Below, in pieces: positions 1-51,883 of a stretch of DNA of 51,883 nucleotides. The translations under genes were made by a program, and so were the position numbers. Location: positions 1-51,883 of the forward strand of contig JAFGDD010000017.1 in NCBI GenBank assembly GCA_016932315.1, given 5' to 3'. Position 1 is the stretch's first letter; each line of letters starts with the position of its first letter. This DNA is from Candidatus Woesearchaeota archaeon (lineage in GTDB: Archaea > Nanobdellota > Nanobdellia > Woesearchaeales > SM23-78). Below the pieces are notes generated by a model. That model did not search any database and was not told the DNA's origin. It was given only the letters and a program-made list of their open reading frames with translations.

Positions 1-118
1 CAAAAAGTCGCCGTAGCAGTCACCAACACAAAAATTTTTGTTTTTTTAAACAAAATTTTTGTTGGACGCTGACGCGGTGGGGGTTGCCCCCTCGGGGTAC
101 CGCGTAGGCGACTTTTTG
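1..118. repeat. Miniature terminal-inverted-repeat element, family 1, left copy
   Basis: The element is bounded by a perfect 12-bp inverted repeat, CAAAAAGTCGCC at 1-12 and its complement at 107-118. Inside are two hairpin arms. The first pairs CCAACA near 22 with TGTTGG near 60 across an AT-rich palindrome. The second pairs ACGCGGT with ACCGCGT around a core GCCCCCTCGGGG at 86-97. No open reading frame fits it. Bases 2-87 recur exactly at 51797-51882, and the same architecture and core recur at 27630-27752 and, inverted, at 41901-42058. It could be a MITE or REP-like element; no transposase is visible in the window. Confidence 0.85.
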
Positions 119-152
119 AGAGATTTTAAACGCATCCTCTGAAGCGGAATAA

Positions 153-165
153 TATTTATAAAATA
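153..165 (+). promoter_or_regulatory. TATA box of the 186-662 gene
   Basis: The AT-rich box TATTTATAAAATA is centred about 27 bases before the ATG at 186. This is the usual archaeal TATA-to-start distance, so the transcript is probably leaderless; there is no Shine-Dalgarno sequence. The same arrangement recurs before many genes of the window. Confidence 0.6.
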
Positions 166-185
166 ACATGGTATTCCTTTAAGCA

Positions 186-662
186 ATGCAAGAATTATCT
201 GACCTTGTTAGGGAGTTACCTACAATCAATTTAGACGTTGTCATACACTTCCTTGAAAAGATTGTCAAGCCTGATTACTGCGAGGAATCACTGAATTACA
301 TACTTGAGGATAATCGTAACGTTGCTAGCTTTTTAGCTTATCACATACAAGATCACCCAGGCGTAGGCTTGGAGCTCAACCCTGCAGTGTCAGTTTACAG
401 GATGATGAAGGTCAAAGGAGACTTGCCGAGGGTCAGTGAAGAAACTCTGCGAAGCGTTATTAAGGAATACAATCAGTCAAACAAGGAGAAATACATCTTC
501 AAGGTCTTTGGCACAGTATATAACAAAGACCCTGCATTATTTGAGTTCCTTCTCTTATTCTCCATAAGAACAGATAAGCCTCTCAGGTTTTTGACGACCA
601 GCTTATTGGTTTATAGGCTGCTGGAAAAGCAGGCAGAACTTAATAAGTTAAAGATAAATTAG
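186..662 (+). CDS. Hypothetical protein, 158 aa
   Basis: I do not recognise this family. The protein is soluble and mostly helical by composition, with no signal peptide, no membrane segment and no cysteine pair. It has a leucine-rich C-terminal third (residues about 115-150). A TATA box at 153-165 puts transcription start at or next to the ATG, so a leaderless message is likely and the start is well placed. It lies directly after the terminal repeat element and converges with the next gene, only 4 bases separating the two stop codons. Confidence 0.6.
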   Translation: MQELSDLVRELPTINLDVVIHFLEKIVKPDYCEESLNYILEDNRNVASFLAYHIQDHPGVGLELNPAVSVYRMMKVKGDLPRVSEETLRSVIKEYNQSNKEKYIFKVFGTVYNKDPALFEFLLLFSIRTDKPLRFLTTSLLVYRLLEKQAELNKLKIN

Positions 663-666
663 TTTA

Positions 667-1233
667 TTATTTAAGCAAGTACTCTGTAAACCTTCCTGGC
701 GCTGCATGGTCATAATATCCTATAGGCGGCAATGCAACCCCTGATTTCTCATACCTTGCCTTGAAATCCAATAATTCATCAAGGCTTAATCCTTGAGGCA
801 GGTATAATCTGTTAGGGCCTTTCTTTATTATTGGCAGAATCTTTTCCCAGGATAATCTTCGAACGTCAAAAGGTATTATGCTCTTGTTAGTGAAATCTTC
901 CAATAAGCTGACATTATATTTTTCCTTTACCTTGTCAGCAACAACTTCCCAGAACCACTCAGCAATCTCAGGCTTGCAAGAAGGGCAGGTTATGAATCCC
1001 AGACTAACTAATCCTGCCAATCCCTCATCTCCTAACCCAAGGATAACTTCTGCCTCATTCTTAGGCCCCCTGTTTCCTGGCTTGCACCTGTGAAACCCTA
1101 ACAAGCCTGTTGATAATCTTGCAGACCATACTTGTTCGCGAGGAAAAAACTTCTTGTACCTAATAACCTCCCTGAGGTTCAGCTTTCTAAAACCTCCCTC
1201 AATAAACACGAAGTAAAAATCATATGATGCCAT
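667..1233 (-). CDS. Hypothetical protein, 188 aa
   Basis: Unrecognised. The sequence contains one CPSC pair (about residues 83-86) and an HRC at about 49-51, which might bind a metal, but four clear ligands are not visible. No signal peptide or membrane helix is seen. On the minus strand a TATA-like ATTTTAAATAATC is centred about 29 bases before the start, supporting a leaderless transcript beginning at this ATG. The gene converges with the 186-662 gene, and the family-2 repeat element lies just beyond its promoter. Confidence 0.6.
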   Translation of the reverse strand: MASYDFYFVFIEGGFRKLNLREVIRYKKFFPREQVWSARLSTGLLGFHRCKPGNRGPKNEAEVILGLGDEGLAGLVSLGFITCPSCKPEIAEWFWEVVADKVKEKYNVSLLEDFTNKSIIPFDVRRLSWEKILPIIKKGPNRLYLPQGLSLDELLDFKARYEKSGVALPPIGYYDHAAPGRFTEYLLK

Positions 1234-1290
1234 TAAAAAAAAGAAACAAGAGCGATTATTTAAAATTTCCGGATTAAGTCAAACTAATTT

Positions 1291-1446
1291 GGAAAAACCA
1301 AGCCCTGCTCGCTCCCGCTCGCCTGGCCATGCCATGTTTACCTCGAGTAAACAATGGCAAACATGGTGCTCAAAAATCAATGATTTTTGGCACACCAAAA
1401 GCCTTTTCTGGGCTTTTGATTGCACAGACGGTCTTGGTTTTTTTCC
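1291..1446. repeat. Hairpin-rich element, family 2, first copy
   Basis: AAAAACCAAG at 1293-1302 is the complement of CTTGGTTTTT at 1433-1442. Between them lie at least three hairpins: GTTTAC/GTAAAC near 1335, CAAAAATC/GATTTTTG near 1375, and CAAAAGCC/GGGCTTTTG near 1396-1419. The left part (AAGCCCTGCTCGCT, then GCTCGCCTGGCCATGC) and the right part (GACGGTCTT) match the reverse complement of 17991-18088, so the two are copies of one element. Open reading frames read through it are by-products of the palindromes. Confidence 0.75.
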
Positions 1447-1518
1447 CCAACACACACGCCTTGACTTAACCAAATTTCCGCAACCAATATAAAGGAATAA
1501 TAATTCTTTTAGAAGAAC

Positions 1519-2742
1519 ATGGGATTTTTGGACTTTCTGAAAGCAAAGAGCAGCGAAACAATAGGATTCACAGAAATAGATTCCTGGCTTGACAAGCAAG
1601 TAGCTGACAAGCACCTTGAGCAAAAGGTAGCCAGGGCTAAGGGATTTGTTCTTAACAAAATCATAGAGGCCCATAAGCTTCTTAATGAGCTCGAAAAAGC
1701 TGGCTTGATGAACGAGAACATCCCTATCAAGGCTAAGCAGATAATGGACGGCCACAGAAAAGCTTACATCCAAAGGCTTAAGAGGTTTCTTGACGAGATT
1801 GAGATGCCAGAAGACTTCAGCCAGATAGGATTCTTTGCAGCCAAGTTCTCAGAAGACCTTACCAAGCTGAGCGCGGAGACTCAAAAGAATTATCTAGTGC
1901 TCAAGGAGTTCATGGAAGCAGAAATAATCAAGGTAGCCAAGACCATCAAGGCTATTGAGGAAGAATTATCCAGGCTACAAGCAGAGATTGAGAATGAAGG
2001 CATAGAAGCAATAAAGGATGCCAAGCTAAAGCTCAGGCAGTATCATGACGATCTGAAGAAGAAGGCAATGCTTGAAGAGGAGAAGCTCAACCAAGGCAAT
2101 GAAGTTGATTCATTAAGGGAGAGAAAGGTAAAAATGCAGACCAGGCTTGACGACCTGCACCAAACCAATGAATACAATGAGTTCAAGGACTTATTAGAGA
2201 ACAAGAAGAAGTACGAGGAGCAGCTCAAAGCCATTGAGACAGAGCTAAAAGTCATATTTGCCCATCTTAACAGACCATTAAGGAAGTACAAGCACGCATC
2301 GCTGCAGGAAAAACTAATAGACAAATACCTGCTCGACCCAATGGGCGCACTGGAAGAGGATGCAAGCTTCACACTAATCGAAGTATTGGACAGGATGAAG
2401 CAGGAACTAGGCAATCTTGAGCTTAAGGAGAACCAGCTCGAAAAGACAGTTGAGATGATAGACAAGCTTAACAAGGACTTTATCATGAACAAGAAACTTG
2501 ATATTGACAAGCTCAAAGAATTAAACAAGGAGACTGCAAGCAGGATTAACACCAGCGTCATAGCGCTTAACATCGCAGAGACAGACACGCTGTTGCGAGG
2601 CTTATCAGAGAAAATAATCCAGGCAGAGCAATCACTCGAAGAAATCAGCAAGGCACTGGAAGGCATAAACCTTGATTACCTAAAGCAGAAAGTAAAGGAA
2701 AAAATTAATGAGATTAATCCGAAGGTTACGATTAAGGACTGA
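1519..2742 (+). CDS. Long coiled-coil protein, 407 aa
   Basis: Nearly the whole protein is charged heptad-like helix (Glu/Lys/Leu-rich from about residue 30 to 400), with no transmembrane segment or signal peptide. It begins with a short hydrophobic MGFLDFLK segment that could be amphipathic. A structural or scaffold role is plausible, but no catalytic motif is visible and I cannot name the family. A TATA-like AATATAAAGGA at 1486-1496 lies about 28 bases before the ATG, pointing to a leaderless message. Some resemblance to SMC-type coiled coils is compositional only; there is no Walker A motif. Confidence 0.75.
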   Translation: MGFLDFLKAKSSETIGFTEIDSWLDKQVADKHLEQKVARAKGFVLNKIIEAHKLLNELEKAGLMNENIPIKAKQIMDGHRKAYIQRLKRFLDEIEMPEDFSQIGFFAAKFSEDLTKLSAETQKNYLVLKEFMEAEIIKVAKTIKAIEEELSRLQAEIENEGIEAIKDAKLKLRQYHDDLKKKAMLEEEKLNQGNEVDSLRERKVKMQTRLDDLHQTNEYNEFKDLLENKKKYEEQLKAIETELKVIFAHLNRPLRKYKHASLQEKLIDKYLLDPMGALEEDASFTLIEVLDRMKQELGNLELKENQLEKTVEMIDKLNKDFIMNKKLDIDKLKELNKETASRINTSVIALNIAETDTLLRGLSEKIIQAEQSLEEISKALEGINLDYLKQKVKEKINEINPKVTIKD

Positions 2743-2788
2743 AAAGATGAACGAAACCTTTTTATAGGTTGCTAATTCTCTTTTTCTT

Positions 2789-3127
2789 ATGGCACAAATG
2801 AGTTATGAAGAGTTCAAGGAAACAGCAAACTACAAAGTTTTTTCGCCGTACATGAAACTACTAACTGGCTTTTTCTTTCTGGACCCAAAAAACAACGGGT
2901 TCACTTTTTCTGAGCTGGAAAAGGAACTTAAAGGGGAAGTGGATAACGCGCAGTTAAACAGCGCACTGGATGTTGGCTTAGACCTGATGGAAATAACTGA
3001 AAGGGATTCTGAAAGAAAAGGTTATTTTGTCCGAACATATCATTTAGCAAATCTTGGGAGATTCGGGCTTGATGGCTTTGTAAGACTATTGTCGCGTGCA
3101 AAAACAAGCGAACAAGCTTCAACATGA
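2789..3127 (+). CDS. Hypothetical protein, 112 aa, possible winged-helix
   Basis: A small soluble protein whose middle (residues about 35-75, FTFSELEKELKGEVDNAQLN and a following hydrophobic helix) reads like a helix-turn-helix, with a possible wing at about 75-95. The family is not recognised and DNA binding is inference. It follows a TATA-like TTTTTATAGG about 27 bases upstream. Its TGA overlaps the ATG of the next gene in an ATGA junction, so the two are cotranscribed and probably translationally coupled to the Nip7-like protein. Confidence 0.65.
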   Translation: MAQMSYEEFKETANYKVFSPYMKLLTGFFFLDPKNNGFTFSELEKELKGEVDNAQLNSALDVGLDLMEITERDSERKGYFVRTYHLANLGRFGLDGFVRLLSRAKTSEQAST

Positions 3128-3564
3128 ACAAGCTCATTTCTTTTGTCAAGGAATTCACAAAGTCTGAAGTTAAGGAACTGAATAGTGTTGAGAGGATTGG
3201 AAAGAAATATTTTTATGCGCCGAGAGAACTGGCTGAACTGAAAAAAAACATTCCTCTTGAGCCTTATTCAATGGGCTTGCCTCTTGGAGAATTAAAAAAT
3301 AACAGGTTTAGCCCCAGCATTGCGCTGCTTGACATGCTAAAAAATTATACTGACAAGAAAATCATTGTTAACAAGAAAGGGGAAACTATGTTCCTATACG
3401 GCAAAGAAGTATTCTCTGAGAATTTTGCGAAATGCGATGTTAATGAAGGATTCTGCCTTGTGCTTAATGCTAACGATGAAGTTCTCGGCTATGGAGAATT
3501 AAGCAAGAAAAAAAACATTAAAAATATTCTTGACAGGGGGGACTTTTTGAGGAGGGAAAGATAG
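3124..3564 (+). CDS. Nip7-like PUA-domain ribosome biogenesis protein
   Basis: The C-terminal half (about residues 78-146) has PUA-domain character. It reads through VNKKGETMFLYGKEVF and VLGYGELS and ends in RGDFLRRER, the hallmark tail of archaeal Nip7-type PUA proteins. The N-terminal 75 residues correspond to the pre-PUA domain. Family knowledge gives an RNA-binding role in large-subunit ribosome maturation. The length (146 aa) fits archaeal members. It overlaps the upstream 112-aa gene by 4 bases. The alternative is another small PUA protein of archaeal RNA metabolism, but the tail favours Nip7. Confidence 0.8.
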   Translation: MNKLISFVKEFTKSEVKELNSVERIGKKYFYAPRELAELKKNIPLEPYSMGLPLGELKNNRFSPSIALLDMLKNYTDKKIIVNKKGETMFLYGKEVFSENFAKCDVNEGFCLVLNANDEVLGYGELSKKKNIKNILDRGDFLRRER

Positions 3565-3576
3565 AAAGTATATTTC

Positions 3577-4839
3577 TTATTTCTTCCTGCTCTTCCCCTT
3601 ACTTTTACTTCCAGCTTTGGAGCTGCCTTTGCTGCTCTTCTTGCTGTTGCCACCCCTCTTACCAACCACCTTCTTCCCTGTCTCTCCCTCGTACTGGTGC
3701 ATTATCTTAAGGATGGTAGAGTCGCTTATGTTCATGCCGTTAGTGTTCTTCTTCAGGTTCTCTTTTATCTCTGCATAAGACTTGCCGCTCAGGTAATCAT
3801 TGATTATCTGCTCCCTTGCTCCAAGCTTGGCTGCAACAATGTTGTTATACTTGCTCTTAACATAGCTAATGCCTGATTTTATTCCGCTAACAACCAAGTC
3901 AGCAACGTCATTATAGCTCCTTATTTTTTCATAGCCCTGCTTCACTGCTTCCCTGATGATGTCCCTGGTCCTGTAGCCTTTGTTGTACAGCTCAGTAACC
4001 TTGATTGACAAGTCATGGTATTTTGTTTGAGCTTCAACAGGCTTAATGCTTATTCTTTGCTCTGCTGCATAACTCTTAACAACAGATTCCTTGTCATACA
4101 CATCAATCTTCACCTCATAGCCAGGGTTGAGTGTCTTGAGCTTCTTCTTGAAATCATTCACTAAGTCATCCAGCGATGCTTGATAAGGCTTATCTGCAGC
4201 TTTCTCAGTCTTCTCTCCTATTTTTTCTCCTACACTATTAGCATCAGCTTTCTGCGCAGAATAATCCTTAAGCTTTTCATCAAGCCCTGACACCATCTTA
4301 TCTGCGCCAGGAATAGTGGCTGGCTTTTCAGGAGTTATTTTAGGAGGGATAATCTGCTCGCTTACCTTTGGCATGGACTTGTATGGCTTAGCATCTGGCT
4401 TTGATTCTGGTTTTGATTCTGGCATTATGCCAGGTTGAGCAGAAGGCTTCTGATAATTTCCTGGCATTGAAGCAGTTGGAGCAGACTGAGACGAGCCTGT
4501 CTTGTACTTGCCATTTCCCTTGCCTGCTGGCTTGCTGCCATAGATGCTACTATGTGTGCCTGGCTTAAGTATTGTCGGAGATATTAGCGGCTTAAGATTA
4601 ATGTTCTTGGCAAAATCAGATTTTATATCCCTGATCTCCTTGAACATGCCGCCAATTGAGCTGGCAAGGCTCTTCTCAACCCTGTCAATAATTGCATCCT
4701 TATTATTGGTTATGTAGTCACCTATCTTTTTGCTCGTAGCCACAACGTCATTGTAATAGCCAATAACTTCCTCTGTTTTTCTCTCAAGTTCCTGCAACCC
4801 AGGAATAGCTTTGTAAACAGCATTCATGAACAATCCCAT
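3577..4839 (-). CDS. Hypothetical protein, about 420 aa, Pro/Lys-rich linker and basic tail
   Basis: Last gene of the minus-strand block. N-terminal helical segment (1-85), then a Pro/Ser/Lys low-complexity linker (about 95-190) containing an ESKPESKPDAKP repeat. A globular part (about 225-395) follows, with two HTH-like repeats (LYNKGYRTRDIIREAVKQG and YLSGKSYAEIKENLKKN), and then a strongly basic Lys/Ser/Gly tail. The open frame begins at 4848, but GGAGG abuts that ATG; the ATG three codons later (4839) has proper spacing, so I start there. The basic tail and HTH-like repeats suggest nucleic-acid binding (inference). Family unknown. Confidence 0.65.
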   Translation of the reverse strand: MGLFMNAVYKAIPGLQELERKTEEVIGYYNDVVATSKKIGDYITNNKDAIIDRVEKSLASSIGGMFKEIRDIKSDFAKNINLKPLISPTILKPGTHSSIYGSKPAGKGNGKYKTGSSQSAPTASMPGNYQKPSAQPGIMPESKPESKPDAKPYKSMPKVSEQIIPPKITPEKPATIPGADKMVSGLDEKLKDYSAQKADANSVGEKIGEKTEKAADKPYQASLDDLVNDFKKKLKTLNPGYEVKIDVYDKESVVKSYAAEQRISIKPVEAQTKYHDLSIKVTELYNKGYRTRDIIREAVKQGYEKIRSYNDVADLVVSGIKSGISYVKSKYNNIVAAKLGAREQIINDYLSGKSYAEIKENLKKNTNGMNISDSTILKIMHQYEGETGKKVVGKRGGNSKKSSKGSSKAGSKSKGKSRKK

Positions 4840-4903
4840 TCTAATCATCCTCCGTTTTGTTTTTTATTGTTTTATTGGATTCATTGAATTATTACAAACA
4901 TAT

Positions 4904-5416
4904 TCATCGCGAATAATTCTTCATCACACCTTTCAACAGTCCCTCTAGTCCTCCGGATATCACTCTGCCTGCTATTGCAAGCCCGAATCTTCCCTTTGAC
5001 TCCATCCTCTTAAGCTCAGGGCCATTGACCAGTCTGATTTTATTATTCGATGCGTATCTTCTTGCATTATAGGTGAAGTCGGTATCTGAAACCATCATCC
5101 TTATTGCGCTTAATCCGTTATAATTTGCAAGCTTATGATTGAACTCCATCACCTGCCTTACGCCAACATACTTGTCTTCCCTGTAATGCGCCTTACATTC
5201 AATAATGTAAAAGTTCCTATCCTTGAACATTACAAGGTCGTACTCCCTTTTTCTCGCCTTGTCTTTTTCTAAGGCATAATTAGTCTTCCACTGGTTCTTC
5301 TTCACAGGAATATAGCCGTTGCTCTCAAACACCTGCTTCACTTTTTCTTCAAAACCATGCCCTAATTCTCCTGGGCTTAAGCAGTTCTTTCTCATCTTCA
5401 TTGTCATTCTTATCAT
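4904..5416 (-). CDS. PD-(D/E)xK nuclease-like protein, Mrr-like
   Basis: Residues 23-90 carry the restriction-endonuclease-like core: helix glutamate near 23, REYDLVMF with D60, then FYIIECKAH giving the E73-x-K75 catalytic pair, and a following QVMEFNHKL helix. This is the usual order of PD-(D/E)xK nucleases of the Mrr/Holliday-resolvase type. The C-terminal 30 residues are glycine-rich and hydrophobic, which might anchor the protein. No methyltransferase is adjacent, so a classical restriction system is unlikely. Several ATGs open the frame (codons 1, 4, 6, 8) and the start is uncertain. A 16-bp direct repeat lies just upstream. Confidence 0.75.
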   Translation of the reverse strand: MIRMTMKMRKNCLSPGELGHGFEEKVKQVFESNGYIPVKKNQWKTNYALEKDKARKREYDLVMFKDRNFYIIECKAHYREDKYVGVRQVMEFNHKLANYNGLSAIRMMVSDTDFTYNARRYASNNKIRLVNGPELKRMESKGRFGLAIAGRVISGGLEGLLKGVMKNYSR

Positions 5417-5429
5417 TCTTACAATTTTT

Positions 5430-5461
5430 ATTTGCGCTTAGCTTCATTTGCACTTAGCATC
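5430..5461. repeat. 16-bp tandem repeat upstream of the nuclease-like gene
   Basis: ATTTGCGCTTAGCTTC at 5430-5445 is followed at once by ATTTGCACTTAGCATC at 5446-5461, 14 of 16 bases the same. It sits 14 bases before the start of the 4904-5416 gene, within its probable promoter region. Confidence 0.7.
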
Positions 5462-5512
5462 TTTCAAAAAAAAATATTAAAAACAAAAAAATATTTTACA
5501 AAACATTCCCTT

Positions 5513-5791
5513 CTATTTATGGGCGTATTCCTTAAACTTCTCCTTGAGCTTGTCGCTCTGGACTTTCAGGCCGTCAAAAACTCCCATGTTCTTGAGGTAT
5601 CTGTAAGCCAGCCCTCCGCCAGTGATGTATATTACATCCTTTGCAAGGTCCTTTTTGTCAGGCGAGTCTCCTATCAGTTTCTTAACTGGGTCTTTTCCCA
5701 GGTAAACTGCAACCAACATTTTTACTGCGTCAAACGTGGTTATCTTCCTGGTCTGGACTCTTTGCTCCAATGGTTGTGCTTGTTCTGCCAT
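5513..5791 (-). CDS. Hypothetical protein, 92 aa
   Basis: A small basic protein with a moderately hydrophobic centre (residues about 20-35 and 50-66, the latter with a GGGLAYRYL stretch) and a charged C-terminus. There is no signal peptide and no recognisable family. It lies within the minus-strand block between the nuclease-like gene and a small membrane protein. AGGAGGTAAAGG, a strong Shine-Dalgarno region, precedes its ATG and supports the start. Function unknown; a small accessory component is the most that context allows. Confidence 0.6.
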   Translation of the reverse strand: MAEQAQPLEQRVQTRKITTFDAVKMLVAVYLGKDPVKKLIGDSPDKKDLAKDVIYITGGGLAYRYLKNMGVFDGLKVQSDKLKEKFKEYAHK

Positions 5792-5912
5792 TTTTCCTTT
5801 ACCTCCTTCTAGTTTTTTCTATTTACTTTTTTTTCTCTTCATTTTTCTTTACTTAATTATTTGATACTCTCTAACAAATCCATTTCAGGGCAAAAAACCT
5901 GCTCGTGCCTGC

Positions 5913-6317
5913 TCATGGATTTGCATCTGCTGGGGATGAATCAACTTGATCCTGAACAGGATCTCCTGGATTTGCATCAGCTGAATCCGATGCATCGCCT
6001 GCAGAATCATCAGTTTTCTTCGGGTTGGCATAGTTTGCAATTGCATAGGCTGCTGCTGCGCCTGTTACCGCAAATATACCGGAGCATAAGAGCTGGTCTT
6101 TCAGCTTGTAGTTTGGGTTTCCTGTGTTAATCTGCTTTCCAATGCCATGCCCGATAACTCCGGTAAATATTGCTCCTTCTCCCATTGCATTGTATGTTTT
6201 CTTGTTCTCATCGCTGATATTGCTCATGCTGTTGATGTATTTCCCAACAGTCTCGTTAAACAATATTGTTGCTGCAGCTCCTATTCCTGTATGAACAACT
6301 AAGTCTTTCAGGTTCAT
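5913..6317 (-). CDS. Small membrane protein, 134 aa
   Basis: Hydrophobic segments at about residues 8-22, 48-62 and 78-95 (the last alanine-rich, GIFAVTGAAAAYAIANYA) indicate two or three membrane-associated helices. The C-terminal 35 residues are acidic and repetitive, with ADANPGD-like units in which a GGATTTGCATC segment is duplicated at DNA level. The GAGGTG-type ribosome site fits the start. Neighbours in the block are also envelope proteins, so a membrane component is likely. Family unknown. Confidence 0.65.
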   Translation of the reverse strand: MNLKDLVVHTGIGAAATILFNETVGKYINSMSNISDENKKTYNAMGEGAIFTGVIGHGIGKQINTGNPNYKLKDQLLCSGIFAVTGAAAAYAIANYANPKKTDDSAGDASDSADANPGDPVQDQVDSSPADANP

Positions 6318-6329
6318 TCTTTACACCTC

Positions 6330-6450
6330 GCTTTGTTTTTTCATTTCTATTCTGTTCTTATTTGGTTCTTATCTTGTTCTTGTCACATGTTATTTTTCAT
6401 CTAATCATTGCTCACCTAATCATGGTCTTATCTTAATTAGGGTCTTATCT
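6330..6450. repeat. Imperfect short direct repeats in the spacer before the 134-aa gene
   Basis: Read on the minus strand, this spacer contains AAGATAAGACC twice, ATGATTAG followed by RTGA twice, and AAGAACAAGATAAGAACC-like units. The first copy overlaps the end of the 186-aa gene. No open reading frame is supported. It resembles the direct repeats found before other genes of this block. Confidence 0.55.
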
Positions 6451-6997
6451 TCTTGGTCAGCAACCTTCCGATAAAAGTATAAAGACCCATCATGGCTGCT
6501 TCTTGGACTATGATGTCAAAAGCAGTCTTTGGCTCTTTCATGAATCTTGAAACAACTTTTCTTGAAAACTGGTAGCCTGGCTCTGTCGGGTCTTTAACCA
6601 CACTACTCCTAACATTCTCAAGCACTTCTCCCATCACATACTCAAAAGGATGAGAACTTGTTCTTGGCTTGCTGATCCCGCCAGAACTGCTGGGTGTGCA
6701 AGGCCTTGTCCTCGAGCCTGATGAACCGGATGAGCCAACAGGTGTTCTTACTCCTTTTCTTCCTTCAACAATATCATCAAGTGAATCTGCATTCTTGTCA
6801 GGCATCACCTGCTCTGGCAGCGGAGGAATGTATGGTTGGGATCCGCTTGGCGAGAAATATCTCTCGCTAACTTTCTTCTTCACCTTCTCAATAGTCTTGT
6901 TTAGCCCTTGCGATGAGTCAGAGCCATTGCTTGTCCCATAAGGCTTTTTTTCTGCAGCCTCATCCGGCTGGCTGAAATATTTCTTTGCACTAACCAT
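6437..6997 (-). CDS. Hypothetical protein, 186 aa, low-complexity middle
   Basis: Residues 1-110 are Ser/Gly/Pro/Lys-rich and probably disordered, including a GSSGSSGSRTRP stretch. Residues about 115-186 look folded, with an amphipathic helix around GEVLENVRSSV and a final hydrophobic segment (FDIIVQEAAMMGLYTFIGRL) that could touch the membrane. The gene starts 14 bases after the stop of the HExxH/VWA gene, so they belong to one transcript. No family recognised. The disorder plus hydrophobic tail suggests an adaptor (inference only). Confidence 0.6.
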   Translation of the reverse strand: MVSAKKYFSQPDEAAEKKPYGTSNGSDSSQGLNKTIEKVKKKVSERYFSPSGSQPYIPPLPEQVMPDKNADSLDDIVEGRKGVRTPVGSSGSSGSRTRPCTPSSSGGISKPRTSSHPFEYVMGEVLENVRSSVVKDPTEPGYQFSRKVVSRFMKEPKTAFDIIVQEAAMMGLYTFIGRLLTKKIRP

Positions 6998-7011
6998 TTA
7001 GCACCGCCATG

Positions 7012-8907
7012 TCACACCATTCCTCTGTTCTGCAAGTCATTAACAACCACTTTAGGGATATCTTCCTCGTTTGCTATTGGAAAAACATGAATCTTATCGT
7101 TCTGGAATCTTGAAGAGCCTCCTGAGAATCCGCCAAGGATGTTGTACCTTGTTATCTCCATAATGGTTATGCGGTTAGTGTTTTTTCTCGAAGTTAATTT
7201 GCGCATCACCTCATCATAGTTGTATATGAAGCCATCAGATATTAGCATGATATCAACTTCCTTGTTGTTCTTGGATATCATCTCGTAAACCTTGTCATTA
7301 AGCAGCTCAGTGCCTCCGCATTGGTAATGCAGGATTTTCTTTGCAATCGTATCATAGTCTCTTGTGAATCCAGTTGTTTTTGTGTGGTCGCCAAAATTAA
7401 CAACAGCAACCCTGCTCTCTTTTTTCAGGTATTTTCTTGCTGCGCAGAGGGCTCCAAGGGCTGCTGGCGATAAGTCTTCTGCAGGGTTTGGCATGCTGCC
7501 TGAAGAATCAATCATCACTAAAAGGTCAGGGGGGGCTATGGTTTCTTTTTCTCCTTCAAATGAGGATTCCTTCCATGATTTGCTTATCTCTGGTATGAAC
7601 CTGCCGTAACTGTTAAAAATGTCAATGCTGAAGTAAGGGTCTTCTACTGCCCATGGCTTGAACTCTGACTTGGTCTGGTCTCCTCCGCCAAGCACGCTCT
7701 TGTCCTCCAATCCAATCTCATATGCTTCTGCTTTTGCAGTATAGAATTTTATAAGGGCTTCATTGGCGTCATAGCCTTGGTTGTTCTCATTCCTTTGCCA
7801 GCCTGTTAGTCCTCTGCACTGCTTCTGCTTATCATCATTAGCATCACTGCCGTTTGTTTTATCACTACCATTGGCTTTTTCTTTTGCAGCTGCTTCTTTC
7901 TCAACCTGCTTTTCTTCTTCCTTAACAAACTTGTAAAGCTTCTTATAATTAGAAGGCTTCTTCATTTCCTTGGCAATCTCTTTCAGCGCCCTCTCAACCT
8001 CGTTCTTATCATATGCTTTAAGGCTGAAATCATCCAATGGACCAGAAGGCTTTGATTGTGAGCTATTCCTTTGCCTGTCTTTTAGTTTTTCAAATGGGTT
8101 AGTCGTGTCCTGCTGGCTTTTGTTTTGCTCGTCCTCGATGAGGTCATTTATTATTTCTGCAAAGCGCTTAAGGTTAGCATAAGTCCTTCTCCTGCTAGTG
8201 AATTTTATCTTCTTCAATTCCTTCAAATGATTCTCTAGCCCAGAGGGAAGCCTTGGGGATGAGAAATCCATTCCTGCCTTGAAATCATACAAGTGGCTTA
8301 GAAGGATATCAACTTTAGAAGTTTTTTCCATTGCCTTGTAAATCTGGTGCACAGAATCATCTCTCTTGCTGAGCATAAGGTCAAGGTTCAATGTTACGTC
8401 CATGAAATAATTCGTGATTGTGTCTTTTTTGCTTCCGCTCCCACAAACCTCTTCTGCCTTGTAGAGCATCATGATAAGGTTTTTCAGGTCCCACGGTATT
8501 ATCTTGAAGTGGCCTGCTTCGTGCATTAATAATCCTTTTAAGATAGTGGAATAATCCAGCCCTCGCGATTTCAGGTAATCAATAAATTCTTTTCTTATGC
8601 TTATCTGGTGGTCTGTCATGTCAATGCAGGCAGTATTAGTCCTTGCATCATCATTAATCACAGGATAAGGCAGCTCATAGGCATAGAGCTTTTTCTGCAC
8701 GTATTCCCATGATTGTTCAAGCTCATCCTCGAGAGACTTTGGGCTCTTCACATTTTTCTGAGCATCACCTGGTTGCGCAATTACTGGTTTTGCTGGTGCT
8801 TTTGCTATTGGCTGTTTGGCTTGCGCATCCTTGCCTGCATTCTTCTGGCTAGATGATTTCTTTTTCTCTAATCCAAAAATTTCTCCTAGCAATGACACTG
8901 ATATCAC
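7012..8907 (-). CDS. HExxH metallopeptidase with VWA domain (COG3864/DUF2201-like), 631 aa
   Basis: Residues 129-133 read HEAGH inside a helix, the zinc-binding HExxH motif. A downstream NYFMDVTLN (about 166-174) fits the third-ligand region of DUF2201-type peptidases. After a charged linker (about 255-365) comes a von Willebrand A domain with the MIDAS motif DSSGS at 467-471 and a later LISDGF. The N-terminal 60 residues are Lys/Ala/Pro-rich linker. Such proteins are typically encoded with a MoxR-type AAA+ ATPase, as here 29 bases away. Substrate unknown; the ATPase probably remodels the peptidase or its target (inference). Confidence 0.85.
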   Translation of the reverse strand: MISVSLLGEIFGLEKKKSSSQKNAGKDAQAKQPIAKAPAKPVIAQPGDAQKNVKSPKSLEDELEQSWEYVQKKLYAYELPYPVINDDARTNTACIDMTDHQISIRKEFIDYLKSRGLDYSTILKGLLMHEAGHFKIIPWDLKNLIMMLYKAEEVCGSGSKKDTITNYFMDVTLNLDLMLSKRDDSVHQIYKAMEKTSKVDILLSHLYDFKAGMDFSSPRLPSGLENHLKELKKIKFTSRRRTYANLKRFAEIINDLIEDEQNKSQQDTTNPFEKLKDRQRNSSQSKPSGPLDDFSLKAYDKNEVERALKEIAKEMKKPSNYKKLYKFVKEEEKQVEKEAAAKEKANGSDKTNGSDANDDKQKQCRGLTGWQRNENNQGYDANEALIKFYTAKAEAYEIGLEDKSVLGGGDQTKSEFKPWAVEDPYFSIDIFNSYGRFIPEISKSWKESSFEGEKETIAPPDLLVMIDSSGSMPNPAEDLSPAALGALCAARKYLKKESRVAVVNFGDHTKTTGFTRDYDTIAKKILHYQCGGTELLNDKVYEMISKNNKEVDIMLISDGFIYNYDEVMRKLTSRKNTNRITIMEITRYNILGGFSGGSSRFQNDKIHVFPIANEEDIPKVVVNDLQNRGMV

Positions 8908-8936
8908 CTTTTGATTTGTTTATTCCTGGCTCATCA

Positions 8937-10262
8937 TTAGTTTATTACAAGGTAATCCCTGAAAACCGGATGGTCAACTTCGCTTGCAAGCTTCTTGGCT
9001 TCTGCGAATTTCTCTGCCTTCATCAGGTCAAACATTCTTTGCTGCGCATCTTTCTGCTTTGAAAACCTCTGAGTCAGGTCATGCACTGCTTTCTTTGTAA
9101 CATACAAAGGCAGAGCATCTTCTCTGCTATCTTCTTTGAATTGTGAAGCATATGAAGGTAGGAATCTCATCTTGTGCCATAGAATATAGGGCAGTACTGC
9201 TGTCAGGTGCTGGATACCTGCTTCTTTGTCTCCTAGAAGCCATGCCAGGCTCTTTGCGTATTTCACCTCTGCAAAAGCTGTCCTGACAGAATCGCAGTTA
9301 GTCTTCTTGCCGCAGAGCAGGTTTTGGTAGTGGCAGTTGGCTACGCATTCCTCATTGCTTCTTTTCTGGCCGAACTTCATGCAAGAGTACATCTCTGAGA
9401 CTAACATGTCAAGGAACAGGTCTGCTTCTCTTCCAACAGGCGTCCTCTTAATCTCTTCCAGTATTAAAGCCAGCTCATCGCTTGACAATAATTCTATGCC
9501 TGCCCTTTTCTCAATTATCTTCTTGAAAGCCTCTTGCAAAGGGATAATATCATTCCTTTTCTCATGATAAGGCTTGCTGCTCAGCATTGCAGAGTACATC
9601 TTCTTCTCAGTCTCATGATCCTCTAAAACTTTGTCAGACGCGGATTTTTTGGAGAATGACTGCCTGATAAGGCGCATATTATTAACGCCAGGGTGCTTTG
9701 ATTCAACAGCCAGCTCAAACCTGTCAACTGCTGCTTCAACAAGCTTGGTGTTGCCAGAGTCCTTGTAGTTTATCGTGGCAAAAATAGGGATGTCACCGTT
9801 AGGTATCATTTCATTAAGATATTGCCAGTTGCCTCTGTCCATTCCTTCCAGGAGAAGGTTTTGCTTGGATTCAGGAATCCTGTTGAACTCATCAATTATT
9901 TTTGGCTCAAGGGTTACAAAAAAAGACCACACTACTTTCTCAACTCCCTGGTTGAGCTCTCCAAGGTTCAGCCTGCCTGTAAGCTTTTCCTGGGTTATCT
10001 CAGGGTTGCCCTTAAGGGTGCTGGAGATGAGCACCCTCTTTGGTATTCCGTAAATCATGCTCAGCAGGTGTTCTGATGAAGTGGTTTTTCCTCCGCCATA
10101 TTCTCCCATTAAGAGCTGCTTTCCCTTGTTAATGCTTGTAAGCAAGCCAAATAGCAAGGTGGAATTAAAGGCATCTTTGCCTATGTTTAGGTCTGAATGG
10201 CAAAGATAAAAATTATCCTTTATGTATTCATACATCCTAAGTAGCTTTTCTTGTTTCAGCAT
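8937..10262 (-). CDS. MoxR-type AAA+ ATPase, 441 aa
   Basis: Walker A GEYGGGKT at 53-60 and Walker B KIIDEFNRIP at 121-130, followed by QNLLLEGMDRG and FATINYKDSG (sensor-1 region), the standard MoxR order. MoxR ATPases act as chaperones or remodelers paired with VWA proteins, and the VWA/peptidase gene follows on the same transcript. An unusual cysteine group sits in the C-terminal part: C294, C306, C310, C317 and C323 with flanking histidine, which could bind zinc or an iron-sulfur cluster. The upstream region holds a 9-bp tandem repeat and the TATA-like GATATATAATA. Confidence 0.85.
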   Translation of the reverse strand: MLKQEKLLRMYEYIKDNFYLCHSDLNIGKDAFNSTLLFGLLTSINKGKQLLMGEYGGGKTTSSEHLLSMIYGIPKRVLISSTLKGNPEITQEKLTGRLNLGELNQGVEKVVWSFFVTLEPKIIDEFNRIPESKQNLLLEGMDRGNWQYLNEMIPNGDIPIFATINYKDSGNTKLVEAAVDRFELAVESKHPGVNNMRLIRQSFSKKSASDKVLEDHETEKKMYSAMLSSKPYHEKRNDIIPLQEAFKKIIEKRAGIELLSSDELALILEEIKRTPVGREADLFLDMLVSEMYSCMKFGQKRSNEECVANCHYQNLLCGKKTNCDSVRTAFAEVKYAKSLAWLLGDKEAGIQHLTAVLPYILWHKMRFLPSYASQFKEDSREDALPLYVTKKAVHDLTQRFSKQKDAQQRMFDLMKAEKFAEAKKLASEVDHPVFRDYLVIN

Positions 10263-10310
10263 TTTGCTTGCCTCATGCGTATTATATATCTTGTATCATT
10301 TTGTATCATT

Positions 10311-10377
10311 GCATCAATTAGTTGCATCAATTACATCAATTACATCAATTACATCAATTACATCAATTACATCATTC
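10311..10377. repeat. 9-bp tandem repeat upstream of the MoxR gene
   Basis: ACATCAATT is repeated head to tail from 10333 to 10368, preceded by GCATCAATT copies at 10311 and 10324 and followed by a diverged copy at 10369. It lies between the NodB gene and the moxR start, just upstream of the probable TATA box of moxR. It may be a slippage tract or an iterated regulator site. There are no spacers, so it is not CRISPR. Confidence 0.8.
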
Positions 10378-10434
10378 TGAATCATTTTTGATCAGTTTGC
10401 ATAATTTCAATTCTAATTGTTCTACGATTGTTTT

Positions 10435-12006
10435 TCATTTGATTTCTTGCTTCTTTGATTTCTTCTGAAGGATTCCTGCCCTGCTAAGAACATCCCTGTC
10501 GAGGTTGTTGCTAATCTCAATTCTTGGAGGGCTAAGCACGCCAGGAACTTTCTTTGCACCAGATTTCCTGAATGCACCCTCCTCATAAGGCGCATTAATC
10601 TCATTAGATTGCCCGGATTGTCCTGACCAAGTCGGGTAAGGGTAACCGTCATAATCTCTGGTTGGCTGAACTGGTGAGCCTGAATTGCCAATGTAATTTC
10701 CCTCTGCCATTCCACCCCAGGCTGCGAATGTTGCGTCAAAGTTTGATCTAAGATAAGCCATCACATTCCCATCAGTTGGTATTGCGCCGTAAGGGAACGC
10801 CAGGTATTTCTTGACTTGCGAAGCTCTTTCCCCAAGATAATATTCAAAAGCAGCCTTAGACTTCTCAACTTCATTCTCAATAGCTCTGAGACTGCACATG
10901 GACATGTCCGGATGAGAATATGTGTGGTGGCAGACTTCAAAGCCTTCTTTTAGCAGGTAGAGCAGTTTCATCTTTATCAAGTCTTCCTGCATGAAGGGAG
11001 CCTGGTATGGGTGGCTCTTGTCTCTATTGCTTGAATATTCTGCATTGTTTGCAAAGTCAATAAAGAATGCTGCATTCTTTCCAAAGCCAGGATTGAGGTT
11101 GGCGAATTCTGTGAGTATTCTAACTGCGCAGTCAGGCTCAATTAATGGGTTGCCTTGGCTGTCATGTATTAATTCTCCCCGGTATTTTGCAAACTCGAAC
11201 TGGCCTTGGTCTGCATCATCAAAGGTTATGATTGCAGCTTTTTTCCCAGGTAAGAGAGAGCTAAAATCATTGTTTATGTAATCTTCCAAGCTTATCAATT
11301 GGAAGCCATGCTCAGATAATTTTTTTAGGTGCTGCTTGAAGCGTTCAGGAGAAACAGTAAACCTGTCCTCTGGAAAACCTATCTTGTGGTACATGAGGAT
11401 GGGTATCTTTCCTGTTGTGAGCAAAGATTCTTCTTCTTTCTCATCAATAATTCCTGAAAATGGCATTCTGCTGTATATTCTTCCAGCGCCCTGATAATAG
11501 TCATATTTGTATTGATCAATATTTGGGGCTGTTTGCACGATCTCTGTTTTCTTTTCTTGAAAAAGATTAAAAGGGTTCAGGCTGGTAATGTTGGCTTTGT
11601 AAACCCCTGCAAACCCTGAAAACCCTACTGAAAGCGAGAGGGCAGCGGCTGCAAAAGGCTTGAATAACTTGTTCTTTGGCTTTTGCACCTTCACCTCGTA
11701 GCCATAATCCTTTAGGATTTCTGCATTAGCCCTAAAGAAGCTCATATGAACATCATCAAGCATATCCTCGAGCTCAAGCTTGGGCTTTTTATTCTTAGGA
11801 TCATTAGCCTCACATCTCACATATTCTCCTACACGAGCTTCTGCTGGTATTGATTCCTCTTTGAATGTTTTTTTAGATCGTTCTAATCTCTCTTCTATAT
11901 CCTCTGCCTCGCTTTTTAGTTCTCCAACTTGTTGCTCTTGCTCTTCTCCTGATTTCTTTTCTTCTATTCTTATTTTTAGCCCTTCAACTAGTTTAGTCTT
12001 CATCAT
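10435..12006 (-). CDS. Membrane-anchored polysaccharide deacetylase (NodB domain), 523 aa
   Basis: Residues 1-110 are charged and partly coiled-coil, presumably cytoplasmic. A membrane segment lies at about 116-136. The outside part carries a NodB homology domain (about 200-415): PILMYHKIG, TFDD at 261-264 (catalytic and metal Asp), HTYSHPDM at 361-368 (metal His pair) and AFPYG at 403-407. All metal ligands are present, so it is probably active, removing acetyl groups from a surface glycan or glycoprotein glycan. The partner LysM protein is encoded next to it. The long cytoplasmic N-terminus is unusual for this family and may link to intracellular components. Confidence 0.85.
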   Translation of the reverse strand: MMKTKLVEGLKIRIEEKKSGEEQEQQVGELKSEAEDIEERLERSKKTFKEESIPAEARVGEYVRCEANDPKNKKPKLELEDMLDDVHMSFFRANAEILKDYGYEVKVQKPKNKLFKPFAAAALSLSVGFSGFAGVYKANITSLNPFNLFQEKKTEIVQTAPNIDQYKYDYYQGAGRIYSRMPFSGIIDEKEEESLLTTGKIPILMYHKIGFPEDRFTVSPERFKQHLKKLSEHGFQLISLEDYINNDFSSLLPGKKAAIITFDDADQGQFEFAKYRGELIHDSQGNPLIEPDCAVRILTEFANLNPGFGKNAAFFIDFANNAEYSSNRDKSHPYQAPFMQEDLIKMKLLYLLKEGFEVCHHTYSHPDMSMCSLRAIENEVEKSKAAFEYYLGERASQVKKYLAFPYGAIPTDGNVMAYLRSNFDATFAAWGGMAEGNYIGNSGSPVQPTRDYDGYPYPTWSGQSGQSNEINAPYEEGAFRKSGAKKVPGVLSPPRIEISNNLDRDVLSRAGILQKKSKKQEIK

Positions 12007-12066
12007 ACATCACTCCCGCTAATGTTTAGTTTTTATTTCCCAATAATCAGCTAACCAATGCAAATG

Positions 12067-12086
12067 GTCAGCTTATTGTCAGCTTA
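12067..12086. repeat. Short direct repeat between the LysM and NodB genes
   Basis: GTCAGCTTA occurs at 12067-12075 and again at 12078-12086, with a related AATCAGCTAA near 12046. It overlaps the 3' end of the LysM gene and lies upstream of the NodB gene. It could be a regulator site for the latter. Confidence 0.5.
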
Positions 12087-13160
12087 TCTTCTATCAGGAA
12101 CCCAAAATATTTCCTGCTGCTCAAGGCTGATGGATGGCATCAACTTCCTGTTATAGTCCAGTATTTCTCTTTCGCGCCTTAGGTTTCCGAGATTCCTTAC
12201 CATCGCATCCTCTATTGATTCTCCTCTTTCCCTCTTGAAGTAAGTTCTAGGCATCTCTTCCTTGCTCATCCATCTAAGCTCGCTTGAGCTGTCAACGTAT
12301 TGGGTCGGTATAGCTATTTTTTCGCCCATGTAGATAATCACAGTGTTTCCAGAAACCTCTTTTTTGTTGTACCTTGCAAGCTGTCTCCAGTTAGAACCAT
12401 CACCAGTGTATTGTCTTGCTATCTCTGCAAGAGTTGTGCCTTTTCTCTGGACAAAAACAACAGGCGTTCTGCTCTCGTAATGTGCTACGAGTCTTGCATC
12501 CTCTGGCCTCCCGCCTATAGGCTTGTCTGGCTCCTCAACCATGTTCTTAGGCAGAATAGTCTGGTCAACAACAGGATGGGTTGCTAGGTATTCCTCTGTA
12601 ACCTTTTTTTTGTTAAGTTCGCTCTCAAGGCTTTTTTTGTCGTTTATCAACTGCGAAATTGTCTTATCTTTTTGTTTTGAATCAGTAAGTACCTTCTCAT
12701 ACCTGCTCTTGAACTCAACTTTTTGGCCAGTCACTTCCTCTATTCTTTTCTGCATCTGCAATTCTTTTTGCTGGTAATCAGTAACTTCTTGCTCTAATCC
12801 TTTTGTCTTCTCGATTGCATCATTGGCTGCTTCTCTTCGGGTCACCAATCCTTCAACCCAATGATATCCTTTATCAGCAGTGTTGCCTATGAACTTGACT
12901 GTTGATGCTGGATGAAATACCCCCCAGGCTAGCCCAACAGCTAAGGCAATATGCGCAATCTTTTTGGGTTTTACAGGATAGAATATTCTCCTGAACTTGT
13001 CCCAAGCAACGTAGCCAAGAACCAGGGTGGTCCCGACAAATCCTGCTCCGCCTGATATTTTCAGCTCTGTCTTTGTAGGTGGCTGCTGCTGTTGTTCAGC
13101 TCTTTCAGGTTCTTGCTGCACTATTTCTTCAAGCTGTTCTTCATCACTCATTTTCATCAT
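12084..13160 (-). CDS. LysM-domain coiled-coil membrane protein, 358 aa
   Basis: First gene of the minus-strand block. After an acidic Gln-rich N-terminus there are two membrane segments (about 36-53 and 68-84), then a coiled coil (about 108-190), a LysM domain (about 233-288: VQRKGTTLAEIARQYTGDG through KIAIP) and a second, weaker LysM-like unit (about 304-356, ending EIFWVP). LysM domains bind N-acetylated glycans, so with the adjacent NodB deacetylase a role in a surface polymer is likely. The promoter is probably the minus-strand TATA-like TTGTATAAAG near 13352-13361, leaving a leader that contains the 13179-13210 hairpin. Confidence 0.8.
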   Translation of the reverse strand: MMKMSDEEQLEEIVQQEPERAEQQQQPPTKTELKISGGAGFVGTTLVLGYVAWDKFRRIFYPVKPKKIAHIALAVGLAWGVFHPASTVKFIGNTADKGYHWVEGLVTRREAANDAIEKTKGLEQEVTDYQQKELQMQKRIEEVTGQKVEFKSRYEKVLTDSKQKDKTISQLINDKKSLESELNKKKVTEEYLATHPVVDQTILPKNMVEEPDKPIGGRPEDARLVAHYESRTPVVFVQRKGTTLAEIARQYTGDGSNWRQLARYNKKEVSGNTVIIYMGEKIAIPTQYVDSSSELRWMSKEEMPRTYFKRERGESIEDAMVRNLGNLRREREILDYNRKLMPSISLEQQEIFWVPDRR

Positions 13161-13178
13161 CCTCCAAAACTTTTTTTT

Positions 13179-13210
13179 GAGGACTCAAAAGCCTTGCTTT
13201 TGTTGTCCTC
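13179..13210. other. Perfect stem-loop in the leader of the LysM gene
   Basis: GAGGAC-T-CAAAAGC, a 3-base loop, then GCTTTTG-TT-GTCCTC forms a stem of about 13 pairs with small bulges. The core ACTCAAAAGCYTTGCTTTTG is shared with the element at 17991-18088. Its place in the 5' leader of the minus-strand block could make it an attenuator-like element, or it may be a decayed repeat. Confidence 0.6.
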
Positions 13211-13460
13211 TGTTCTTATTCTTTGATTTAGTTCATATTTTTGTAATTATATTTTGTATAGCCAAGGTGTTTAAAATAGCCTCCCACGAAAAAACCGGAG
13301 AAAACACACAGAACCCGAAAATAATGACAATCTGTCCGGAACAGGAAAATGTCTTTATACAAGATTTATCATTAAATTTGTGATGATTTTTCGGGATGGA
13401 TAAATAAGAATTTGTTACTATAATCTCAATGACTGGCAAGAAAAAAACCATTATTTCAAA

Positions 13461-13895
13461 TTAATTGCAAAAGAACTCTTCCTGCTTGACGTGCTCTATG
13501 ATGTCATGGGATTCTAGCTTTTGCACGTCAAAATCCCTAAGGTCATCCATGAAGATGTAGAATTCCTTGATTGTTGGGAAGACAACGTCGAGAAGGAAAT
13601 CGTAATTGCTTATCTTAAATATGGAATTGACTCCGGGGTGATCATTAAGAAAGCCCAGAAGTGGGCTTTTGTCCTTGGCCTTGACAAAAACAAAACTTCT
13701 GTAAAAAAAGCCTAGCTTCCTGAAATCCACCAGAGCAGCGTGCCTGGTTATTATCTTGCTCTTAGCCAGCTTCTGGTAGTTGTCGAATACAGTGGTCACT
13801 GGAATTCCTGTCTCCCTGCTGATGACGCTGAAGTTTTTTCTTGCATCCACTCTTAGGTGCTTGAGAATGAGCCTGTTGTTATGGTTGATTTTCAT
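13461..13895 (-). CDS. Lrp/AsnC-like transcriptional regulator
   Basis: The N-terminal helix-turn-helix (about residues 5-60: LILKHLRVDARKNFSVISRE followed by GIPVTTVFDNYQKL) and the C-terminal ligand-binding alpha/beta domain (about 65-140) match the Lrp/AsnC layout. The length of 144 aa is typical. It regulates transcription in response to a small molecule, often an amino acid. It is encoded just upstream of, and on the same strand as, the MoxR/LysM block, and might control it (inference). A TATA-like GTTTATTAAGG precedes its start on the minus strand. Confidence 0.8.
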   Translation of the reverse strand: MKINHNNRLILKHLRVDARKNFSVISRETGIPVTTVFDNYQKLAKSKIITRHAALVDFRKLGFFYRSFVFVKAKDKSPLLGFLNDHPGVNSIFKISNYDFLLDVVFPTIKEFYIFMDDLRDFDVQKLESHDIIEHVKQEEFFCN

Positions 13896-14006
13896 ACCAT
13901 CCCTGTTTGATGCAACTCCTTAATAAACCCTCCTAAGAAAAAAACGAAAATCTTACGGCAAACACAGAAAATTATTAAAACCTGGCAGAACACCCAATAG
14001 TATAAT

Positions 14007-14210
14007 ATGAAGAAAGAAACTAAGGATAATAATGACGAAATTTCTATTTTAAAAAATAAAATAAGCTACTTGGAAGAAGAGCTTGTGAGGAAAGACAAGG
14101 AGAATGAGAAATTAAAACAAGAGAATCTCATACTTTTCAAGACAGCACTGAAGCGCTCTGAGCAAAAGGTCACAGAAAAAAAGATCGATGAGAAAAAAAG
14201 AAATGAATAA
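14007..14210 (+). CDS. Small coiled-coil protein, 67 aa, upstream of ksgA
   Basis: Very charged, Lys/Glu-rich, with leucine heptads (about residues 12-50) predicting one coiled coil. No family assigned. The frame ends in ATGAATAA, where the ATG of ksgA (14203) lies 8 bases upstream of the stop, so the two are coupled. It could be a genuine small protein or a leader peptide for ksgA; coupling favours translation. A TATA-like TATTAAAACC lies about 30 bases before the ATG. Confidence 0.55.
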   Translation: MKKETKDNNDEISILKNKISYLEEELVRKDKENEKLKQENLILFKTALKRSEQKVTEKKIDEKKRNE

Positions 14211-14973
14211 AAGCCTGAAGTTAGACCAGCACTTCTTAAAGGATGAGCACGTTCTCAGCAGGATAATAGAAGCTGCAAGTCTGCAGCCTGTTGATATTGT
14301 GCTTGATATAGGAGCTGGCAATGGAGTTCTCACAGCAGAACTGGCAAAGAGCGCAAAGCAAGTGATTGCCATAGAGCTTGACAAAGGATTCAAGCCTTTC
14401 CTTGACAAAATGCCAGGTAATGTCAGGGTAATGTACTGCGATGCGCTTGAGATTATTGATGAAAAAGAGCTAAAGCGCCAGGAGATTAAGTTCAATAAGA
14501 TAGTCGCTAATATTCCTTATGCGATTTCAGAGCCATTGTTCAGGAAGCTGTTAAGCCTTGACTTCGAACTAGCAGTATTATTAATAGGCAAAAACTTTTA
14601 TGAGACGTTCACAAGCAAGGAAAGCAAGTGGGGCATTATTGCGCCATTATTCTATGACGCCACAGAAATAATAAGTGTGCCTCCTCATTGCTTTGAGCCA
14701 GAGCCGCGGGTTGATTCAGTCGTCGTGTTAATCGAGAAAAGAAATTCTCCAATCAGCAAGCAGGAGAAACTAATGAAAGAGCTGGTGCTACAAGATGACA
14801 AGAAGTTAAGCAACGCGCTCATTAACAGTTTTACCAGGGTTGAAGGCTTAACGCAGAAACAGGCAAAGGAAAAAGTTTCCAAGCTGGGAATTGATGAAAA
14901 ACTTCTTGAAAAAAGAGTGATGCACCTGTCAAATGTGCAGTTCATTCAGGTTTCAAGTAAATTATCGTCCTAG
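14203..14973 (+). CDS. ksgA: 16S rRNA adenine dimethyltransferase KsgA/Dim1
   Basis: LDQHFLKDEHVLSRI, the SAM-binding LDIGAGNGVLTAELA, acidic IELDK and the catalytic NIPYAISEPL (NxPY motif) identify the rRNA adenine-N6,N6-dimethyltransferase that modifies the 3' hairpin of 16S rRNA during small-subunit assembly. The frame is open from 14188, but the ATG at 14203 gives MNKSLKLDQHFL, which matches family starts and the 8-base overlap with the upstream coiled-coil gene. The length of 256 aa is normal. Confidence 0.93.
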   Translation: MNKSLKLDQHFLKDEHVLSRIIEAASLQPVDIVLDIGAGNGVLTAELAKSAKQVIAIELDKGFKPFLDKMPGNVRVMYCDALEIIDEKELKRQEIKFNKIVANIPYAISEPLFRKLLSLDFELAVLLIGKNFYETFTSKESKWGIIAPLFYDATEIISVPPHCFEPEPRVDSVVVLIEKRNSPISKQEKLMKELVLQDDKKLSNALINSFTRVEGLTQKQAKEKVSKLGIDEKLLEKRVMHLSNVQFIQVSSKLSS

Positions 14974-15046
14974 TTCGGGGGATTGAACGTAGTGAACATC
15001 CCCCTTAACTTGTTTCTCCAAGTTCTTTCGCAAAGAACTTTGCGAA
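14974..15046. other. Two stem-loops after ksgA
   Basis: GGGGGAT/ATCCCCC (14978-15005) flanks a small loop just after the ksgA stop. A second palindrome, TTTCGCAAAG-AA-CTTTGCGAAA, follows at about 15027-15048. They may act in termination or mRNA stability, or may be remnants of a dispersed repeat. Confidence 0.5.
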
Positions 15047-15136
15047 AACTTTAAAAACAACCTCTTCAAGGATAAATGAAAGGTTTAAGGGGCAGTATAG
15101 ATATGGTAATATAGCCCTAGGAGTGAGGTTATATTT

Positions 15137-15616
15137 ATGCATCCTGAAGACGAAGAACCACAAGACGAGTTTGCAGGAGTGTATGACGACGAAGCCAGGG
15201 AAGATCTCATGACAGATGATGAGATAAGGCCTGAAGAAGAGGCTTTCATGGCAGGATATGAAAAGGAAGAAGAGAAGAAGGAAGAGCCTGAGGACCATTA
15301 CGAAAAGGCTTTTGAGCAAGAGCAGGTTGAGAAGAAGGTTAAGAAAGCACCTGCTTCTAAGCCAGCAAAGAAGAAAAAGGCTGCTAAGAAAAAGCCAAAG
15401 GCTAAGCCCAAGAAAAAAGCAAAGCCCAAGAAGAAAAAAGCAGCTAAGAAAAAGGCTAAGCCGAAAAAGAAAAAAACTGCTAAGAAAAAAGTGGCTAAGA
15501 AAGCCAAGGCTAAACCAAAGAAAAAAGTTTTAAAGAAGAAGGCTGCCAAGAAAAAGCCTGCAAAGAAGGCTAAAAAACCTGTTAAGCAAAAATCTAAAAA
15601 GAAAAAGAAGAAATAA
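15137..15616 (+). CDS. Lysine-rich histone-H1-like protein, 159 aa
   Basis: Residues 1-60 are acidic (Glu/Asp-rich). Residues about 68-159 are almost only Lys, Ala and Pro in KKAKPKKK/AAKKK repeats, like the C-terminal tails of histone H1 and of bacterial H1-like proteins. A role in DNA compaction or non-specific nucleic-acid binding is inferred. The acidic head may modulate tail binding. A GGAGTGAGGT ribosome site and TATA-like GGTAATATAG lie upstream. The repeats are codon-varied, so the frame is truly coding rather than a low-complexity artefact. Confidence 0.75.
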   Translation: MHPEDEEPQDEFAGVYDDEAREDLMTDDEIRPEEEAFMAGYEKEEEKKEEPEDHYEKAFEQEQVEKKVKKAPASKPAKKKKAAKKKPKAKPKKKAKPKKKKAAKKKAKPKKKKTAKKKVAKKAKAKPKKKVLKKKAAKKKPAKKAKKPVKQKSKKKKKK

Positions 15617-15698
15617 AAGGCAGGCTTGAATTTTAAAATCTTCCATCCAAAAGAATCGTCATCATAACACTGTCAACAGAGTAATATAATCTTCAGTA

Positions 15699-17627
15699 TT
15701 ACTTTATCGTTTTCTCTTTAATCTCAACCAGAAGCTCATTGATAAGCTCAGAAACTTTCTTCTCTCCAAGCACTTCATTATTCCTTGTCCTTACATTGAC
15801 GCTATTATTAGCCATCTCCCTGTCGCCGACGACGAGAATGTAATTCACTTTCTCAACCTGTGCATCACGGACTTTCTTGCTAGTGCTTTCAGAGCGGGTG
15901 TCAATTTCAACGCGTAAATCTGCTTTTCGCATCTCATCAGCAATCTTGCGTGCATATTCCATGTGCCTGTCTGCTATAGGTAATATCTTGACTTGGCCCG
16001 GATTTATCCATAGCGGTAGCTTGCCTGCATAGTTTTCAAGGATTATTGCTATGAATCTTTCAAGGCTTCCTAGTATTGCTCTGTGTATCATTACTGGGCG
16101 GTGCCTTCTGCCATCCTGGCCTTCATATTCCATGTCAAACCTTTCAGGCATTGAGAAGTCTACTTGTATTGTTCCACACTGCCAATCCCTTCCCAGGCTG
16201 TCCTTTATGTGAAAGTCAATCTTTGGTCCATAGAATGCTCCTTCGCCAGGGTTGAGCTCATACTCGACTTTCCTATTTTTGAGTGCGTTCTCCAAGGCTT
16301 TCTCTGCCTTCTCCCAAACATCATCAGTCCCGATGTGATGCTCTGGCTTGGTTGAAAGCTCAACATGATAATCCTTGAGCCCGAAAGCGCCGTAGAGCTC
16401 ATAAACTAATTCAATGATATTTATTATTTCCTGCTCTAATTGCTCTGGCAGGCAATAAACATGCGCATCGTCTTGTGTAAAGCTTCTTACTCTTGCAAGC
16501 CCGTGAAGCACTCCGCTTAGCTCGTGCCTATGAACCAGCCCAAGCTCTGCTATTTTGAGCGGAAATTCCTTGTATGAGTGAAGCTTGTCCTTGTAGACGA
16601 GAATTCCTCCTGGGCAGTTCATTGGCTTGACTGCGCACTCTGAGTTGTCAATCTGGGTGAAGTACATGTTTTCCTTGTAATGCTCCCAGTGCCCGCTTCT
16701 CAGCCAGAGCTCCTTGTTGAGTATGATCGGAGTCTTGATTTCTCCATAACCATATTTCTTGTGGACTATTTTCCAGTAGTTGACTACTTCATCAAGCAAT
16801 ATCATTCCTTTTGGATGCCAGAAAGGGAATCCTCTTCCTTCGTCGTGAAAGCTGAACAAATCCATTTCCTGCCCTAGCTTTCTGTGATCCCTCTTCTTGG
16901 CTTCCTCAATCATCTTAAGGTAGTCTTCGAGCATTTTCTTGTCAGGGAAGCTTATTGCATAAATCCTTGTGAGCATCTTGTTCTTGCAGTCTCCTCTCCA
17001 ATAAGCCCCTGCTAGTTTGAGCAGCTTGATTGCTCCTATAACTCCCGAGTTAGGAACATGAGGCCCTCTGCACAAGTCCTCAAATTCTCCGAGCTTGTAA
17101 GTGGTTATTTTTTCTCCCTCAGGCAATTCATTAATCAGGTCAACCTTGTAAGGCTCATCCTTGAATATTTTGAGTGCTTCCTGCTTGGACACTTCTTTTC
17201 TTTCAAACATTAGCTTCTCATGTACTATTTTCTTAATCTCATCCTCTATTTTTGGGAAGTCCTCGTCATTTATCTTGAGGTTGTCGAAATCATAATAGAA
17301 GCCGTCCTCTATGCTTGGACCGATGGCTACCTTGACGTCTTTGTAAAGCCTCTTGACAGCTAATGCCATGACGTGGCTGCTTGAGTGCCTGAACAAGTCA
17401 AGGCCTGCGTCAGTCTCAAATGTCAGGATGTCAAATTCTCCGCTTTCGTCGAGAGGCGCAGATAAGTCGATTACTTTGCTGTTTATCCTTGCACCCAGAG
17501 CTTTCGCTGCCTGTTCCTTCTTGAAGTGCTGCTTTACAACTTCCTCTGCCTTTACTCCCATGGCAAACTCTGCCTCTGATTTGTCAGGGAAGCTTAGCTT
17601 GATTTTTCCTGATGTTTTTCCTGCCAT
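15699..17627 (-). CDS. thrS: Threonyl-tRNA synthetase, bacterial type
   Basis: Full-length class II synthetase of 642 aa: TGS domain (about 6-70), editing domain with HSSSH at 81-85 and DLCRGPHV (about 183-190), catalytic core with the MNCPGG zinc-site cysteine, RSFTQDDAHVYC and motif-3 HRAILGSLERF, and an anticodon-binding domain (about 540-640). The HxxxH editing domain is the bacterial/eukaryotic kind; typical euryarchaeal ThrRS has a D-aminoacyl-tRNA-deacylase-like N-domain. This suggests acquisition from bacteria, a common trait in DPANN genomes. Confidence 0.95.
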   Translation of the reverse strand: MAGKTSGKIKLSFPDKSEAEFAMGVKAEEVVKQHFKKEQAAKALGARINSKVIDLSAPLDESGEFDILTFETDAGLDLFRHSSSHVMALAVKRLYKDVKVAIGPSIEDGFYYDFDNLKINDEDFPKIEDEIKKIVHEKLMFERKEVSKQEALKIFKDEPYKVDLINELPEGEKITTYKLGEFEDLCRGPHVPNSGVIGAIKLLKLAGAYWRGDCKNKMLTRIYAISFPDKKMLEDYLKMIEEAKKRDHRKLGQEMDLFSFHDEGRGFPFWHPKGMILLDEVVNYWKIVHKKYGYGEIKTPIILNKELWLRSGHWEHYKENMYFTQIDNSECAVKPMNCPGGILVYKDKLHSYKEFPLKIAELGLVHRHELSGVLHGLARVRSFTQDDAHVYCLPEQLEQEIINIIELVYELYGAFGLKDYHVELSTKPEHHIGTDDVWEKAEKALENALKNRKVEYELNPGEGAFYGPKIDFHIKDSLGRDWQCGTIQVDFSMPERFDMEYEGQDGRRHRPVMIHRAILGSLERFIAIILENYAGKLPLWINPGQVKILPIADRHMEYARKIADEMRKADLRVEIDTRSESTSKKVRDAQVEKVNYILVVGDREMANNSVNVRTRNNEVLGEKKVSELINELLVEIKEKTIK

Positions 17628-17711
17628 TTTAATTGCCTTCTTAAATATTTGAAATTTTAGAGTCTTCTCTCTTTTATAAACGTTTTGGGTAAAGGAGAAA
17701 AAAATGCGCCT

Positions 17712-17918
17712 TTACCGCTTGCCCACAGTGTACTGGTAAGTGTTTCTCTTGCCAGTGTTTCTGTACTTGATAAGATTAGTTTTTCTTAATTTCTTCAAGG
17801 ACATGGTGACTGAGCCTATGCTTACTTTCAGCTTTTCAGATATCTGCCTGGACGTAAACCATTTGCCTTTGTTCTTGCAAAGAAAATCATAAACTTCCTG
17901 CTGTCCCATACTCTCCAA
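17712..17918 (-). CDS. Small winged-helix DNA-binding protein, 68 aa
   Basis: An almost complete winged helix: EVYDFLCKNKGKWFTSRQIS, recognition-helix region KVSIGSVTMSLKKLRKT, and a wing with RNTGKRNTYQYTV. This resembles MarR/ArsR-like single-domain regulators. It lies just upstream (on the minus strand) of thrS with its own possible promoter, so it may be autoregulated or act on neighbours. Target unknown. Confidence 0.7.
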   Translation of the reverse strand: MESMGQQEVYDFLCKNKGKWFTSRQISEKLKVSIGSVTMSLKKLRKTNLIKYRNTGKRNTYQYTVGKR

Positions 17919-17990
17919 TCACCCTCCTCTTTTTATATTAAATGATAAGTCAAGTATATAAGCCTTTCCTTTTTTTAAAGCCCACAATAA

Positions 17991-18088
17991 GGCAAAATAA
18001 GACCGTCGAGCCCAGCATATGCAACTCAAAAGCTTTGCTTTTGTTGTGCATGGCGAGACGAGCTTTAGCGAGTAGGGCTTATTTTGCC
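17991..18088. repeat. Hairpin-rich element, family 2, second copy (inverted)
   Basis: GGCAAAATAAG at 17991-18001 is the exact complement of CTTATTTTGCC at 18078-18088. The interior holds the hairpin CAAAAGC-TTT-GCTTTTG. Read on the minus strand it begins AAGCCCTACTCGCT and contains GCTCGTCTCGCCATGC and GACGGTCTT, matching the element at 1291-1446. It lies between two minus-strand genes and encodes nothing. Confidence 0.75.
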
Positions 18089-18114
18089 GACGATAAATTT
18101 ATTCACTCACACAT

Positions 18115-18282
18115 TTACCAGGTTATCAAGGAAATCAATACCATGACAAACCCCACTCCCATGGCTATCCATGCGTAAAGCTCGTACTGGGTGAGGCTCT
18201 TGAAGTAAGCCTGCACTTTTGCGACAAAATTATTGACTGCAGTGTTGAACTGCTGCATTATCTGGTTGATGTCGAAGCCCAT
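18115..18282 (-). CDS. Small single-pass membrane protein, 55 aa
   Basis: A short gene reading MGFDINQIMQQFNTAV... with an amphipathic N-terminal half (about 1-33) and one C-terminal membrane helix (about 37-54, WIAMGVGFVMVLISLITW). A TATA-like GTTTATATAG lies about 30 bases upstream on the minus strand, giving an almost leaderless transcript. Codon use looks normal for the window. Function unknown; the architecture (amphipathic helix plus tail anchor) suits a membrane-associated scaffold or regulator. Confidence rests on promoter position and the clear membrane helix. Confidence 0.65.
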   Translation of the reverse strand: MGFDINQIMQQFNTAVNNFVAKVQAYFKSLTQYELYAWIAMGVGFVMVLISLITW

Positions 18283-18408
18283 GACATTCTATTATAGAAT
18301 CAAGACTATATAAACCTTTTTGAAGAAATATATCCACTCCAGAATAGATACGAAAAGAAAAATTTATATAGTATTATGCCTCTTTCAAAAAACAAGGGAG
18401 GAATTGTG

Positions 18409-19038
18409 ATGAAAAAAAATCTTGATTATTATCTGATATGCCCTGTAAGAAATATAGCTAACGAAGTTAAAAAGAGAATAGATGGAATTGTAGAAACTAT
18501 TGAAGCAAAAGGAGAACAGGTTCATTATCCTCCCAGAGATGTCAACCAGGACGATCCTGTTGGTTTGAGAATCTGCTCTGAGCATAGTATTGCCATGAAA
18601 AATATCAGAAAGAAAGTGATTATGTGGTATGACCCTGCGAGCCACGGAAGTATGTTTGACGTTGGTATGCTATTCATGGAAGAAAAACCCTTGGAAATCC
18701 TAAACCCTGAGAGCATAGAAAATATAACTAATGATTACGAGCAATTCTTAACAGATTATTCAATACGAGGATTGCACGACCATGATAAGCTTGCTCCATC
18801 AGCAATCTATCTTGAAATGGAAAAGAAGAGAGAATACATAAAAAATGCTAAAGCTGTGCCTTACCGTTGGGTTAAAAATGATTGGGAAGCACTGTTTGAG
18901 TTTGGCATGATATTTGTGGCGGGAAAACAATTTACGCTGCTAAATAAGAAAGAGGTAAAGGCTGAAGCAGATGAAATCGGCCGCAAGTGCTACCAGAAAG
19001 TTCTCGTGCTGCTGGACGACATGTACAGAAAAGAATAA
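18409..19038 (+). CDS. Nucleoside 2-deoxyribosyltransferase-like protein
   Basis: LDYYLICPVRN at the start, a polar QVHYPPRDV, then VIMWYDPASHGSMFDVGMLF follow the order of the nucleoside 2-deoxyribosyltransferase/TIR-like fold (first strand, then the helix with the active-site acid). Residues about 130-209 repeat similar elements (WVKNDWEALFEFGMIFVAGK), suggesting an internal second half. It may act on nucleosides or nucleotides, but the activity is inference. The frame is open from 18376; the GGGAGG site 7 bases before 18409 and the TATA box at 18361-18370 fix the start there. Confidence 0.6.
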   Translation: MKKNLDYYLICPVRNIANEVKKRIDGIVETIEAKGEQVHYPPRDVNQDDPVGLRICSEHSIAMKNIRKKVIMWYDPASHGSMFDVGMLFMEEKPLEILNPESIENITNDYEQFLTDYSIRGLHDHDKLAPSAIYLEMEKKREYIKNAKAVPYRWVKNDWEALFEFGMIFVAGKQFTLLNKKEVKAEADEIGRKCYQKVLVLLDDMYRKE

Positions 19039-19102
19039 TTTTTCTTTGATAAGATTTTTAAATCACTGCCTTATTCTCAGTAATATTACAGAGGTGTTTA
19101 TC

Positions 19103-20560
19103 ATGCCAGAGCAAAAAGAAAAGGAAAAAATCAGCCCAAGAAAGGTTAATGATCATTTGTTTGAAATAGAAAAAACAGGCAACATGAAAGTGCCTGTGAA
19201 GATTTATGCCAGCGAGAAGCTTCTCAAGAATATTGACCAGGACAACAGCTTGCAGCAAGGGATGAACGTTGCTTGCCTTCCAGGAATATACGGCCAGAGC
19301 ATAATGCTGCCAGACGCGCACCAGGGCTATGGCTTCAGCATTGGCGGCGTGGCTGCATTTGATTATGAGCACGGATGCATCTCCCCTGGCGGGATAGGCT
19401 TTGACATTAACTGCGGGGTCAGGTTGTTAGCTACCCCTTTGAAAAGGGAAGAGGTTGAGCCTAAGATTAAGGAACTAATTGATTCTATGTTCAGGAATGT
19501 TCCTAGTGGCGTAGGCAGCGGCAGCTTCCTGCGCCTCAGCAACCAGGAGCTTGATGATGTGCTAAACAAGGGTGCGGAGTGGGCTGTTGAGCACGGCTAT
19601 GGATTCAAAGAAGATTTAGATCACTGCGAAGAAGGAGGAAGGATGAAGGATGCTGATGCAAGTAAGGTAAGCAGCAGGGCAAAATCAAGAGGCAGGGACC
19701 AGCTAGGCACTCTTGGAGCAGGCAATCATTTCCTCGAAGTACAGTTCGTCGAGCACATCTATGATAAAAAAGTCGCAGAGGCATTTGGAATTCATGAGGA
19801 AGGCCAGGTCACCATCATGATACACTGCGGCTCACGAGGATTAGGACACCAGGTGTGCTCTGATTACTTGAGAAAAATGGAAGAAGCAGATCCTACACTC
19901 ATGAAAAGCCTGCCAGAAAAAGACTTGATATACGCAAAAGCAGGAACCCAGCTAGCAAAGGATTATTTTGCAGCAATGGCAGCCAGCGCTAACTTTGCCT
20001 GGGCTAACAGGCACATAATAGCGCATCAAGTTAGAAAGAGTTTCAAAGATGTTCTTGGAGTTGAGCCTGAAAAGATAAAAACTGTTTATGATATTGCACA
20101 CAACATTGCCAAAGTAGAAGAACACATTATTGAAGGCGAGAGCAAAAAGGTTTATGTTCACAGGAAAGGAGCCACCAGGAGCCTGCCAGCAGGGCATCCT
20201 AACACTCCAGAAGTATACAAGAATGTGGGGCAGCCCATACTCCTCCCTGGCAGCATGGGAACAGCAAGCTACTTACTCGTCGGAACAGAAAAAGCACTTA
20301 AGGAAACGTTTGGCAGTACAGCCCACGGCGCAGGCAGGGTGATGAGCAGGACAGAAGCCATAAGAAGCTTCAGGGCAAGCGATATCAAAAGGCAGCTCGA
20401 AGAGCACAGAATCTATCTAAAAGCAGGAAGCATGGAGGGAGTGAGCGAGGAAGCGCCTGCTGTCTACAAGGACATTGACGAGGTAGTCAAGGTCAGCCAT
20501 GACGCAGGCATAGGAAACCTTGTCGCCAAGATGAGGCCGCTCGGAGTGATTAAGGGATAG
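19103..20560 (+). CDS. rtcB: RNA-splicing ligase RtcB
   Basis: All RtcB signatures are present: LPDAHQGYG (69-77), DINCGVR (101-107, metal-binding Cys), GAGNHFLEV, HCGSRGLGHQ, GSMGTASYLL and the guanylylated-His region STAHGAGR. RtcB joins tRNA exon halves with 2',3'-cyclic phosphate and 5'-OH ends using GTP and Mn2+. The frame is open far upstream; the GAGGTG at 19091-19096 and the family N-terminus place the start at 19103 (485 aa). No intein is present. Confidence 0.95.
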   Translation: MPEQKEKEKISPRKVNDHLFEIEKTGNMKVPVKIYASEKLLKNIDQDNSLQQGMNVACLPGIYGQSIMLPDAHQGYGFSIGGVAAFDYEHGCISPGGIGFDINCGVRLLATPLKREEVEPKIKELIDSMFRNVPSGVGSGSFLRLSNQELDDVLNKGAEWAVEHGYGFKEDLDHCEEGGRMKDADASKVSSRAKSRGRDQLGTLGAGNHFLEVQFVEHIYDKKVAEAFGIHEEGQVTIMIHCGSRGLGHQVCSDYLRKMEEADPTLMKSLPEKDLIYAKAGTQLAKDYFAAMAASANFAWANRHIIAHQVRKSFKDVLGVEPEKIKTVYDIAHNIAKVEEHIIEGESKKVYVHRKGATRSLPAGHPNTPEVYKNVGQPILLPGSMGTASYLLVGTEKALKETFGSTAHGAGRVMSRTEAIRSFRASDIKRQLEEHRIYLKAGSMEGVSEEAPAVYKDIDEVVKVSHDAGIGNLVAKMRPLGVIKG

Positions 20561-20602
20561 TTTTTGCTAATTCGCGTTTAATCAGAAGATGAGGTGTGAG
20601 AA

Positions 20603-21415
20603 ATGCTTAGCTACAAGGAATATCTAAAAGATAAAAATAAAAAAGATATAATTGCGATGATACATGTCCCTGCTTTGCCAGGCACTCCAAAAAACAGCAT
20701 GAGTTCTGAAGAGATACTATCAAAAGCTATTGCCGAAGCAAAAACATACCTGGAGCTAGGATTGAAGACTGTCATGATAGAGAACATGCACGACGTCCCA
20801 TACACAAAAAGCATAGGCCCCGAGATAACTGGCATGATGGCAGTCATTGGAAATAAAATAAAGGAACTCGGCCTTTATTGTGGCATACAAATTCTGGGCG
20901 GCGGGAATAATGAAGCCCTGGCGGCTGCAAAGGCAGCAGGGCTTGACTTTATAAGAGCAGAAGGCTATGTTTTCTGCCATGTCGGAGATGAAGGCTTCTA
21001 TAATTCCTGCGCAGGAGAGCTGCTTCGATACAGGAAGATGATAGGCGCGGAAGAAATCATGGTTTTTACTGATATAAAGAAAAAACATTCATCTCATGCT
21101 ATAACTAGCGATGTCAGCGTAGAGGAGACTACGCACGCCGCAGAGTTCTTCCTGTCGGACGGAATAATAGTTACTGGAAGGACAACCGGAGACGCAGTAA
21201 ACATCGCAGATTTGAAAGAAATACAGAACATAAAGATTCTCAGGATAATAGGATCAGGAATAACTTCAGAGAACATTAAAAAATACTTTAAGCTCGCAGA
21301 TTTGTTCATCGTTGGTTCAAGCCTTAAAAAAGATGGTTATTGGGAGAATGAAATAGACAAGGCAAGGGTAAAAAAGCTTATGGATGAATTAAAAAAGCTT
21401 GGCAATGCAAAATGA
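20603..21415 (+). CDS. BtpA/SgcQ-family TIM-barrel protein
   Basis: IAMIHVPALPGTP at the N-terminus, MIENMHDVPY, GIQILGGGNNEALAAAKAAG, FIRAEGYVF and ending VGSSLKKDGYWEN are typical of the BtpA family, a TIM-barrel group named for a photosystem I biogenesis protein but present in archaea with unknown, perhaps phosphosugar or nucleotide, chemistry. A GAGGTGTGAG ribosome site precedes the ATG. It lies 42 bases after rtcB and just before maf, probably one operon. Confidence 0.85.
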   Translation: MLSYKEYLKDKNKKDIIAMIHVPALPGTPKNSMSSEEILSKAIAEAKTYLELGLKTVMIENMHDVPYTKSIGPEITGMMAVIGNKIKELGLYCGIQILGGGNNEALAAAKAAGLDFIRAEGYVFCHVGDEGFYNSCAGELLRYRKMIGAEEIMVFTDIKKKHSSHAITSDVSVEETTHAAEFFLSDGIIVTGRTTGDAVNIADLKEIQNIKILRIIGSGITSENIKKYFKLADLFIVGSSLKKDGYWENEIDKARVKKLMDELKKLGNAK

Positions 21416-21428
21416 AAAAGTGAAGACC

Positions 21429-22034
21429 ATGAAGCGCAAAATTATCCTCGCATCAACTTCTCCGAGAAGGAATGGGCTCTTGCAGCAGATAGGCCTTGAG
21501 TTTGAAGTCGTGCCCAGCAAATACGAGGAGGACATGGCTGTGGCAATGAAGCCTAATGAGATGGTGCGAAGGTTTGCTGAAGGAAAAGCAGAAGACGTAG
21601 CAAAAAAAGTAAAGACTGGTATAATCATCGGAGCTGACACCATCTGCGTTTTTAAGAACAAAAAAATCGGAAAGCCTAAATCCCGCGAGGACGCGGTAAG
21701 CATGTTAAGGATATTTTCTGGAAAAAAAGTCTATGTCTACTCAGGGATTTGCATAATAGACAAGGACAACTGCAAAAAGATTGTTGACCATGAGATAAGC
21801 TGGGTCAAGATGAAAAAGATGAGTGATGAGGAAATCCAGAAATATGTTGACTCCGGAGAGCCGCTTGATAAGGCAGGAGCCTTCGCCATCCAGGAGCTCG
21901 GAGGCATTTTTGTGGAGAAAGTTCACGGGTGCTACTCAAACATCATCGGCCTGCCGCTCTACAACCTTTACAAGAACCTGCAGAGGCTGGGAGTGAATAT
22001 TTTCGAGTATGAGAAATGGAAAGAGATAAAATAA
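21429..22034 (+). CDS. maf: Maf-like nucleotide pyrophosphatase
   Basis: KIILASTSPRR at the start, IIGADTICVF, IGKPKSREDAVSMLRIFSGK and YSGICI match the Maf/Ham1-like fold, which hydrolyses non-canonical or modified nucleoside triphosphates. The frame is open from a TTG at 21399, overlapping the BtpA-like gene, but family alignment favours the ATG at 21429 (202 aa); the ATG at 21405 is also possible. It is cotranscribed with the upstream gene and converges with dcd. Confidence 0.9.
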   Translation: MKRKIILASTSPRRNGLLQQIGLEFEVVPSKYEEDMAVAMKPNEMVRRFAEGKAEDVAKKVKTGIIIGADTICVFKNKKIGKPKSREDAVSMLRIFSGKKVYVYSGICIIDKDNCKKIVDHEISWVKMKKMSDEEIQKYVDSGEPLDKAGAFAIQELGGIFVEKVHGCYSNIIGLPLYNLYKNLQRLGVNIFEYEKWKEIK

Positions 22035-22052
22035 ATTCTTATTATCATATTT

Positions 22053-22562
22053 TCAAGGTTCTGTCTGCGCTGCAAAATGGCCTGTGTACTTAGCTTTTCC
22101 CTTTGTCTTCTGGAAGATGAACTGGCAGATCCTTGTGCCGGAATGAAGCCTCATAGGAACTTTCCCCATGTTGCTAATCTCAAGGACTGGATAGTTGCTT
22201 ATGCCTGGCTGCATGAAAGGAGCTGATATGTGAACAAGAAGCCCCATCCTCGCAAACTTGCTCCTGCCCTCAAGCCATCCGCAAATATCATCTGACAAAG
22301 TAATCCTCTCTTTTGTTATGGCAAGGATGGTCTCTTGCGGTTTGATGATAATAGAATCTGAAACCATCGGGTCGCTCAACTGCTTGTAATCAAAAGAATC
22401 ATTGATGTCCGGGATGCCCTTGAGCTTCTTGAAGACGCGAAACTTATTATCAAGCGTCAGGTCCACAGAAGCAGGCCCCAACTGGTCTTCTGAAAATGGG
22501 GATATCTTTATCTTGCCTTTTTTCATGGCCTTCAAGATCTCGCTTTTGGTTAAGATTGGCAT
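22053..22562 (-). CDS. dcd: dCTP deaminase (Dcd/DUT family)
   Basis: GPASVDLTL, GWLEGRSKFARMGLLVHISA, PGISNYPVLEISNMG and MRLHSGTRICQFIF are the conserved blocks of trimeric dCTP deaminase. It converts dCTP to dUTP, or directly to dUMP in bifunctional archaeal forms, for thymidylate synthesis. The glutamate in LEISN is the expected catalytic acid. The length of 169 aa is typical. It follows the TrmB-linked operon on the same strand, 50 bases after its last gene, so it may be cotranscribed. Confidence 0.9.
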   Translation of the reverse strand: MPILTKSEILKAMKKGKIKISPFSEDQLGPASVDLTLDNKFRVFKKLKGIPDINDSFDYKQLSDPMVSDSIIIKPQETILAITKERITLSDDICGWLEGRSKFARMGLLVHISAPFMQPGISNYPVLEISNMGKVPMRLHSGTRICQFIFQKTKGKAKYTGHFAAQTEP

Positions 22563-22612
22563 GAATAGGGATGGTAAACCTAAGTTTAAATATTTTGTCT
22601 TGCGATTTTACC

Positions 22613-23569
22613 TTAGCGCGAGTTCACTCCGCAATAACCTGAGTAATATATTGACTCGTTTCCCCTATCGAAATACTCTCTGCTGCAGCCCCTGCACCAT
22701 CTCCTGGTCTCTCTCACTGCTTGAATCCACGCTTCCACTTTCTTTTCCAAATAGCTTTTGTCATAGACCTTCCTTACTCCCGGGCAATGCTCGAAGAAAC
22801 TGGAACAGGAGTCTAATATATCTCTGCCGAACTGCTCATCAAGGTTTTTAATCTTCTTTCCAAGGTCAACTATCACCTTAAACTCAGGTATACTCCACCT
22901 CTTGAAAATGCCTGGAGCTGACTTATATAGCGTCGCTGTCGCCCATCCGAACTGGTCTTTTACCTCTGCCGCTGCCAAAAGCCCGTCTGGTCCGGCCACT
23001 TTTGCCATATCAAGACTGCTGTTTATAAGATATTCTCTCTCAAAGCTATCCGTCATTGAGGCCAGTCTAATGAACTTCTCTATATCCGCCTCATTCATGA
23101 GCGGGGCAAGAGATACTATTTTCCTTATCATATTCAATGGCACATCAGATCCAAGATTCTTGCTTACCAAATTCGCTGCCTCTTCTAAACTCTCATATTT
23201 ATTCATTTTCTCACCTCCCGCGGTTTTTAGCAATTGGTATTTTTCTCCAGCATCGATTCTTGTCTCTGGCTTTTTCACCTGCTCAATGATTCGCTCTATA
23301 CCTGTCAGTGCTCTTTCCTTGACAAACTCAGGCTGAATTATCTTTTCAGTGTTGTATTGAGCTTGCTCTAGCGCGCGCCCTATGTAATATATTGCGCTTC
23401 CGAAATCCTTTTTGGCCATGAACATATAGCCCATGAGCACTTGCGCTTCCTTTCTTTGAGGCGCTCCTGTGCGCATGCTTTGCATCGCGTCTTTTGCCAA
23501 TTGTTTGATTTCCAAAGCTCTCTTTCTTTGCGCTAATTCTTTCTCTAAATCTGTTATGTTTACTTTCAT
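22613..23569 (-). CDS. Unassigned 318-aa ORF, possibly two fused genes
   Basis: Residues 1-118 are helical, with a TPR-like FGSAIYYIGRALEQAQYN. Residues about 122-318 form a second part ending with WCRGC and a further YCG, a possible zinc site. In the middle, codons for AGGE lie within the sequence CGCGGGAGGTGAG directly before ATG 23206. That is the very leader that precedes the other genes of this operon. So this may be two ancestral genes joined by loss of a stop, or one ORF with an internal start producing a 197-aa protein. A +1 frame TAA lies just before the leader (about 23224-23228). Function unknown. Confidence 0.6.
   Translation of the reverse strand: MKVNITDLEKELAQRKRALEIKQLAKDAMQSMRTGAPQRKEAQVLMGYMFMAKKDFGSAIYYIGRALEQAQYNTEKIIQPEFVKERALTGIERIIEQVKKPETRIDAGEKYQLLKTAGGEKMNKYESLEEAANLVSKNLGSDVPLNMIRKIVSLAPLMNEADIEKFIRLASMTDSFEREYLINSSLDMAKVAGPDGLLAAAEVKDQFGWATATLYKSAPGIFKRWSIPEFKVIVDLGKKIKNLDEQFGRDILDSCSSFFEHCPGVRKVYDKSYLEKKVEAWIQAVRETRRWCRGCSREYFDRGNESIYYSGYCGVNSR
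23204..23223 (-). promoter_or_regulatory. Internal Shine-Dalgarno leader and start inside the 318-aa ORF
   Basis: On the minus strand the sequence CCGCGGGAGGTGAG lies 4 bases before an in-frame ATG (23204-23206). It matches the leaders of the 24044 and 24502 genes. The complementary CGCGG arm found upstream in those leaders is absent here. Translation can be expected to initiate here, giving MNKYESLEEAAN and onward. Confidence 0.6.
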
Positions 23570-23612
23570 TTTGTTTCACCTCCCGCAGTATACGTCGCTT
23601 CTCTTATCTATT

Positions 23613-24044
23613 TCATCTCTTGGCTTTGCTGTAATGACTTATCAGTATCCTGATTAACTGGTCAAATTTATGGCCGCGGCCGGTTCCGGCCAAGTAGTCT
23701 ATTTTGCCACGGGTCCTTCCCAAAATCTCTTTTATGTTATCGCAGGAGGTGCATAATATTAGCAGTGGTGCCGGCTTTAACTTACTCACCGCGTCAATCA
23801 CAGCATAACCTTCCCGCCCCATTCCTCCCTCACTATAATCTAAATCAGTTACTACGGCATCGTATTTTGCCGCTTCAGCCATCACTTTTTCGGGCATCGT
23901 TTCGCAAGCAACCCGGACATCATATTCTTTTAGTCCTTCCTTTAGTTTTGGGATGTGGTATTTTTGAAAAATCTGCGAAGTAAGAACGTCGCGGAATGCA
24001 TCATCTCCCACTAATATTTCCAGTCTGTCTTTTTCATTCTTCAT
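23613..24044 (-). CDS. Receiver-domain-like protein (CheY fold), 143 aa
   Basis: Acid pair D14-D15 in LVGDDAF, a phospho-acceptor-like D67 in AVVTDLDYS, T99 in ILCTS and K114 in RGKIDYL occupy the expected order of a response-regulator receiver domain. An insertion before the first helix gives a slightly longer domain. No histidine kinase or output domain is in the window, so it may be an adaptor or stand-alone regulator in this operon. Its start follows the conserved CGCGGGAGGTGA leader, with stem CGCGG/CCGCG at 24056-24071. Confidence 0.7.
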   Translation of the reverse strand: MKNEKDRLEILVGDDAFRDVLTSQIFQKYHIPKLKEGLKEYDVRVACETMPEKVMAEAAKYDAVVTDLDYSEGGMGREGYAVIDAVSKLKPAPLLILCTSCDNIKEILGRTRGKIDYLAGTGRGHKFDQLIRILISHYSKAKR

Positions 24045-24047
24045 TTT

Positions 24048-24071
24048 TTCACCTCCCGCGGCTTGTACCGC
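24048..24071 (-). promoter_or_regulatory. Hairpin plus Shine-Dalgarno leader of the receiver-like gene
   Basis: On the minus strand, CGCGG, a 6-base loop and CCGCG form a 5-pair stem whose 3' arm runs straight into GGAGGTGA, followed by the ATG at 24044. If the stem forms it would touch the ribosome site, allowing control of initiation. The arrangement is nearly the same as at 24507-24529. Confidence 0.6.
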
Positions 24072-24124
24072 GATTATTCTTTCTTTTATTACTCCGTCTA
24101 TGGCCTCTCAGTTTGCTGTTGGTT

Positions 24125-24502
24125 CTACTCTCTTAGGCTTTCTTGGCATGCCATGTGAAGGTCTGTATTGGCAGTCAGTCCCCTCTCCTTGCAGGCCCGC
24201 CTGAACCTGTCTTCAACAAGCCCTTTCTCTTTCCTGGTCAGACCGTGTCCAGAGTACCTGTTTCCTACATTCACGAAGAGTTCCGCAAGGTAGTTCGTTT
24301 TCATGTAGTCATGCATGAAGTCTATCATTGCCCACGTCGCTCCCTTGTCGCTGCATTTTCTCATAATGTACCTTTGCACTATGTAAGGGTCTTCATCTGG
24401 CTGCAGTTCCCCTTCTGTTATGGTTGCGCCTGTGCTTAGCGCAATCATCTTTTCGATCACAGCTTCAAGGTCTTCGTCCGTTGGGTTTTCTGGCATTCTC
24501 AT
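24125..24502 (-). CDS. Hypothetical protein, 125 aa, in the TrmB-linked operon
   Basis: A soluble, acidic, helical protein with no recognised family. There are cysteines at about 50, 105 and 119 but no metal motif. It sits between the P-loop ATPase and the receiver-like protein and shares their leader type: the ATG is preceded by GGGAGGTGAG and the stem CGCGG/CCGCG at 24515-24529. Its start follows 30 bases after the stop of the ATPase gene, so it is cotranscribed. Function unknown; context suggests a partner of the ATPase or receiver protein. Confidence 0.65.
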   Translation of the reverse strand: MRMPENPTDEDLEAVIEKMIALSTGATITEGELQPDEDPYIVQRYIMRKCSDKGATWAMIDFMHDYMKTNYLAELFVNVGNRYSGHGLTRKEKGLVEDRFRRACKERGLTANTDLHMACQESLRE

Positions 24503-24506
24503 GTTC

Positions 24507-24529
24507 TCACCTCCCGCGGTTTTTCCGCG
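24507..24529 (-). promoter_or_regulatory. Hairpin plus Shine-Dalgarno leader of the 125-aa gene
   Basis: CGCGGAAAAACCGCG on the minus strand gives a perfect 5-pair stem with a 5-base loop, joined directly to GGAGGTGAG before the ATG at 24502. The stop codon of the preceding ATPase gene lies just before the stem. It is very similar to the leader at 24048-24071. Confidence 0.65.
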
Positions 24530-24532
24530 CTC

Positions 24533-25051
24533 TTATTCTTTGATGTGTGCTAGTATTTTTTTCACTCTTTGTTCGAGCGGTCCTGCTTTGATTAGTATTG
24601 GCTCGTAGCCTGCTTGTCTGTATGTTTCCTCTAGTTTCTTCCTTATTTCGAGGGCTTCTTTCATGTCTTCTCGTCTAACTGCTGTTTTTTCTACGGTTTC
24701 TAGCGGCTCTATGATGAAGACAAGGTCATATTTTGTCTTGGCCGCTGCCTCTGCGATTTTTTTGTAAGTCTCAGTTCTTGGCTTTGTGTAGGCCAGCCCG
24801 TCTAGTAAGCCTCTGTCTATGAAGACTCTTGCTGCTTCTTTTGGCACCCTTGCTTCTCTTTGTTGTTGTAGTTCGAGTATGCTTTCCTGGAATCCGGGTT
24901 CTGTCCAGGGCTCTTTTATTCCCTGTGCCTGTTTCAGCTTGATGCAGTCCTCTGCTGCTTCTCTGATAGTGTATTCTCCTTGTTTTTCCAGGGCGAGGAT
25001 GATGCTGCTCTTCCCTGCTCCTGGCCCTCCGGTTAGGATGTACCTTTTCAT
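24533..25051 (-). CDS. P-loop ATPase/kinase (AAA_28-like), 172 aa
   Basis: Walker A GGPGAGKSS at 8-16, IDRGLLDG as a DRG motif about residue 97, and a Lid-like basic VRRED identify a small P-loop protein of the AAA_28/NadR-kinase-like group. Such proteins phosphorylate small molecules or use ATP as a switch; the substrate is unknown. It is the first gene of the minus-strand operon, behind a GAGGAGGGAG ribosome site and TATA-like GTTTATATATC, and its promoter faces that of a TrmB-like regulator across a palindrome. Confidence 0.8.
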   Translation of the reverse strand: MKRYILTGGPGAGKSSIILALEKQGEYTIREAAEDCIKLKQAQGIKEPWTEPGFQESILELQQQREARVPKEAARVFIDRGLLDGLAYTKPRTETYKKIAEAAAKTKYDLVFIIEPLETVEKTAVRREDMKEALEIRKKLEETYRQAGYEPILIKAGPLEQRVKKILAHIKE

Positions 25052-25105
25052 CTTGCTCCCTCCTCTTTTTTATTACTACTAATAAGTTGTTAGATATATA
25101 AACAT

Positions 25106-25129
25106 TTGTTGTAGAATATTCAACAACAA
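25106..25129. promoter_or_regulatory. Palindromic operator between divergent promoters
   Basis: TTGTTGTAGAAT (25106-25117) faces its near-complement ATTCAACAACAA (25118-25129), 11 of 12 positions symmetrical, with GAATATTC at the centre. It lies between the minus-strand TATA box (about 25094-25104) and the plus-strand TATA-like ATTTAAATA (about 25134-25142). It is a good candidate site for the TrmB-like protein encoded at 25165. Confidence 0.7.
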
Positions 25130-25164
25130 TAAAATTTAAATAATAGAATAACTCCAATAAGAGT

Positions 25165-25899
25165 ATGAACGTGGAAAAGACTCTTGAAAACCTAGGCTTC
25201 TCACCTAATGAAATAAAAGTCTACCTCACACTAAATGACCACGGCTCGTGCAAAGCAGGCAAGATAGCCAAGCTAGCCAAGATAGACAGGAGCAGCTGCT
25301 ACAACTCCCTCAAATCCCTCATGGAAAAAGGGCTTGCAAGCTATGTTTGCATTGGCAAGGTGAAATGGTTCCAAGCAACAGGGCCAAAAAGACTGCTCGA
25401 CTATTTGAAGGAGCAGGAGGAAGAAGTAGAAGCAATACTTCCAGAACTTCATGCAAGGCACAAAGCAGCCAAAGTCGAAGGCCAGGTCAGACTTTTTAAG
25501 GGCATTAAAGGAATGAAGACAATATTCCTGGACATGGCAAGGACAGGCGCAGACAATTTTGTGTTTGGCTCAGAAGGTCAATTCTCAAAGGTAATGCCTG
25601 AGTTCGCTCTCCAGTTCGACAGGATGAAAAAAGAAAAGAATATGCACACCAAGATGATAATCAGCAAGGGAAGGATGGAGAAGGACGATAATACAACAGA
25701 CTACAGATATTTCCCAGAAACTACAGAGAGCCCTGCAGTAACCAATATTTACGGCGACAAGATAGCCATATTAATCTGGACAGATGAGCCAGAAGGAATA
25801 ATAATCGAGAACAAGGCTGCTGCAAAAGCTTATAAATCCTACTTTGAGTTTATGTGGAAGCATGCTGAGAAGATAAAAACTGAAAAGGTGAAAAAATGA
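25165..25899 (+). CDS. TrmB-like transcriptional regulator
   Basis: MNVEKTLENLGFSPNEIKVY begins a classical TrmB winged helix (residues about 1-70, including CYNSLKSLMEKGL). A coiled linker (RLLDYLKEQEEEVEAILPEL) and a C-terminal sensor-like domain (to 244) follow. TrmB proteins bind palindromes near promoters and respond to sugars or other effectors. It is transcribed divergently from the ATPase operon and the palindrome at 25106-25129 lies between them, so it likely controls both. Its stop overlaps pyrH by 4 bases (ATGA). Confidence 0.85.
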   Translation: MNVEKTLENLGFSPNEIKVYLTLNDHGSCKAGKIAKLAKIDRSSCYNSLKSLMEKGLASYVCIGKVKWFQATGPKRLLDYLKEQEEEVEAILPELHARHKAAKVEGQVRLFKGIKGMKTIFLDMARTGADNFVFGSEGQFSKVMPEFALQFDRMKKEKNMHTKMIISKGRMEKDDNTTDYRYFPETTESPAVTNIYGDKIAILIWTDEPEGIIIENKAAAKAYKSYFEFMWKHAEKIKTEKVKK

Positions 25900-26585
25900 G
25901 CACAGAAGAAGAAATAATCATCATCAGCGTCGGCGGCAGCCTCATCTGCCCTGACAAAGTCGATACTGATTTCTTGAAGAGGTTCAAGGTTATCATTGAG
26001 AAGCACCTGAAGAGGAAGAAAAGGTTTGTTCTCATTGCCGGCGGCGGAAGGATTGCAAGGTATTACCAGGAAGCTGCCCGGAGCGCCGCAGGCATTAACA
26101 AGGAAGACCTTGACTGGATAGGGATTCATGCTACAAGAATCAATGCCCAGCTATTGAGGACTGTCTTCCAGAAACATGCAAAGCCAAAAATAATAAAGCA
26201 CCCTAACGAGCCTGTTGATTTCAATGAGAAAATATTAGTCGGCGCAGGCTGGAAGCCTGGGTGCAGCACAGACTATGACGCTGTCCTGCTTGCAAAACAA
26301 CTAGGAGTTAAAAAAATCATCAATATGAGTAACATAGACTACGTATATGACAAAGACCCTAAAAAGTATTCTGATGCAAAGCCAATAATCAGGATGGGCT
26401 GGAAAGACTTTTGCAAGAAATTCGGCAGCAAATGGAGCCCTGGGCTTAACACACCATTCGACCCTGTTGCCAGCAAGGAAGCAGAAGCTAACCAGATGGC
26501 AGTTTACATAATCAACGGAGCAAAGCTCGAGAACCTTGACAATCTATTGGAAGGCAAGGAGTTTATCGGGACGACCATTTCTTAA
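25896..26585 (+). CDS. pyrH: UMP kinase (archaeal PyrH)
   Basis: An amino-acid-kinase fold: ISVGGSLICP at the start, VLIAGGGRIARYYQEAA, and the C-terminal NMSNIDYVYDKDPKKY that contacts nucleotide. The archaeal UMP kinase phosphorylates UMP to UDP. The length of 229 aa fits. Coupling by ATGA overlap to the TrmB-like regulator makes them one transcript, although the link may be only one of convenience. The promoter is the plus TATA near 25134. Confidence 0.88.
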   Translation: MSTEEEIIIISVGGSLICPDKVDTDFLKRFKVIIEKHLKRKKRFVLIAGGGRIARYYQEAARSAAGINKEDLDWIGIHATRINAQLLRTVFQKHAKPKIIKHPNEPVDFNEKILVGAGWKPGCSTDYDAVLLAKQLGVKKIINMSNIDYVYDKDPKKYSDAKPIIRMGWKDFCKKFGSKWSPGLNTPFDPVASKEAEANQMAVYIINGAKLENLDNLLEGKEFIGTTIS

Positions 26586-26640
26586 TCAGAATTATCTACT
26601 TCAGAAAGACATATAAATTAAGGAGAGTTTCTTTTCACCC

Positions 26641-26943
26641 ATGACAATATCTTTCCACTACACTGCAAAGAATAAGGGCCTAAGAAATGATTTAGAAGTC
26701 CGCATTGCAATGCTAAAAGATTATTATAATATTCTTGGAGAAGGTGTTCTTGAAGTAAGCGCAGGAGCATCTCTACATCAAGTAGAAATTGTGCCAACTG
26801 CACGCGCTCATGTTGACGAGGTTCGGCTTGATAGATACATTGAGAACCCCAAAGCTCTTTTCATGCGCTCTTCCAAAGACTCTGTTCTTATAGAAGTGGG
26901 AGAGATAAGGTATTACATACAATATTCTCATACAACAAAATAG
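26641..26943 (+). CDS. Hypothetical protein, 100 aa
   Basis: A mixed alpha/beta small protein. The first residues ISFHYTAKNKGL and a later YYNILGEGVLEVSAGASL suggest a strand-helix-strand domain, perhaps a translation- or stress-related small protein, but I cannot assign a family. TATA-like CATATAAATTA is about 28 bases upstream, favouring a leaderless start. It is convergent with the phosphoesterase gene at 26993. Confidence 0.55.
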   Translation: MTISFHYTAKNKGLRNDLEVRIAMLKDYYNILGEGVLEVSAGASLHQVEIVPTARAHVDEVRLDRYIENPKALFMRSSKDSVLIEVGEIRYYIQYSHTTK

Positions 26944-26992
26944 ATGTTTCATCTTCAGATTTATGATATCAAGATAAAGTTTTAAAATATGC

Positions 26993-27616
26993 TCATATAT
27001 CAATAATCTTCCCTCTCTTGCCGACGTTTATCACTCTTGTCTTGCCTATCTTCTCCTCTAGCCCTTCTGCCTCGTGAACATGGCTGCATAATAGTATGTC
27101 TGGCTGGAATTTCTCAACTGCTTTTCTTATGCCTGTGCTACCTGGAAAGAAAGAAGTCATCTTCTCCATCTTGGTGCCTGAGGGATGAACATGGGTTACC
27201 ATGATTCTTTTATCAAGGTACTTGATGGATTCAAAGCCTTTCTTTAGCAAGTCATAAAGCTCTTTCTCGCTGAGTTGGTTTATCCCAATATTAGCCCCCC
27301 CAGCCCCAAAGATTCCTATGTCCTTGTACTTGACGCTATAGCCATGAATGTTCTTTACCCCATAAACTTCTGCTAGGAAGTCTGCAGTAGCAACACTCTC
27401 ATGATTGCCAGGGATTAATAATACTTTCAGGTTTCTTTTCTTGAATGGCCCGATGATGTTGTCAGTGCTTCGCTCTGCAAAGGTCAGGTCGCCGCAAAGC
27501 ACAACCAGGTCTGCATGCTTGACATGAGCTTCTTCTGCAAGCTTCTCAGCCAGCCGAGTATCTCCGTGAATGTCTCCTGCGCTAAAAATCCTTAATTTGT
27601 CTTTTTTTGTTTTCAT
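26993..27616 (-). CDS. Calcineurin-like metallophosphoesterase
   Basis: The metal-binding motifs are complete and in order: GDIHGD near residue 14, VLCGDLTF, GNHES near 70, a THVHP near 142 and CSHVHE near 180. This is a two-metal phosphoesterase of the YfcE/MPP class, hydrolysing phosphodiesters or phosphomonoesters; the substrate is unknown. The length of 207 aa is normal. The family-1 repeat element lies in the gap upstream of its start, between it and the TsaC-like gene. Confidence 0.85.
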   Translation of the reverse strand: MKTKKDKLRIFSAGDIHGDTRLAEKLAEEAHVKHADLVVLCGDLTFAERSTDNIIGPFKKRNLKVLLIPGNHESVATADFLAEVYGVKNIHGYSVKYKDIGIFGAGGANIGINQLSEKELYDLLKKGFESIKYLDKRIMVTHVHPSGTKMEKMTSFFPGSTGIRKAVEKFQPDILLCSHVHEAEGLEEKIGKTRVINVGKRGKIIDI

Positions 27617-27629
27617 TTAATTCACCGAA

Positions 27630-27752
27630 GAAAAAGCGGGCGTCAGCGCCACCTTGGCCGAGGACGAAAACAATTTTTTTATTGTTGAGTCCTTGGTCGG
27701 CGCTGGCACGGCAGGGGTCGCCCCCTCGGGGTGCTGTGTAGGACGCTTTTTC
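27630..27752. repeat. Miniature terminal-inverted-repeat element, family 1, intergenic copy
   Basis: GAAAAAGCG at 27630-27638 pairs with CGCTTTTTC at 27744-27752. The first arm pairs AGCGCC, GGCCGAGGA and ACAAT with their complements. The second arm (CACGGCA/TGCTGTG) encloses the core GCCCCCTCGGGG at 27720-27731, identical to that of the element at 1-118. It lies between two minus-strand genes and encodes no protein. Confidence 0.8.
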
Positions 27753-27811
27753 AATTTTGTATTATCTTTAGAGTTATAAATTTTTATAGGCGCCTCACAC
27801 GCCGGCGGGGC

Positions 27812-28378
27812 TTACCTCTTCTTTACTTCCACTCCCTCTTTTGCAAGGTTAACAATGGTTGACGGCCTGCCTTTGATTGGCCCGTCATAAATTATGAAGT
27901 CAACTTTCTTTTTGATTTCAGGGTTGAGGTTTTCTATGTCTGTCATGAAGTCTCCCCCTGTAATGTTTGCGCTGGTCGTAATTATAGGCACTTTCATCTT
28001 TTTTACATAATCATAAAACCAGTTGTTGGGTATCCTTACTCCTATGGTGTCTCCGTCAGGATTGACGTTGTCTGCGAAGAACTTCTTCTTCACCCGCATT
28101 ATTATGGTGTAGGGTCCTGGCAGCTTGTCTGCCCATTCCCTTATTTTCTCACCGTTCTTGCAGTTCTCGTAAATCAGGTTCTTGTTAGGGATAATTATGG
28201 AGAATGGCTGGATAGCGCTCTTCTTTATCTCCCTGACCTTAGCTACTAGTTCCTTGTTAGTCGCGTCGCATCCAATGCCGTAGATGGTGTCAGTTGGGTA
28301 AATAAATACGCTGTTCTTTAATTCCAACACTAGCTTTGGCTCATGCCTTAGTTCGTCCTTATTAATTATTCTCGCCAT
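27812..28378 (-). CDS. tsaC: Threonylcarbamoyl-AMP synthase (TsaC/YrdC/Sua5 domain)
   Basis: FIYPTDTIYGIG, the KKSAIQPFSIIIP basic motif, LPGPYTIIM, TIGVRIP, ITTSANITGG and GRPSTIVNL are the conserved YrdC blocks. The enzyme makes threonylcarbamoyl-adenylate from Thr, bicarbonate and ATP for tRNA t6A formation. At 188 aa it is the short form without the Sua5 C-terminal domain. Its partner in the pathway, Bud32 of KEOPS, is encoded at 41550 in this window. Confidence 0.9.
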   Translation of the reverse strand: MARIINKDELRHEPKLVLELKNSVFIYPTDTIYGIGCDATNKELVAKVREIKKSAIQPFSIIIPNKNLIYENCKNGEKIREWADKLPGPYTIIMRVKKKFFADNVNPDGDTIGVRIPNNWFYDYVKKMKVPIITTSANITGGDFMTDIENLNPEIKKKVDFIIYDGPIKGRPSTIVNLAKEGVEVKKR

Positions 28379-28442
28379 ATAAAAAAAGAGAAATGGGTGT
28401 GAGTTTAAAAAGTTTAAGGATTTATAAATAAAAAATAATTTT

Positions 28443-28571
28443 TCAAACAGTTGTAAAGAGATAATCAGTTATTTGCTCTTCTTCCTCAGGGCAGATCAGC
28501 CTGTGCTCTCTCATTATCTGGACTAATTGGCTTGGATAGCTGAAATCGTTCTCCTGGGCTTCTACACTCAT
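28443..28571 (-). CDS. Small acidic protein, 42 aa
   Basis: A short ORF reading MSVEAQENDFSYPSQLVQIM and ending YLFTTV, preceded on the minus strand by GGTGAG about 4 bases before the ATG. The good ribosome site and balanced codon use favour translation, but no family or promoter is certain. It lies in the gap upstream of the TsaC-like gene on the same strand. Confidence 0.5.
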   Translation of the reverse strand: MSVEAQENDFSYPSQLVQIMREHRLICPEEEEQITDYLFTTV

Positions 28572-28999
28572 GTTGCTCACCTCATCTTAAAGCTGGCGTT
28601 GTTGGCATTGGCAAATATTTTCATGCTGAAGCAGTCAGTAATAGGCATAAATTCCGTGCTTCTTGATGCTTAAGTTTCTTACCTGAACAAAAAAAAGTTT
28701 TTGGACGAATGCTGGATTCTCATGCAATGCTATCATTTTCAATCACCCGAACCGTTGCAAATCTTTAATCTGAATTTTTATGGATTAATAGGCGACGCCA
28801 CACTTTTTTGAGGGGGCAAAGGTGAGGACGTCGCTCAAATCCTCATTGAATAAAACATTAGCTTTTTTATTTAAATACCCTGCGTCAACATGTCCAGTGC
28901 TCCATGCATAATATCGACGACAAAAAGCCTGAAATAAACACAGAAAAGAATGTCCAGTGCTGTGCTTTTATGCTCAAAAAGAAAGCTATTTAACCTTAA
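28572..28999. other. AT-rich divergent intergenic region with a repeated motif; origin candidate
   Basis: This 430-base gap separates minus- from plus-strand genes. ATGTCCAGTGCT occurs twice, at 28890-28901 and 28950-28961, exactly 60 bases apart. A GAGGGGGC lies at about 28811, an inverted GCGACG/CGTCGC pair brackets it, and there is a TATA-like TTTATTTAAATA near 28866. TCCAGTG and a G-string remind one of archaeal origin recognition boxes, and a cdc6 gene is close (29502-30557). The evidence is suggestive only. Confidence 0.35.
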
Positions 29000-29227
29000 A
29001 TGCATTCCTTTCGCAGAATGCTTGAAAGAATTGTTTATGATGATATTGTGCTAAAAGCCAACAACCTTGCAGGGGGAATAGTTCATATTCCTGAATCCAA
29101 CATAGCGCAGCCTTTTCCACCAATAGTGCCTGAGAGGTTTACAAGCATCACAGAGCCTAGAAAGGAGGGTATAATGCCTCCTGAATATAACTCTGTTACA
29201 GAGCCAGAATATCATGGCAACAATTGA
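29000..29227 (+). CDS. Hypothetical protein, 75 aa or shorter
   Basis: Unrecognised, with Pro/Glu-rich repeats in its C-terminal half (two FTSITEPRKEG/YNSVTEPEYHG-like units). The TATA-like CTATTTAACC at 28984-28993 is too close to the first ATG for leaderless transcription; the ATG at 29018 (MLERIVYDD) fits better. It overlaps the next gene by 14 bases. Confidence 0.45.
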   Translation: MHSFRRMLERIVYDDIVLKANNLAGGIVHIPESNIAQPFPPIVPERFTSITEPRKEGIMPPEYNSVTEPEYHGNN

Positions 29228-29516
29228 ACAAATAGTCGAAAGCATCAGCATTGAAGATTTGGAAGATAAACATGTTTGTTATAGGTGCGTTGCTGCAGGA
29301 ATGCCTATCGCTGATTCATTGTATAATCCTGAAGAGATGCCTGAAAGCCCAATGACAGGAGATAAAATTTGTCTTCATTGCCACGATGTTGAAATTTATT
29401 CTGGATATCATAGAATGGGTAAGCGTGAGAGCGCTCGTGTCTGGGGGTTAATAAAGGAATTTGAAAAGCTTAAAGAACTCCGCTTAAAGGCTTATTACAA
29501 TTCAGAAATCAGTTAA
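29214..29516 (+). CDS. Small zinc-finger-like protein, 100 aa
   Basis: CYRC at 22-25 and CLHC at 53-56 form a CxxC...CxxC pair typical of a zinc ribbon; the second pair is followed by HDVEIYSGYHRMG. No DNA-binding family is recognised. The C-terminal third is a basic helix (KEFEKLKELRLKAYY). The gene overlaps the preceding small gene by 14 bases and converges with cdc6, their ends overlapping by 15 bases. Confidence 0.6.
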   Translation: MATIEQIVESISIEDLEDKHVCYRCVAAGMPIADSLYNPEEMPESPMTGDKICLHCHDVEIYSGYHRMGKRESARVWGLIKEFEKLKELRLKAYYNSEIS

Positions 29517-30557
29517 TTTTTTTTCTACAATCGTAGTATTCCCGCCTGTTCCTTTCTGCTTCTTGGTAGCTATGAATCTTCCTTTGTCAAGCTCTTCTAT
29601 CTTTCTCTGGAAGGTCTTGTAGGTGTGCTTTCCTCCTTTTTCCTGGTAAAGCTTGTACAAGTCTCCTATCTTTTTGCCAGAATTATCCTTGACTATGCTA
29701 AGCACGAACTTGGTATCTTCATCAAGCTCTGCACTATTCTTGATATTAAAATTCTCTAGCTTGATAATGGCTTTCTCAACGTCGCCGAGGATTATTTTTT
29801 TCCTGCTCTGCTCTTCTGCAAGCAATGCAGATTCCCGCATCAGGAACAATCCTGTTCTTATGTCGCGGATTTCATAGGTTTTTTTTGCAAGCCTTTCAAA
29901 AGCATTATCCTCCCAAACTCCAGGGGGGAAGGCATAGTCTGCTCTCTGCTTCAAAATCTCTTTTGTCTCGTGCTCATTGTATTGCTTGAACTCAAGCATC
30001 TCTGCAGTAAGCCTGGATTTAATCCTGCTGTCAAGAGTCACAACCCACTCCTTGAAATTGGTTATTACGCAAATGCTTTTCTTGTAAATATCTTCAAGTA
30101 TAAAATAAAGAAAATCATGTTCTTCTGCCTTGTCTATCTCATCAAATATGAAAACAGCAGACTTCTTGTTTATCATGCTAGCAACTACCTTGTACAAATC
30201 AACTGTTTTCTTGTTCTGCACCAGCCTGTATCCTAGGTGCTCGCAAATCTCAACCATTACCTTGTAAGAAGTGTTGTTCTGCCAGCAATTAATATAGATA
30301 GGATAAATATCGTCAGTCTGCTCTTCAAGCTCACGAACAACGTGGCGTGCAGCAGCTGTCTTGCCGATACCTGGAGGACCGTACATCACAATGTTCCTGC
30401 CAGTCCTTGACTGGAATAATGGCTTGATGCATTCTGCAATGAACCTTTGCTCTTTCTCCCTGAAAGGAAGCACTTTAGGCAAGAACTCAAAGTCCAGAGC
30501 CTCCTCCATCTTAATAAGAGACTCCCCTCCCTTAAGCATGTTATCAAACAAACCCAT
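29502..30557 (-). CDS. cdc6: Orc1/Cdc6-type AAA+ ATPase
   Basis: Walker A YGPPGIGKT at 59-67 and Walker B FIFDEID at 136-142, an arginine-finger-like DSRIKSRL, and a C-terminal winged-helix region (about 290-350). This is the archaeal replication initiator family, which binds origin recognition boxes and loads MCM. The length of 351 aa is slightly short. TATA-like ATATATAAAC lies about 30 bases before the ATG, suggesting a leaderless message. A non-initiator member of this ATPase family is possible. Confidence 0.82.
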   Translation of the reverse strand: MGLFDNMLKGGESLIKMEEALDFEFLPKVLPFREKEQRFIAECIKPLFQSRTGRNIVMYGPPGIGKTAAARHVVRELEEQTDDIYPIYINCWQNNTSYKVMVEICEHLGYRLVQNKKTVDLYKVVASMINKKSAVFIFDEIDKAEEHDFLYFILEDIYKKSICVITNFKEWVVTLDSRIKSRLTAEMLEFKQYNEHETKEILKQRADYAFPPGVWEDNAFERLAKKTYEIRDIRTGLFLMRESALLAEEQSRKKIILGDVEKAIIKLENFNIKNSAELDEDTKFVLSIVKDNSGKKIGDLYKLYQEKGGKHTYKTFQRKIEELDKGRFIATKKQKGTGGNTTIVEKKLTDF

Positions 30558-30682
30558 AAAGTAAAGGACTCAAAGATATGTTTATATATTTTATTATTAG
30601 GAAAGCGAAAAAACGAAATAGAAAAACGGAAAAGATTCAGAATCAAAAGTAAGAGGCTAAAAAGAAAATATTATTTTACAAA

Positions 30683-31786
30683 CTAAGCCTTGTAAATTTC
30701 TGGTAAAGATAAAACCCTCGTCTCCAGTATTCTCTTCCTGGTATCAAAGTCTTTGACATAATCAATCATTGTAGGAAGATTGGTTTTGAGAAGTGCATCT
30801 GCTGCGTAAGCAACATGCTTTCTTGCAAGAGTTCTTCGCCTGAGCATCTCATCAAATCCTTTCTTATGATTCAGCGGGTCGTTAGCAAAGGCTTCTGCCC
30901 ACTGAGTATAGAACTTTCGCATCTCAGAATAATCGCGTAAATCTGCTGTCAATGCATCATAAAAATTAGAAAGGAATCTTTTTATGTCAATTCTCTGGTT
31001 AATAAGATTAACCCTTGCTTCTCCCTTGATATCATTTGTTATTGGCGGAGTTTTAATTGAGCACATTCTGTTAATGTATTCAACAAATAACTCCTCAGAG
31101 TCCAGAATGGTGTCTGGATGGAATATTGTTGCAGCTGTATTCTGGTTCATTATTCCGAACTGCAGCTTATCATTCACTCCTGAATCTTTTGCCCCTTGCT
31201 TCCCGAATTCATATGCCAAAACCATGGCATCTGCAACATCCTCAAACCCGTCCTTGCCAAGTTCATACATGTTTTCAATATGGCCATAAACAAATCCTGA
31301 TCCTGAGCCATCAAAAACATATGGCTGAAGAGATGCTCCTCTACGCCGGTAGTCAGGGTCTTTCTTCTTTATATCATGCGCAAACACTGTGGCAAGAATG
31401 TGCGCTAAGCCAAGCTCACGCCTGTTTTCCTGATGAATAATGTAATTTCCTCCTAATATAAAGTTCAAACCTGCTTTTTTTATCCCTGGCGGCGGGGACA
31501 TATTATCAGTAATTTCAAGTATTCTATCAGAAGCTTCCTGCAAAGAATCCAAAGGCACGTGCTGAAGAGTGCCAGCAACATATCTTATCATGTCGCCGTA
31601 ACCAGTGCCCATCAATATGAATTTTCTTTTTTCTCCAATAATATGAAGTTTTTGATTGTTATCTGTTTTTGTTTCAGACCCCTTAAACGAGCCCATACTA
31701 TCAGCTACAAGAACAAGATGATCATCAAGAGAATCCTTTTTTTTGGCAGGATCCTTGAATACTTTTATCCCCCCGATATTAGTCAT
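30683..31786 (-). CDS. Proteasome-like Ntn hydrolase, 367 aa
   Basis: The N-terminus begins M-T-N-I-G-G, then LVLVADSMGS, NQKLHIIGEKRKFILMGTG and later FDGSGSGFVYGHIE and EDVADAMVLAYEFGKQGAKD. These follow the proteasome beta-subunit/HslV order, with candidate Thr2 (Thr1 after Met removal), D29 and K46. The 11-residue insertion after the first strand and a 150-residue helical extension at the C-terminus are unusual. No propeptide is present. A peptidase or amidase role is inferred. Its promoter belongs to the shared CGAAAGATTTATA block at 31814-31849. Confidence 0.6.
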   Translation of the reverse strand: MTNIGGIKVFKDPAKKKDSLDDHLVLVADSMGSFKGSETKTDNNQKLHIIGEKRKFILMGTGYGDMIRYVAGTLQHVPLDSLQEASDRILEITDNMSPPPGIKKAGLNFILGGNYIIHQENRRELGLAHILATVFAHDIKKKDPDYRRRGASLQPYVFDGSGSGFVYGHIENMYELGKDGFEDVADAMVLAYEFGKQGAKDSGVNDKLQFGIMNQNTAATIFHPDTILDSEELFVEYINRMCSIKTPPITNDIKGEARVNLINQRIDIKRFLSNFYDALTADLRDYSEMRKFYTQWAEAFANDPLNHKKGFDEMLRRRTLARKHVAYAADALLKTNLPTMIDYVKDFDTRKRILETRVLSLPEIYKA

Positions 31787-31813
31787 TAAAAGGAGATTAT
31801 TGGGAAACTAGTA

Positions 31814-31849
31814 TATAAATCTTTCGATTATATAGCCACTCATTAGTGG
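31814..31849. promoter_or_regulatory. Shared promoter/operator block, copy 1
   Basis: On the minus strand CGAAAGATTTATA (31814-31826) is the BRE-TATA of the Ntn-hydrolase gene, about 30 bases from its start. Nine bases further upstream is the palindrome CCACT-CATT-AGTGG (31836-31849). The same two parts at the same spacing occur at 39303-39338 and, with a slight change, at 46317-46351. Confidence 0.65.
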
Positions 31850-31911
31850 TTACAAATACAATGCTGCTGCATCAGCAAATCTTTATAAACACCAAAAAAA
31901 AGTTATACGCA

Positions 31912-32649
31912 ATGAACTACATCATTATAATAGTCCTGCTCAGCATAGCAGGCCCTCTTATTGGCTCATTATTAGGAATTATCAAGAAACCTTCAAAGAT
32001 TTTTCTCTACAACCTGATGTCATTCGCAGCAGGCGTAATGCTAGCAGTGGCATTCATTCAATTGATTCCTGAAAGCATCAAGCTATCATCTGTGCTGGCT
32101 TGCTGTATAGGAGTGGCATGCGGGGCGTTGCTCATGTACGCCTTTGACAGGCTAATCCCGCACATACACCCGGAATTATATGAAAGGGAGCAAGGCTCCA
32201 CTTTCAAGAAAACAGCATTCCTATTGTTTCTCGGAATATTCCTGCACAACTTCCCTGAGGGAATGGCAATTGCTGCGGGAAGCGTAACCAACATCAAGCT
32301 GAGCCTAGCAGTAGCGATAGCCATAGCATTACATGACATCCCTGAAGGATTGTGCACCTGCTCTCCTTATTATTACGTCTCAAAAAAAAGGCTTAAGTCA
32401 TTCCTTATCTCATCCTCTACAGCCATTCCTACTCTGCTCGGCTTCTTCATTGCTTATTTTGTATTCCAAAACATCAACCTTAGCTTAATAGGCAAAATAC
32501 TTGGGGCAACAGCAGGGATAATGATATACATATCAGCAGACGAGCTCATACCAGCATCCTGCAGGAAAGAAGACAAGCACTGGAATCACAGCACAATTTT
32601 CTCGCTCATTGCAGGCGTTATCTCAGTGATAGTTATAGGGCTGATATAA
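31912..32649 (+). CDS. ZIP-family metal transporter
   Basis: A polytopic protein of about 245 aa with eight hydrophobic stretches. The ZIP signature HNFPEGMAIAAG and the following HDIPEGLC contain the His/Glu metal ligands of the transport path. It imports or moves Zn2+ or related divalent ions across the membrane. The open frame extends upstream to 31846, but TATA-like CTTTATAAAC at about 31881-31890 puts a leaderless start at 31912 (MNYIIIIV). Confidence 0.88.
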   Translation: MNYIIIIVLLSIAGPLIGSLLGIIKKPSKIFLYNLMSFAAGVMLAVAFIQLIPESIKLSSVLACCIGVACGALLMYAFDRLIPHIHPELYEREQGSTFKKTAFLLFLGIFLHNFPEGMAIAAGSVTNIKLSLAVAIAIALHDIPEGLCTCSPYYYVSKKRLKSFLISSSTAIPTLLGFFIAYFVFQNINLSLIGKILGATAGIMIYISADELIPASCRKEDKHWNHSTIFSLIAGVISVIVIGLI

Positions 32650-32786
32650 ATTATTCAATGGCCCGCAACAAATTATTCAATCTAACTTACAAAGAGCAAA
32701 TTAATCACTTAAATAGGACAAGAAAACTATATAAATTTTAAGATTTCAAACACATTCTAAAAACATAAAAAAGTGAGGGGGTTGAT

Positions 32787-33029
32787 ATGAAAAAGAAAAC
32801 AATTATAGCAATAGTCCTCTTAGTGATTTTGCTTGGGACGTTAGGAGGAATAATGATAGCAAGCGTAGCAAAGCCAGTTAAAGCAGCAGACATGTATAGT
32901 TGTTTTGGAGCAGAGTCAGGCTGCTGTAGCGGGCACAGATTCTGCCGGACACAGGCGAATTGTGAGTATTGTAACGGTCGATGGTGTAACCTAGACGGGT
33001 GGTATTGTGTGCCGCCGCTGGAGGTGTGA
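32787..33029 (+). CDS. Secreted cysteine-rich miniprotein, 80 aa
   Basis: Residues 1-34 form a signal peptide or anchor (basic start, then IIAIVLLVILLGTLGGIMI). The mature part has eight cysteines in about 45 residues, suggesting a disulfide-rich knot-like fold. The function is unknown: adhesin, toxin or surface structure are all open. A GAGGGGG ribosome site and TATA-like CTATATAAATT precede it. Directly after the stop, bases 33030-33092 repeat its last part (GRWCNLDGWYCVPP at protein level) in another frame with cysteines lost. Confidence 0.7.
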   Translation: MKKKTIIAIVLLVILLGTLGGIMIASVAKPVKAADMYSCFGAESGCCSGHRFCRTQANCEYCNGRWCNLDGWYCVPPLEV

Positions 33030-33092
33030 AGGGCGTGGCGGTCTATGGCGTAACATAGACAAGACGTATTGTGTGCCACCGCGTCCCATATA
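33030..33092 (+). pseudogene. Decayed duplicate of the end of the cysteine-rich gene
   Basis: GGTCTATGGCGTAACATAGAC and the following TATTGTGTGCCACCGCG copy the last codons of the 32787-33029 gene (about 80 percent of bases alike). In the copied frame the protein reads GLWRNIDKTYCVPP before a stop; a Cys has become Arg. It is shifted relative to the parent frame and has no start. Confidence 0.6.
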
Positions 33093-33162
33093 ATCTGGAA
33101 CAACAGTAAAAAACATTTTGCCATCATTCATTTTTTTATTCTTTGTTTCTAACTAATTCTAG

Positions 33163-33188
33163 AAGTATGCATATAAAGTATGCATATA
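33163..33188. promoter_or_regulatory. 13-bp tandem repeat next to a TATA box
   Basis: AAGTATGCATATA occurs twice head to tail (33163-33175 and 33176-33188) and runs into TATAAAC. The ATGCAT centre is palindromic. A nearer TATA-like ATTTATTTAAAC (about 33225-33236) serves the ligase gene, so this doublet may be a regulator site or second promoter. Confidence 0.55.
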
Positions 33189-33260
33189 TAAACGAGTTAA
33201 TTAACCTAGCTTAGCTTTCCGTAATTTATTTAAACTTTCCTGCATACATCTTCTATCGTC

Positions 33261-35030
33261 ATGAAATACTCTGAGCTTGCCGGCATATATGAATCCTTGG
33301 AAAAGACCAGCAAGAGGCTTGAGAAGACTTTCATTATATCAAAGTTCTTGAAGAAGACAAAAGAAGATGACATTGACAAAATAGTCCTCATGCTCCAAGG
33401 CAGATTATTCCCTTTATGGGATGAGACCAAGATAGGTGTGAGTAACAGATTAGTAATCAAGGCTATCAGCGCTGCAACTGGTGCTTCGCCTGCAAAAGTA
33501 GAGGATGAATGGAAGAAAATAGGAGACTTGGGATTGGTTGCAGAGAAACTGGTTGAAAAGAAGAGCCAGGCTACTTTGTTCTCAAGAGAGCTCACTGCTG
33601 AAAAGGTTTTTGACAACCTGAGAAAGCTTCCATTGCAGGAAGGAGCAGGCAGCGTTGATTTAAAAGTAAAAATGATTGCAGAGCTCTTGTCAAGCGCAAA
33701 GCCACTGGAAGCAAGATATGTTGTGAGAACAGTGCTCGAGGACTTGCGCATAGGAGTAGGAACTGGCAGCATGAGGGATGCATTGGTGTGGGCTTTCTTT
33801 GGCGACAAGGTAAAAATTAACTATAACCACGAGGATAAGTCAATTAATCCTGACAACAGGGAAGAATACAACCGGTTAACTGAAGCTGTCCAGCACGCCT
33901 TTGACCTGAAAGCAGATTACGGCGAAGTAGCCAAGATGATAATAAGGAAAGGCGAGAAAGCATTCGGAGAACTGACAATGGAGCCTGGCAGCCCAATCAA
34001 TGTCATGCTCTACCCAAAAGCCAAGGATCTTGCAGATGCTTTTGAAACAGTAGGCAAGCCATGCGCCATAGAGTTCAAGTATGATGGCTTCAGGATGCAG
34101 ATACACAAGAAAGCAGGAAAGGATGGAGAAATAAAAATATTCACCAGAAGGCTTGATGAAGTCACCAAGCAGTTCCCAGAGGTTATTGAGTATGTAAAGG
34201 ATTTTGTCCATGCAAAGGAATTTATAATTGACTCTGAAGCTGTGGGCTATGAGCCCAAGACAGGCAAGTACCTGCCGTTCCAGGCAATATCGCAGAGAAT
34301 AAAGAGAAAGTATGACATTGACAAGATGAGCAGGGAATTCCCTGTTGAAGTGAATGTGTTTGATATTATACTGTTCGAAGGCAGGAACCTGCTTAACATC
34401 CCGTTCATTGAGCGTAGAAAGATTATTGAGAAGATAATCAAGCCTCACCCGAAGAAGCTAATCCTCGCAAAGCAGATAATAACAGACAGCTTGAAAGAGG
34501 CAGAGAAATTCTACAAAGAAGCCCTCAGCATGGGAGAAGAAGGAGTGATGGCCAAGAACCTCCAGGGAATTTACAAGCCCGGAAGCAGAGTAGGCTACGG
34601 AGTCAAGGTAAAGCCAGTGATGGAGTCGCTTGATTTAGTAATTGTTGGTGCAGAGTGGGGAACTGGCAAGAGAAGCGGCTGGCTAACATCATTTGTTCTA
34701 GCCTGCAGGAAAGGCGACAAGTTCCTTGAGATAGGCAAGGTAGGAACTGGCGTAAAGGAGCTTGAAGAAGAAGGAGTGTCATTTGAAGAGCTTACCAAGC
34801 TGCTCAAGCCATTAATAATTTCAGAAGAAGGCAAGGTTGCCAGGATCAAGCCAAAGATAATAATAGAAATCAACTATGAAGAAATCCAGAAGAGCCCAAG
34901 CTACAGCAGCGGCTATGCTCTCAGGTTCCCGAGGTTTGTGAGGCTAAGAGAGGACAAGGCTCTCAGCGACATTTCTGACCTGGACTTAGTTGAGGAACTT
35001 TATCTCCAGCAGTTTGATTCTAAGAAGTAA
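33261..35030 (+). CDS. lig: ATP-dependent DNA ligase
   Basis: The adenylation motif FKYDGFRMQIH has the nucleophile Lys273. An N-terminal DNA-binding domain (about 1-210) precedes it, and the downstream ligase motifs include DSEAVGYEP, EGVMAKNL and VKVKPVMESLDLVI before the OB fold. The length of 589 aa is typical of archaeal LigI-like enzymes that join Okazaki fragments. TATA-like sequence about 28 bases upstream suggests a leaderless message. The gene converges with an HD-domain gene over a strong inverted repeat. Confidence 0.95.
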   Translation: MKYSELAGIYESLEKTSKRLEKTFIISKFLKKTKEDDIDKIVLMLQGRLFPLWDETKIGVSNRLVIKAISAATGASPAKVEDEWKKIGDLGLVAEKLVEKKSQATLFSRELTAEKVFDNLRKLPLQEGAGSVDLKVKMIAELLSSAKPLEARYVVRTVLEDLRIGVGTGSMRDALVWAFFGDKVKINYNHEDKSINPDNREEYNRLTEAVQHAFDLKADYGEVAKMIIRKGEKAFGELTMEPGSPINVMLYPKAKDLADAFETVGKPCAIEFKYDGFRMQIHKKAGKDGEIKIFTRRLDEVTKQFPEVIEYVKDFVHAKEFIIDSEAVGYEPKTGKYLPFQAISQRIKRKYDIDKMSREFPVEVNVFDIILFEGRNLLNIPFIERRKIIEKIIKPHPKKLILAKQIITDSLKEAEKFYKEALSMGEEGVMAKNLQGIYKPGSRVGYGVKVKPVMESLDLVIVGAEWGTGKRSGWLTSFVLACRKGDKFLEIGKVGTGVKELEEEGVSFEELTKLLKPLIISEEGKVARIKPKIIIEINYEEIQKSPSYSSGYALRFPRFVRLREDKALSDISDLDLVEELYLQQFDSKK

Positions 35031-35043
35031 ATAATTTCATTAC

Positions 35044-35091
35044 AAAAAAAGAATGCCTCGATATTCAGATCTAGGTTTGCATTCTTTTTTT
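35044..35091. terminator. Inverted repeat between convergent genes
   Basis: AAAAAAAGAATGC at 35044-35056 and its exact complement at 35079-35091 form a 13-pair stem, ending in a T-run in either direction. It stands between the stop codons of the DNA ligase (plus) and the HD protein (minus). It is a likely bidirectional terminator; archaeal termination relies mostly on the T-tract itself. Confidence 0.6.
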
Positions 35092-35149
35092 TTGAATCCA
35101 CTACCACGTTCAAACATTTGAGCGGGTTTATCATAGCACACCTCGCTCT

Positions 35150-35935
35150 TCAGGGCAGGGTAGTTGATTTCTCTTTAATCCCCAGAATTTTAGCATAATC
35201 AGTCCCAAAAACTCCCTTGTCATAAAGCTTTCTGATCAACTGCCCATGACTAGGGTACTCTTCAAGAAGGAATGTTTTGGAATCTTCAGATGATATTACG
35301 CCATTATTCTTCTTGTTGTTTCTTGTAACCAAGGCATCATAATAATCTGCCAATGCTAGTTGGAGGCCTTCACGCATATATCTTTTGATAGCCAACTGCT
35401 TGCTTATGAAAAACTTAGGAAGTGAAAGCGAACCCAATAGCTCTTTGATCCTGCTTAATCTCGGATAAGAGTTTCTCTGGAAGTAATGATGCCATAAAAT
35501 AACTGCTGCCTCTTCAGGGAATGCTGAATGAATAATGTTAAACCCGTTCTCAACATGGTACCTCATCTCTGCCTTCTGCTTATCATTAAAGTCATCTACC
35601 ACGTATAGCGTCTTATCCTTTATGGCTGTCTTACCAAAGTCATGAAGCAAGCCTGATGTAAAAGCTAATTCTGCCGGCCTGTCCAATGCTCTGGATAATC
35701 TTGAGTTCATAAGGCCAACCCTCAAATTATGCGGATAAACACACTTAAACCAGTCAGAATCTTCTGTTCCATTGCTGCTCATATCAGCTTTTACATGTGT
35801 GCTGTCCTTGTCCTCAACTATCTTGAGGTAGAGGTTCATGAGCTTGTCTTTTTTCTCTTGGCTTATTCTTAATATTCGAAATTCCTCTTCAACAAGATTT
35901 TCTATTAATTCTGTCGGTATTTTTAAGTCAGTCAT
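35150..35935 (-). CDS. HD-domain phosphohydrolase
   Basis: H69 (YPHNLRVG), the doublet H98-D99 in GLLHDFGKTAI, YHVENGF and a following WHHYF make the HD metal site, close to the HD-GYP arrangement. Such proteins hydrolyse nucleotides, cyclic dinucleotides or phosphoesters; the substrate is unknown. The length of 261 aa gives one HD domain with helical flanks. Its promoter region faces the wHTH regulator at 36075, which may control it. Confidence 0.75.
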   Translation of the reverse strand: MTDLKIPTELIENLVEEEFRILRISQEKKDKLMNLYLKIVEDKDSTHVKADMSSNGTEDSDWFKCVYPHNLRVGLMNSRLSRALDRPAELAFTSGLLHDFGKTAIKDKTLYVVDDFNDKQKAEMRYHVENGFNIIHSAFPEEAAVILWHHYFQRNSYPRLSRIKELLGSLSLPKFFISKQLAIKRYMREGLQLALADYYDALVTRNNKKNNGVISSEDSKTFLLEEYPSHGQLIRKLYDKGVFGTDYAKILGIKEKSTTLP

Positions 35936-36010
35936 ATTTCATTTCCTTCACATAAGGTAATTCCAAGCTCTTTTTAATATTATTCTTTTTCCTCATAAAT
36001 CCCGAATATT

Positions 36011-36040
36011 GTTCCAAAAATAGAACATCGTTCCATTTTT
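36011..36040. promoter_or_regulatory. Inverted-repeat operator upstream of the wHTH gene
   Basis: AAAAATAGAAC (36016-36026) and GTTCCATTTTT (36030-36040) are symmetric at 10 of 11 positions around ATC, and another GTTCC at 36011 adds a third half-site. The site lies immediately before the TATA box GATTTATATATT (36046-36057) of the regulator gene, so autoregulation is plausible. Confidence 0.6.
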
Positions 36041-36074
36041 GAAAAGATTTATATATTAGTTCTCCACAGCATTA

Positions 36075-36632
36075 ATGATTGTGCCTTCAAAAAATATTAT
36101 TGAAGAATTTTTTGACAAGAAAACCCTGGCTATCCTAAAGCTCTTTTTGTTTGAAAAAGCAGCAGACCAGAGTAATAAGTTCTATCTTCGTGAAATCGCA
36201 AAGAAAGCCAAAGTTCCAGTGACTACCACTTTTAGGATTGTCAGGCAGCTCAAGGCTCTTGGCGTTGTAGAGGAAACAATAATAAAGAAGACCAAACTCT
36301 ACAGCCTAAGCATGAACAAGAACACCCAAACCTTAGCAGCCCTGCTTGAGGAGAAGAAAACCGTGGTGGAAGAGTTCGTCGAGGCTATGTCAAAACTCGC
36401 TGGCGTAGAGATGATAGTGCTTCATGGAGAAGCAACTAACGAGAAAGCGAATATCCTAATAATAGGAATTGGTGTTGATCACAAGACTGCCAAGGAAAAG
36501 GTGGGAGAACTAAAGGACAAATATAAATATAATATTATTGAGCTAGTGCTGGAACCCGGCCAGTTCAACCAGATGTCCAGCATGGGATTGTTCCCTGGTA
36601 AAAAGCTTATTCTGTGGGAGAAGCCGCATTAA
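36075..36632 (+). CDS. Winged-helix transcriptional regulator, 185 aa
   Basis: Residues about 15-80 form a winged helix (FYLREIAKKAKVPVTTTFRI is the recognition segment). A helix (about 80-108) connects to an alpha/beta domain (about 110-180) with VLHGEATNEKANILIIGIG, reminiscent of the minimal nucleotidyltransferase fold found attached to archaeal regulators, though the catalytic Asp pair is not evident. The promoter contains the inverted repeat at 36011-36040, suggesting self-control. The neighbouring HD gene faces away and may share that region. Confidence 0.72.
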   Translation: MIVPSKNIIEEFFDKKTLAILKLFLFEKAADQSNKFYLREIAKKAKVPVTTTFRIVRQLKALGVVEETIIKKTKLYSLSMNKNTQTLAALLEEKKTVVEEFVEAMSKLAGVEMIVLHGEATNEKANILIIGIGVDHKTAKEKVGELKDKYKYNIIELVLEPGQFNQMSSMGLFPGKKLILWEKPH

Positions 36633-36719
36633 CGCAAGAATATTATTTACTTTATGTTTCTCGTCATAAAACACGTGAAAGAACGTTAATTCTGCATCAA
36701 ATATATATTTTACAGAACA

Positions 36720-36895
36720 ATAATATTTAAATATAACCTCACACCTAAAGAATTTAATTTTCAATGATTGGTTATTGGCTTTAACCAAAAGTTTTAAGCG
36801 CGAATCTCCGAGGCTAAGACGGAGAAATTCAGTTTTGGCGAACTGAATCCGCGTCAGATAATGTATGGCTTCTAGTAGTGGAGAGAGATCCACAT
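36720..36895 (+). ncRNA. Candidate structured RNA upstream of ftsZ
   Basis: After a TATA-like AATATTTAAATATA (36722-36735) no reading frame is evident, but 36797-36856 folds as a three-way junction: GCGCG with CGCGT (one G-T pair), CTCCG with CGGAG, and ATTCAGTT with AACTGAAT. A further stem GTGGA/TCCAC lies about 36880-36895, just before the ftsZ TATA box. It could be a small RNA with its own promoter or part of a regulatory region. It does not form a tRNA cloverleaf. Confidence 0.45.
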
Positions 36896-36992
36896 TTATA
36901 AAGATTTTGACATTACAAAATATATCTTCAAGGATATATGTCAAAGTAAAGCAAAAAAACAAAAAAACCACAAAACAAGGGGGTAAAGGAAA

Positions 36993-38063
36993 ATGGATTT
37001 CGTCGTGAACAACGCCATGAAGCAAAAACCAACAGCATTTGAAGAGATAGACGTGAAGCAGGCCAACATCAAAGTGATTGGCTGCGGAGGAGCCGGCAAC
37101 AATATGGTCAACTGGCTCTACAAGAAAGGCATAAAGGGAGCAGAGATAATAGCCTGCAACACAGACCAACAACACCTCAACATGGTCGAGGCTGACAGGA
37201 AGTTCCTGATCGGCAAAGACGTGACAAGAGGACTAGGCTGCGGAGGCTTCCCAGAAAGAGGAGCAGAGGCAGCGCAGGAGAGCATCAACCTCATCAAGGA
37301 CGCTCTCAGGGAGTCGGACATGGTATTTGTCTGCGCAGGAATGGGAGGCGGAACCGGAACAGGAGCAGCACCCATAGTAGCCCAAGTATCCAAGGACATT
37401 GGCGCAATAGTGATTGGCACAGTAACCATGCCATTCAAGATTGAGAGGGCCAGGGTAGACAAAGCAGAATTCGGACTCCAGCAGCTAAGGAAAACATCAG
37501 ACACAGTCATAGTCATAGACAACAACAGGCTGGTGCAAATAGCAGGCAACCTGCCAGTGCAGCAAGCATTCGCAGTAGCCAACGAGCTCATAGCCACCAT
37601 GATAAAGGGAATTGTAGAGACAATCGCAATCCCAAGCCTGGTCAACCTGGACTACGCAGACGTCAAAGCAATCATGACAGAAGGAGGAGTTGCAAGCATT
37701 GGAGTAGGAGCAAGCGACACTAACAACAGGGTAGAAGAAGCAGTCCAAGGAGCACTCAGCAACCCATTGCTCGACATCAGCTATGAAGGAGCAACAGGAG
37801 CCATCCTGCACGTGCACGGCGGACCAGACATGACACTGGACGAGATTAACAGGGTAGGAGAGCTAGTAACCCAAAGCATGGATGATGACGCAAACGTCAT
37901 CTGGGGAGCCAGAGTCACAGAAGACATGAAAGGCAAGATAACAGTGATGACCATCATCACCGGAGTCAAAAGCCCCTGGATCCTGGGAAAGCTGAGCGCA
38001 AAGCAACAGGCAAGCGCAAAACAGCAGCTCTCAGACGAGTTGGGGATTGAAATCTTCAACTAA
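36993..38063 (+). CDS. ftsZ: Cell-division GTPase FtsZ
   Basis: VIGCGGAGNNMV, the tubulin signature GGGTGTGAAP, ACNTDQQHL and NLDYADVKAIM mark FtsZ; the protein forms the division ring and hydrolyses GTP. The length of 356 aa has the normal two domains and a short C-terminal tail (SDELGIEIFN). The ATG at 36993 follows GGGGGTAAAGGA. The TATA-like ATTTATAAAG at about 36894-36903 gives a leader of some 65 bases. Codons look optimised, as in a highly expressed gene. Confidence 0.96.
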   Translation: MDFVVNNAMKQKPTAFEEIDVKQANIKVIGCGGAGNNMVNWLYKKGIKGAEIIACNTDQQHLNMVEADRKFLIGKDVTRGLGCGGFPERGAEAAQESINLIKDALRESDMVFVCAGMGGGTGTGAAPIVAQVSKDIGAIVIGTVTMPFKIERARVDKAEFGLQQLRKTSDTVIVIDNNRLVQIAGNLPVQQAFAVANELIATMIKGIVETIAIPSLVNLDYADVKAIMTEGGVASIGVGASDTNNRVEEAVQGALSNPLLDISYEGATGAILHVHGGPDMTLDEINRVGELVTQSMDDDANVIWGARVTEDMKGKITVMTIITGVKSPWILGKLSAKQQASAKQQLSDELGIEIFN

Positions 38064-38201
38064 GAAGAGCAAGCAAGGCTTTACCCCCTAAATTATTTCC
38101 TTTTTTTATTTTATAATATAATGCTTATTAGATTAAGATTCAAACTTTCACAAAAACTCCAAGACAAACCAAACATCATGGTCAGTTTTTACTGAGTTCT
38201 G

Positions 38202-38248
38202 GCCTTCACCAATTGAATCACCCCCCAAAACCTTTCACTGGTGAAGGC
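38202..38248. other. Inverted repeat in the gap after ftsZ
   Basis: GCCTTCACCA (38202-38211) and TGGTGAAGGC (38239-38248) are exact complements separated by a 27-base loop with a C-run. It lies in a 480-base region that otherwise holds only the broken gene at 38311-38506. Confidence 0.5.
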
Positions 38249-38310
38249 TGCTATTACTGCATGCGAGAGCTATACCCCTAATTGTTATGTTGCAATTATT
38301 TGTTAGTTAG

Positions 38311-38506
38311 GAAAGAATTAATGGTCAAAAGGAATACGAGCTAATTGATACTAGGATACCACGCAAATTTATAATGCCTGAAGATGGTGATCAAGAAATG
38401 ATAAGAGAACTTGTAAAAAAAATGGTGCGAAGCATTGGTTTACTATGACCTAAATAGAGGGCACATGCGTAATTACTCTTACGGCGTGCCTGTGAAGAGA
38501 AAATGA
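38311..38506 (+). pseudogene. Frameshifted small gene
   Basis: One frame reads EYELIDTRIPRKFIMPEDGD and on to ELVKKM, then hits a stop at 38446. A shift at an A8 run (38415-38422) continues as WCEALVYYDLNRGHMRN and YSYGVPVKRK to a TGA at 38506. Together they would make a plausible 60-65 aa protein, so this looks like a decayed gene; programmed frameshifting or an A-run sequencing error is the alternative. No start or promoter is clear. Confidence 0.5.
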
Positions 38507-38542
38507 TTCAATTTTTAAATTTGATTTCATTCCCAGCTCAGC

Positions 38543-38866
38543 ATGAGCAAAAAAAAATCATTATGGGAAATCCTTGTGCCTGCTAATTCAAATGACGGGA
38601 TTGAATATTCTATTGAGCATCATAAGGCATGGGATGATCGGGTAAGAGGCATTAGCGGAGGCTTAACTATACTTAAATCCGCCAAAGGGCAATGGCTTGA
38701 CCCTGATGGCAAACTGTTCCTAGACAAAATGATCCCTGTCATAATATACTGCACAGAACCAGAGATAGATGAAATAATCCAGCTCACCATAGATCATTAT
38801 GACCAGAAAGCAGTCATGGCTTATCAAGTCAGCTCTTATATTAAGCTAGTTCATAGAAAATCATAG
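38543..38866 (+). CDS. Conserved-looking hypothetical protein, 107 aa
   Basis: The segment WDDRVRGISGGLTILKSAKG followed by MIPVIIYCTEPEIDEIIQLT and HYDQKAVMAYQVSS looks like a small alpha/beta domain that I have seen in scattered bacterial and archaeal proteins of unknown function, but I cannot name it with certainty. No signal peptide. TATA-like TTTTTAAATTTG is about 28 bases before the ATG, so leaderless. It stands next to the broken gene, suggesting an accessory segment. Confidence 0.6.
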   Translation: MSKKKSLWEILVPANSNDGIEYSIEHHKAWDDRVRGISGGLTILKSAKGQWLDPDGKLFLDKMIPVIIYCTEPEIDEIIQLTIDHYDQKAVMAYQVSSYIKLVHRKS

Positions 38867-38928
38867 AAAAGATTGAGTGATAAGATGCCCCCATAAATTA
38901 TTTATAGCACTTCCTTCTTTCTTAACTC

Positions 38929-39243
38929 ATGGTTATTCGTAGGCATAAGCAAAAGCCTGCTAAAGAAAGGAAGCTAGCTCTTGACAGGATAGACTCTCTG
39001 TTCTCTGAGGCAGAAAAGCAATTCAAGGAGCATCCTGAGCTTAGCAACAGGTATGTTGAGCTTGCCAGGAAGATTGCCATGAAGAGCAAGGTCAGGATTC
39101 GCTCTGAGCTTAAGAAGAGGCTTTGCAAGCACTGCCATTCATACCTAAAGCTAGGGATTAACTGCAGAGTGAGGCTTAGCCAGAAGCACATGTCCTATTA
39201 TTGTTTGAATTGCAGGAAATTTATGAGATTCCCCTATAATTGA
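38929..39243 (+). CDS. rnp4: RNase P protein subunit Rnp4 (Rpp21)
   Basis: YVELARKIAMKSKVRIRSEL, then KRLCKHCHSYL, GINCRVRL and YYCLNCRKFMRFPY: the four zinc cysteines and the basic helices are those of archaeal Rnp4/Rpp21. It works with Rpp29 in the specificity part of RNase P, which matures tRNA 5' ends. The length of 104 aa is typical. Promoter TATA-like ATTATTTATAG precedes the start with almost no leader. Confidence 0.9.
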   Translation: MVIRRHKQKPAKERKLALDRIDSLFSEAEKQFKEHPELSNRYVELARKIAMKSKVRIRSELKKRLCKHCHSYLKLGINCRVRLSQKHMSYYCLNCRKFMRFPYN

Positions 39244-39302
39244 TAAACATTTCTTCTGCGAATATTCATTATTTAAATTCTCAAATATTCATGATTTTAT
39301 AA

Positions 39303-39338
39303 CCACTTCTGAGTGATTAAAGAATCGAAAGATTTATA
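39303..39338 (+). promoter_or_regulatory. Shared promoter/operator block, copy 2
   Basis: The palindromic site CCACT-TCTG-AGTGA (39303-39316) lies 9 bases before CGAAAGATTTATA (39326-39338), the BRE-TATA of the 39401 gene. Its reverse complement matches the block at 31814-31849 in both sequence and spacing. Confidence 0.65.
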
Positions 39339-39400
39339 AATCTACAACAGTTCTTCCCTCGAAAGTAAATACATATTAAAACAACAACAGGTGAATAAAA

Positions 39401-39940
39401 ATGGCAGATCAGACAGCTACAGTCGTTTATAAAGGCGATGGCGACAATATGAATGTTGTAACGATAGAGTACGGCAAAAGCAATCCAAGCATGCCAACAT
39501 CCCTTAGGGTTGGGCCAGACCTTATTCCAGTGGATGACAGATATACCACCATGCTGGATGACACTGATGTTTCTCGCAGCGTAGGCTCTGTATTAGAAAC
39601 ATACTTATCAGAAGCCAGGCAAAGCTCAGCCGCGGAAGAAGATAAGCCAAAAATAAAGGGCGCCAGAGATAAGTTGCAAGGAGAAAGGCTTCTAGTTACA
39701 ATACAAAACGGAGCAAGAGTTAGCCTGACAGAAAAAATAAGCAACTGCCTGGGCATAAGGACAGCTAAAATCTACACTAAAATAGAAGGCGCAACTGATA
39801 CGCCTGTGTTTAATGCAAAGGGCGAAGTGGACGAGGAAGCCAGCAAGTGGAGATATGTCCAAACATTGCAATGCAACATTGCAGACCTAGTGCTGGGCCA
39901 AGACCAGAAGGGAGGATCCCCACAAACATATCAGAAATAA
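39401..39940 (+). CDS. Hypothetical protein, 179 aa
   Basis: Unrecognised. Soluble, with beta-rich N-terminal part (ATVVYKGDGDN, VVTIEYGKS) and later LLVTIQNGARVSLTEKIS; the cysteines at about 116 and 157 are isolated. Leader of about 35 bases with GGTGA before the ATG. It is transcribed from the shared block at 39303-39338, which also serves the Ntn-hydrolase gene, so it may belong to the same regulon. A binding protein or structural subunit is possible, but I have no direct evidence. Confidence 0.6.
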   Translation: MADQTATVVYKGDGDNMNVVTIEYGKSNPSMPTSLRVGPDLIPVDDRYTTMLDDTDVSRSVGSVLETYLSEARQSSAAEEDKPKIKGARDKLQGERLLVTIQNGARVSLTEKISNCLGIRTAKIYTKIEGATDTPVFNAKGEVDEEASKWRYVQTLQCNIADLVLGQDQKGGSPQTYQK

Positions 39941-40002
39941 AAAAACTCTTTTACATTTAATTTTTTATTTTTATTATGTTTTTTAACCTGAGGTAGGAGA
40001 AC

Positions 40003-40605
40003 ATGGTTCGTCGTTTAGAAGAACGAGTTTATTACAACCAGTTTAATCCTGCCACTTACCGACGCATTCTGGCCGAGCTGGCGCGGTCAGCTGCAAGAAA
40101 GATGACTAACCTAAGAACAAAAACGCAGCGCAAAAACATAAAAGAAAGGCGAGAGACTGTGAACTTCAAAGGCATTGAAATCCCGAAAGAGCTGCTTGAA
40201 AGCATGCCACATACAATACTAGAAAAAGTTCTAGTTGGGATGAGCATCATCGTGGATGGAAGACTCTACAAGTGCGATATGCCTGGAGAGGTGAAAGATA
40301 ACTATCTCGAGATGAAAGGCACAAGGTTTCCTCTTGTTGAAATGGACAGGATAGCAAAACTCGAGGCATTAGATAATGAATTCAATCATGATAAAATTCT
40401 CGCATGGACATCATATTACTTTAGCCAATGCCAAACTGAAACGCTGGGAGAACAGATAATAATCAAAACACCACAGCTTGAAAAGACAATAAAAGAAACC
40501 AAAATGCTCGAATTCGTCATTGAAAAAGTATTCCCTTATTTTATGAGCAAGTCAATGATACAAGGCATGATCACCACAGAAGAAGTGATCAACAATGAAA
40601 AATGA
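40003..40605 (+). CDS. Hypothetical protein, 200 aa
   Basis: Basic N-terminus (about 1-55, ARKMTNLRTKTQRKNIKERR) followed by a mixed alpha/beta region (GMSIIVDGRLYKCDMPGEV) and a helical C-terminal half. No family recognised. It is preceded by a strong GAGGTAGGAGA ribosome site. The end overlaps the small acidic gene at 40595 by 11 bases and the glycosyltransferase follows, so three genes form one operon. Confidence 0.6.
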   Translation: MVRRLEERVYYNQFNPATYRRILAELARSAARKMTNLRTKTQRKNIKERRETVNFKGIEIPKELLESMPHTILEKVLVGMSIIVDGRLYKCDMPGEVKDNYLEMKGTRFPLVEMDRIAKLEALDNEFNHDKILAWTSYYFSQCQTETLGEQIIIKTPQLEKTIKETKMLEFVIEKVFPYFMSKSMIQGMITTEEVINNEK

Positions 40606-40753
40606 AATGATAGAAAATGCAGAAGATGATGAAATCCTTGAAGAAATAAGAAAGGGAGATGACAAAGAAGACTTCAAGAGCATACTTAACAAGAAAAAGG
40701 TAAGCAAATGGGAAATGGATGAAGCATTGATAGGCGAAACCGGCGAGGTCTAG
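40595..40753 (+). CDS. Small acidic protein, 52 aa
   Basis: MKNEMIENAEDDEILEEIRK and continuing to EALIGETGEV, very acidic and helical. It begins inside the end of the 200-aa gene and stops one base before the GTG start of the glycosyltransferase, the tight spacing of a translated operon gene. Function unknown; it may act as a partner of the flanking proteins. Confidence 0.6.
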   Translation: MKNEMIENAEDDEILEEIRKGDDKEDFKSILNKKKVSKWEMDEALIGETGEV

Positions 40754-40754
40754 T

Positions 40755-41507
40755 GTGACTCAAAAACATTCTAATTTTCAGGACCTTGATAGCTGCCTAA
40801 CCAAACAACCATATATTTCTGTTATTATACCAGCGCATAACGAGGAAAAGTATATCGCCAAGACCCTTGATTCTATTCTTAGCCAGGATTTTGATGATTA
40901 TGAAATAATCGTGGCTTGTGATGCCTGCACAGATAGAACTGCTAAAATTGCCAAGGCTTACCATGGCGCTACTGTGATAGAAGGCACGTTTGGCAACGCA
41001 GCTGCTGCCAGGAATGCTGGTGCAGCAATAGCCAAAGGACAAGTGTTCGCATTCATCGATGCAGACACTTATGCCATGCCTGACTATCTTAAAAAGGTAG
41101 CAGAGGCAGTTAGCCAAGGATTCACTCATGGCGGGGTAAAATACAAGGCAGAGAGCAAGAACCTTATCGGAAGATTCGAAAGGGCATCATTCAACAAGGA
41201 CATGGAAAAAACCCATACTTTCGGGGGCATTTGCTACATGACAAGAGCCTTGTTCCAAGCAGCAGAAGGATTTAACGAGAAACTCAACAAATGGGAAGAC
41301 AGCGCGATGAGCGAGGAATTAAGAGAAAAAGGAAAATACAAGTTCATCAAAGAAACATATGTCACACCATCGCAGAGAAAGCAAATGGCCCACACATACG
41401 GATTCTTAAAATCATTCGTCAACACACAAATTAACGGATCAAAATATTTATTTCTTAAACTAATCAAAGGCAAAAAGTATTTTTTTGGTAATAGATATAG
41501 AGATTAA
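40755..41507 (+). CDS. Family 2 glycosyltransferase
   Basis: YISVIIPAHNEEKYIAKTLD, then IIVACDACTDRTAKIA, NAAAARNAGAAIAKG and FIDADTY (the DxD-type metal motif) give a GT-A fold transferring sugar from a nucleotide sugar. Ends with a basic membrane-adjacent tail (LFLKLIKGKKYFFGNRYRD). The start is GTG, one base after the stop of the 52-aa gene. It is probably involved in cell-surface glycans. Length 250 aa. Confidence 0.85.
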   Translation: MTQKHSNFQDLDSCLTKQPYISVIIPAHNEEKYIAKTLDSILSQDFDDYEIIVACDACTDRTAKIAKAYHGATVIEGTFGNAAAARNAGAAIAKGQVFAFIDADTYAMPDYLKKVAEAVSQGFTHGGVKYKAESKNLIGRFERASFNKDMEKTHTFGGICYMTRALFQAAEGFNEKLNKWEDSAMSEELREKGKYKFIKETYVTPSQRKQMAHTYGFLKSFVNTQINGSKYLFLKLIKGKKYFFGNRYRD

Positions 41508-41549
41508 ATTTGCAAAACAAATAAAAAGGCATCTCATTCTCCATATTGC

Positions 41550-42299
41550 ATGAAGGAAATAGCCCGAGGCGCTGAATCTGTAATCTACGATGACAAAGAG
41601 ACGATAATAAAGGACAGGCTGAAGAAGAATTACCGCATTGCAGAGCTTGACGACGAACTTAGAAGGCAGAGGACGAAAAAAGAAGCCAGCCTTTTGCAGA
41701 AGGTCAAAATCCCACACCCCAAACTTATTCATTCTGATGACAAGCAAAAGATAGTCATGGAGAAGATTAAAGGCGAGAAGCTCAGGGAAGTTCTTGACCA
41801 GAAGCCAGAGCTTGCAAGAAGGGTTGGAGAGATTGTTGCTGAGCTTCACAACCAGAACATAATCCACGGAGACCTGACGACGAGCAATATGATTTTGCGG
41901 GAAAAGTCGCCAGTGCCAGCCCGAGGGGCGCAACCCCAGGCACAGCAAAAACTTTGTTTTTGCGTGCCAAAAAGGGACTTTTTGTCACAGCAGCCATCGT
42001 GCAAGTCATTCGCAAATGCTCATGACGTTGCACTAGCTGAAGGCTGCGGCAACTTTTCTAACGAGAATGAAAATAACGACATAGTATTCATCGACTTCGG
42101 CTTGAGCTTCCACTCTGAAAAGGTCGAGGACAAGGCTGTTGATATTCATTTGTTCAAGCAGGCTCTTAACAGCAAGCACTTCAAGGTTTATGATGAAGCA
42201 TTGAAAGCTTTCATGTTTGGCTATAAAAAAGTTAATAAACATGAACAAATAATGCAGAGGCTTAAAGAGGTTGAGCTCAGAGGGAGGTATAAGCACTGA
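41550..42299 (+). CDS. bud32: KEOPS kinase Bud32 with an in-frame repeat insertion
   Basis: RGAESVIY, K21 in IIKDR, E46, IIHGDLTTSN at 104-113 and IDFGLSF at 181-187 are Bud32 motifs. Bud32 is the ATPase/kinase of KEOPS, needed for tRNA t6A. The family length is about 195-200 aa; this one is 249. The excess is residues 118-170, encoded exactly by a hairpin element (41901-42058), between the catalytic loop and the DFG motif. Without it 196 residues remain. No stop interrupts the frame, so the protein may tolerate it as a surface loop. It is coupled (TGATG) to the downstream protease gene. Confidence 0.88.
   Translation: MKEIARGAESVIYDDKETIIKDRLKKNYRIAELDDELRRQRTKKEASLLQKVKIPHPKLIHSDDKQKIVMEKIKGEKLREVLDQKPELARRVGEIVAELHNQNIIHGDLTTSNMILREKSPVPARGAQPQAQQKLCFCVPKRDFLSQQPSCKSFANAHDVALAEGCGNFSNENENNDIVFIDFGLSFHSEKVEDKAVDIHLFKQALNSKHFKVYDEALKAFMFGYKKVNKHEQIMQRLKEVELRGRYKH
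41901..42058 (-). repeat. Family 1 element inserted in frame inside bud32
   Basis: GAAAAGTCGCC at 41901-41911 and GGCAACTTTTC at 42048-42058 form a terminal inverted repeat with one mismatch. The core CCCGAGGGGCGCAACCCC (41920-41937) is the reverse complement of the family-1 core, so the element is inverted relative to the copy at 1-118. Internal stems include GTGCC/GGCAC, GCAAAAA/TTTTTGC, and GCAGCC/GGCTGC enclosing GTGCAA/TTGCAC. It encodes bud32 residues 118-170 without stops. Confidence 0.8.
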
Positions 42300-44089
42300 T
42301 GAAAAAAATAATTCTTTTATTAATATCAATCCTTATCCTATGCTGCGCACTCACCAGCGCCAAGCAATACCATATCAGCTTGCTGACAGTTGGCGAGGTA
42401 GGCGACCAGATAATTGGAGGGACAGCTGATGCTTATCTCGACGTTAAACACGGCACCGGCAGGATTTTCCTTGACTCATTTCCTTTAACCAAGCTGGACA
42501 CCCAGATAAGCACGCGATATGCGAACGAGGTGGCTTGCGATTACCTGAACATGGATTGCTCCCGTTATGATTTCTTTTACACCATAAGGGCGGATTCCAC
42601 TGTTGTCGGCGGGCCAAGCGCCAGCGCACCGCTCACCATACTAACGATTGCCGCACTGAAAAACCTCAACTTAAGGAATGACACCATCATGACAGGAACG
42701 ATTAACTCTGGAGGCAGCATTGGACCTGTAGGCGGCATTATAAAAAAAGCCATGGCTGCTAAAAAAGAAGGCTTTAAGCGCGTATTAATCCCTGTTTTTG
42801 CGATTAACACAGAAGAAGAGCTTAATGATACTGATACGATTAACGCGATAAATATCACTAACAAAACCAGCAGAAAAGATTCCGACCTCACACTTAAGGA
42901 TATCAATCTGAGCATCGACATCATCCAGATAAGAAGCATTGAGGATGCGCTGCCCTATTTCACAGACAAGCCTGTCAAGCAGCTTGAAGGAGAGATTATT
43001 GTGCCTGATGAGTACACAAAGATCATGAGCGAAGTAGCTGATGCGTTGTGCACCAGAGCTTTCAGCCTCAAGGAAAGAGTCCGGCTTGATGAAGGCGAAA
43101 TCAACAAGTCCAATGCATTCATGGTAAACATCAACAAGAGCTTGGCAGATGAGGATTATTATTCTGCTGCCAGCTACTGCTTCAGCCTCGGATTGCTCAT
43201 GCGAAAAGCCAACATGCGCGAAATAGAGGAGAAAAATCCAAGCCAGCTCAAAAAGATTTACCGAGCAACCAGCATTGCAGTGAATGATTTTGACAACAAG
43301 CTTGAGAGCATCAACCTCACCACTCTTTCAGAGCTTGAAACATATATTATTGTAAAGGAGCGCCTGCTCGAAGCAGAGGAAAGCCTTGTCAACATAGAAA
43401 ATAATATTTCCAGCGACGAACTAGCCTATGCGGTTGAGCGCTACTTCAGTGCAGTTTACTGGTCAAGCTTCTTCAAGTTCAGGGGAGAAAAGATGCAGCT
43501 CGACAAGGAATACCTGAAAGAAGCCTGCTACAAGAAGCTGTCAGAAGCAGATGAGCGCCTCAACTATGCAGGCCTTTACATTCCCATAGAATTGCAGAGC
43601 GCAAAAACAACAGTCAACCAAGCATATGCATTTGCTCTTTCTGAAAACTATAAGATGTGCCTTTTCAAGGCGAGCTTTGCCAAGGCAGAGTCTAATCTCT
43701 TGCTATCCAGCCTTTCAATAGAAACAAATGAAGTGAATTCGCTGGTTGATGAAAAGCTGAGAGCAGCCAAGAAAGTGATTGTGAAAGAGCAGAATAAAGG
43801 GTTCTTCCCGATTATGGGCTACAGCTATTATGAGTACGCAAATGCGCTGAAAGATAACAACGACGCAGTGTCAGGGCTAATCTTTTCAGAATACGCCTTG
43901 GAGCTGAGCAACATAGAAATTTATTTCCCTAAAAAAGAAGGCTTTAGGCTTCCAAACATTAATTATGGGTTAATAGCGATAATCGCAGGAGTCTTCTTGT
44001 TCGGCATAACCATAGGAATGAGCATAGCTGTCAAGACAATCAAGAAAGCAGGGAAAAGCGCTGGTAAGAAGAATAAGAAAAAACAATAG
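42299..44089 (+). CDS. Membrane-anchored Lon-like serine protease (COG1750), 596 aa
   Basis: Signal peptide or anchor at 1-21, then an S16 Lon-type protease domain: GGPSASAPLT with nucleophile S107, and GGIIKKAMAAKKEG with catalytic K150. The middle (about 240-540) is helical, and one membrane segment (about 565-585, IAIIAGVFLFGITIGMSIAV) sits before a basic tail. No AAA+ domain is present. It is a secreted or periplasm-facing protease with a cytoplasmic tail. It shares a TGATG junction with bud32, though the functional link is unclear. Confidence 0.83.
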   Translation: MKKIILLLISILILCCALTSAKQYHISLLTVGEVGDQIIGGTADAYLDVKHGTGRIFLDSFPLTKLDTQISTRYANEVACDYLNMDCSRYDFFYTIRADSTVVGGPSASAPLTILTIAALKNLNLRNDTIMTGTINSGGSIGPVGGIIKKAMAAKKEGFKRVLIPVFAINTEEELNDTDTINAINITNKTSRKDSDLTLKDINLSIDIIQIRSIEDALPYFTDKPVKQLEGEIIVPDEYTKIMSEVADALCTRAFSLKERVRLDEGEINKSNAFMVNINKSLADEDYYSAASYCFSLGLLMRKANMREIEEKNPSQLKKIYRATSIAVNDFDNKLESINLTTLSELETYIIVKERLLEAEESLVNIENNISSDELAYAVERYFSAVYWSSFFKFRGEKMQLDKEYLKEACYKKLSEADERLNYAGLYIPIELQSAKTTVNQAYAFALSENYKMCLFKASFAKAESNLLLSSLSIETNEVNSLVDEKLRAAKKVIVKEQNKGFFPIMGYSYYEYANALKDNNDAVSGLIFSEYALELSNIEIYFPKKEGFRLPNINYGLIAIIAGVFLFGITIGMSIAVKTIKKAGKSAGKKNKKKQ

Positions 44090-44233
44090 TTAGCCCCCGC
44101 CCGGCTTGAGGCGCTATAAATATTTCAGTTAAAGTCAAACTAACAGAATACAAACCCAAAATATAAACTATAAACAAGATAATTTTAGGCGCTGCGCAGC
44201 CGACAAAAAAAATCCTGAATCTTCTTCAGTTCT

Positions 44234-45772
44234 TCATCTTCTGCCGACAGAATAATTGGGGGCTTCGCGCAGGATTTCTACGTCGTGAGGATGAGATTCT
44301 GACTGCCCTGCATTCGTCAATCTTATGAAGTCAGCCTTGGCTCTTAATTCTTCGATGTCAGCTGCTCCGACATAGCCCATGCCTCGCTTTAATCCGCCGA
44401 CGTACTGCTTGACAACAAGCCCTAATGCTCCCTTGTAAGGCGTTAATGCCTCTACTCCTTCTGGTATGAGCTCGCTCTTGCCAGTCTCTGTCTGCCCGTA
44501 TCTTTCACGCGCAGCCTTGCTCTTCTCCATTGCTCCCAATGAACCCATGCCTCTAAATTCTTTCCACGAACGCCCATCCTTGAAAACTACGTCACCCGGT
44601 GCCTCGTCAGTACCTGCCAACAGGCTGCCCATCATTACAGAACTTGCACCCGCCCCAATTGCCAGTGTTATATCGCCTGAGAATCTTAATCCGCCATCTG
44701 CGCATATCGGCACATCATATTTATCACCTATTTTTGAGCATTCATAAACCGCGCTAACCTGTGGCTTGCCAATGCCTGCAATAATTCTTGTCGTGCATAT
44801 TGCTCCTGGCCCTTGGCCTACTTTGACGCCGTCAGCGCCTGCAAGCATGAGCCTTTCTGCGGATTCTGCCTCAGACACATTTCCTACCACCACATCAAGT
44901 TTTGGGTAAAGCTTCTTGATTTTTTTAAGCGTCTCAATGACTTTTTCAGAATCTCCGTGCGCAGTATCAATAACAACTACATCAACGTGCTCTGCTGCCA
45001 ATTTCTTGAGGCGCTCGAATGCATCTTCACCGACACCTATGGCTGCTCCCACAACAAGTTTTCCTTTCTTATCAAGATTATAGCCTGCTGCCTTGCCTGA
45101 TTTTATGTTCTTCAAATCCTTGAAAGAATACAGCCCTACAAGCATTCCCTTGTCATCAACTAATGGCAGGTGCTTCTTCTTCATCTTCTTCATCAATAAA
45201 TATGCGTGGTCAAGCGACGTCCCTTGTTTTGCTATCCTGAGCTCAGTCGTCATGGCTTGTTTTACTTTAATCAAGCCAAGAGAATCTTCTTCCCAGAATC
45301 CGAAATCATTGCCAGTGAGGATTCCTACAAGCCTTCCTTTGTCGTCCATAACAGGAAAGCTGTCAAAAGGGTACTGGCGCTTCTCCTTCCTGTAAAGTAT
45401 ATCTTTTAAAGTATCATCTTCACGAACGCATATCGGCTTCTCTATCAACCCTGTCAATCCATTCAGGTGGTTCTTGACCCTTGCAACATGATAAGCCTGC
45501 TCTTCAGGAGTAAGATTCCTATGGATTATTCCTAAACCGCCAAGCTTTGCCAGTTCAATGGCCAGCTTGTACTCTGTCACAGTATCCATGGCTGCGCTTA
45601 CTATCGGTATTTTCAGCATCACATTCCTTGAGAACCTTGTTGCTGTCGACACCTTGTCAGGCACAACCCTTGAGCGCCCTGTCTTTAACCTGACATCGTC
45701 ATAGGTCAATGCAATGCACAGCTCTCGCATCTTGTTGAAGAAATCGTCCTTGGGCAAAGCCTTTTTTGGCAT
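44234..45772 (-). CDS. guaB: Inosine-5'-monophosphate dehydrogenase
   Basis: ALTYDDVRL, a CBS-domain pair (about 95-225), [11 protein letters not shown], the catalytic-Cys loop GPGAICTTR and [11 protein letters not shown]-type phosphate site, then GMGSLGAM. It oxidises IMP to XMP with NAD, the committed step to GMP. A GTG-started frame opens at 45781, but GAGGTG is spaced for the ATG at 45772 (512 aa). The length matches the CBS-containing form. Confidence 0.96.
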
Positions 45773-45883
45773 GATGCACACCTCGCCACACTTTTAACCA
45801 GAAAAGCAGGGGTTTTATATAAAGGTTTGCAATAGCTAATGGTTAGAATTAGATAATACAAGATTCTGGTTTCTTACCGCTTA

Positions 45884-46084
45884 TTAATGCTTATCATCCT
45901 TCGGGAGATATTGCTCTGCAATGGCTTTTGCTTTAGAGCCATCTGGGTCGTATTCGTTCGCTCTCCGGGCAAGTTGTTCTATGCTTATTGGCGCGATGTC
46001 ATGCGCATTCCTGATTTCATCTCTGATTAATTCAGCTATTGACCCGTACTTAACCTTTGGCTCATAATTAACCTTATTATTCAT
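45884..46084 (-). CDS. Hypothetical small protein, 66 aa
   Basis: Short helical protein (SIAELIRDEIRNAHDIAPIS then QLARRANEYDPDG). It could be a small DNA- or protein-binding domain; not recognised. On the minus strand TATA-like AATTAAATATACC is about 30 bases upstream, so a leaderless start. No neighbour in the same transcript. Confidence 0.55.
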   Translation of the reverse strand: MNNKVNYEPKVKYGSIAELIRDEIRNAHDIAPISIEQLARRANEYDPDGSKAKAIAEQYLPKDDKH

Positions 46085-46393
46085 GTTAAGAGGAATTAAT
46101 TATGGTATATTTAATTTTTTTTATTTTGTTATTTTAATCAGGAATATGAATTCGAGTGGAGCCAGTGAACCCAAAGAAGACCTCAGTACGAGGTCTTCCC
46201 GGGAAAAAGAGGTGAGTGTAAGCAAAAGGCAGTTTTTCAGTATAGATTTTCCTCTTTGTTTTTAGACGAAAAAACACCCTTTTCTTTTTCTTCACTCCAG
46301 GATAGAGAAACTATTATATAAATCTTTCGTTGGATAACCACTACGAAATGGAGACAAAAAAGGTTTATATATTGGTAAGCCGGGGAATGATAA
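46085..46393. other. Intergenic region with perfect hairpin and divergent promoters
   Basis: It holds a 9-pair stem GAAGACCTC/GAGGTCTTC with 5-base loop at 46176-46198, the shared promoter/operator block at 46317-46351 whose TATA reads to the left, and the TATA-like GTTTATATATTG (46363-46374) of the JAMM-like gene. A short transcript running leftwards through the hairpin is possible. Open frames through it are not convincing. Confidence 0.5.
46317..46351. promoter_or_regulatory. Shared promoter/operator block, copy 3
   Basis: On the minus strand CGAAAGATTTATA (46317-46329). On the right, after 8 bases, CCACT-ACGA-AATGG (46338-46351), a less perfect version of the palindrome in the other two blocks. 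The palindrome lies 12 bases before the TATA box of the JAMM-like gene. Confidence 0.55.
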
Positions 46394-46978
46394 ATGGAAG
46401 ACAAACCTTACCTGAGAGTCTGCGAGTCATACCTTGAGAAATCAAAGAAATTCTTCGCAGAAAAAAGCAGGCGCGCCTTTGAAATAAGCGCGTTGGCCAT
46501 AGGAACCGAGAATGACGGATGCGTAACACTAACCGACTTAATGTCCCCGAAGGAAGAAAGAATACTTTGCGTCGGACCAGAACTGTTCTACTTCATGAAT
46601 GCACAAAAGCAAAGCTATTATGATTTAATATCCACCTATAATCGTTCATCACTTACATCGAGCTATGTAAACAGGATAAACGGGTGTATAAAAGGAAGAG
46701 AGCACAACCATCCGGGGAGAAGGGGCATGCCCACAATAGGGGATGTTGTTGGAATAAGCGAACTGCTATACCGCTTAAACCCCCAGCACAGCTATTTTAT
46801 TGAAATAATACACGTCAAAGGGGCGCTTAAAGTCTTCTATTACCAAACCCTAGATTTGCAATACATATTCAAGAAAAGGCGCACAGACGGAATAAATCAA
46901 CGAGCACTGGAAAACTGGCTACAGCAAAATCACGAAAGAATGTTAATCAAAGAATTTGAAATTATAAAAGGCAAGTAA
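46394..46978 (+). CDS. JAMM/MPN-like metalloprotease candidate, 194 aa
   Basis: HNHP at 104-107 and D117 give H-x-H-x7-T-x2-D, the JAMM spacing with Thr in place of the usual Ser. E30 in FEISALAIG could be the catalytic Glu. JAMM proteins cleave isopeptide bonds, such as ubiquitin-like SAMP conjugates. The Thr substitution and modest similarity leave open a binding-only domain. TATA-like GTTTATATATTG is about 25 bases upstream, so leaderless. It sits beside the shared block of the proteasome-like gene. Confidence 0.55.
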   Translation: MEDKPYLRVCESYLEKSKKFFAEKSRRAFEISALAIGTENDGCVTLTDLMSPKEERILCVGPELFYFMNAQKQSYYDLISTYNRSSLTSSYVNRINGCIKGREHNHPGRRGMPTIGDVVGISELLYRLNPQHSYFIEIIHVKGALKVFYYQTLDLQYIFKKRRTDGINQRALENWLQQNHERMLIKEFEIIKGK

Positions 46979-47049
46979 TCCGAAACTCCCGCAAATTCTC
47001 CGAAAAATCATAATAGCAATTTATTAATAGGGAAGCCAATTACCCGCTT

Positions 47050-48039
47050 ATGGACATGAAAAAGCTCATTGCAACGCTGGGAATAATTGCGCTCATATCA
47101 TCTATTAGCTTAACGCAAACTTCCTGCTGGAACAAGTATATTGCTAAAAGCGTCTCGAGCATACCGCAGGAGAACGGCACAATAGCAGTCTTGTTCTCAA
47201 AAACAGATGATTGCGAAGCAAGGCTTGAGCAAATGCTTAGCCAGTCTTCAGGAATAGAGGCTGCTCTCTACGACCTGGACGTGGATCAGACTATTGATAT
47301 TTTGAAAAAAAAGAATGCTGACGTGCTGATTGATGAAGACAATTACTTCGGCTACGGCACAAAAATCAGCGGCACAGGACTAATGCACAACAAGTTTTGG
47401 ATACTAAAGAATATCGCTGGGATTGATTACATTATTACTGGCTCTGTTAATCCAACTTTTAATGATTTCAACAGGAACGACAACAACATGGTCGTCATAA
47501 GCTCAAAATACCTTGAGCAGAACTATGAAGCAGAGTTCAATGAGCTCAAAAAGAATGAAAAAGACAAGCCCACTGTTTATCAGAAGATAATATTCAACAA
47601 CCGCCTGATAGAAAACTATTTCTGCCCAGATGATAATTGCGAGGACAAAGCTCTTATTGCGCTCAAGAACGCCACCAAAAGCATTTACTTCATGACTTTC
47701 AGCTTCACATCAGACCCACTAGGCGACTACATCATATCAAGGAAAGACAGGCTGGATGTCAAAGGAGTATTTGACGAGAGCCAGGTCAACAGCCAGAAGC
47801 AGTACACAGAATACTACAAGATGCTTAATAATGGAATGAATGTAATGCTTGACGGCAACAAGTACAAGCTGCACCACAAAGTTTTCATAGTCGACAACCA
47901 GACCGTAATTACAGGCAGCTACAACCCGACGAGCGCAGGCACAGCAAAGAATGATGAGAACATCCTGATAATACACGACCCTGGCATTGCAGCAGAGTAC
48001 CAAAAGGAGTTTGAGCGTGTTTGGAACCTGACAAAGTAA
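47050..48039 (+). CDS. Secreted phospholipase-D-like nuclease
   Basis: Signal peptide or lipoprotein-like N-terminus (residues 1-26, ending in TSCW). Two PLD repeats follow: LMHNKFWIL (H113, K115) with SVNPT, and LHHKVFIVD (H275, K277, D282) with SYNPT. The first lacks the expected Asp (it is K120), while the second is complete. PLD proteins hydrolyse phosphodiester bonds in DNA, RNA or lipid. The export signal suggests use outside the cell, for nutrient DNA scavenging or host interaction (inference). Leaderless, with TATA-like ATTTATTAATAG upstream. Confidence 0.82.
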   Translation: MDMKKLIATLGIIALISSISLTQTSCWNKYIAKSVSSIPQENGTIAVLFSKTDDCEARLEQMLSQSSGIEAALYDLDVDQTIDILKKKNADVLIDEDNYFGYGTKISGTGLMHNKFWILKNIAGIDYIITGSVNPTFNDFNRNDNNMVVISSKYLEQNYEAEFNELKKNEKDKPTVYQKIIFNNRLIENYFCPDDNCEDKALIALKNATKSIYFMTFSFTSDPLGDYIISRKDRLDVKGVFDESQVNSQKQYTEYYKMLNNGMNVMLDGNKYKLHHKVFIVDNQTVITGSYNPTSAGTAKNDENILIIHDPGIAAEYQKEFERVWNLTK

Positions 48040-48075
48040 GATTTATATATTTCAACACTCTACACTAGTTTACAC

Positions 48076-48378
48076 ATGAAGAATTTACACGTGAAAAAAT
48101 CAGGCATAGATCCTGCTATTGAGAAGCTTCTAGCAGAAGTAAGGCTGGTAGAAGAGGCTAGAAAGGATGAGCTTCTGGAAAGCAGGATCCGCATGAGCCG
48201 AGCAGAGCTGGCAGCTCTTTCATTCCTGCAAAACAACGGACCATCAAGTCTTGAAGACATAATCCCTTATGCTCCAAAAATCATAGACTATGTTCTAGAG
48301 AGCCTAAAGGCAAAAGGATTAATTGATGAAGAAGATGGCTATTGGAAGGTAAAAAGAAAGAAATATTATTCTCGATAA
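48076..48378 (+). CDS. Small winged-helix-like protein, 100 aa
   Basis: N-terminal helical part (about 10-45), then MSRAELAALSFLQNNGPSSL, IIDYVLESLKAKGLI and a wing-like YWKVKRKKYY, a MarR-like winged helix with basic C-terminus. The start at 48076 has TATA-like ATTTATATATT about 25-30 bases upstream. Target unknown; it stands alone between the PLD gene and a convergent ferredoxin-like gene. Confidence 0.62.
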   Translation: MKNLHVKKSGIDPAIEKLLAEVRLVEEARKDELLESRIRMSRAELAALSFLQNNGPSSLEDIIPYAPKIIDYVLESLKAKGLIDEEDGYWKVKRKKYYSR

Positions 48379-48415
48379 TTACCAGAATTTCTTTATTTTT
48401 ATATGTTCTCACATC

Positions 48416-49411
48416 TTATAATCTCTCTAAATCATATTCTGAACTGCCAAGCCCCAGCTTCTCTGATTCCTTAATCTGAATATAAGGGTCGTGGTGGTGA
48501 GTGTCCAAGAAAACATTCCTGCCCTCCTGATTAATCACCTGGTCAGTGCTGGCCATCTCAACAGCCACAATATCATGGCCAAGAAAAACACCCACATCCT
48601 TAGCTATTATTTTTCCAGGATTAGAAAAGCAGTCGCAATCACGAGTTATGCTCCGGACATCATTCACATAATAAACAGGCTTTTTTCCGAGCAATCGAAG
48701 AACAGCACCTGCAGCCTCTGATAATAAAATATCAAATGTCAGCTCGCTCGTAAGGGCGTTGTTAGGGCAGTTATAAACGCAGTTAGTGCAGCTCCAGCAG
48801 TCTATCTTAGTTATTTCAGCCTTATCCTTAACATTTATTGCTCCTGAAGGGCAGACTTCCTCGCACAAGCCACAAGCAGTGCAATCCTCCTCACAAACAT
48901 TAGGCACAGCCATGCCGTGCTGGTCAGCCTTTGACTTGGGTGAGACGCAGCCCATAGCTAAGTTCTTTATTGCGCCGCCAATTCCAGAGCAGCCGTGGCC
49001 TTTGAAATGTGTGAGCACAAGCATTGCATCAGCATCAGCAACGGCCTTGGCTACTTCAACATTCATGTTCTTCATCTTCACAACAACGTACTCGTCAGAA
49101 ACAACCACTGGGCAGCCCATTTTCTGCTCTGAAAACCCGTGCTTCTCTGCAAGAGGAAGATAGCCTTCTTTTGTGTGCCTTGGCCCAGAGTATTTGACAG
49201 GCGTGTCAAACAGGAAAGGCTTGCAGCCGAGCTTTAATAAGACGCTAACTGCGCGCCTTGCAAGCTCTGGGCTGAACATGCCCTTGTCCTCTCCCATGTG
49301 AAGCTTCACAGCAACGCTCATTCCTTTCTTAAAATTCTCACTCAGCTCTTGCTCTAATAATTGCTCGTATTGGGATGATTCTGCTTCCTTGATAAGATAG
49401 ACTTTGCTCAT
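48416..49411 (-). CDS. DUF362-type protein with two 4Fe-4S clusters
   Basis: Residues about 20-160 are DUF362 (GMSVAVKLHMGEDKG, FKGHGCSGIGGAIKN). CTACGLCEEVCPSGA and CWSCTNCVYNCPNNA form an 8-Fe ferredoxin unit after it. Such proteins are electron carriers or oxidoreductases of unassigned substrate. The frame is open from 49435, but MSKVYLIKEAES from 49411 matches the family start and avoids overlap with the upstream hydrolase. Third gene of the dys operon on this strand. Confidence 0.85.
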   Translation of the reverse strand: MSKVYLIKEAESSQYEQLLEQELSENFKKGMSVAVKLHMGEDKGMFSPELARRAVSVLLKLGCKPFLFDTPVKYSGPRHTKEGYLPLAEKHGFSEQKMGCPVVVSDEYVVVKMKNMNVEVAKAVADADAMLVLTHFKGHGCSGIGGAIKNLAMGCVSPKSKADQHGMAVPNVCEEDCTACGLCEEVCPSGAINVKDKAEITKIDCWSCTNCVYNCPNNALTSELTFDILLSEAAGAVLRLLGKKPVYYVNDVRSITRDCDCFSNPGKIIAKDVGVFLGHDIVAVEMASTDQVINQEGRNVFLDTHHHDPYIQIKESEKLGLGSSEYDLERL

Positions 49412-49421
49412 TGTGTGTTGC

Positions 49422-50195
49422 TCACAACGTATCAATCCATTTCAGAAAAATATTTTTTATTTCGGTTAAATGATTTTCATCCCTGAAAGTGTGCTCTGCA
49501 TTCTTTATGACATGCAATTCCTTCCTGCCTGGAAGTCTGTCAAACAAAATTTTGTGGTGCGCTAAGGGAGTGTTTACATCCTTGTCACCCACAATCAAAA
49601 GAACAGGCATGGTTAGCTTGTTCACTTTTGTTAACAAGTCATATTTCAACCTATCCATCATGTGCGCCCATTTGAGTTTCTTAATCACACCAGGCTTTGA
49701 AGCGGATGGGCGGATTTCCCATCCTTTTTTCTCCCATTCTGCCAATCTCTTCTTCCCATAAACCTCGTTACTTAATTTGCCAGAAACCACTGTAGATATT
49801 GGTGCTAGAGCTTTTACTTTCTCAGGATGATTCTCTGCATAAAGCGCAGTACAAATCCCTCCGAGGCTGTGACCTGCAAGAACAAATGGCTCCTGATACC
49901 ATTTCTGCTCCTTAGCCCAGGCAATGACATCTTCAAGGTCAGAATAATAATTGGTTGTGGTAGCATCTTCGTAATTGCCATCACTCTCGCCAATTGTGTT
50001 GGTAGTGTCAAACCTCACTGATGAATATCCTTTCTCATTGAAAGCATTTGCAAAAGCATGTATGTGAAGCTGCTCCTTGAACCCTCCAAGGCCGTGCATA
50101 ACAAAAGCTAATCCTTTCTGATCATTAAGATTCTTAACTAAATCTAGGAGAACAACTATTTTCTGCCCTTTCCTGTTGGTAATGGATATTTTCAT
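49422..50195 (-). CDS. Alpha/beta hydrolase
   Basis: VMHGLGGFKEQ, nucleophile elbow LAGHSLGGIC, IVGDKDVNTPL with the acid, and KNAEHTFRDE with the His give a complete triad of an alpha/beta hydrolase (257 aa), likely an esterase or peptidase. The substrate is unknown. The start overlaps the stop of deoxyhypusine synthase by 4 bases, so they are coupled in one operon. Confidence 0.87.
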   Translation of the reverse strand: MKISITNRKGQKIVVLLDLVKNLNDQKGLAFVMHGLGGFKEQLHIHAFANAFNEKGYSSVRFDTTNTIGESDGNYEDATTTNYYSDLEDVIAWAKEQKWYQEPFVLAGHSLGGICTALYAENHPEKVKALAPISTVVSGKLSNEVYGKKRLAEWEKKGWEIRPSASKPGVIKKLKWAHMMDRLKYDLLTKVNKLTMPVLLIVGDKDVNTPLAHHKILFDRLPGRKELHVIKNAEHTFRDENHLTEIKNIFLKWIDTL

Positions 50196-51151
50196 TTCTT
50201 AATCCTCGCCTTGACAGCGCTCCAGATGAGCGGCAATGCAATTGTTACGTCACAGATTACGTCTGTAAACCTGGCTTTCTCATTAAGCTTGCCCCAGCTA
50301 ATGCCTTCCTTAAGCTCTGCTCCGCTGCTGCCGCCAGGCTCAGGCCTGTCCATGGTGATTTGCACGCCATAGCTTGCTCCTTTGCTGAATTGCATGGCTT
50401 GCTGGATATAATTCTTAGGAACACCGCCGCCAAGGTAAATAAAGCCTGACTTTTTAGCTGTCCAAGCAATGTCAAGTATGGCCTTTAAGTCATCAAATGC
50501 TTGCACATCAACTTTTTTAGTGCCAGCAATCCTGCCCCATATCATCAGCCCTATGCCTGAGTCTGCTATTGCCGGGCAGAAGAGGTCTATTTTTTTCTCA
50601 TAGCAAGTCCTGAGTATTGAAGGCTTGCCTTCCGGAACCATGCTTCCGAGCTTGTACAAGAATTCCTTAATACTCATCCTCTCGCTGAATAATTTCTGCC
50701 AGTTAGCAACAAAGAAATCCTCTAATCCCTCGTAAACATTATTGTGCATGTAAGAATCATACATTCTGTCAATTTCTTTCTTGTGCAGCATTGAATCATC
50801 AACCTTTGCGCTGCCTTGATAATGCGAGTAGCCGACTGCCTCGATAAGGTCGTGAGTAAGCATTGCTCCTGTTGTAACAAAAACCTTTATTCTCCCAGAA
50901 TTCAGCATGTCAATCAATACATTCTTCATGCCACCAGGCACAAGCGCTCCTGCTGCTCCTAGGAAAACTGTGCAGTCCTTGTCCTCAAACATTTCAGTAA
51001 TGATATCGCTGGCTCTTGCTATCATCCCAGCACCCATGACTCCGGACGTTCCCATGACCTTGACTAGCTCATCTGCTGAAATATTAGCATCTAGTTTTAT
51101 CTGCTCTACTTTTTTCAAACTAGCATCAACCTTATTTACTTTGTTTTTCAT
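50192..51151 (-). CDS. dys: Deoxyhypusine synthase
   Basis: GTSGVMGAGMIARASDI, FLGAAGALVPGGM, ADSGIGLMIWG, IYLGGGVPKNYIQQA and WGKLNEKARFTDVICDVTIA identify deoxyhypusine synthase; the Lys in SWGKLN corresponds to the catalytic lysine. It adds the aminobutyl group of spermidine to aIF5A. The length of 319 aa is normal for archaea. TATA-like TTTTATAAATC on the minus strand lies about 28 bases upstream, a leaderless start. Confidence 0.92.
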   Translation of the reverse strand: MKNKVNKVDASLKKVEQIKLDANISADELVKVMGTSGVMGAGMIARASDIITEMFEDKDCTVFLGAAGALVPGGMKNVLIDMLNSGRIKVFVTTGAMLTHDLIEAVGYSHYQGSAKVDDSMLHKKEIDRMYDSYMHNNVYEGLEDFFVANWQKLFSERMSIKEFLYKLGSMVPEGKPSILRTCYEKKIDLFCPAIADSGIGLMIWGRIAGTKKVDVQAFDDLKAILDIAWTAKKSGFIYLGGGVPKNYIQQAMQFSKGASYGVQITMDRPEPGGSSGAELKEGISWGKLNEKARFTDVICDVTIALPLIWSAVKARIKK

Positions 51152-51309
51152 GCTAAGAACGAAAAATGCGGGGGATTTATAAAATTAATTGTTAAAAAAC
51201 TGCAAAACCCAAATCTTTAAAAAGCCTTGCTCTTTCTCTTGACTTTAGCAAAAATAAAATTTTAAAAAATTAAAAGAATAAAAAAACAAATTGTGTGAGG
51301 TGCGTTTTT

Positions 51310-51735
51310 ATGACTGTAATCGGATTCAGCTTTACCAAGATGATAGTTGAGAAGACCAACCCTGTGAAAGGCAAGGTCAGCATTAACAACAACGTGGGCA
51401 TTAAGAATGTCGAGGAGACCAAGCTCAACATCAACTCTGACAGGAAAGCCTTGAAATTAGACTTTGAGTTTGCCTCAACCTATGAGCCGGGCATCGGCAA
51501 AATCCAATTAGAGGGAGAAGTCATCTATCTTGCAGAGAAAGGTAGGGCAGAAGAAGCTATTAAGAGCTGGAAGAAGAATAAGAAGATAGAGAAGGAGATG
51601 ATGACCAACGTGCTGAACAATGTGCTTGCCAAGTGCAATGTCGAGGCACTAATCCTGAGCAAGGACATGAACCTTCCGCCACCGATACCCTTGCCCAAGG
51701 TAGGCATGAACGAGAAGAAGGAAGCGGCTTCATAA
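51310..51735 (+). CDS. Hypothetical protein, 141 aa, beta-rich
   Basis: The frame is open from 51295, but the GTGAGGTG ribosome site fits the ATG at 51310 (MTVIGFSFTKM). Alternating hydrophobic strands (KVSINNNVGIKNV, KLDFEFASTYEPG, IQLEGEVIYLA) followed by two helices suggest a SecB-like or other beta-alpha fold; the match is structural impression only. No signal peptide; function unknown. The leader of about 65 bases follows TATA-like ATCTTTAAAAAG. Confidence 0.6.
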   Translation: MTVIGFSFTKMIVEKTNPVKGKVSINNNVGIKNVEETKLNINSDRKALKLDFEFASTYEPGIGKIQLEGEVIYLAEKGRAEEAIKSWKKNKKIEKEMMTNVLNNVLAKCNVEALILSKDMNLPPPIPLPKVGMNEKKEAAS

Positions 51736-51796
51736 AAATTTTTAATTTTCTTATTCTGATTTTATTTTATTTGCTTTTGAATTAACTGGTACTTTT

Positions 51797-51883
51797 AAAA
51801 AGTCGCCGTAGCAGTCACCAACACAAAAATTTTTGTTTTTTTAAACAAAATTTTTGTTGGACGCTGACGCGGTGGGGGTTGCA
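51797..51883. repeat. Family 1 element, right copy, cut by window end
   Basis: Bases 51797-51882 are identical to 2-87. The next base (A at 51883) differs from the C at 88. Only the left inverted repeat and first arm are present, the rest lying beyond the window. The difference at the last base argues for a second dispersed copy rather than a circular overlap. Confidence 0.8.

What the first reader, a model, noticed from the sequence alone, without database searches (positions are those of the whole stretch)
41901..42058. A palindromic element lies in frame inside the KEOPS kinase gene bud32
Residues 118-170 of Bud32 are encoded by a 158-bp element with a terminal inverted repeat and hairpin arms. 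They fall between the HGDLTTSN catalytic loop and the DFG motif. Removing them leaves 196 aa, the normal family size. No stop or frameshift is present, as with Rickettsia palindromic elements in bacterial genes. An essential enzyme carrying such an insert in an archaeon would be notable, and the insert may form a tolerated surface loop.
Basis: partly seen in the sequence, partly recalled or inferred. Interest (0 to 1): 0.85.

Follow-up and report, generated by a model that had tools for sequence, protein, structure and literature searches.

The report
Mobile DNA palindrome inside archaeal kinase
A small repeated DNA palindrome, present in at least 77 copies in this archaeon's genome and almost always found between genes, sits inside the gene for the widely conserved tRNA-modification kinase Bud32; it reads through in frame as a floppy loop, has been kept in a sister species, and its DNA symmetry is better preserved there than the protein it encodes.

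Summary
Residues 118-170 of Bud32 are encoded by a 156-bp palindromic element (window 41902-42057, plus a 1-bp terminal pair) belonging to a dispersed repeat family: at least 77 copies in this genome, 47 in one congener, few or none in five others. Nearly all copies are intergenic. Only three of 113 mapped copies lie inside genes: bud32 here, bud32 of the sister species at the same site and orientation, and hypF here. All three use the same element frame. Bud32 of five other congeners and of the other order members aligned lacks the insert. AlphaFold2 keeps the kinase fold (pLDDT above 90) and shows the insert as a disordered beta7-beta8 loop.

The element folds as a three-way junction with strong covariation but no excess of G.T over A.C mismatches, so symmetry is kept at DNA level, not RNA level. 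Between the two bud32 genes, silent sites differ at 71-84% in host codons but about 10% in the insert; three base pairs changed on both arms, altering six amino acids. The insert is therefore tolerated DNA, not selected protein. It works like Rickettsia palindromic elements. The mobiliser is unknown: no Y1 or DDE_1 transposase, and no target duplication.

The parts
41550..42299 (+). bud32 (KEOPS kinase) ORF, 249 aa, carrying the insert
   Evidence: Open frame; 30-member Bud32 alignment; fold match to Mj Kae1-Bud32 2vwb/3en9 and KEOPS 8unk
41902..42057 (+). Palindromic repeat element, 156 bp = 111-bp basic unit + 45-bp module; 1 further terminal pair at 41901/42058
   Evidence: Copies in own genome; covariance model R1 81.3 bits
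41902..41911 (+). Left terminal inverted repeat (P1 5' arm) AAAAGTCGCC
42048..42057 (+). Right terminal inverted repeat (P1 3' arm) GGCAACTTTT; one mismatch here, perfect in the sister species
41912..41944 (+). Core hairpin P2/P2a (AGTGCC-AGCCCGAGGGGCGCAACCCCA-GGCACA), the part shared with other palindromic repeats of the order
41944..41988 (+). Extra 45-nt module of two hairpins (15 codons), absent from the sister species' bud32 copy; same module in copies L009, L010(-) and, in a variant form, L014 and L020
41990..42047 (+). P3/P4 arm (CAGCC...GGCTG stem enclosing the GTGCAAGTCAT...ATGACGTTGCAC hairpin)
3..116 (-). Another family copy, at the left end of the contig
   Evidence: 67.7 bits
27632..27750 (-). 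Another, divergent family copy, intergenic
   Evidence: 32.8 bits; context
51798..51883 (-). Truncated family copy at the right end of the contig
   Evidence: 26.2 bits, cut off at the end

Best explanation
Shown: the segment is one copy of a dispersed DNA palindrome family (111-bp basic unit, optional hairpin modules) that is abundant in this archaeon and its sister species. Inferred: in their common ancestor one copy entered bud32 at the short beta7-beta8 turn between the catalytic loop and the DFG motif. Because 111 and 156 bp are multiples of three and one frame of the element is free of stops, the ribosome reads straight through and the enzyme carries a 37-52-residue disordered loop that does not disturb the kinase fold. 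The insert is tolerated, not selected as protein. What is kept is the DNA's base-paired symmetry, by selection on a folded DNA form, by arm-to-arm template correction, or by conversion with intergenic copies. How copies spread is unknown.
For: At least 77 copies in own genome and 47 in the sister species; TIR half-sites 315 against 96 for the reversed pattern. Of 113 mapped copies 105 are intergenic, 5 lie at contig edges and 3 inside genes. Same-site insert in G005, absent in G001-G004, G006 and the other order members aligned; G000 and G005 group together on a Bud32 tree, support 90/84. Second in-frame copy in hypF, in the linker between the YrdC and HypF_C domains; the G006 HypF lacks it. 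AF2: insert pLDDT 40-60, kinase above 90. Structure: 94% of cells paired, 86 double-changed cells against 23 in shuffles; G.T 55, A.C 67. bud32 pair: insert pS 0.105, host pS 0.84/0.71; differences by codon position 8/8/4 against 35/14/94; three coupled base-pair changes altering six amino acids.
Against: No target-site duplication. No Y1 transposase in G000 or G005 and no DDE_1 there, so mobility is inferred from copy dispersal only. Each bud32 copy is closest to intergenic copies of its own genome, so two independent insertions at one site are not strictly excluded. No expression data. The host gene's codons and the element were compared in only one species pair.
Confidence: 0.86

Rival explanations
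1. The insert is a functional, selected domain or loop of Bud32 in this lineage (for example a KEOPS partner contact) that merely happens to be palindromic DNA.
For: Kept open and in frame in two species; same peptide pattern KS-ANA-DVA-AGCG-F in both.
Against: The same peptide appears when intergenic copies are translated. In the insert pN (0.199) exceeds pS (0.105), opposite to the host codons (0.12 against 0.84). The predicted loop is disordered. Absent from five congeners.
Confidence: 0.06
2. The element is a structured RNA gene or RNA regulatory motif whose copies are selected as RNA.
For: Strong covariation and better-than-random folding.
Against: G.T wobble pairs are no commoner than A.C mismatches over 110 copies (55 against 67). 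No Rfam match even at E = 1. Copies lie on both strands relative to their genes.
Confidence: 0.06
3. The element is a recombination site folded as single-stranded DNA, like an integron attC, used by a tyrosine recombinase.
For: DNA-level structure conservation with sequence drift; intergenic placement; archaeal integrons exist, including in Nanoarchaeota (PMC9668308).
Against: Both tyrosine recombinases scored (one from G000, one of the second pair from G005) pass the archaeal XerA cut-off and fall below the integron integrase cut-off. Copies are scattered in tandem, divergent and convergent gaps, not in cassette arrays, and lie inside genes.
Confidence: 0.06
4. The insert is an archaeal intron, removed from the mRNA by the splicing endonuclease.
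For: Located inside a gene; length a multiple of three, so excision would also restore the frame.
Against: Nearly all copies are intergenic. The frame is kept open without splicing in two species. The base of the element is a continuous helix rather than a bulge-helix-bulge (read by eye, no dedicated BHB scan).
Confidence: 0.03

Closest known systems
Rickettsia palindromic elements (RPE) and Wolbachia palindromic elements
   Same: About 105-150 bp palindromic repeats with terminal inverted repeats, intergenic and in frame inside conserved housekeeping genes, tolerated as loops (PMC2229807, PMC10969869)
   Different: Different domain of life and a different three-way-junction anatomy; only 3 of 113 copies lie in genes here, against 19 reported reading frames in the early RPE work; sequence kinship not tested
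[quoted passage not shown]
   Same: Archaeal palindromic repeats with coding potential, the nearest archaeal precedent
   Different: Another phylum; the paper itself is not held, so sequence, length and insertion sites could not be compared
Prokaryotic MITEs (ERIC, RUP, Correia, Sulfolobus MITEs)
   Same: Short, terminal inverted repeats, high copy number, no transposase of their own
   Different: No target-site duplication found; no parent transposon found; internal junction structure with covarying stems
REP/BIME elements mobilised by the Y1 transposase TnpA_REP
   Same: Short intergenic palindromes, foldable as single-stranded DNA
   Different: Longer; no Y1_Tnp gene in G000, G005 or G006

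Membership tests
Protein-coding palindromic repeats (RPE-like, as a functional kind) | Multi-copy palindromic element of about 100-150 bp with terminal inverted repeats | tested here: met
Protein-coding palindromic repeats (RPE-like, as a functional kind) | Same element found both between genes and in frame inside unrelated conserved genes | tested here: met
   bud32 in two species and hypF
Protein-coding palindromic repeats (RPE-like, as a functional kind) | Homologous genes of relatives lack the insert | tested here: met
Rickettsia palindromic elements (as a sequence family) | Sequence similarity to one of the RPE families | not tested
   RPE sequences were not at hand; nothing suggests kinship
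MITE | Terminal inverted repeats | tested here: met
   10-11 bp
MITE | Target-site duplication | tested here: not met
   No enrichment of direct repeats of 3-8 nt at the borders of 109 copies; the bud32 site shows none
MITE | Related autonomous transposon with the same ends | tested here: inconclusive
   No Y1_Tnp or DDE_Tnp_1 in G000 or G005; other transposase families not searched; genome about 91% complete
REP / TnpA_REP system | Y1 (REP-associated) transposase in the genome | tested here: not met
Integron attC site | IntI-type integrase in the genome | tested here: inconclusive
   The recombinases scored are XerA_Arch, below the TIGR02249 cut-off; one was taken from G005 as stand-in for its G000 counterpart
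Structured RNA family | G.U pairs tolerated in preference to A.C | tested here: not met
   55 G.T against 67 A.C in 110 copies
Archaeal bulge-helix-bulge intron | BHB motif at the borders | not tested
   No dedicated scan; the borders form a plain helix by eye

The most novel reading that the evidence does not exclude
The element's DNA symmetry is actively maintained (by selection on a folded single-stranded or cruciform DNA form, or by arm-to-arm template correction) strongly enough to override the reading frame of a conserved enzyme: inside bud32 the two arms change together and alter amino acids on both sides, while the host gene's silent sites have saturated. It belongs to a so far undescribed order-wide set of DPANN palindromic repeats built around one conserved G/C-rich hairpin, with an unknown mobilising or maintaining protein.
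Probability: 0.4. Interest if true: 0.78.

Novelty: new variant of a known kind. Interest (0 to 1): 0.6.

Why it matters
In-frame palindromic inserts in housekeeping genes are best known from Rickettsia and Wolbachia; an archaeal case in a conserved tRNA-modification kinase, kept across a species split, extends the kind to DPANN archaea. The two-species bud32 pair also gives a rare internal control: a reading frame whose silent sites are saturated next to an insert whose DNA symmetry is nearly intact. That makes the question of whether such palindromes are conserved as DNA or as protein directly testable.

Tried and rejected
Rfam gave nothing at gathering or at E = 1. IMG/VR had no exact match to the P4 arm pattern. 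Two further 'inside' calls from the ORF scan, L138 (PPDK) and L125 (HD domain), were rejected because the element lies upstream of the plausible start of the conserved protein. Target-site duplications and a longer family-wide terminal repeat were tested and not found. Syntenic intergenic copies in the two species are only 46-61% identical (flanks of 25 nt included), so shared descent of those is not claimed. An attempt to call the bud32 copies orthologous from the element sequence alone failed: nearest relatives are intergenic copies of the same genome; the shared site, not the sequence, carries that argument. The number of in-gene copies is a lower bound because some weak copies of G000 were not fetched.

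Full report
The observation. The Bud32 ORF at 41550-42299 is open, and codons 118-170 lie between the HGDLTTSN loop and the DFG motif. They carry an 11-nt terminal inverted repeat (91%) and internal hairpins, and the region folds better than every one of 200 shuffles on either strand.

It is a genomic repeat. The 201-bp query hits 30 places in the own genome. Full-length copies with exact borders are easily read off. A covariance model from 16 module-free copies finds at least 77 copies in this genome (G000), 47 in congener G005, four in G006, two in G002 and none in G001, G003 and G004. An independent count of terminal half-sites (315 against 96 for the reversed control) points to roughly 110 copies.

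Anatomy. Basic unit 111 bp: P1 (10-bp terminal repeat), P2 with inner hairpin P2a, and P3 enclosing P4, a three-way junction. In 16 copies 94% of cells pair, 24 of 39 pairs change on both sides, and the covariation score is 0.398 against 0.138 in shuffles and 0.09 or less for slid structures. Extra hairpin modules are inserted in some copies; the bud32 copy carries a 45-nt module that the sister copy lacks. There is no target duplication; one further terminal pair is usual.

DNA, not RNA. Over 110 copies the stems hold 3573 Watson-Crick cells, 55 G.T and 67 A.C. Selection on an RNA would favour G.U on one strand. There is no Rfam match.

Where copies sit. Of 113 mapped copies in G000 and G005, 105 are between genes, 5 at contig edges and 3 inside genes. 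The three are bud32 of G000, bud32 of G005 (L039:1752-1862) and hypF of G000 (L098:1541-1651), where the insert lies between the YrdC domain and the Kae1-like HypF_C domain. All three use the same frame of the element. About 47% of short copies are open in that frame anyway, so openness alone is weak evidence. The HypF of G006 lacks the insert.

History in bud32. Bud32 of G001-G004, G006 and the other order members aligned runs through without the insert; one more distant genome, L061, has an unrelated 16-residue insert at the same turn, which shows that the turn is permissive. On an insert-free tree G000 and G005 are sisters with support 90/84, so one insertion in their ancestor is simplest; two independent insertions are not strictly excluded.

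The insert does not evolve as protein. In host codons pS is 0.84 (before) and 0.71 (after) with pN 0.12; in the 38 shared insert codons pS is 0.105 and pN 0.199, and differences by codon position are 8/8/4 against 35/14/94 elsewhere. Each bud32 copy keeps 37 of 39 pairs; of ten differences at paired sites six form three coupled base-pair changes, which random placement gives with P = 0.007, and all six alter amino acids. Each copy is nearest to intergenic copies of its own genome, so conversion between copies may contribute. Among the closest copies single-arm changes outnumber coupled ones, while coupled changes dominate over all nearest-neighbour pairs (249 against 212); mutation in one arm followed by matching in the other is the inferred order.

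Structure. AlphaFold2 with a 30-sequence alignment gives pLDDT above 90 for most of the kinase and 40-60 for residues 121-170, a coil between beta7 (114-117) and beta8 (178-180). The best fold matches are Kae1-Bud32 and KEOPS structures. Kae1 is present elsewhere in the genome, and no second Bud32 was found.

Mobility. No Y1 transposase in G000, G005 or G006, no DDE_1 in G000 or G005. Two tyrosine recombinases are present in each; the two scored are archaeal XerA, not integron integrases. The mobiliser remains unknown.

Wider family. The core hairpin pattern CAYCCCGNNNGGGGCNNCCCCYG occurs in 15 of 148 genomes sampled across the phylum, all in the window's own order and spread over many families, with no match to the reversed control in any genome. 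In four of these genomes it lies inside other palindromic repeats, several with a different terminal repeat, GCAACAACAATAATGGC. The element is thus probably one branch of an order-wide set.

Known kinds. It works like the Rickettsia and Wolbachia palindromic elements and the coding palindromes of M. jannaschii (PMC2229807, PMC10969869). It meets the functional definition of protein-coding palindromic repeats, but sequence kinship to RPE was not tested, and the MITE criterion of target duplication was tested and not met. I found no description of this family in the held literature, which is not proof of absence.

Noticed in passing
L098:1541-1651 (+), G000 hypF, ORF L098:304-2709: A second in-frame copy of the same element, same strand and frame, in the linker between the YrdC and HypF_C domains of the hydrogenase maturation protein HypF; absent in the G006 HypF.
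   Followed up: yes
L196-L215 (G072, G120, G009, G164): Other families of the same order carry palindromic repeats with a different terminal repeat (GCAACAACAATAATGGC) but the same G/C-rich core hairpin.
   Followed up: partly
window 3-116 and 51798-51883: Both ends of this contig lie in or at copies of the repeat, so the assembly probably broke on the family.
   Followed up: no
L010:1505-1666(-)/1668-1778(+), L102:1558-1674(-)/1677-1777(+), L132:2622-2731(-)/2751-2861(+): Pairs of copies lie head to head within a few to 20 bases of each other, as in BIME-like composite repeats.
   Followed up: no
L024:1513-1819, L029:1445-1645, L020:4820-5021: Some copies carry arrays of several extra hairpins inserted at junctions of the structure, up to about 307 bp in all.
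   Followed up: no
L061 (G018) Bud32: An unrelated insert of about 16 residues (NRKFPSSENQDDFLLF) at the same beta7-beta8 turn of Bud32 in another genome of the order.
   Followed up: no
L112/L141, L119/L136, L103/L154, L113/L143, L032/L145: Several intergenic copies sit between the same neighbouring genes in G000 and G005 although their sequences have diverged widely.
   Followed up: partly
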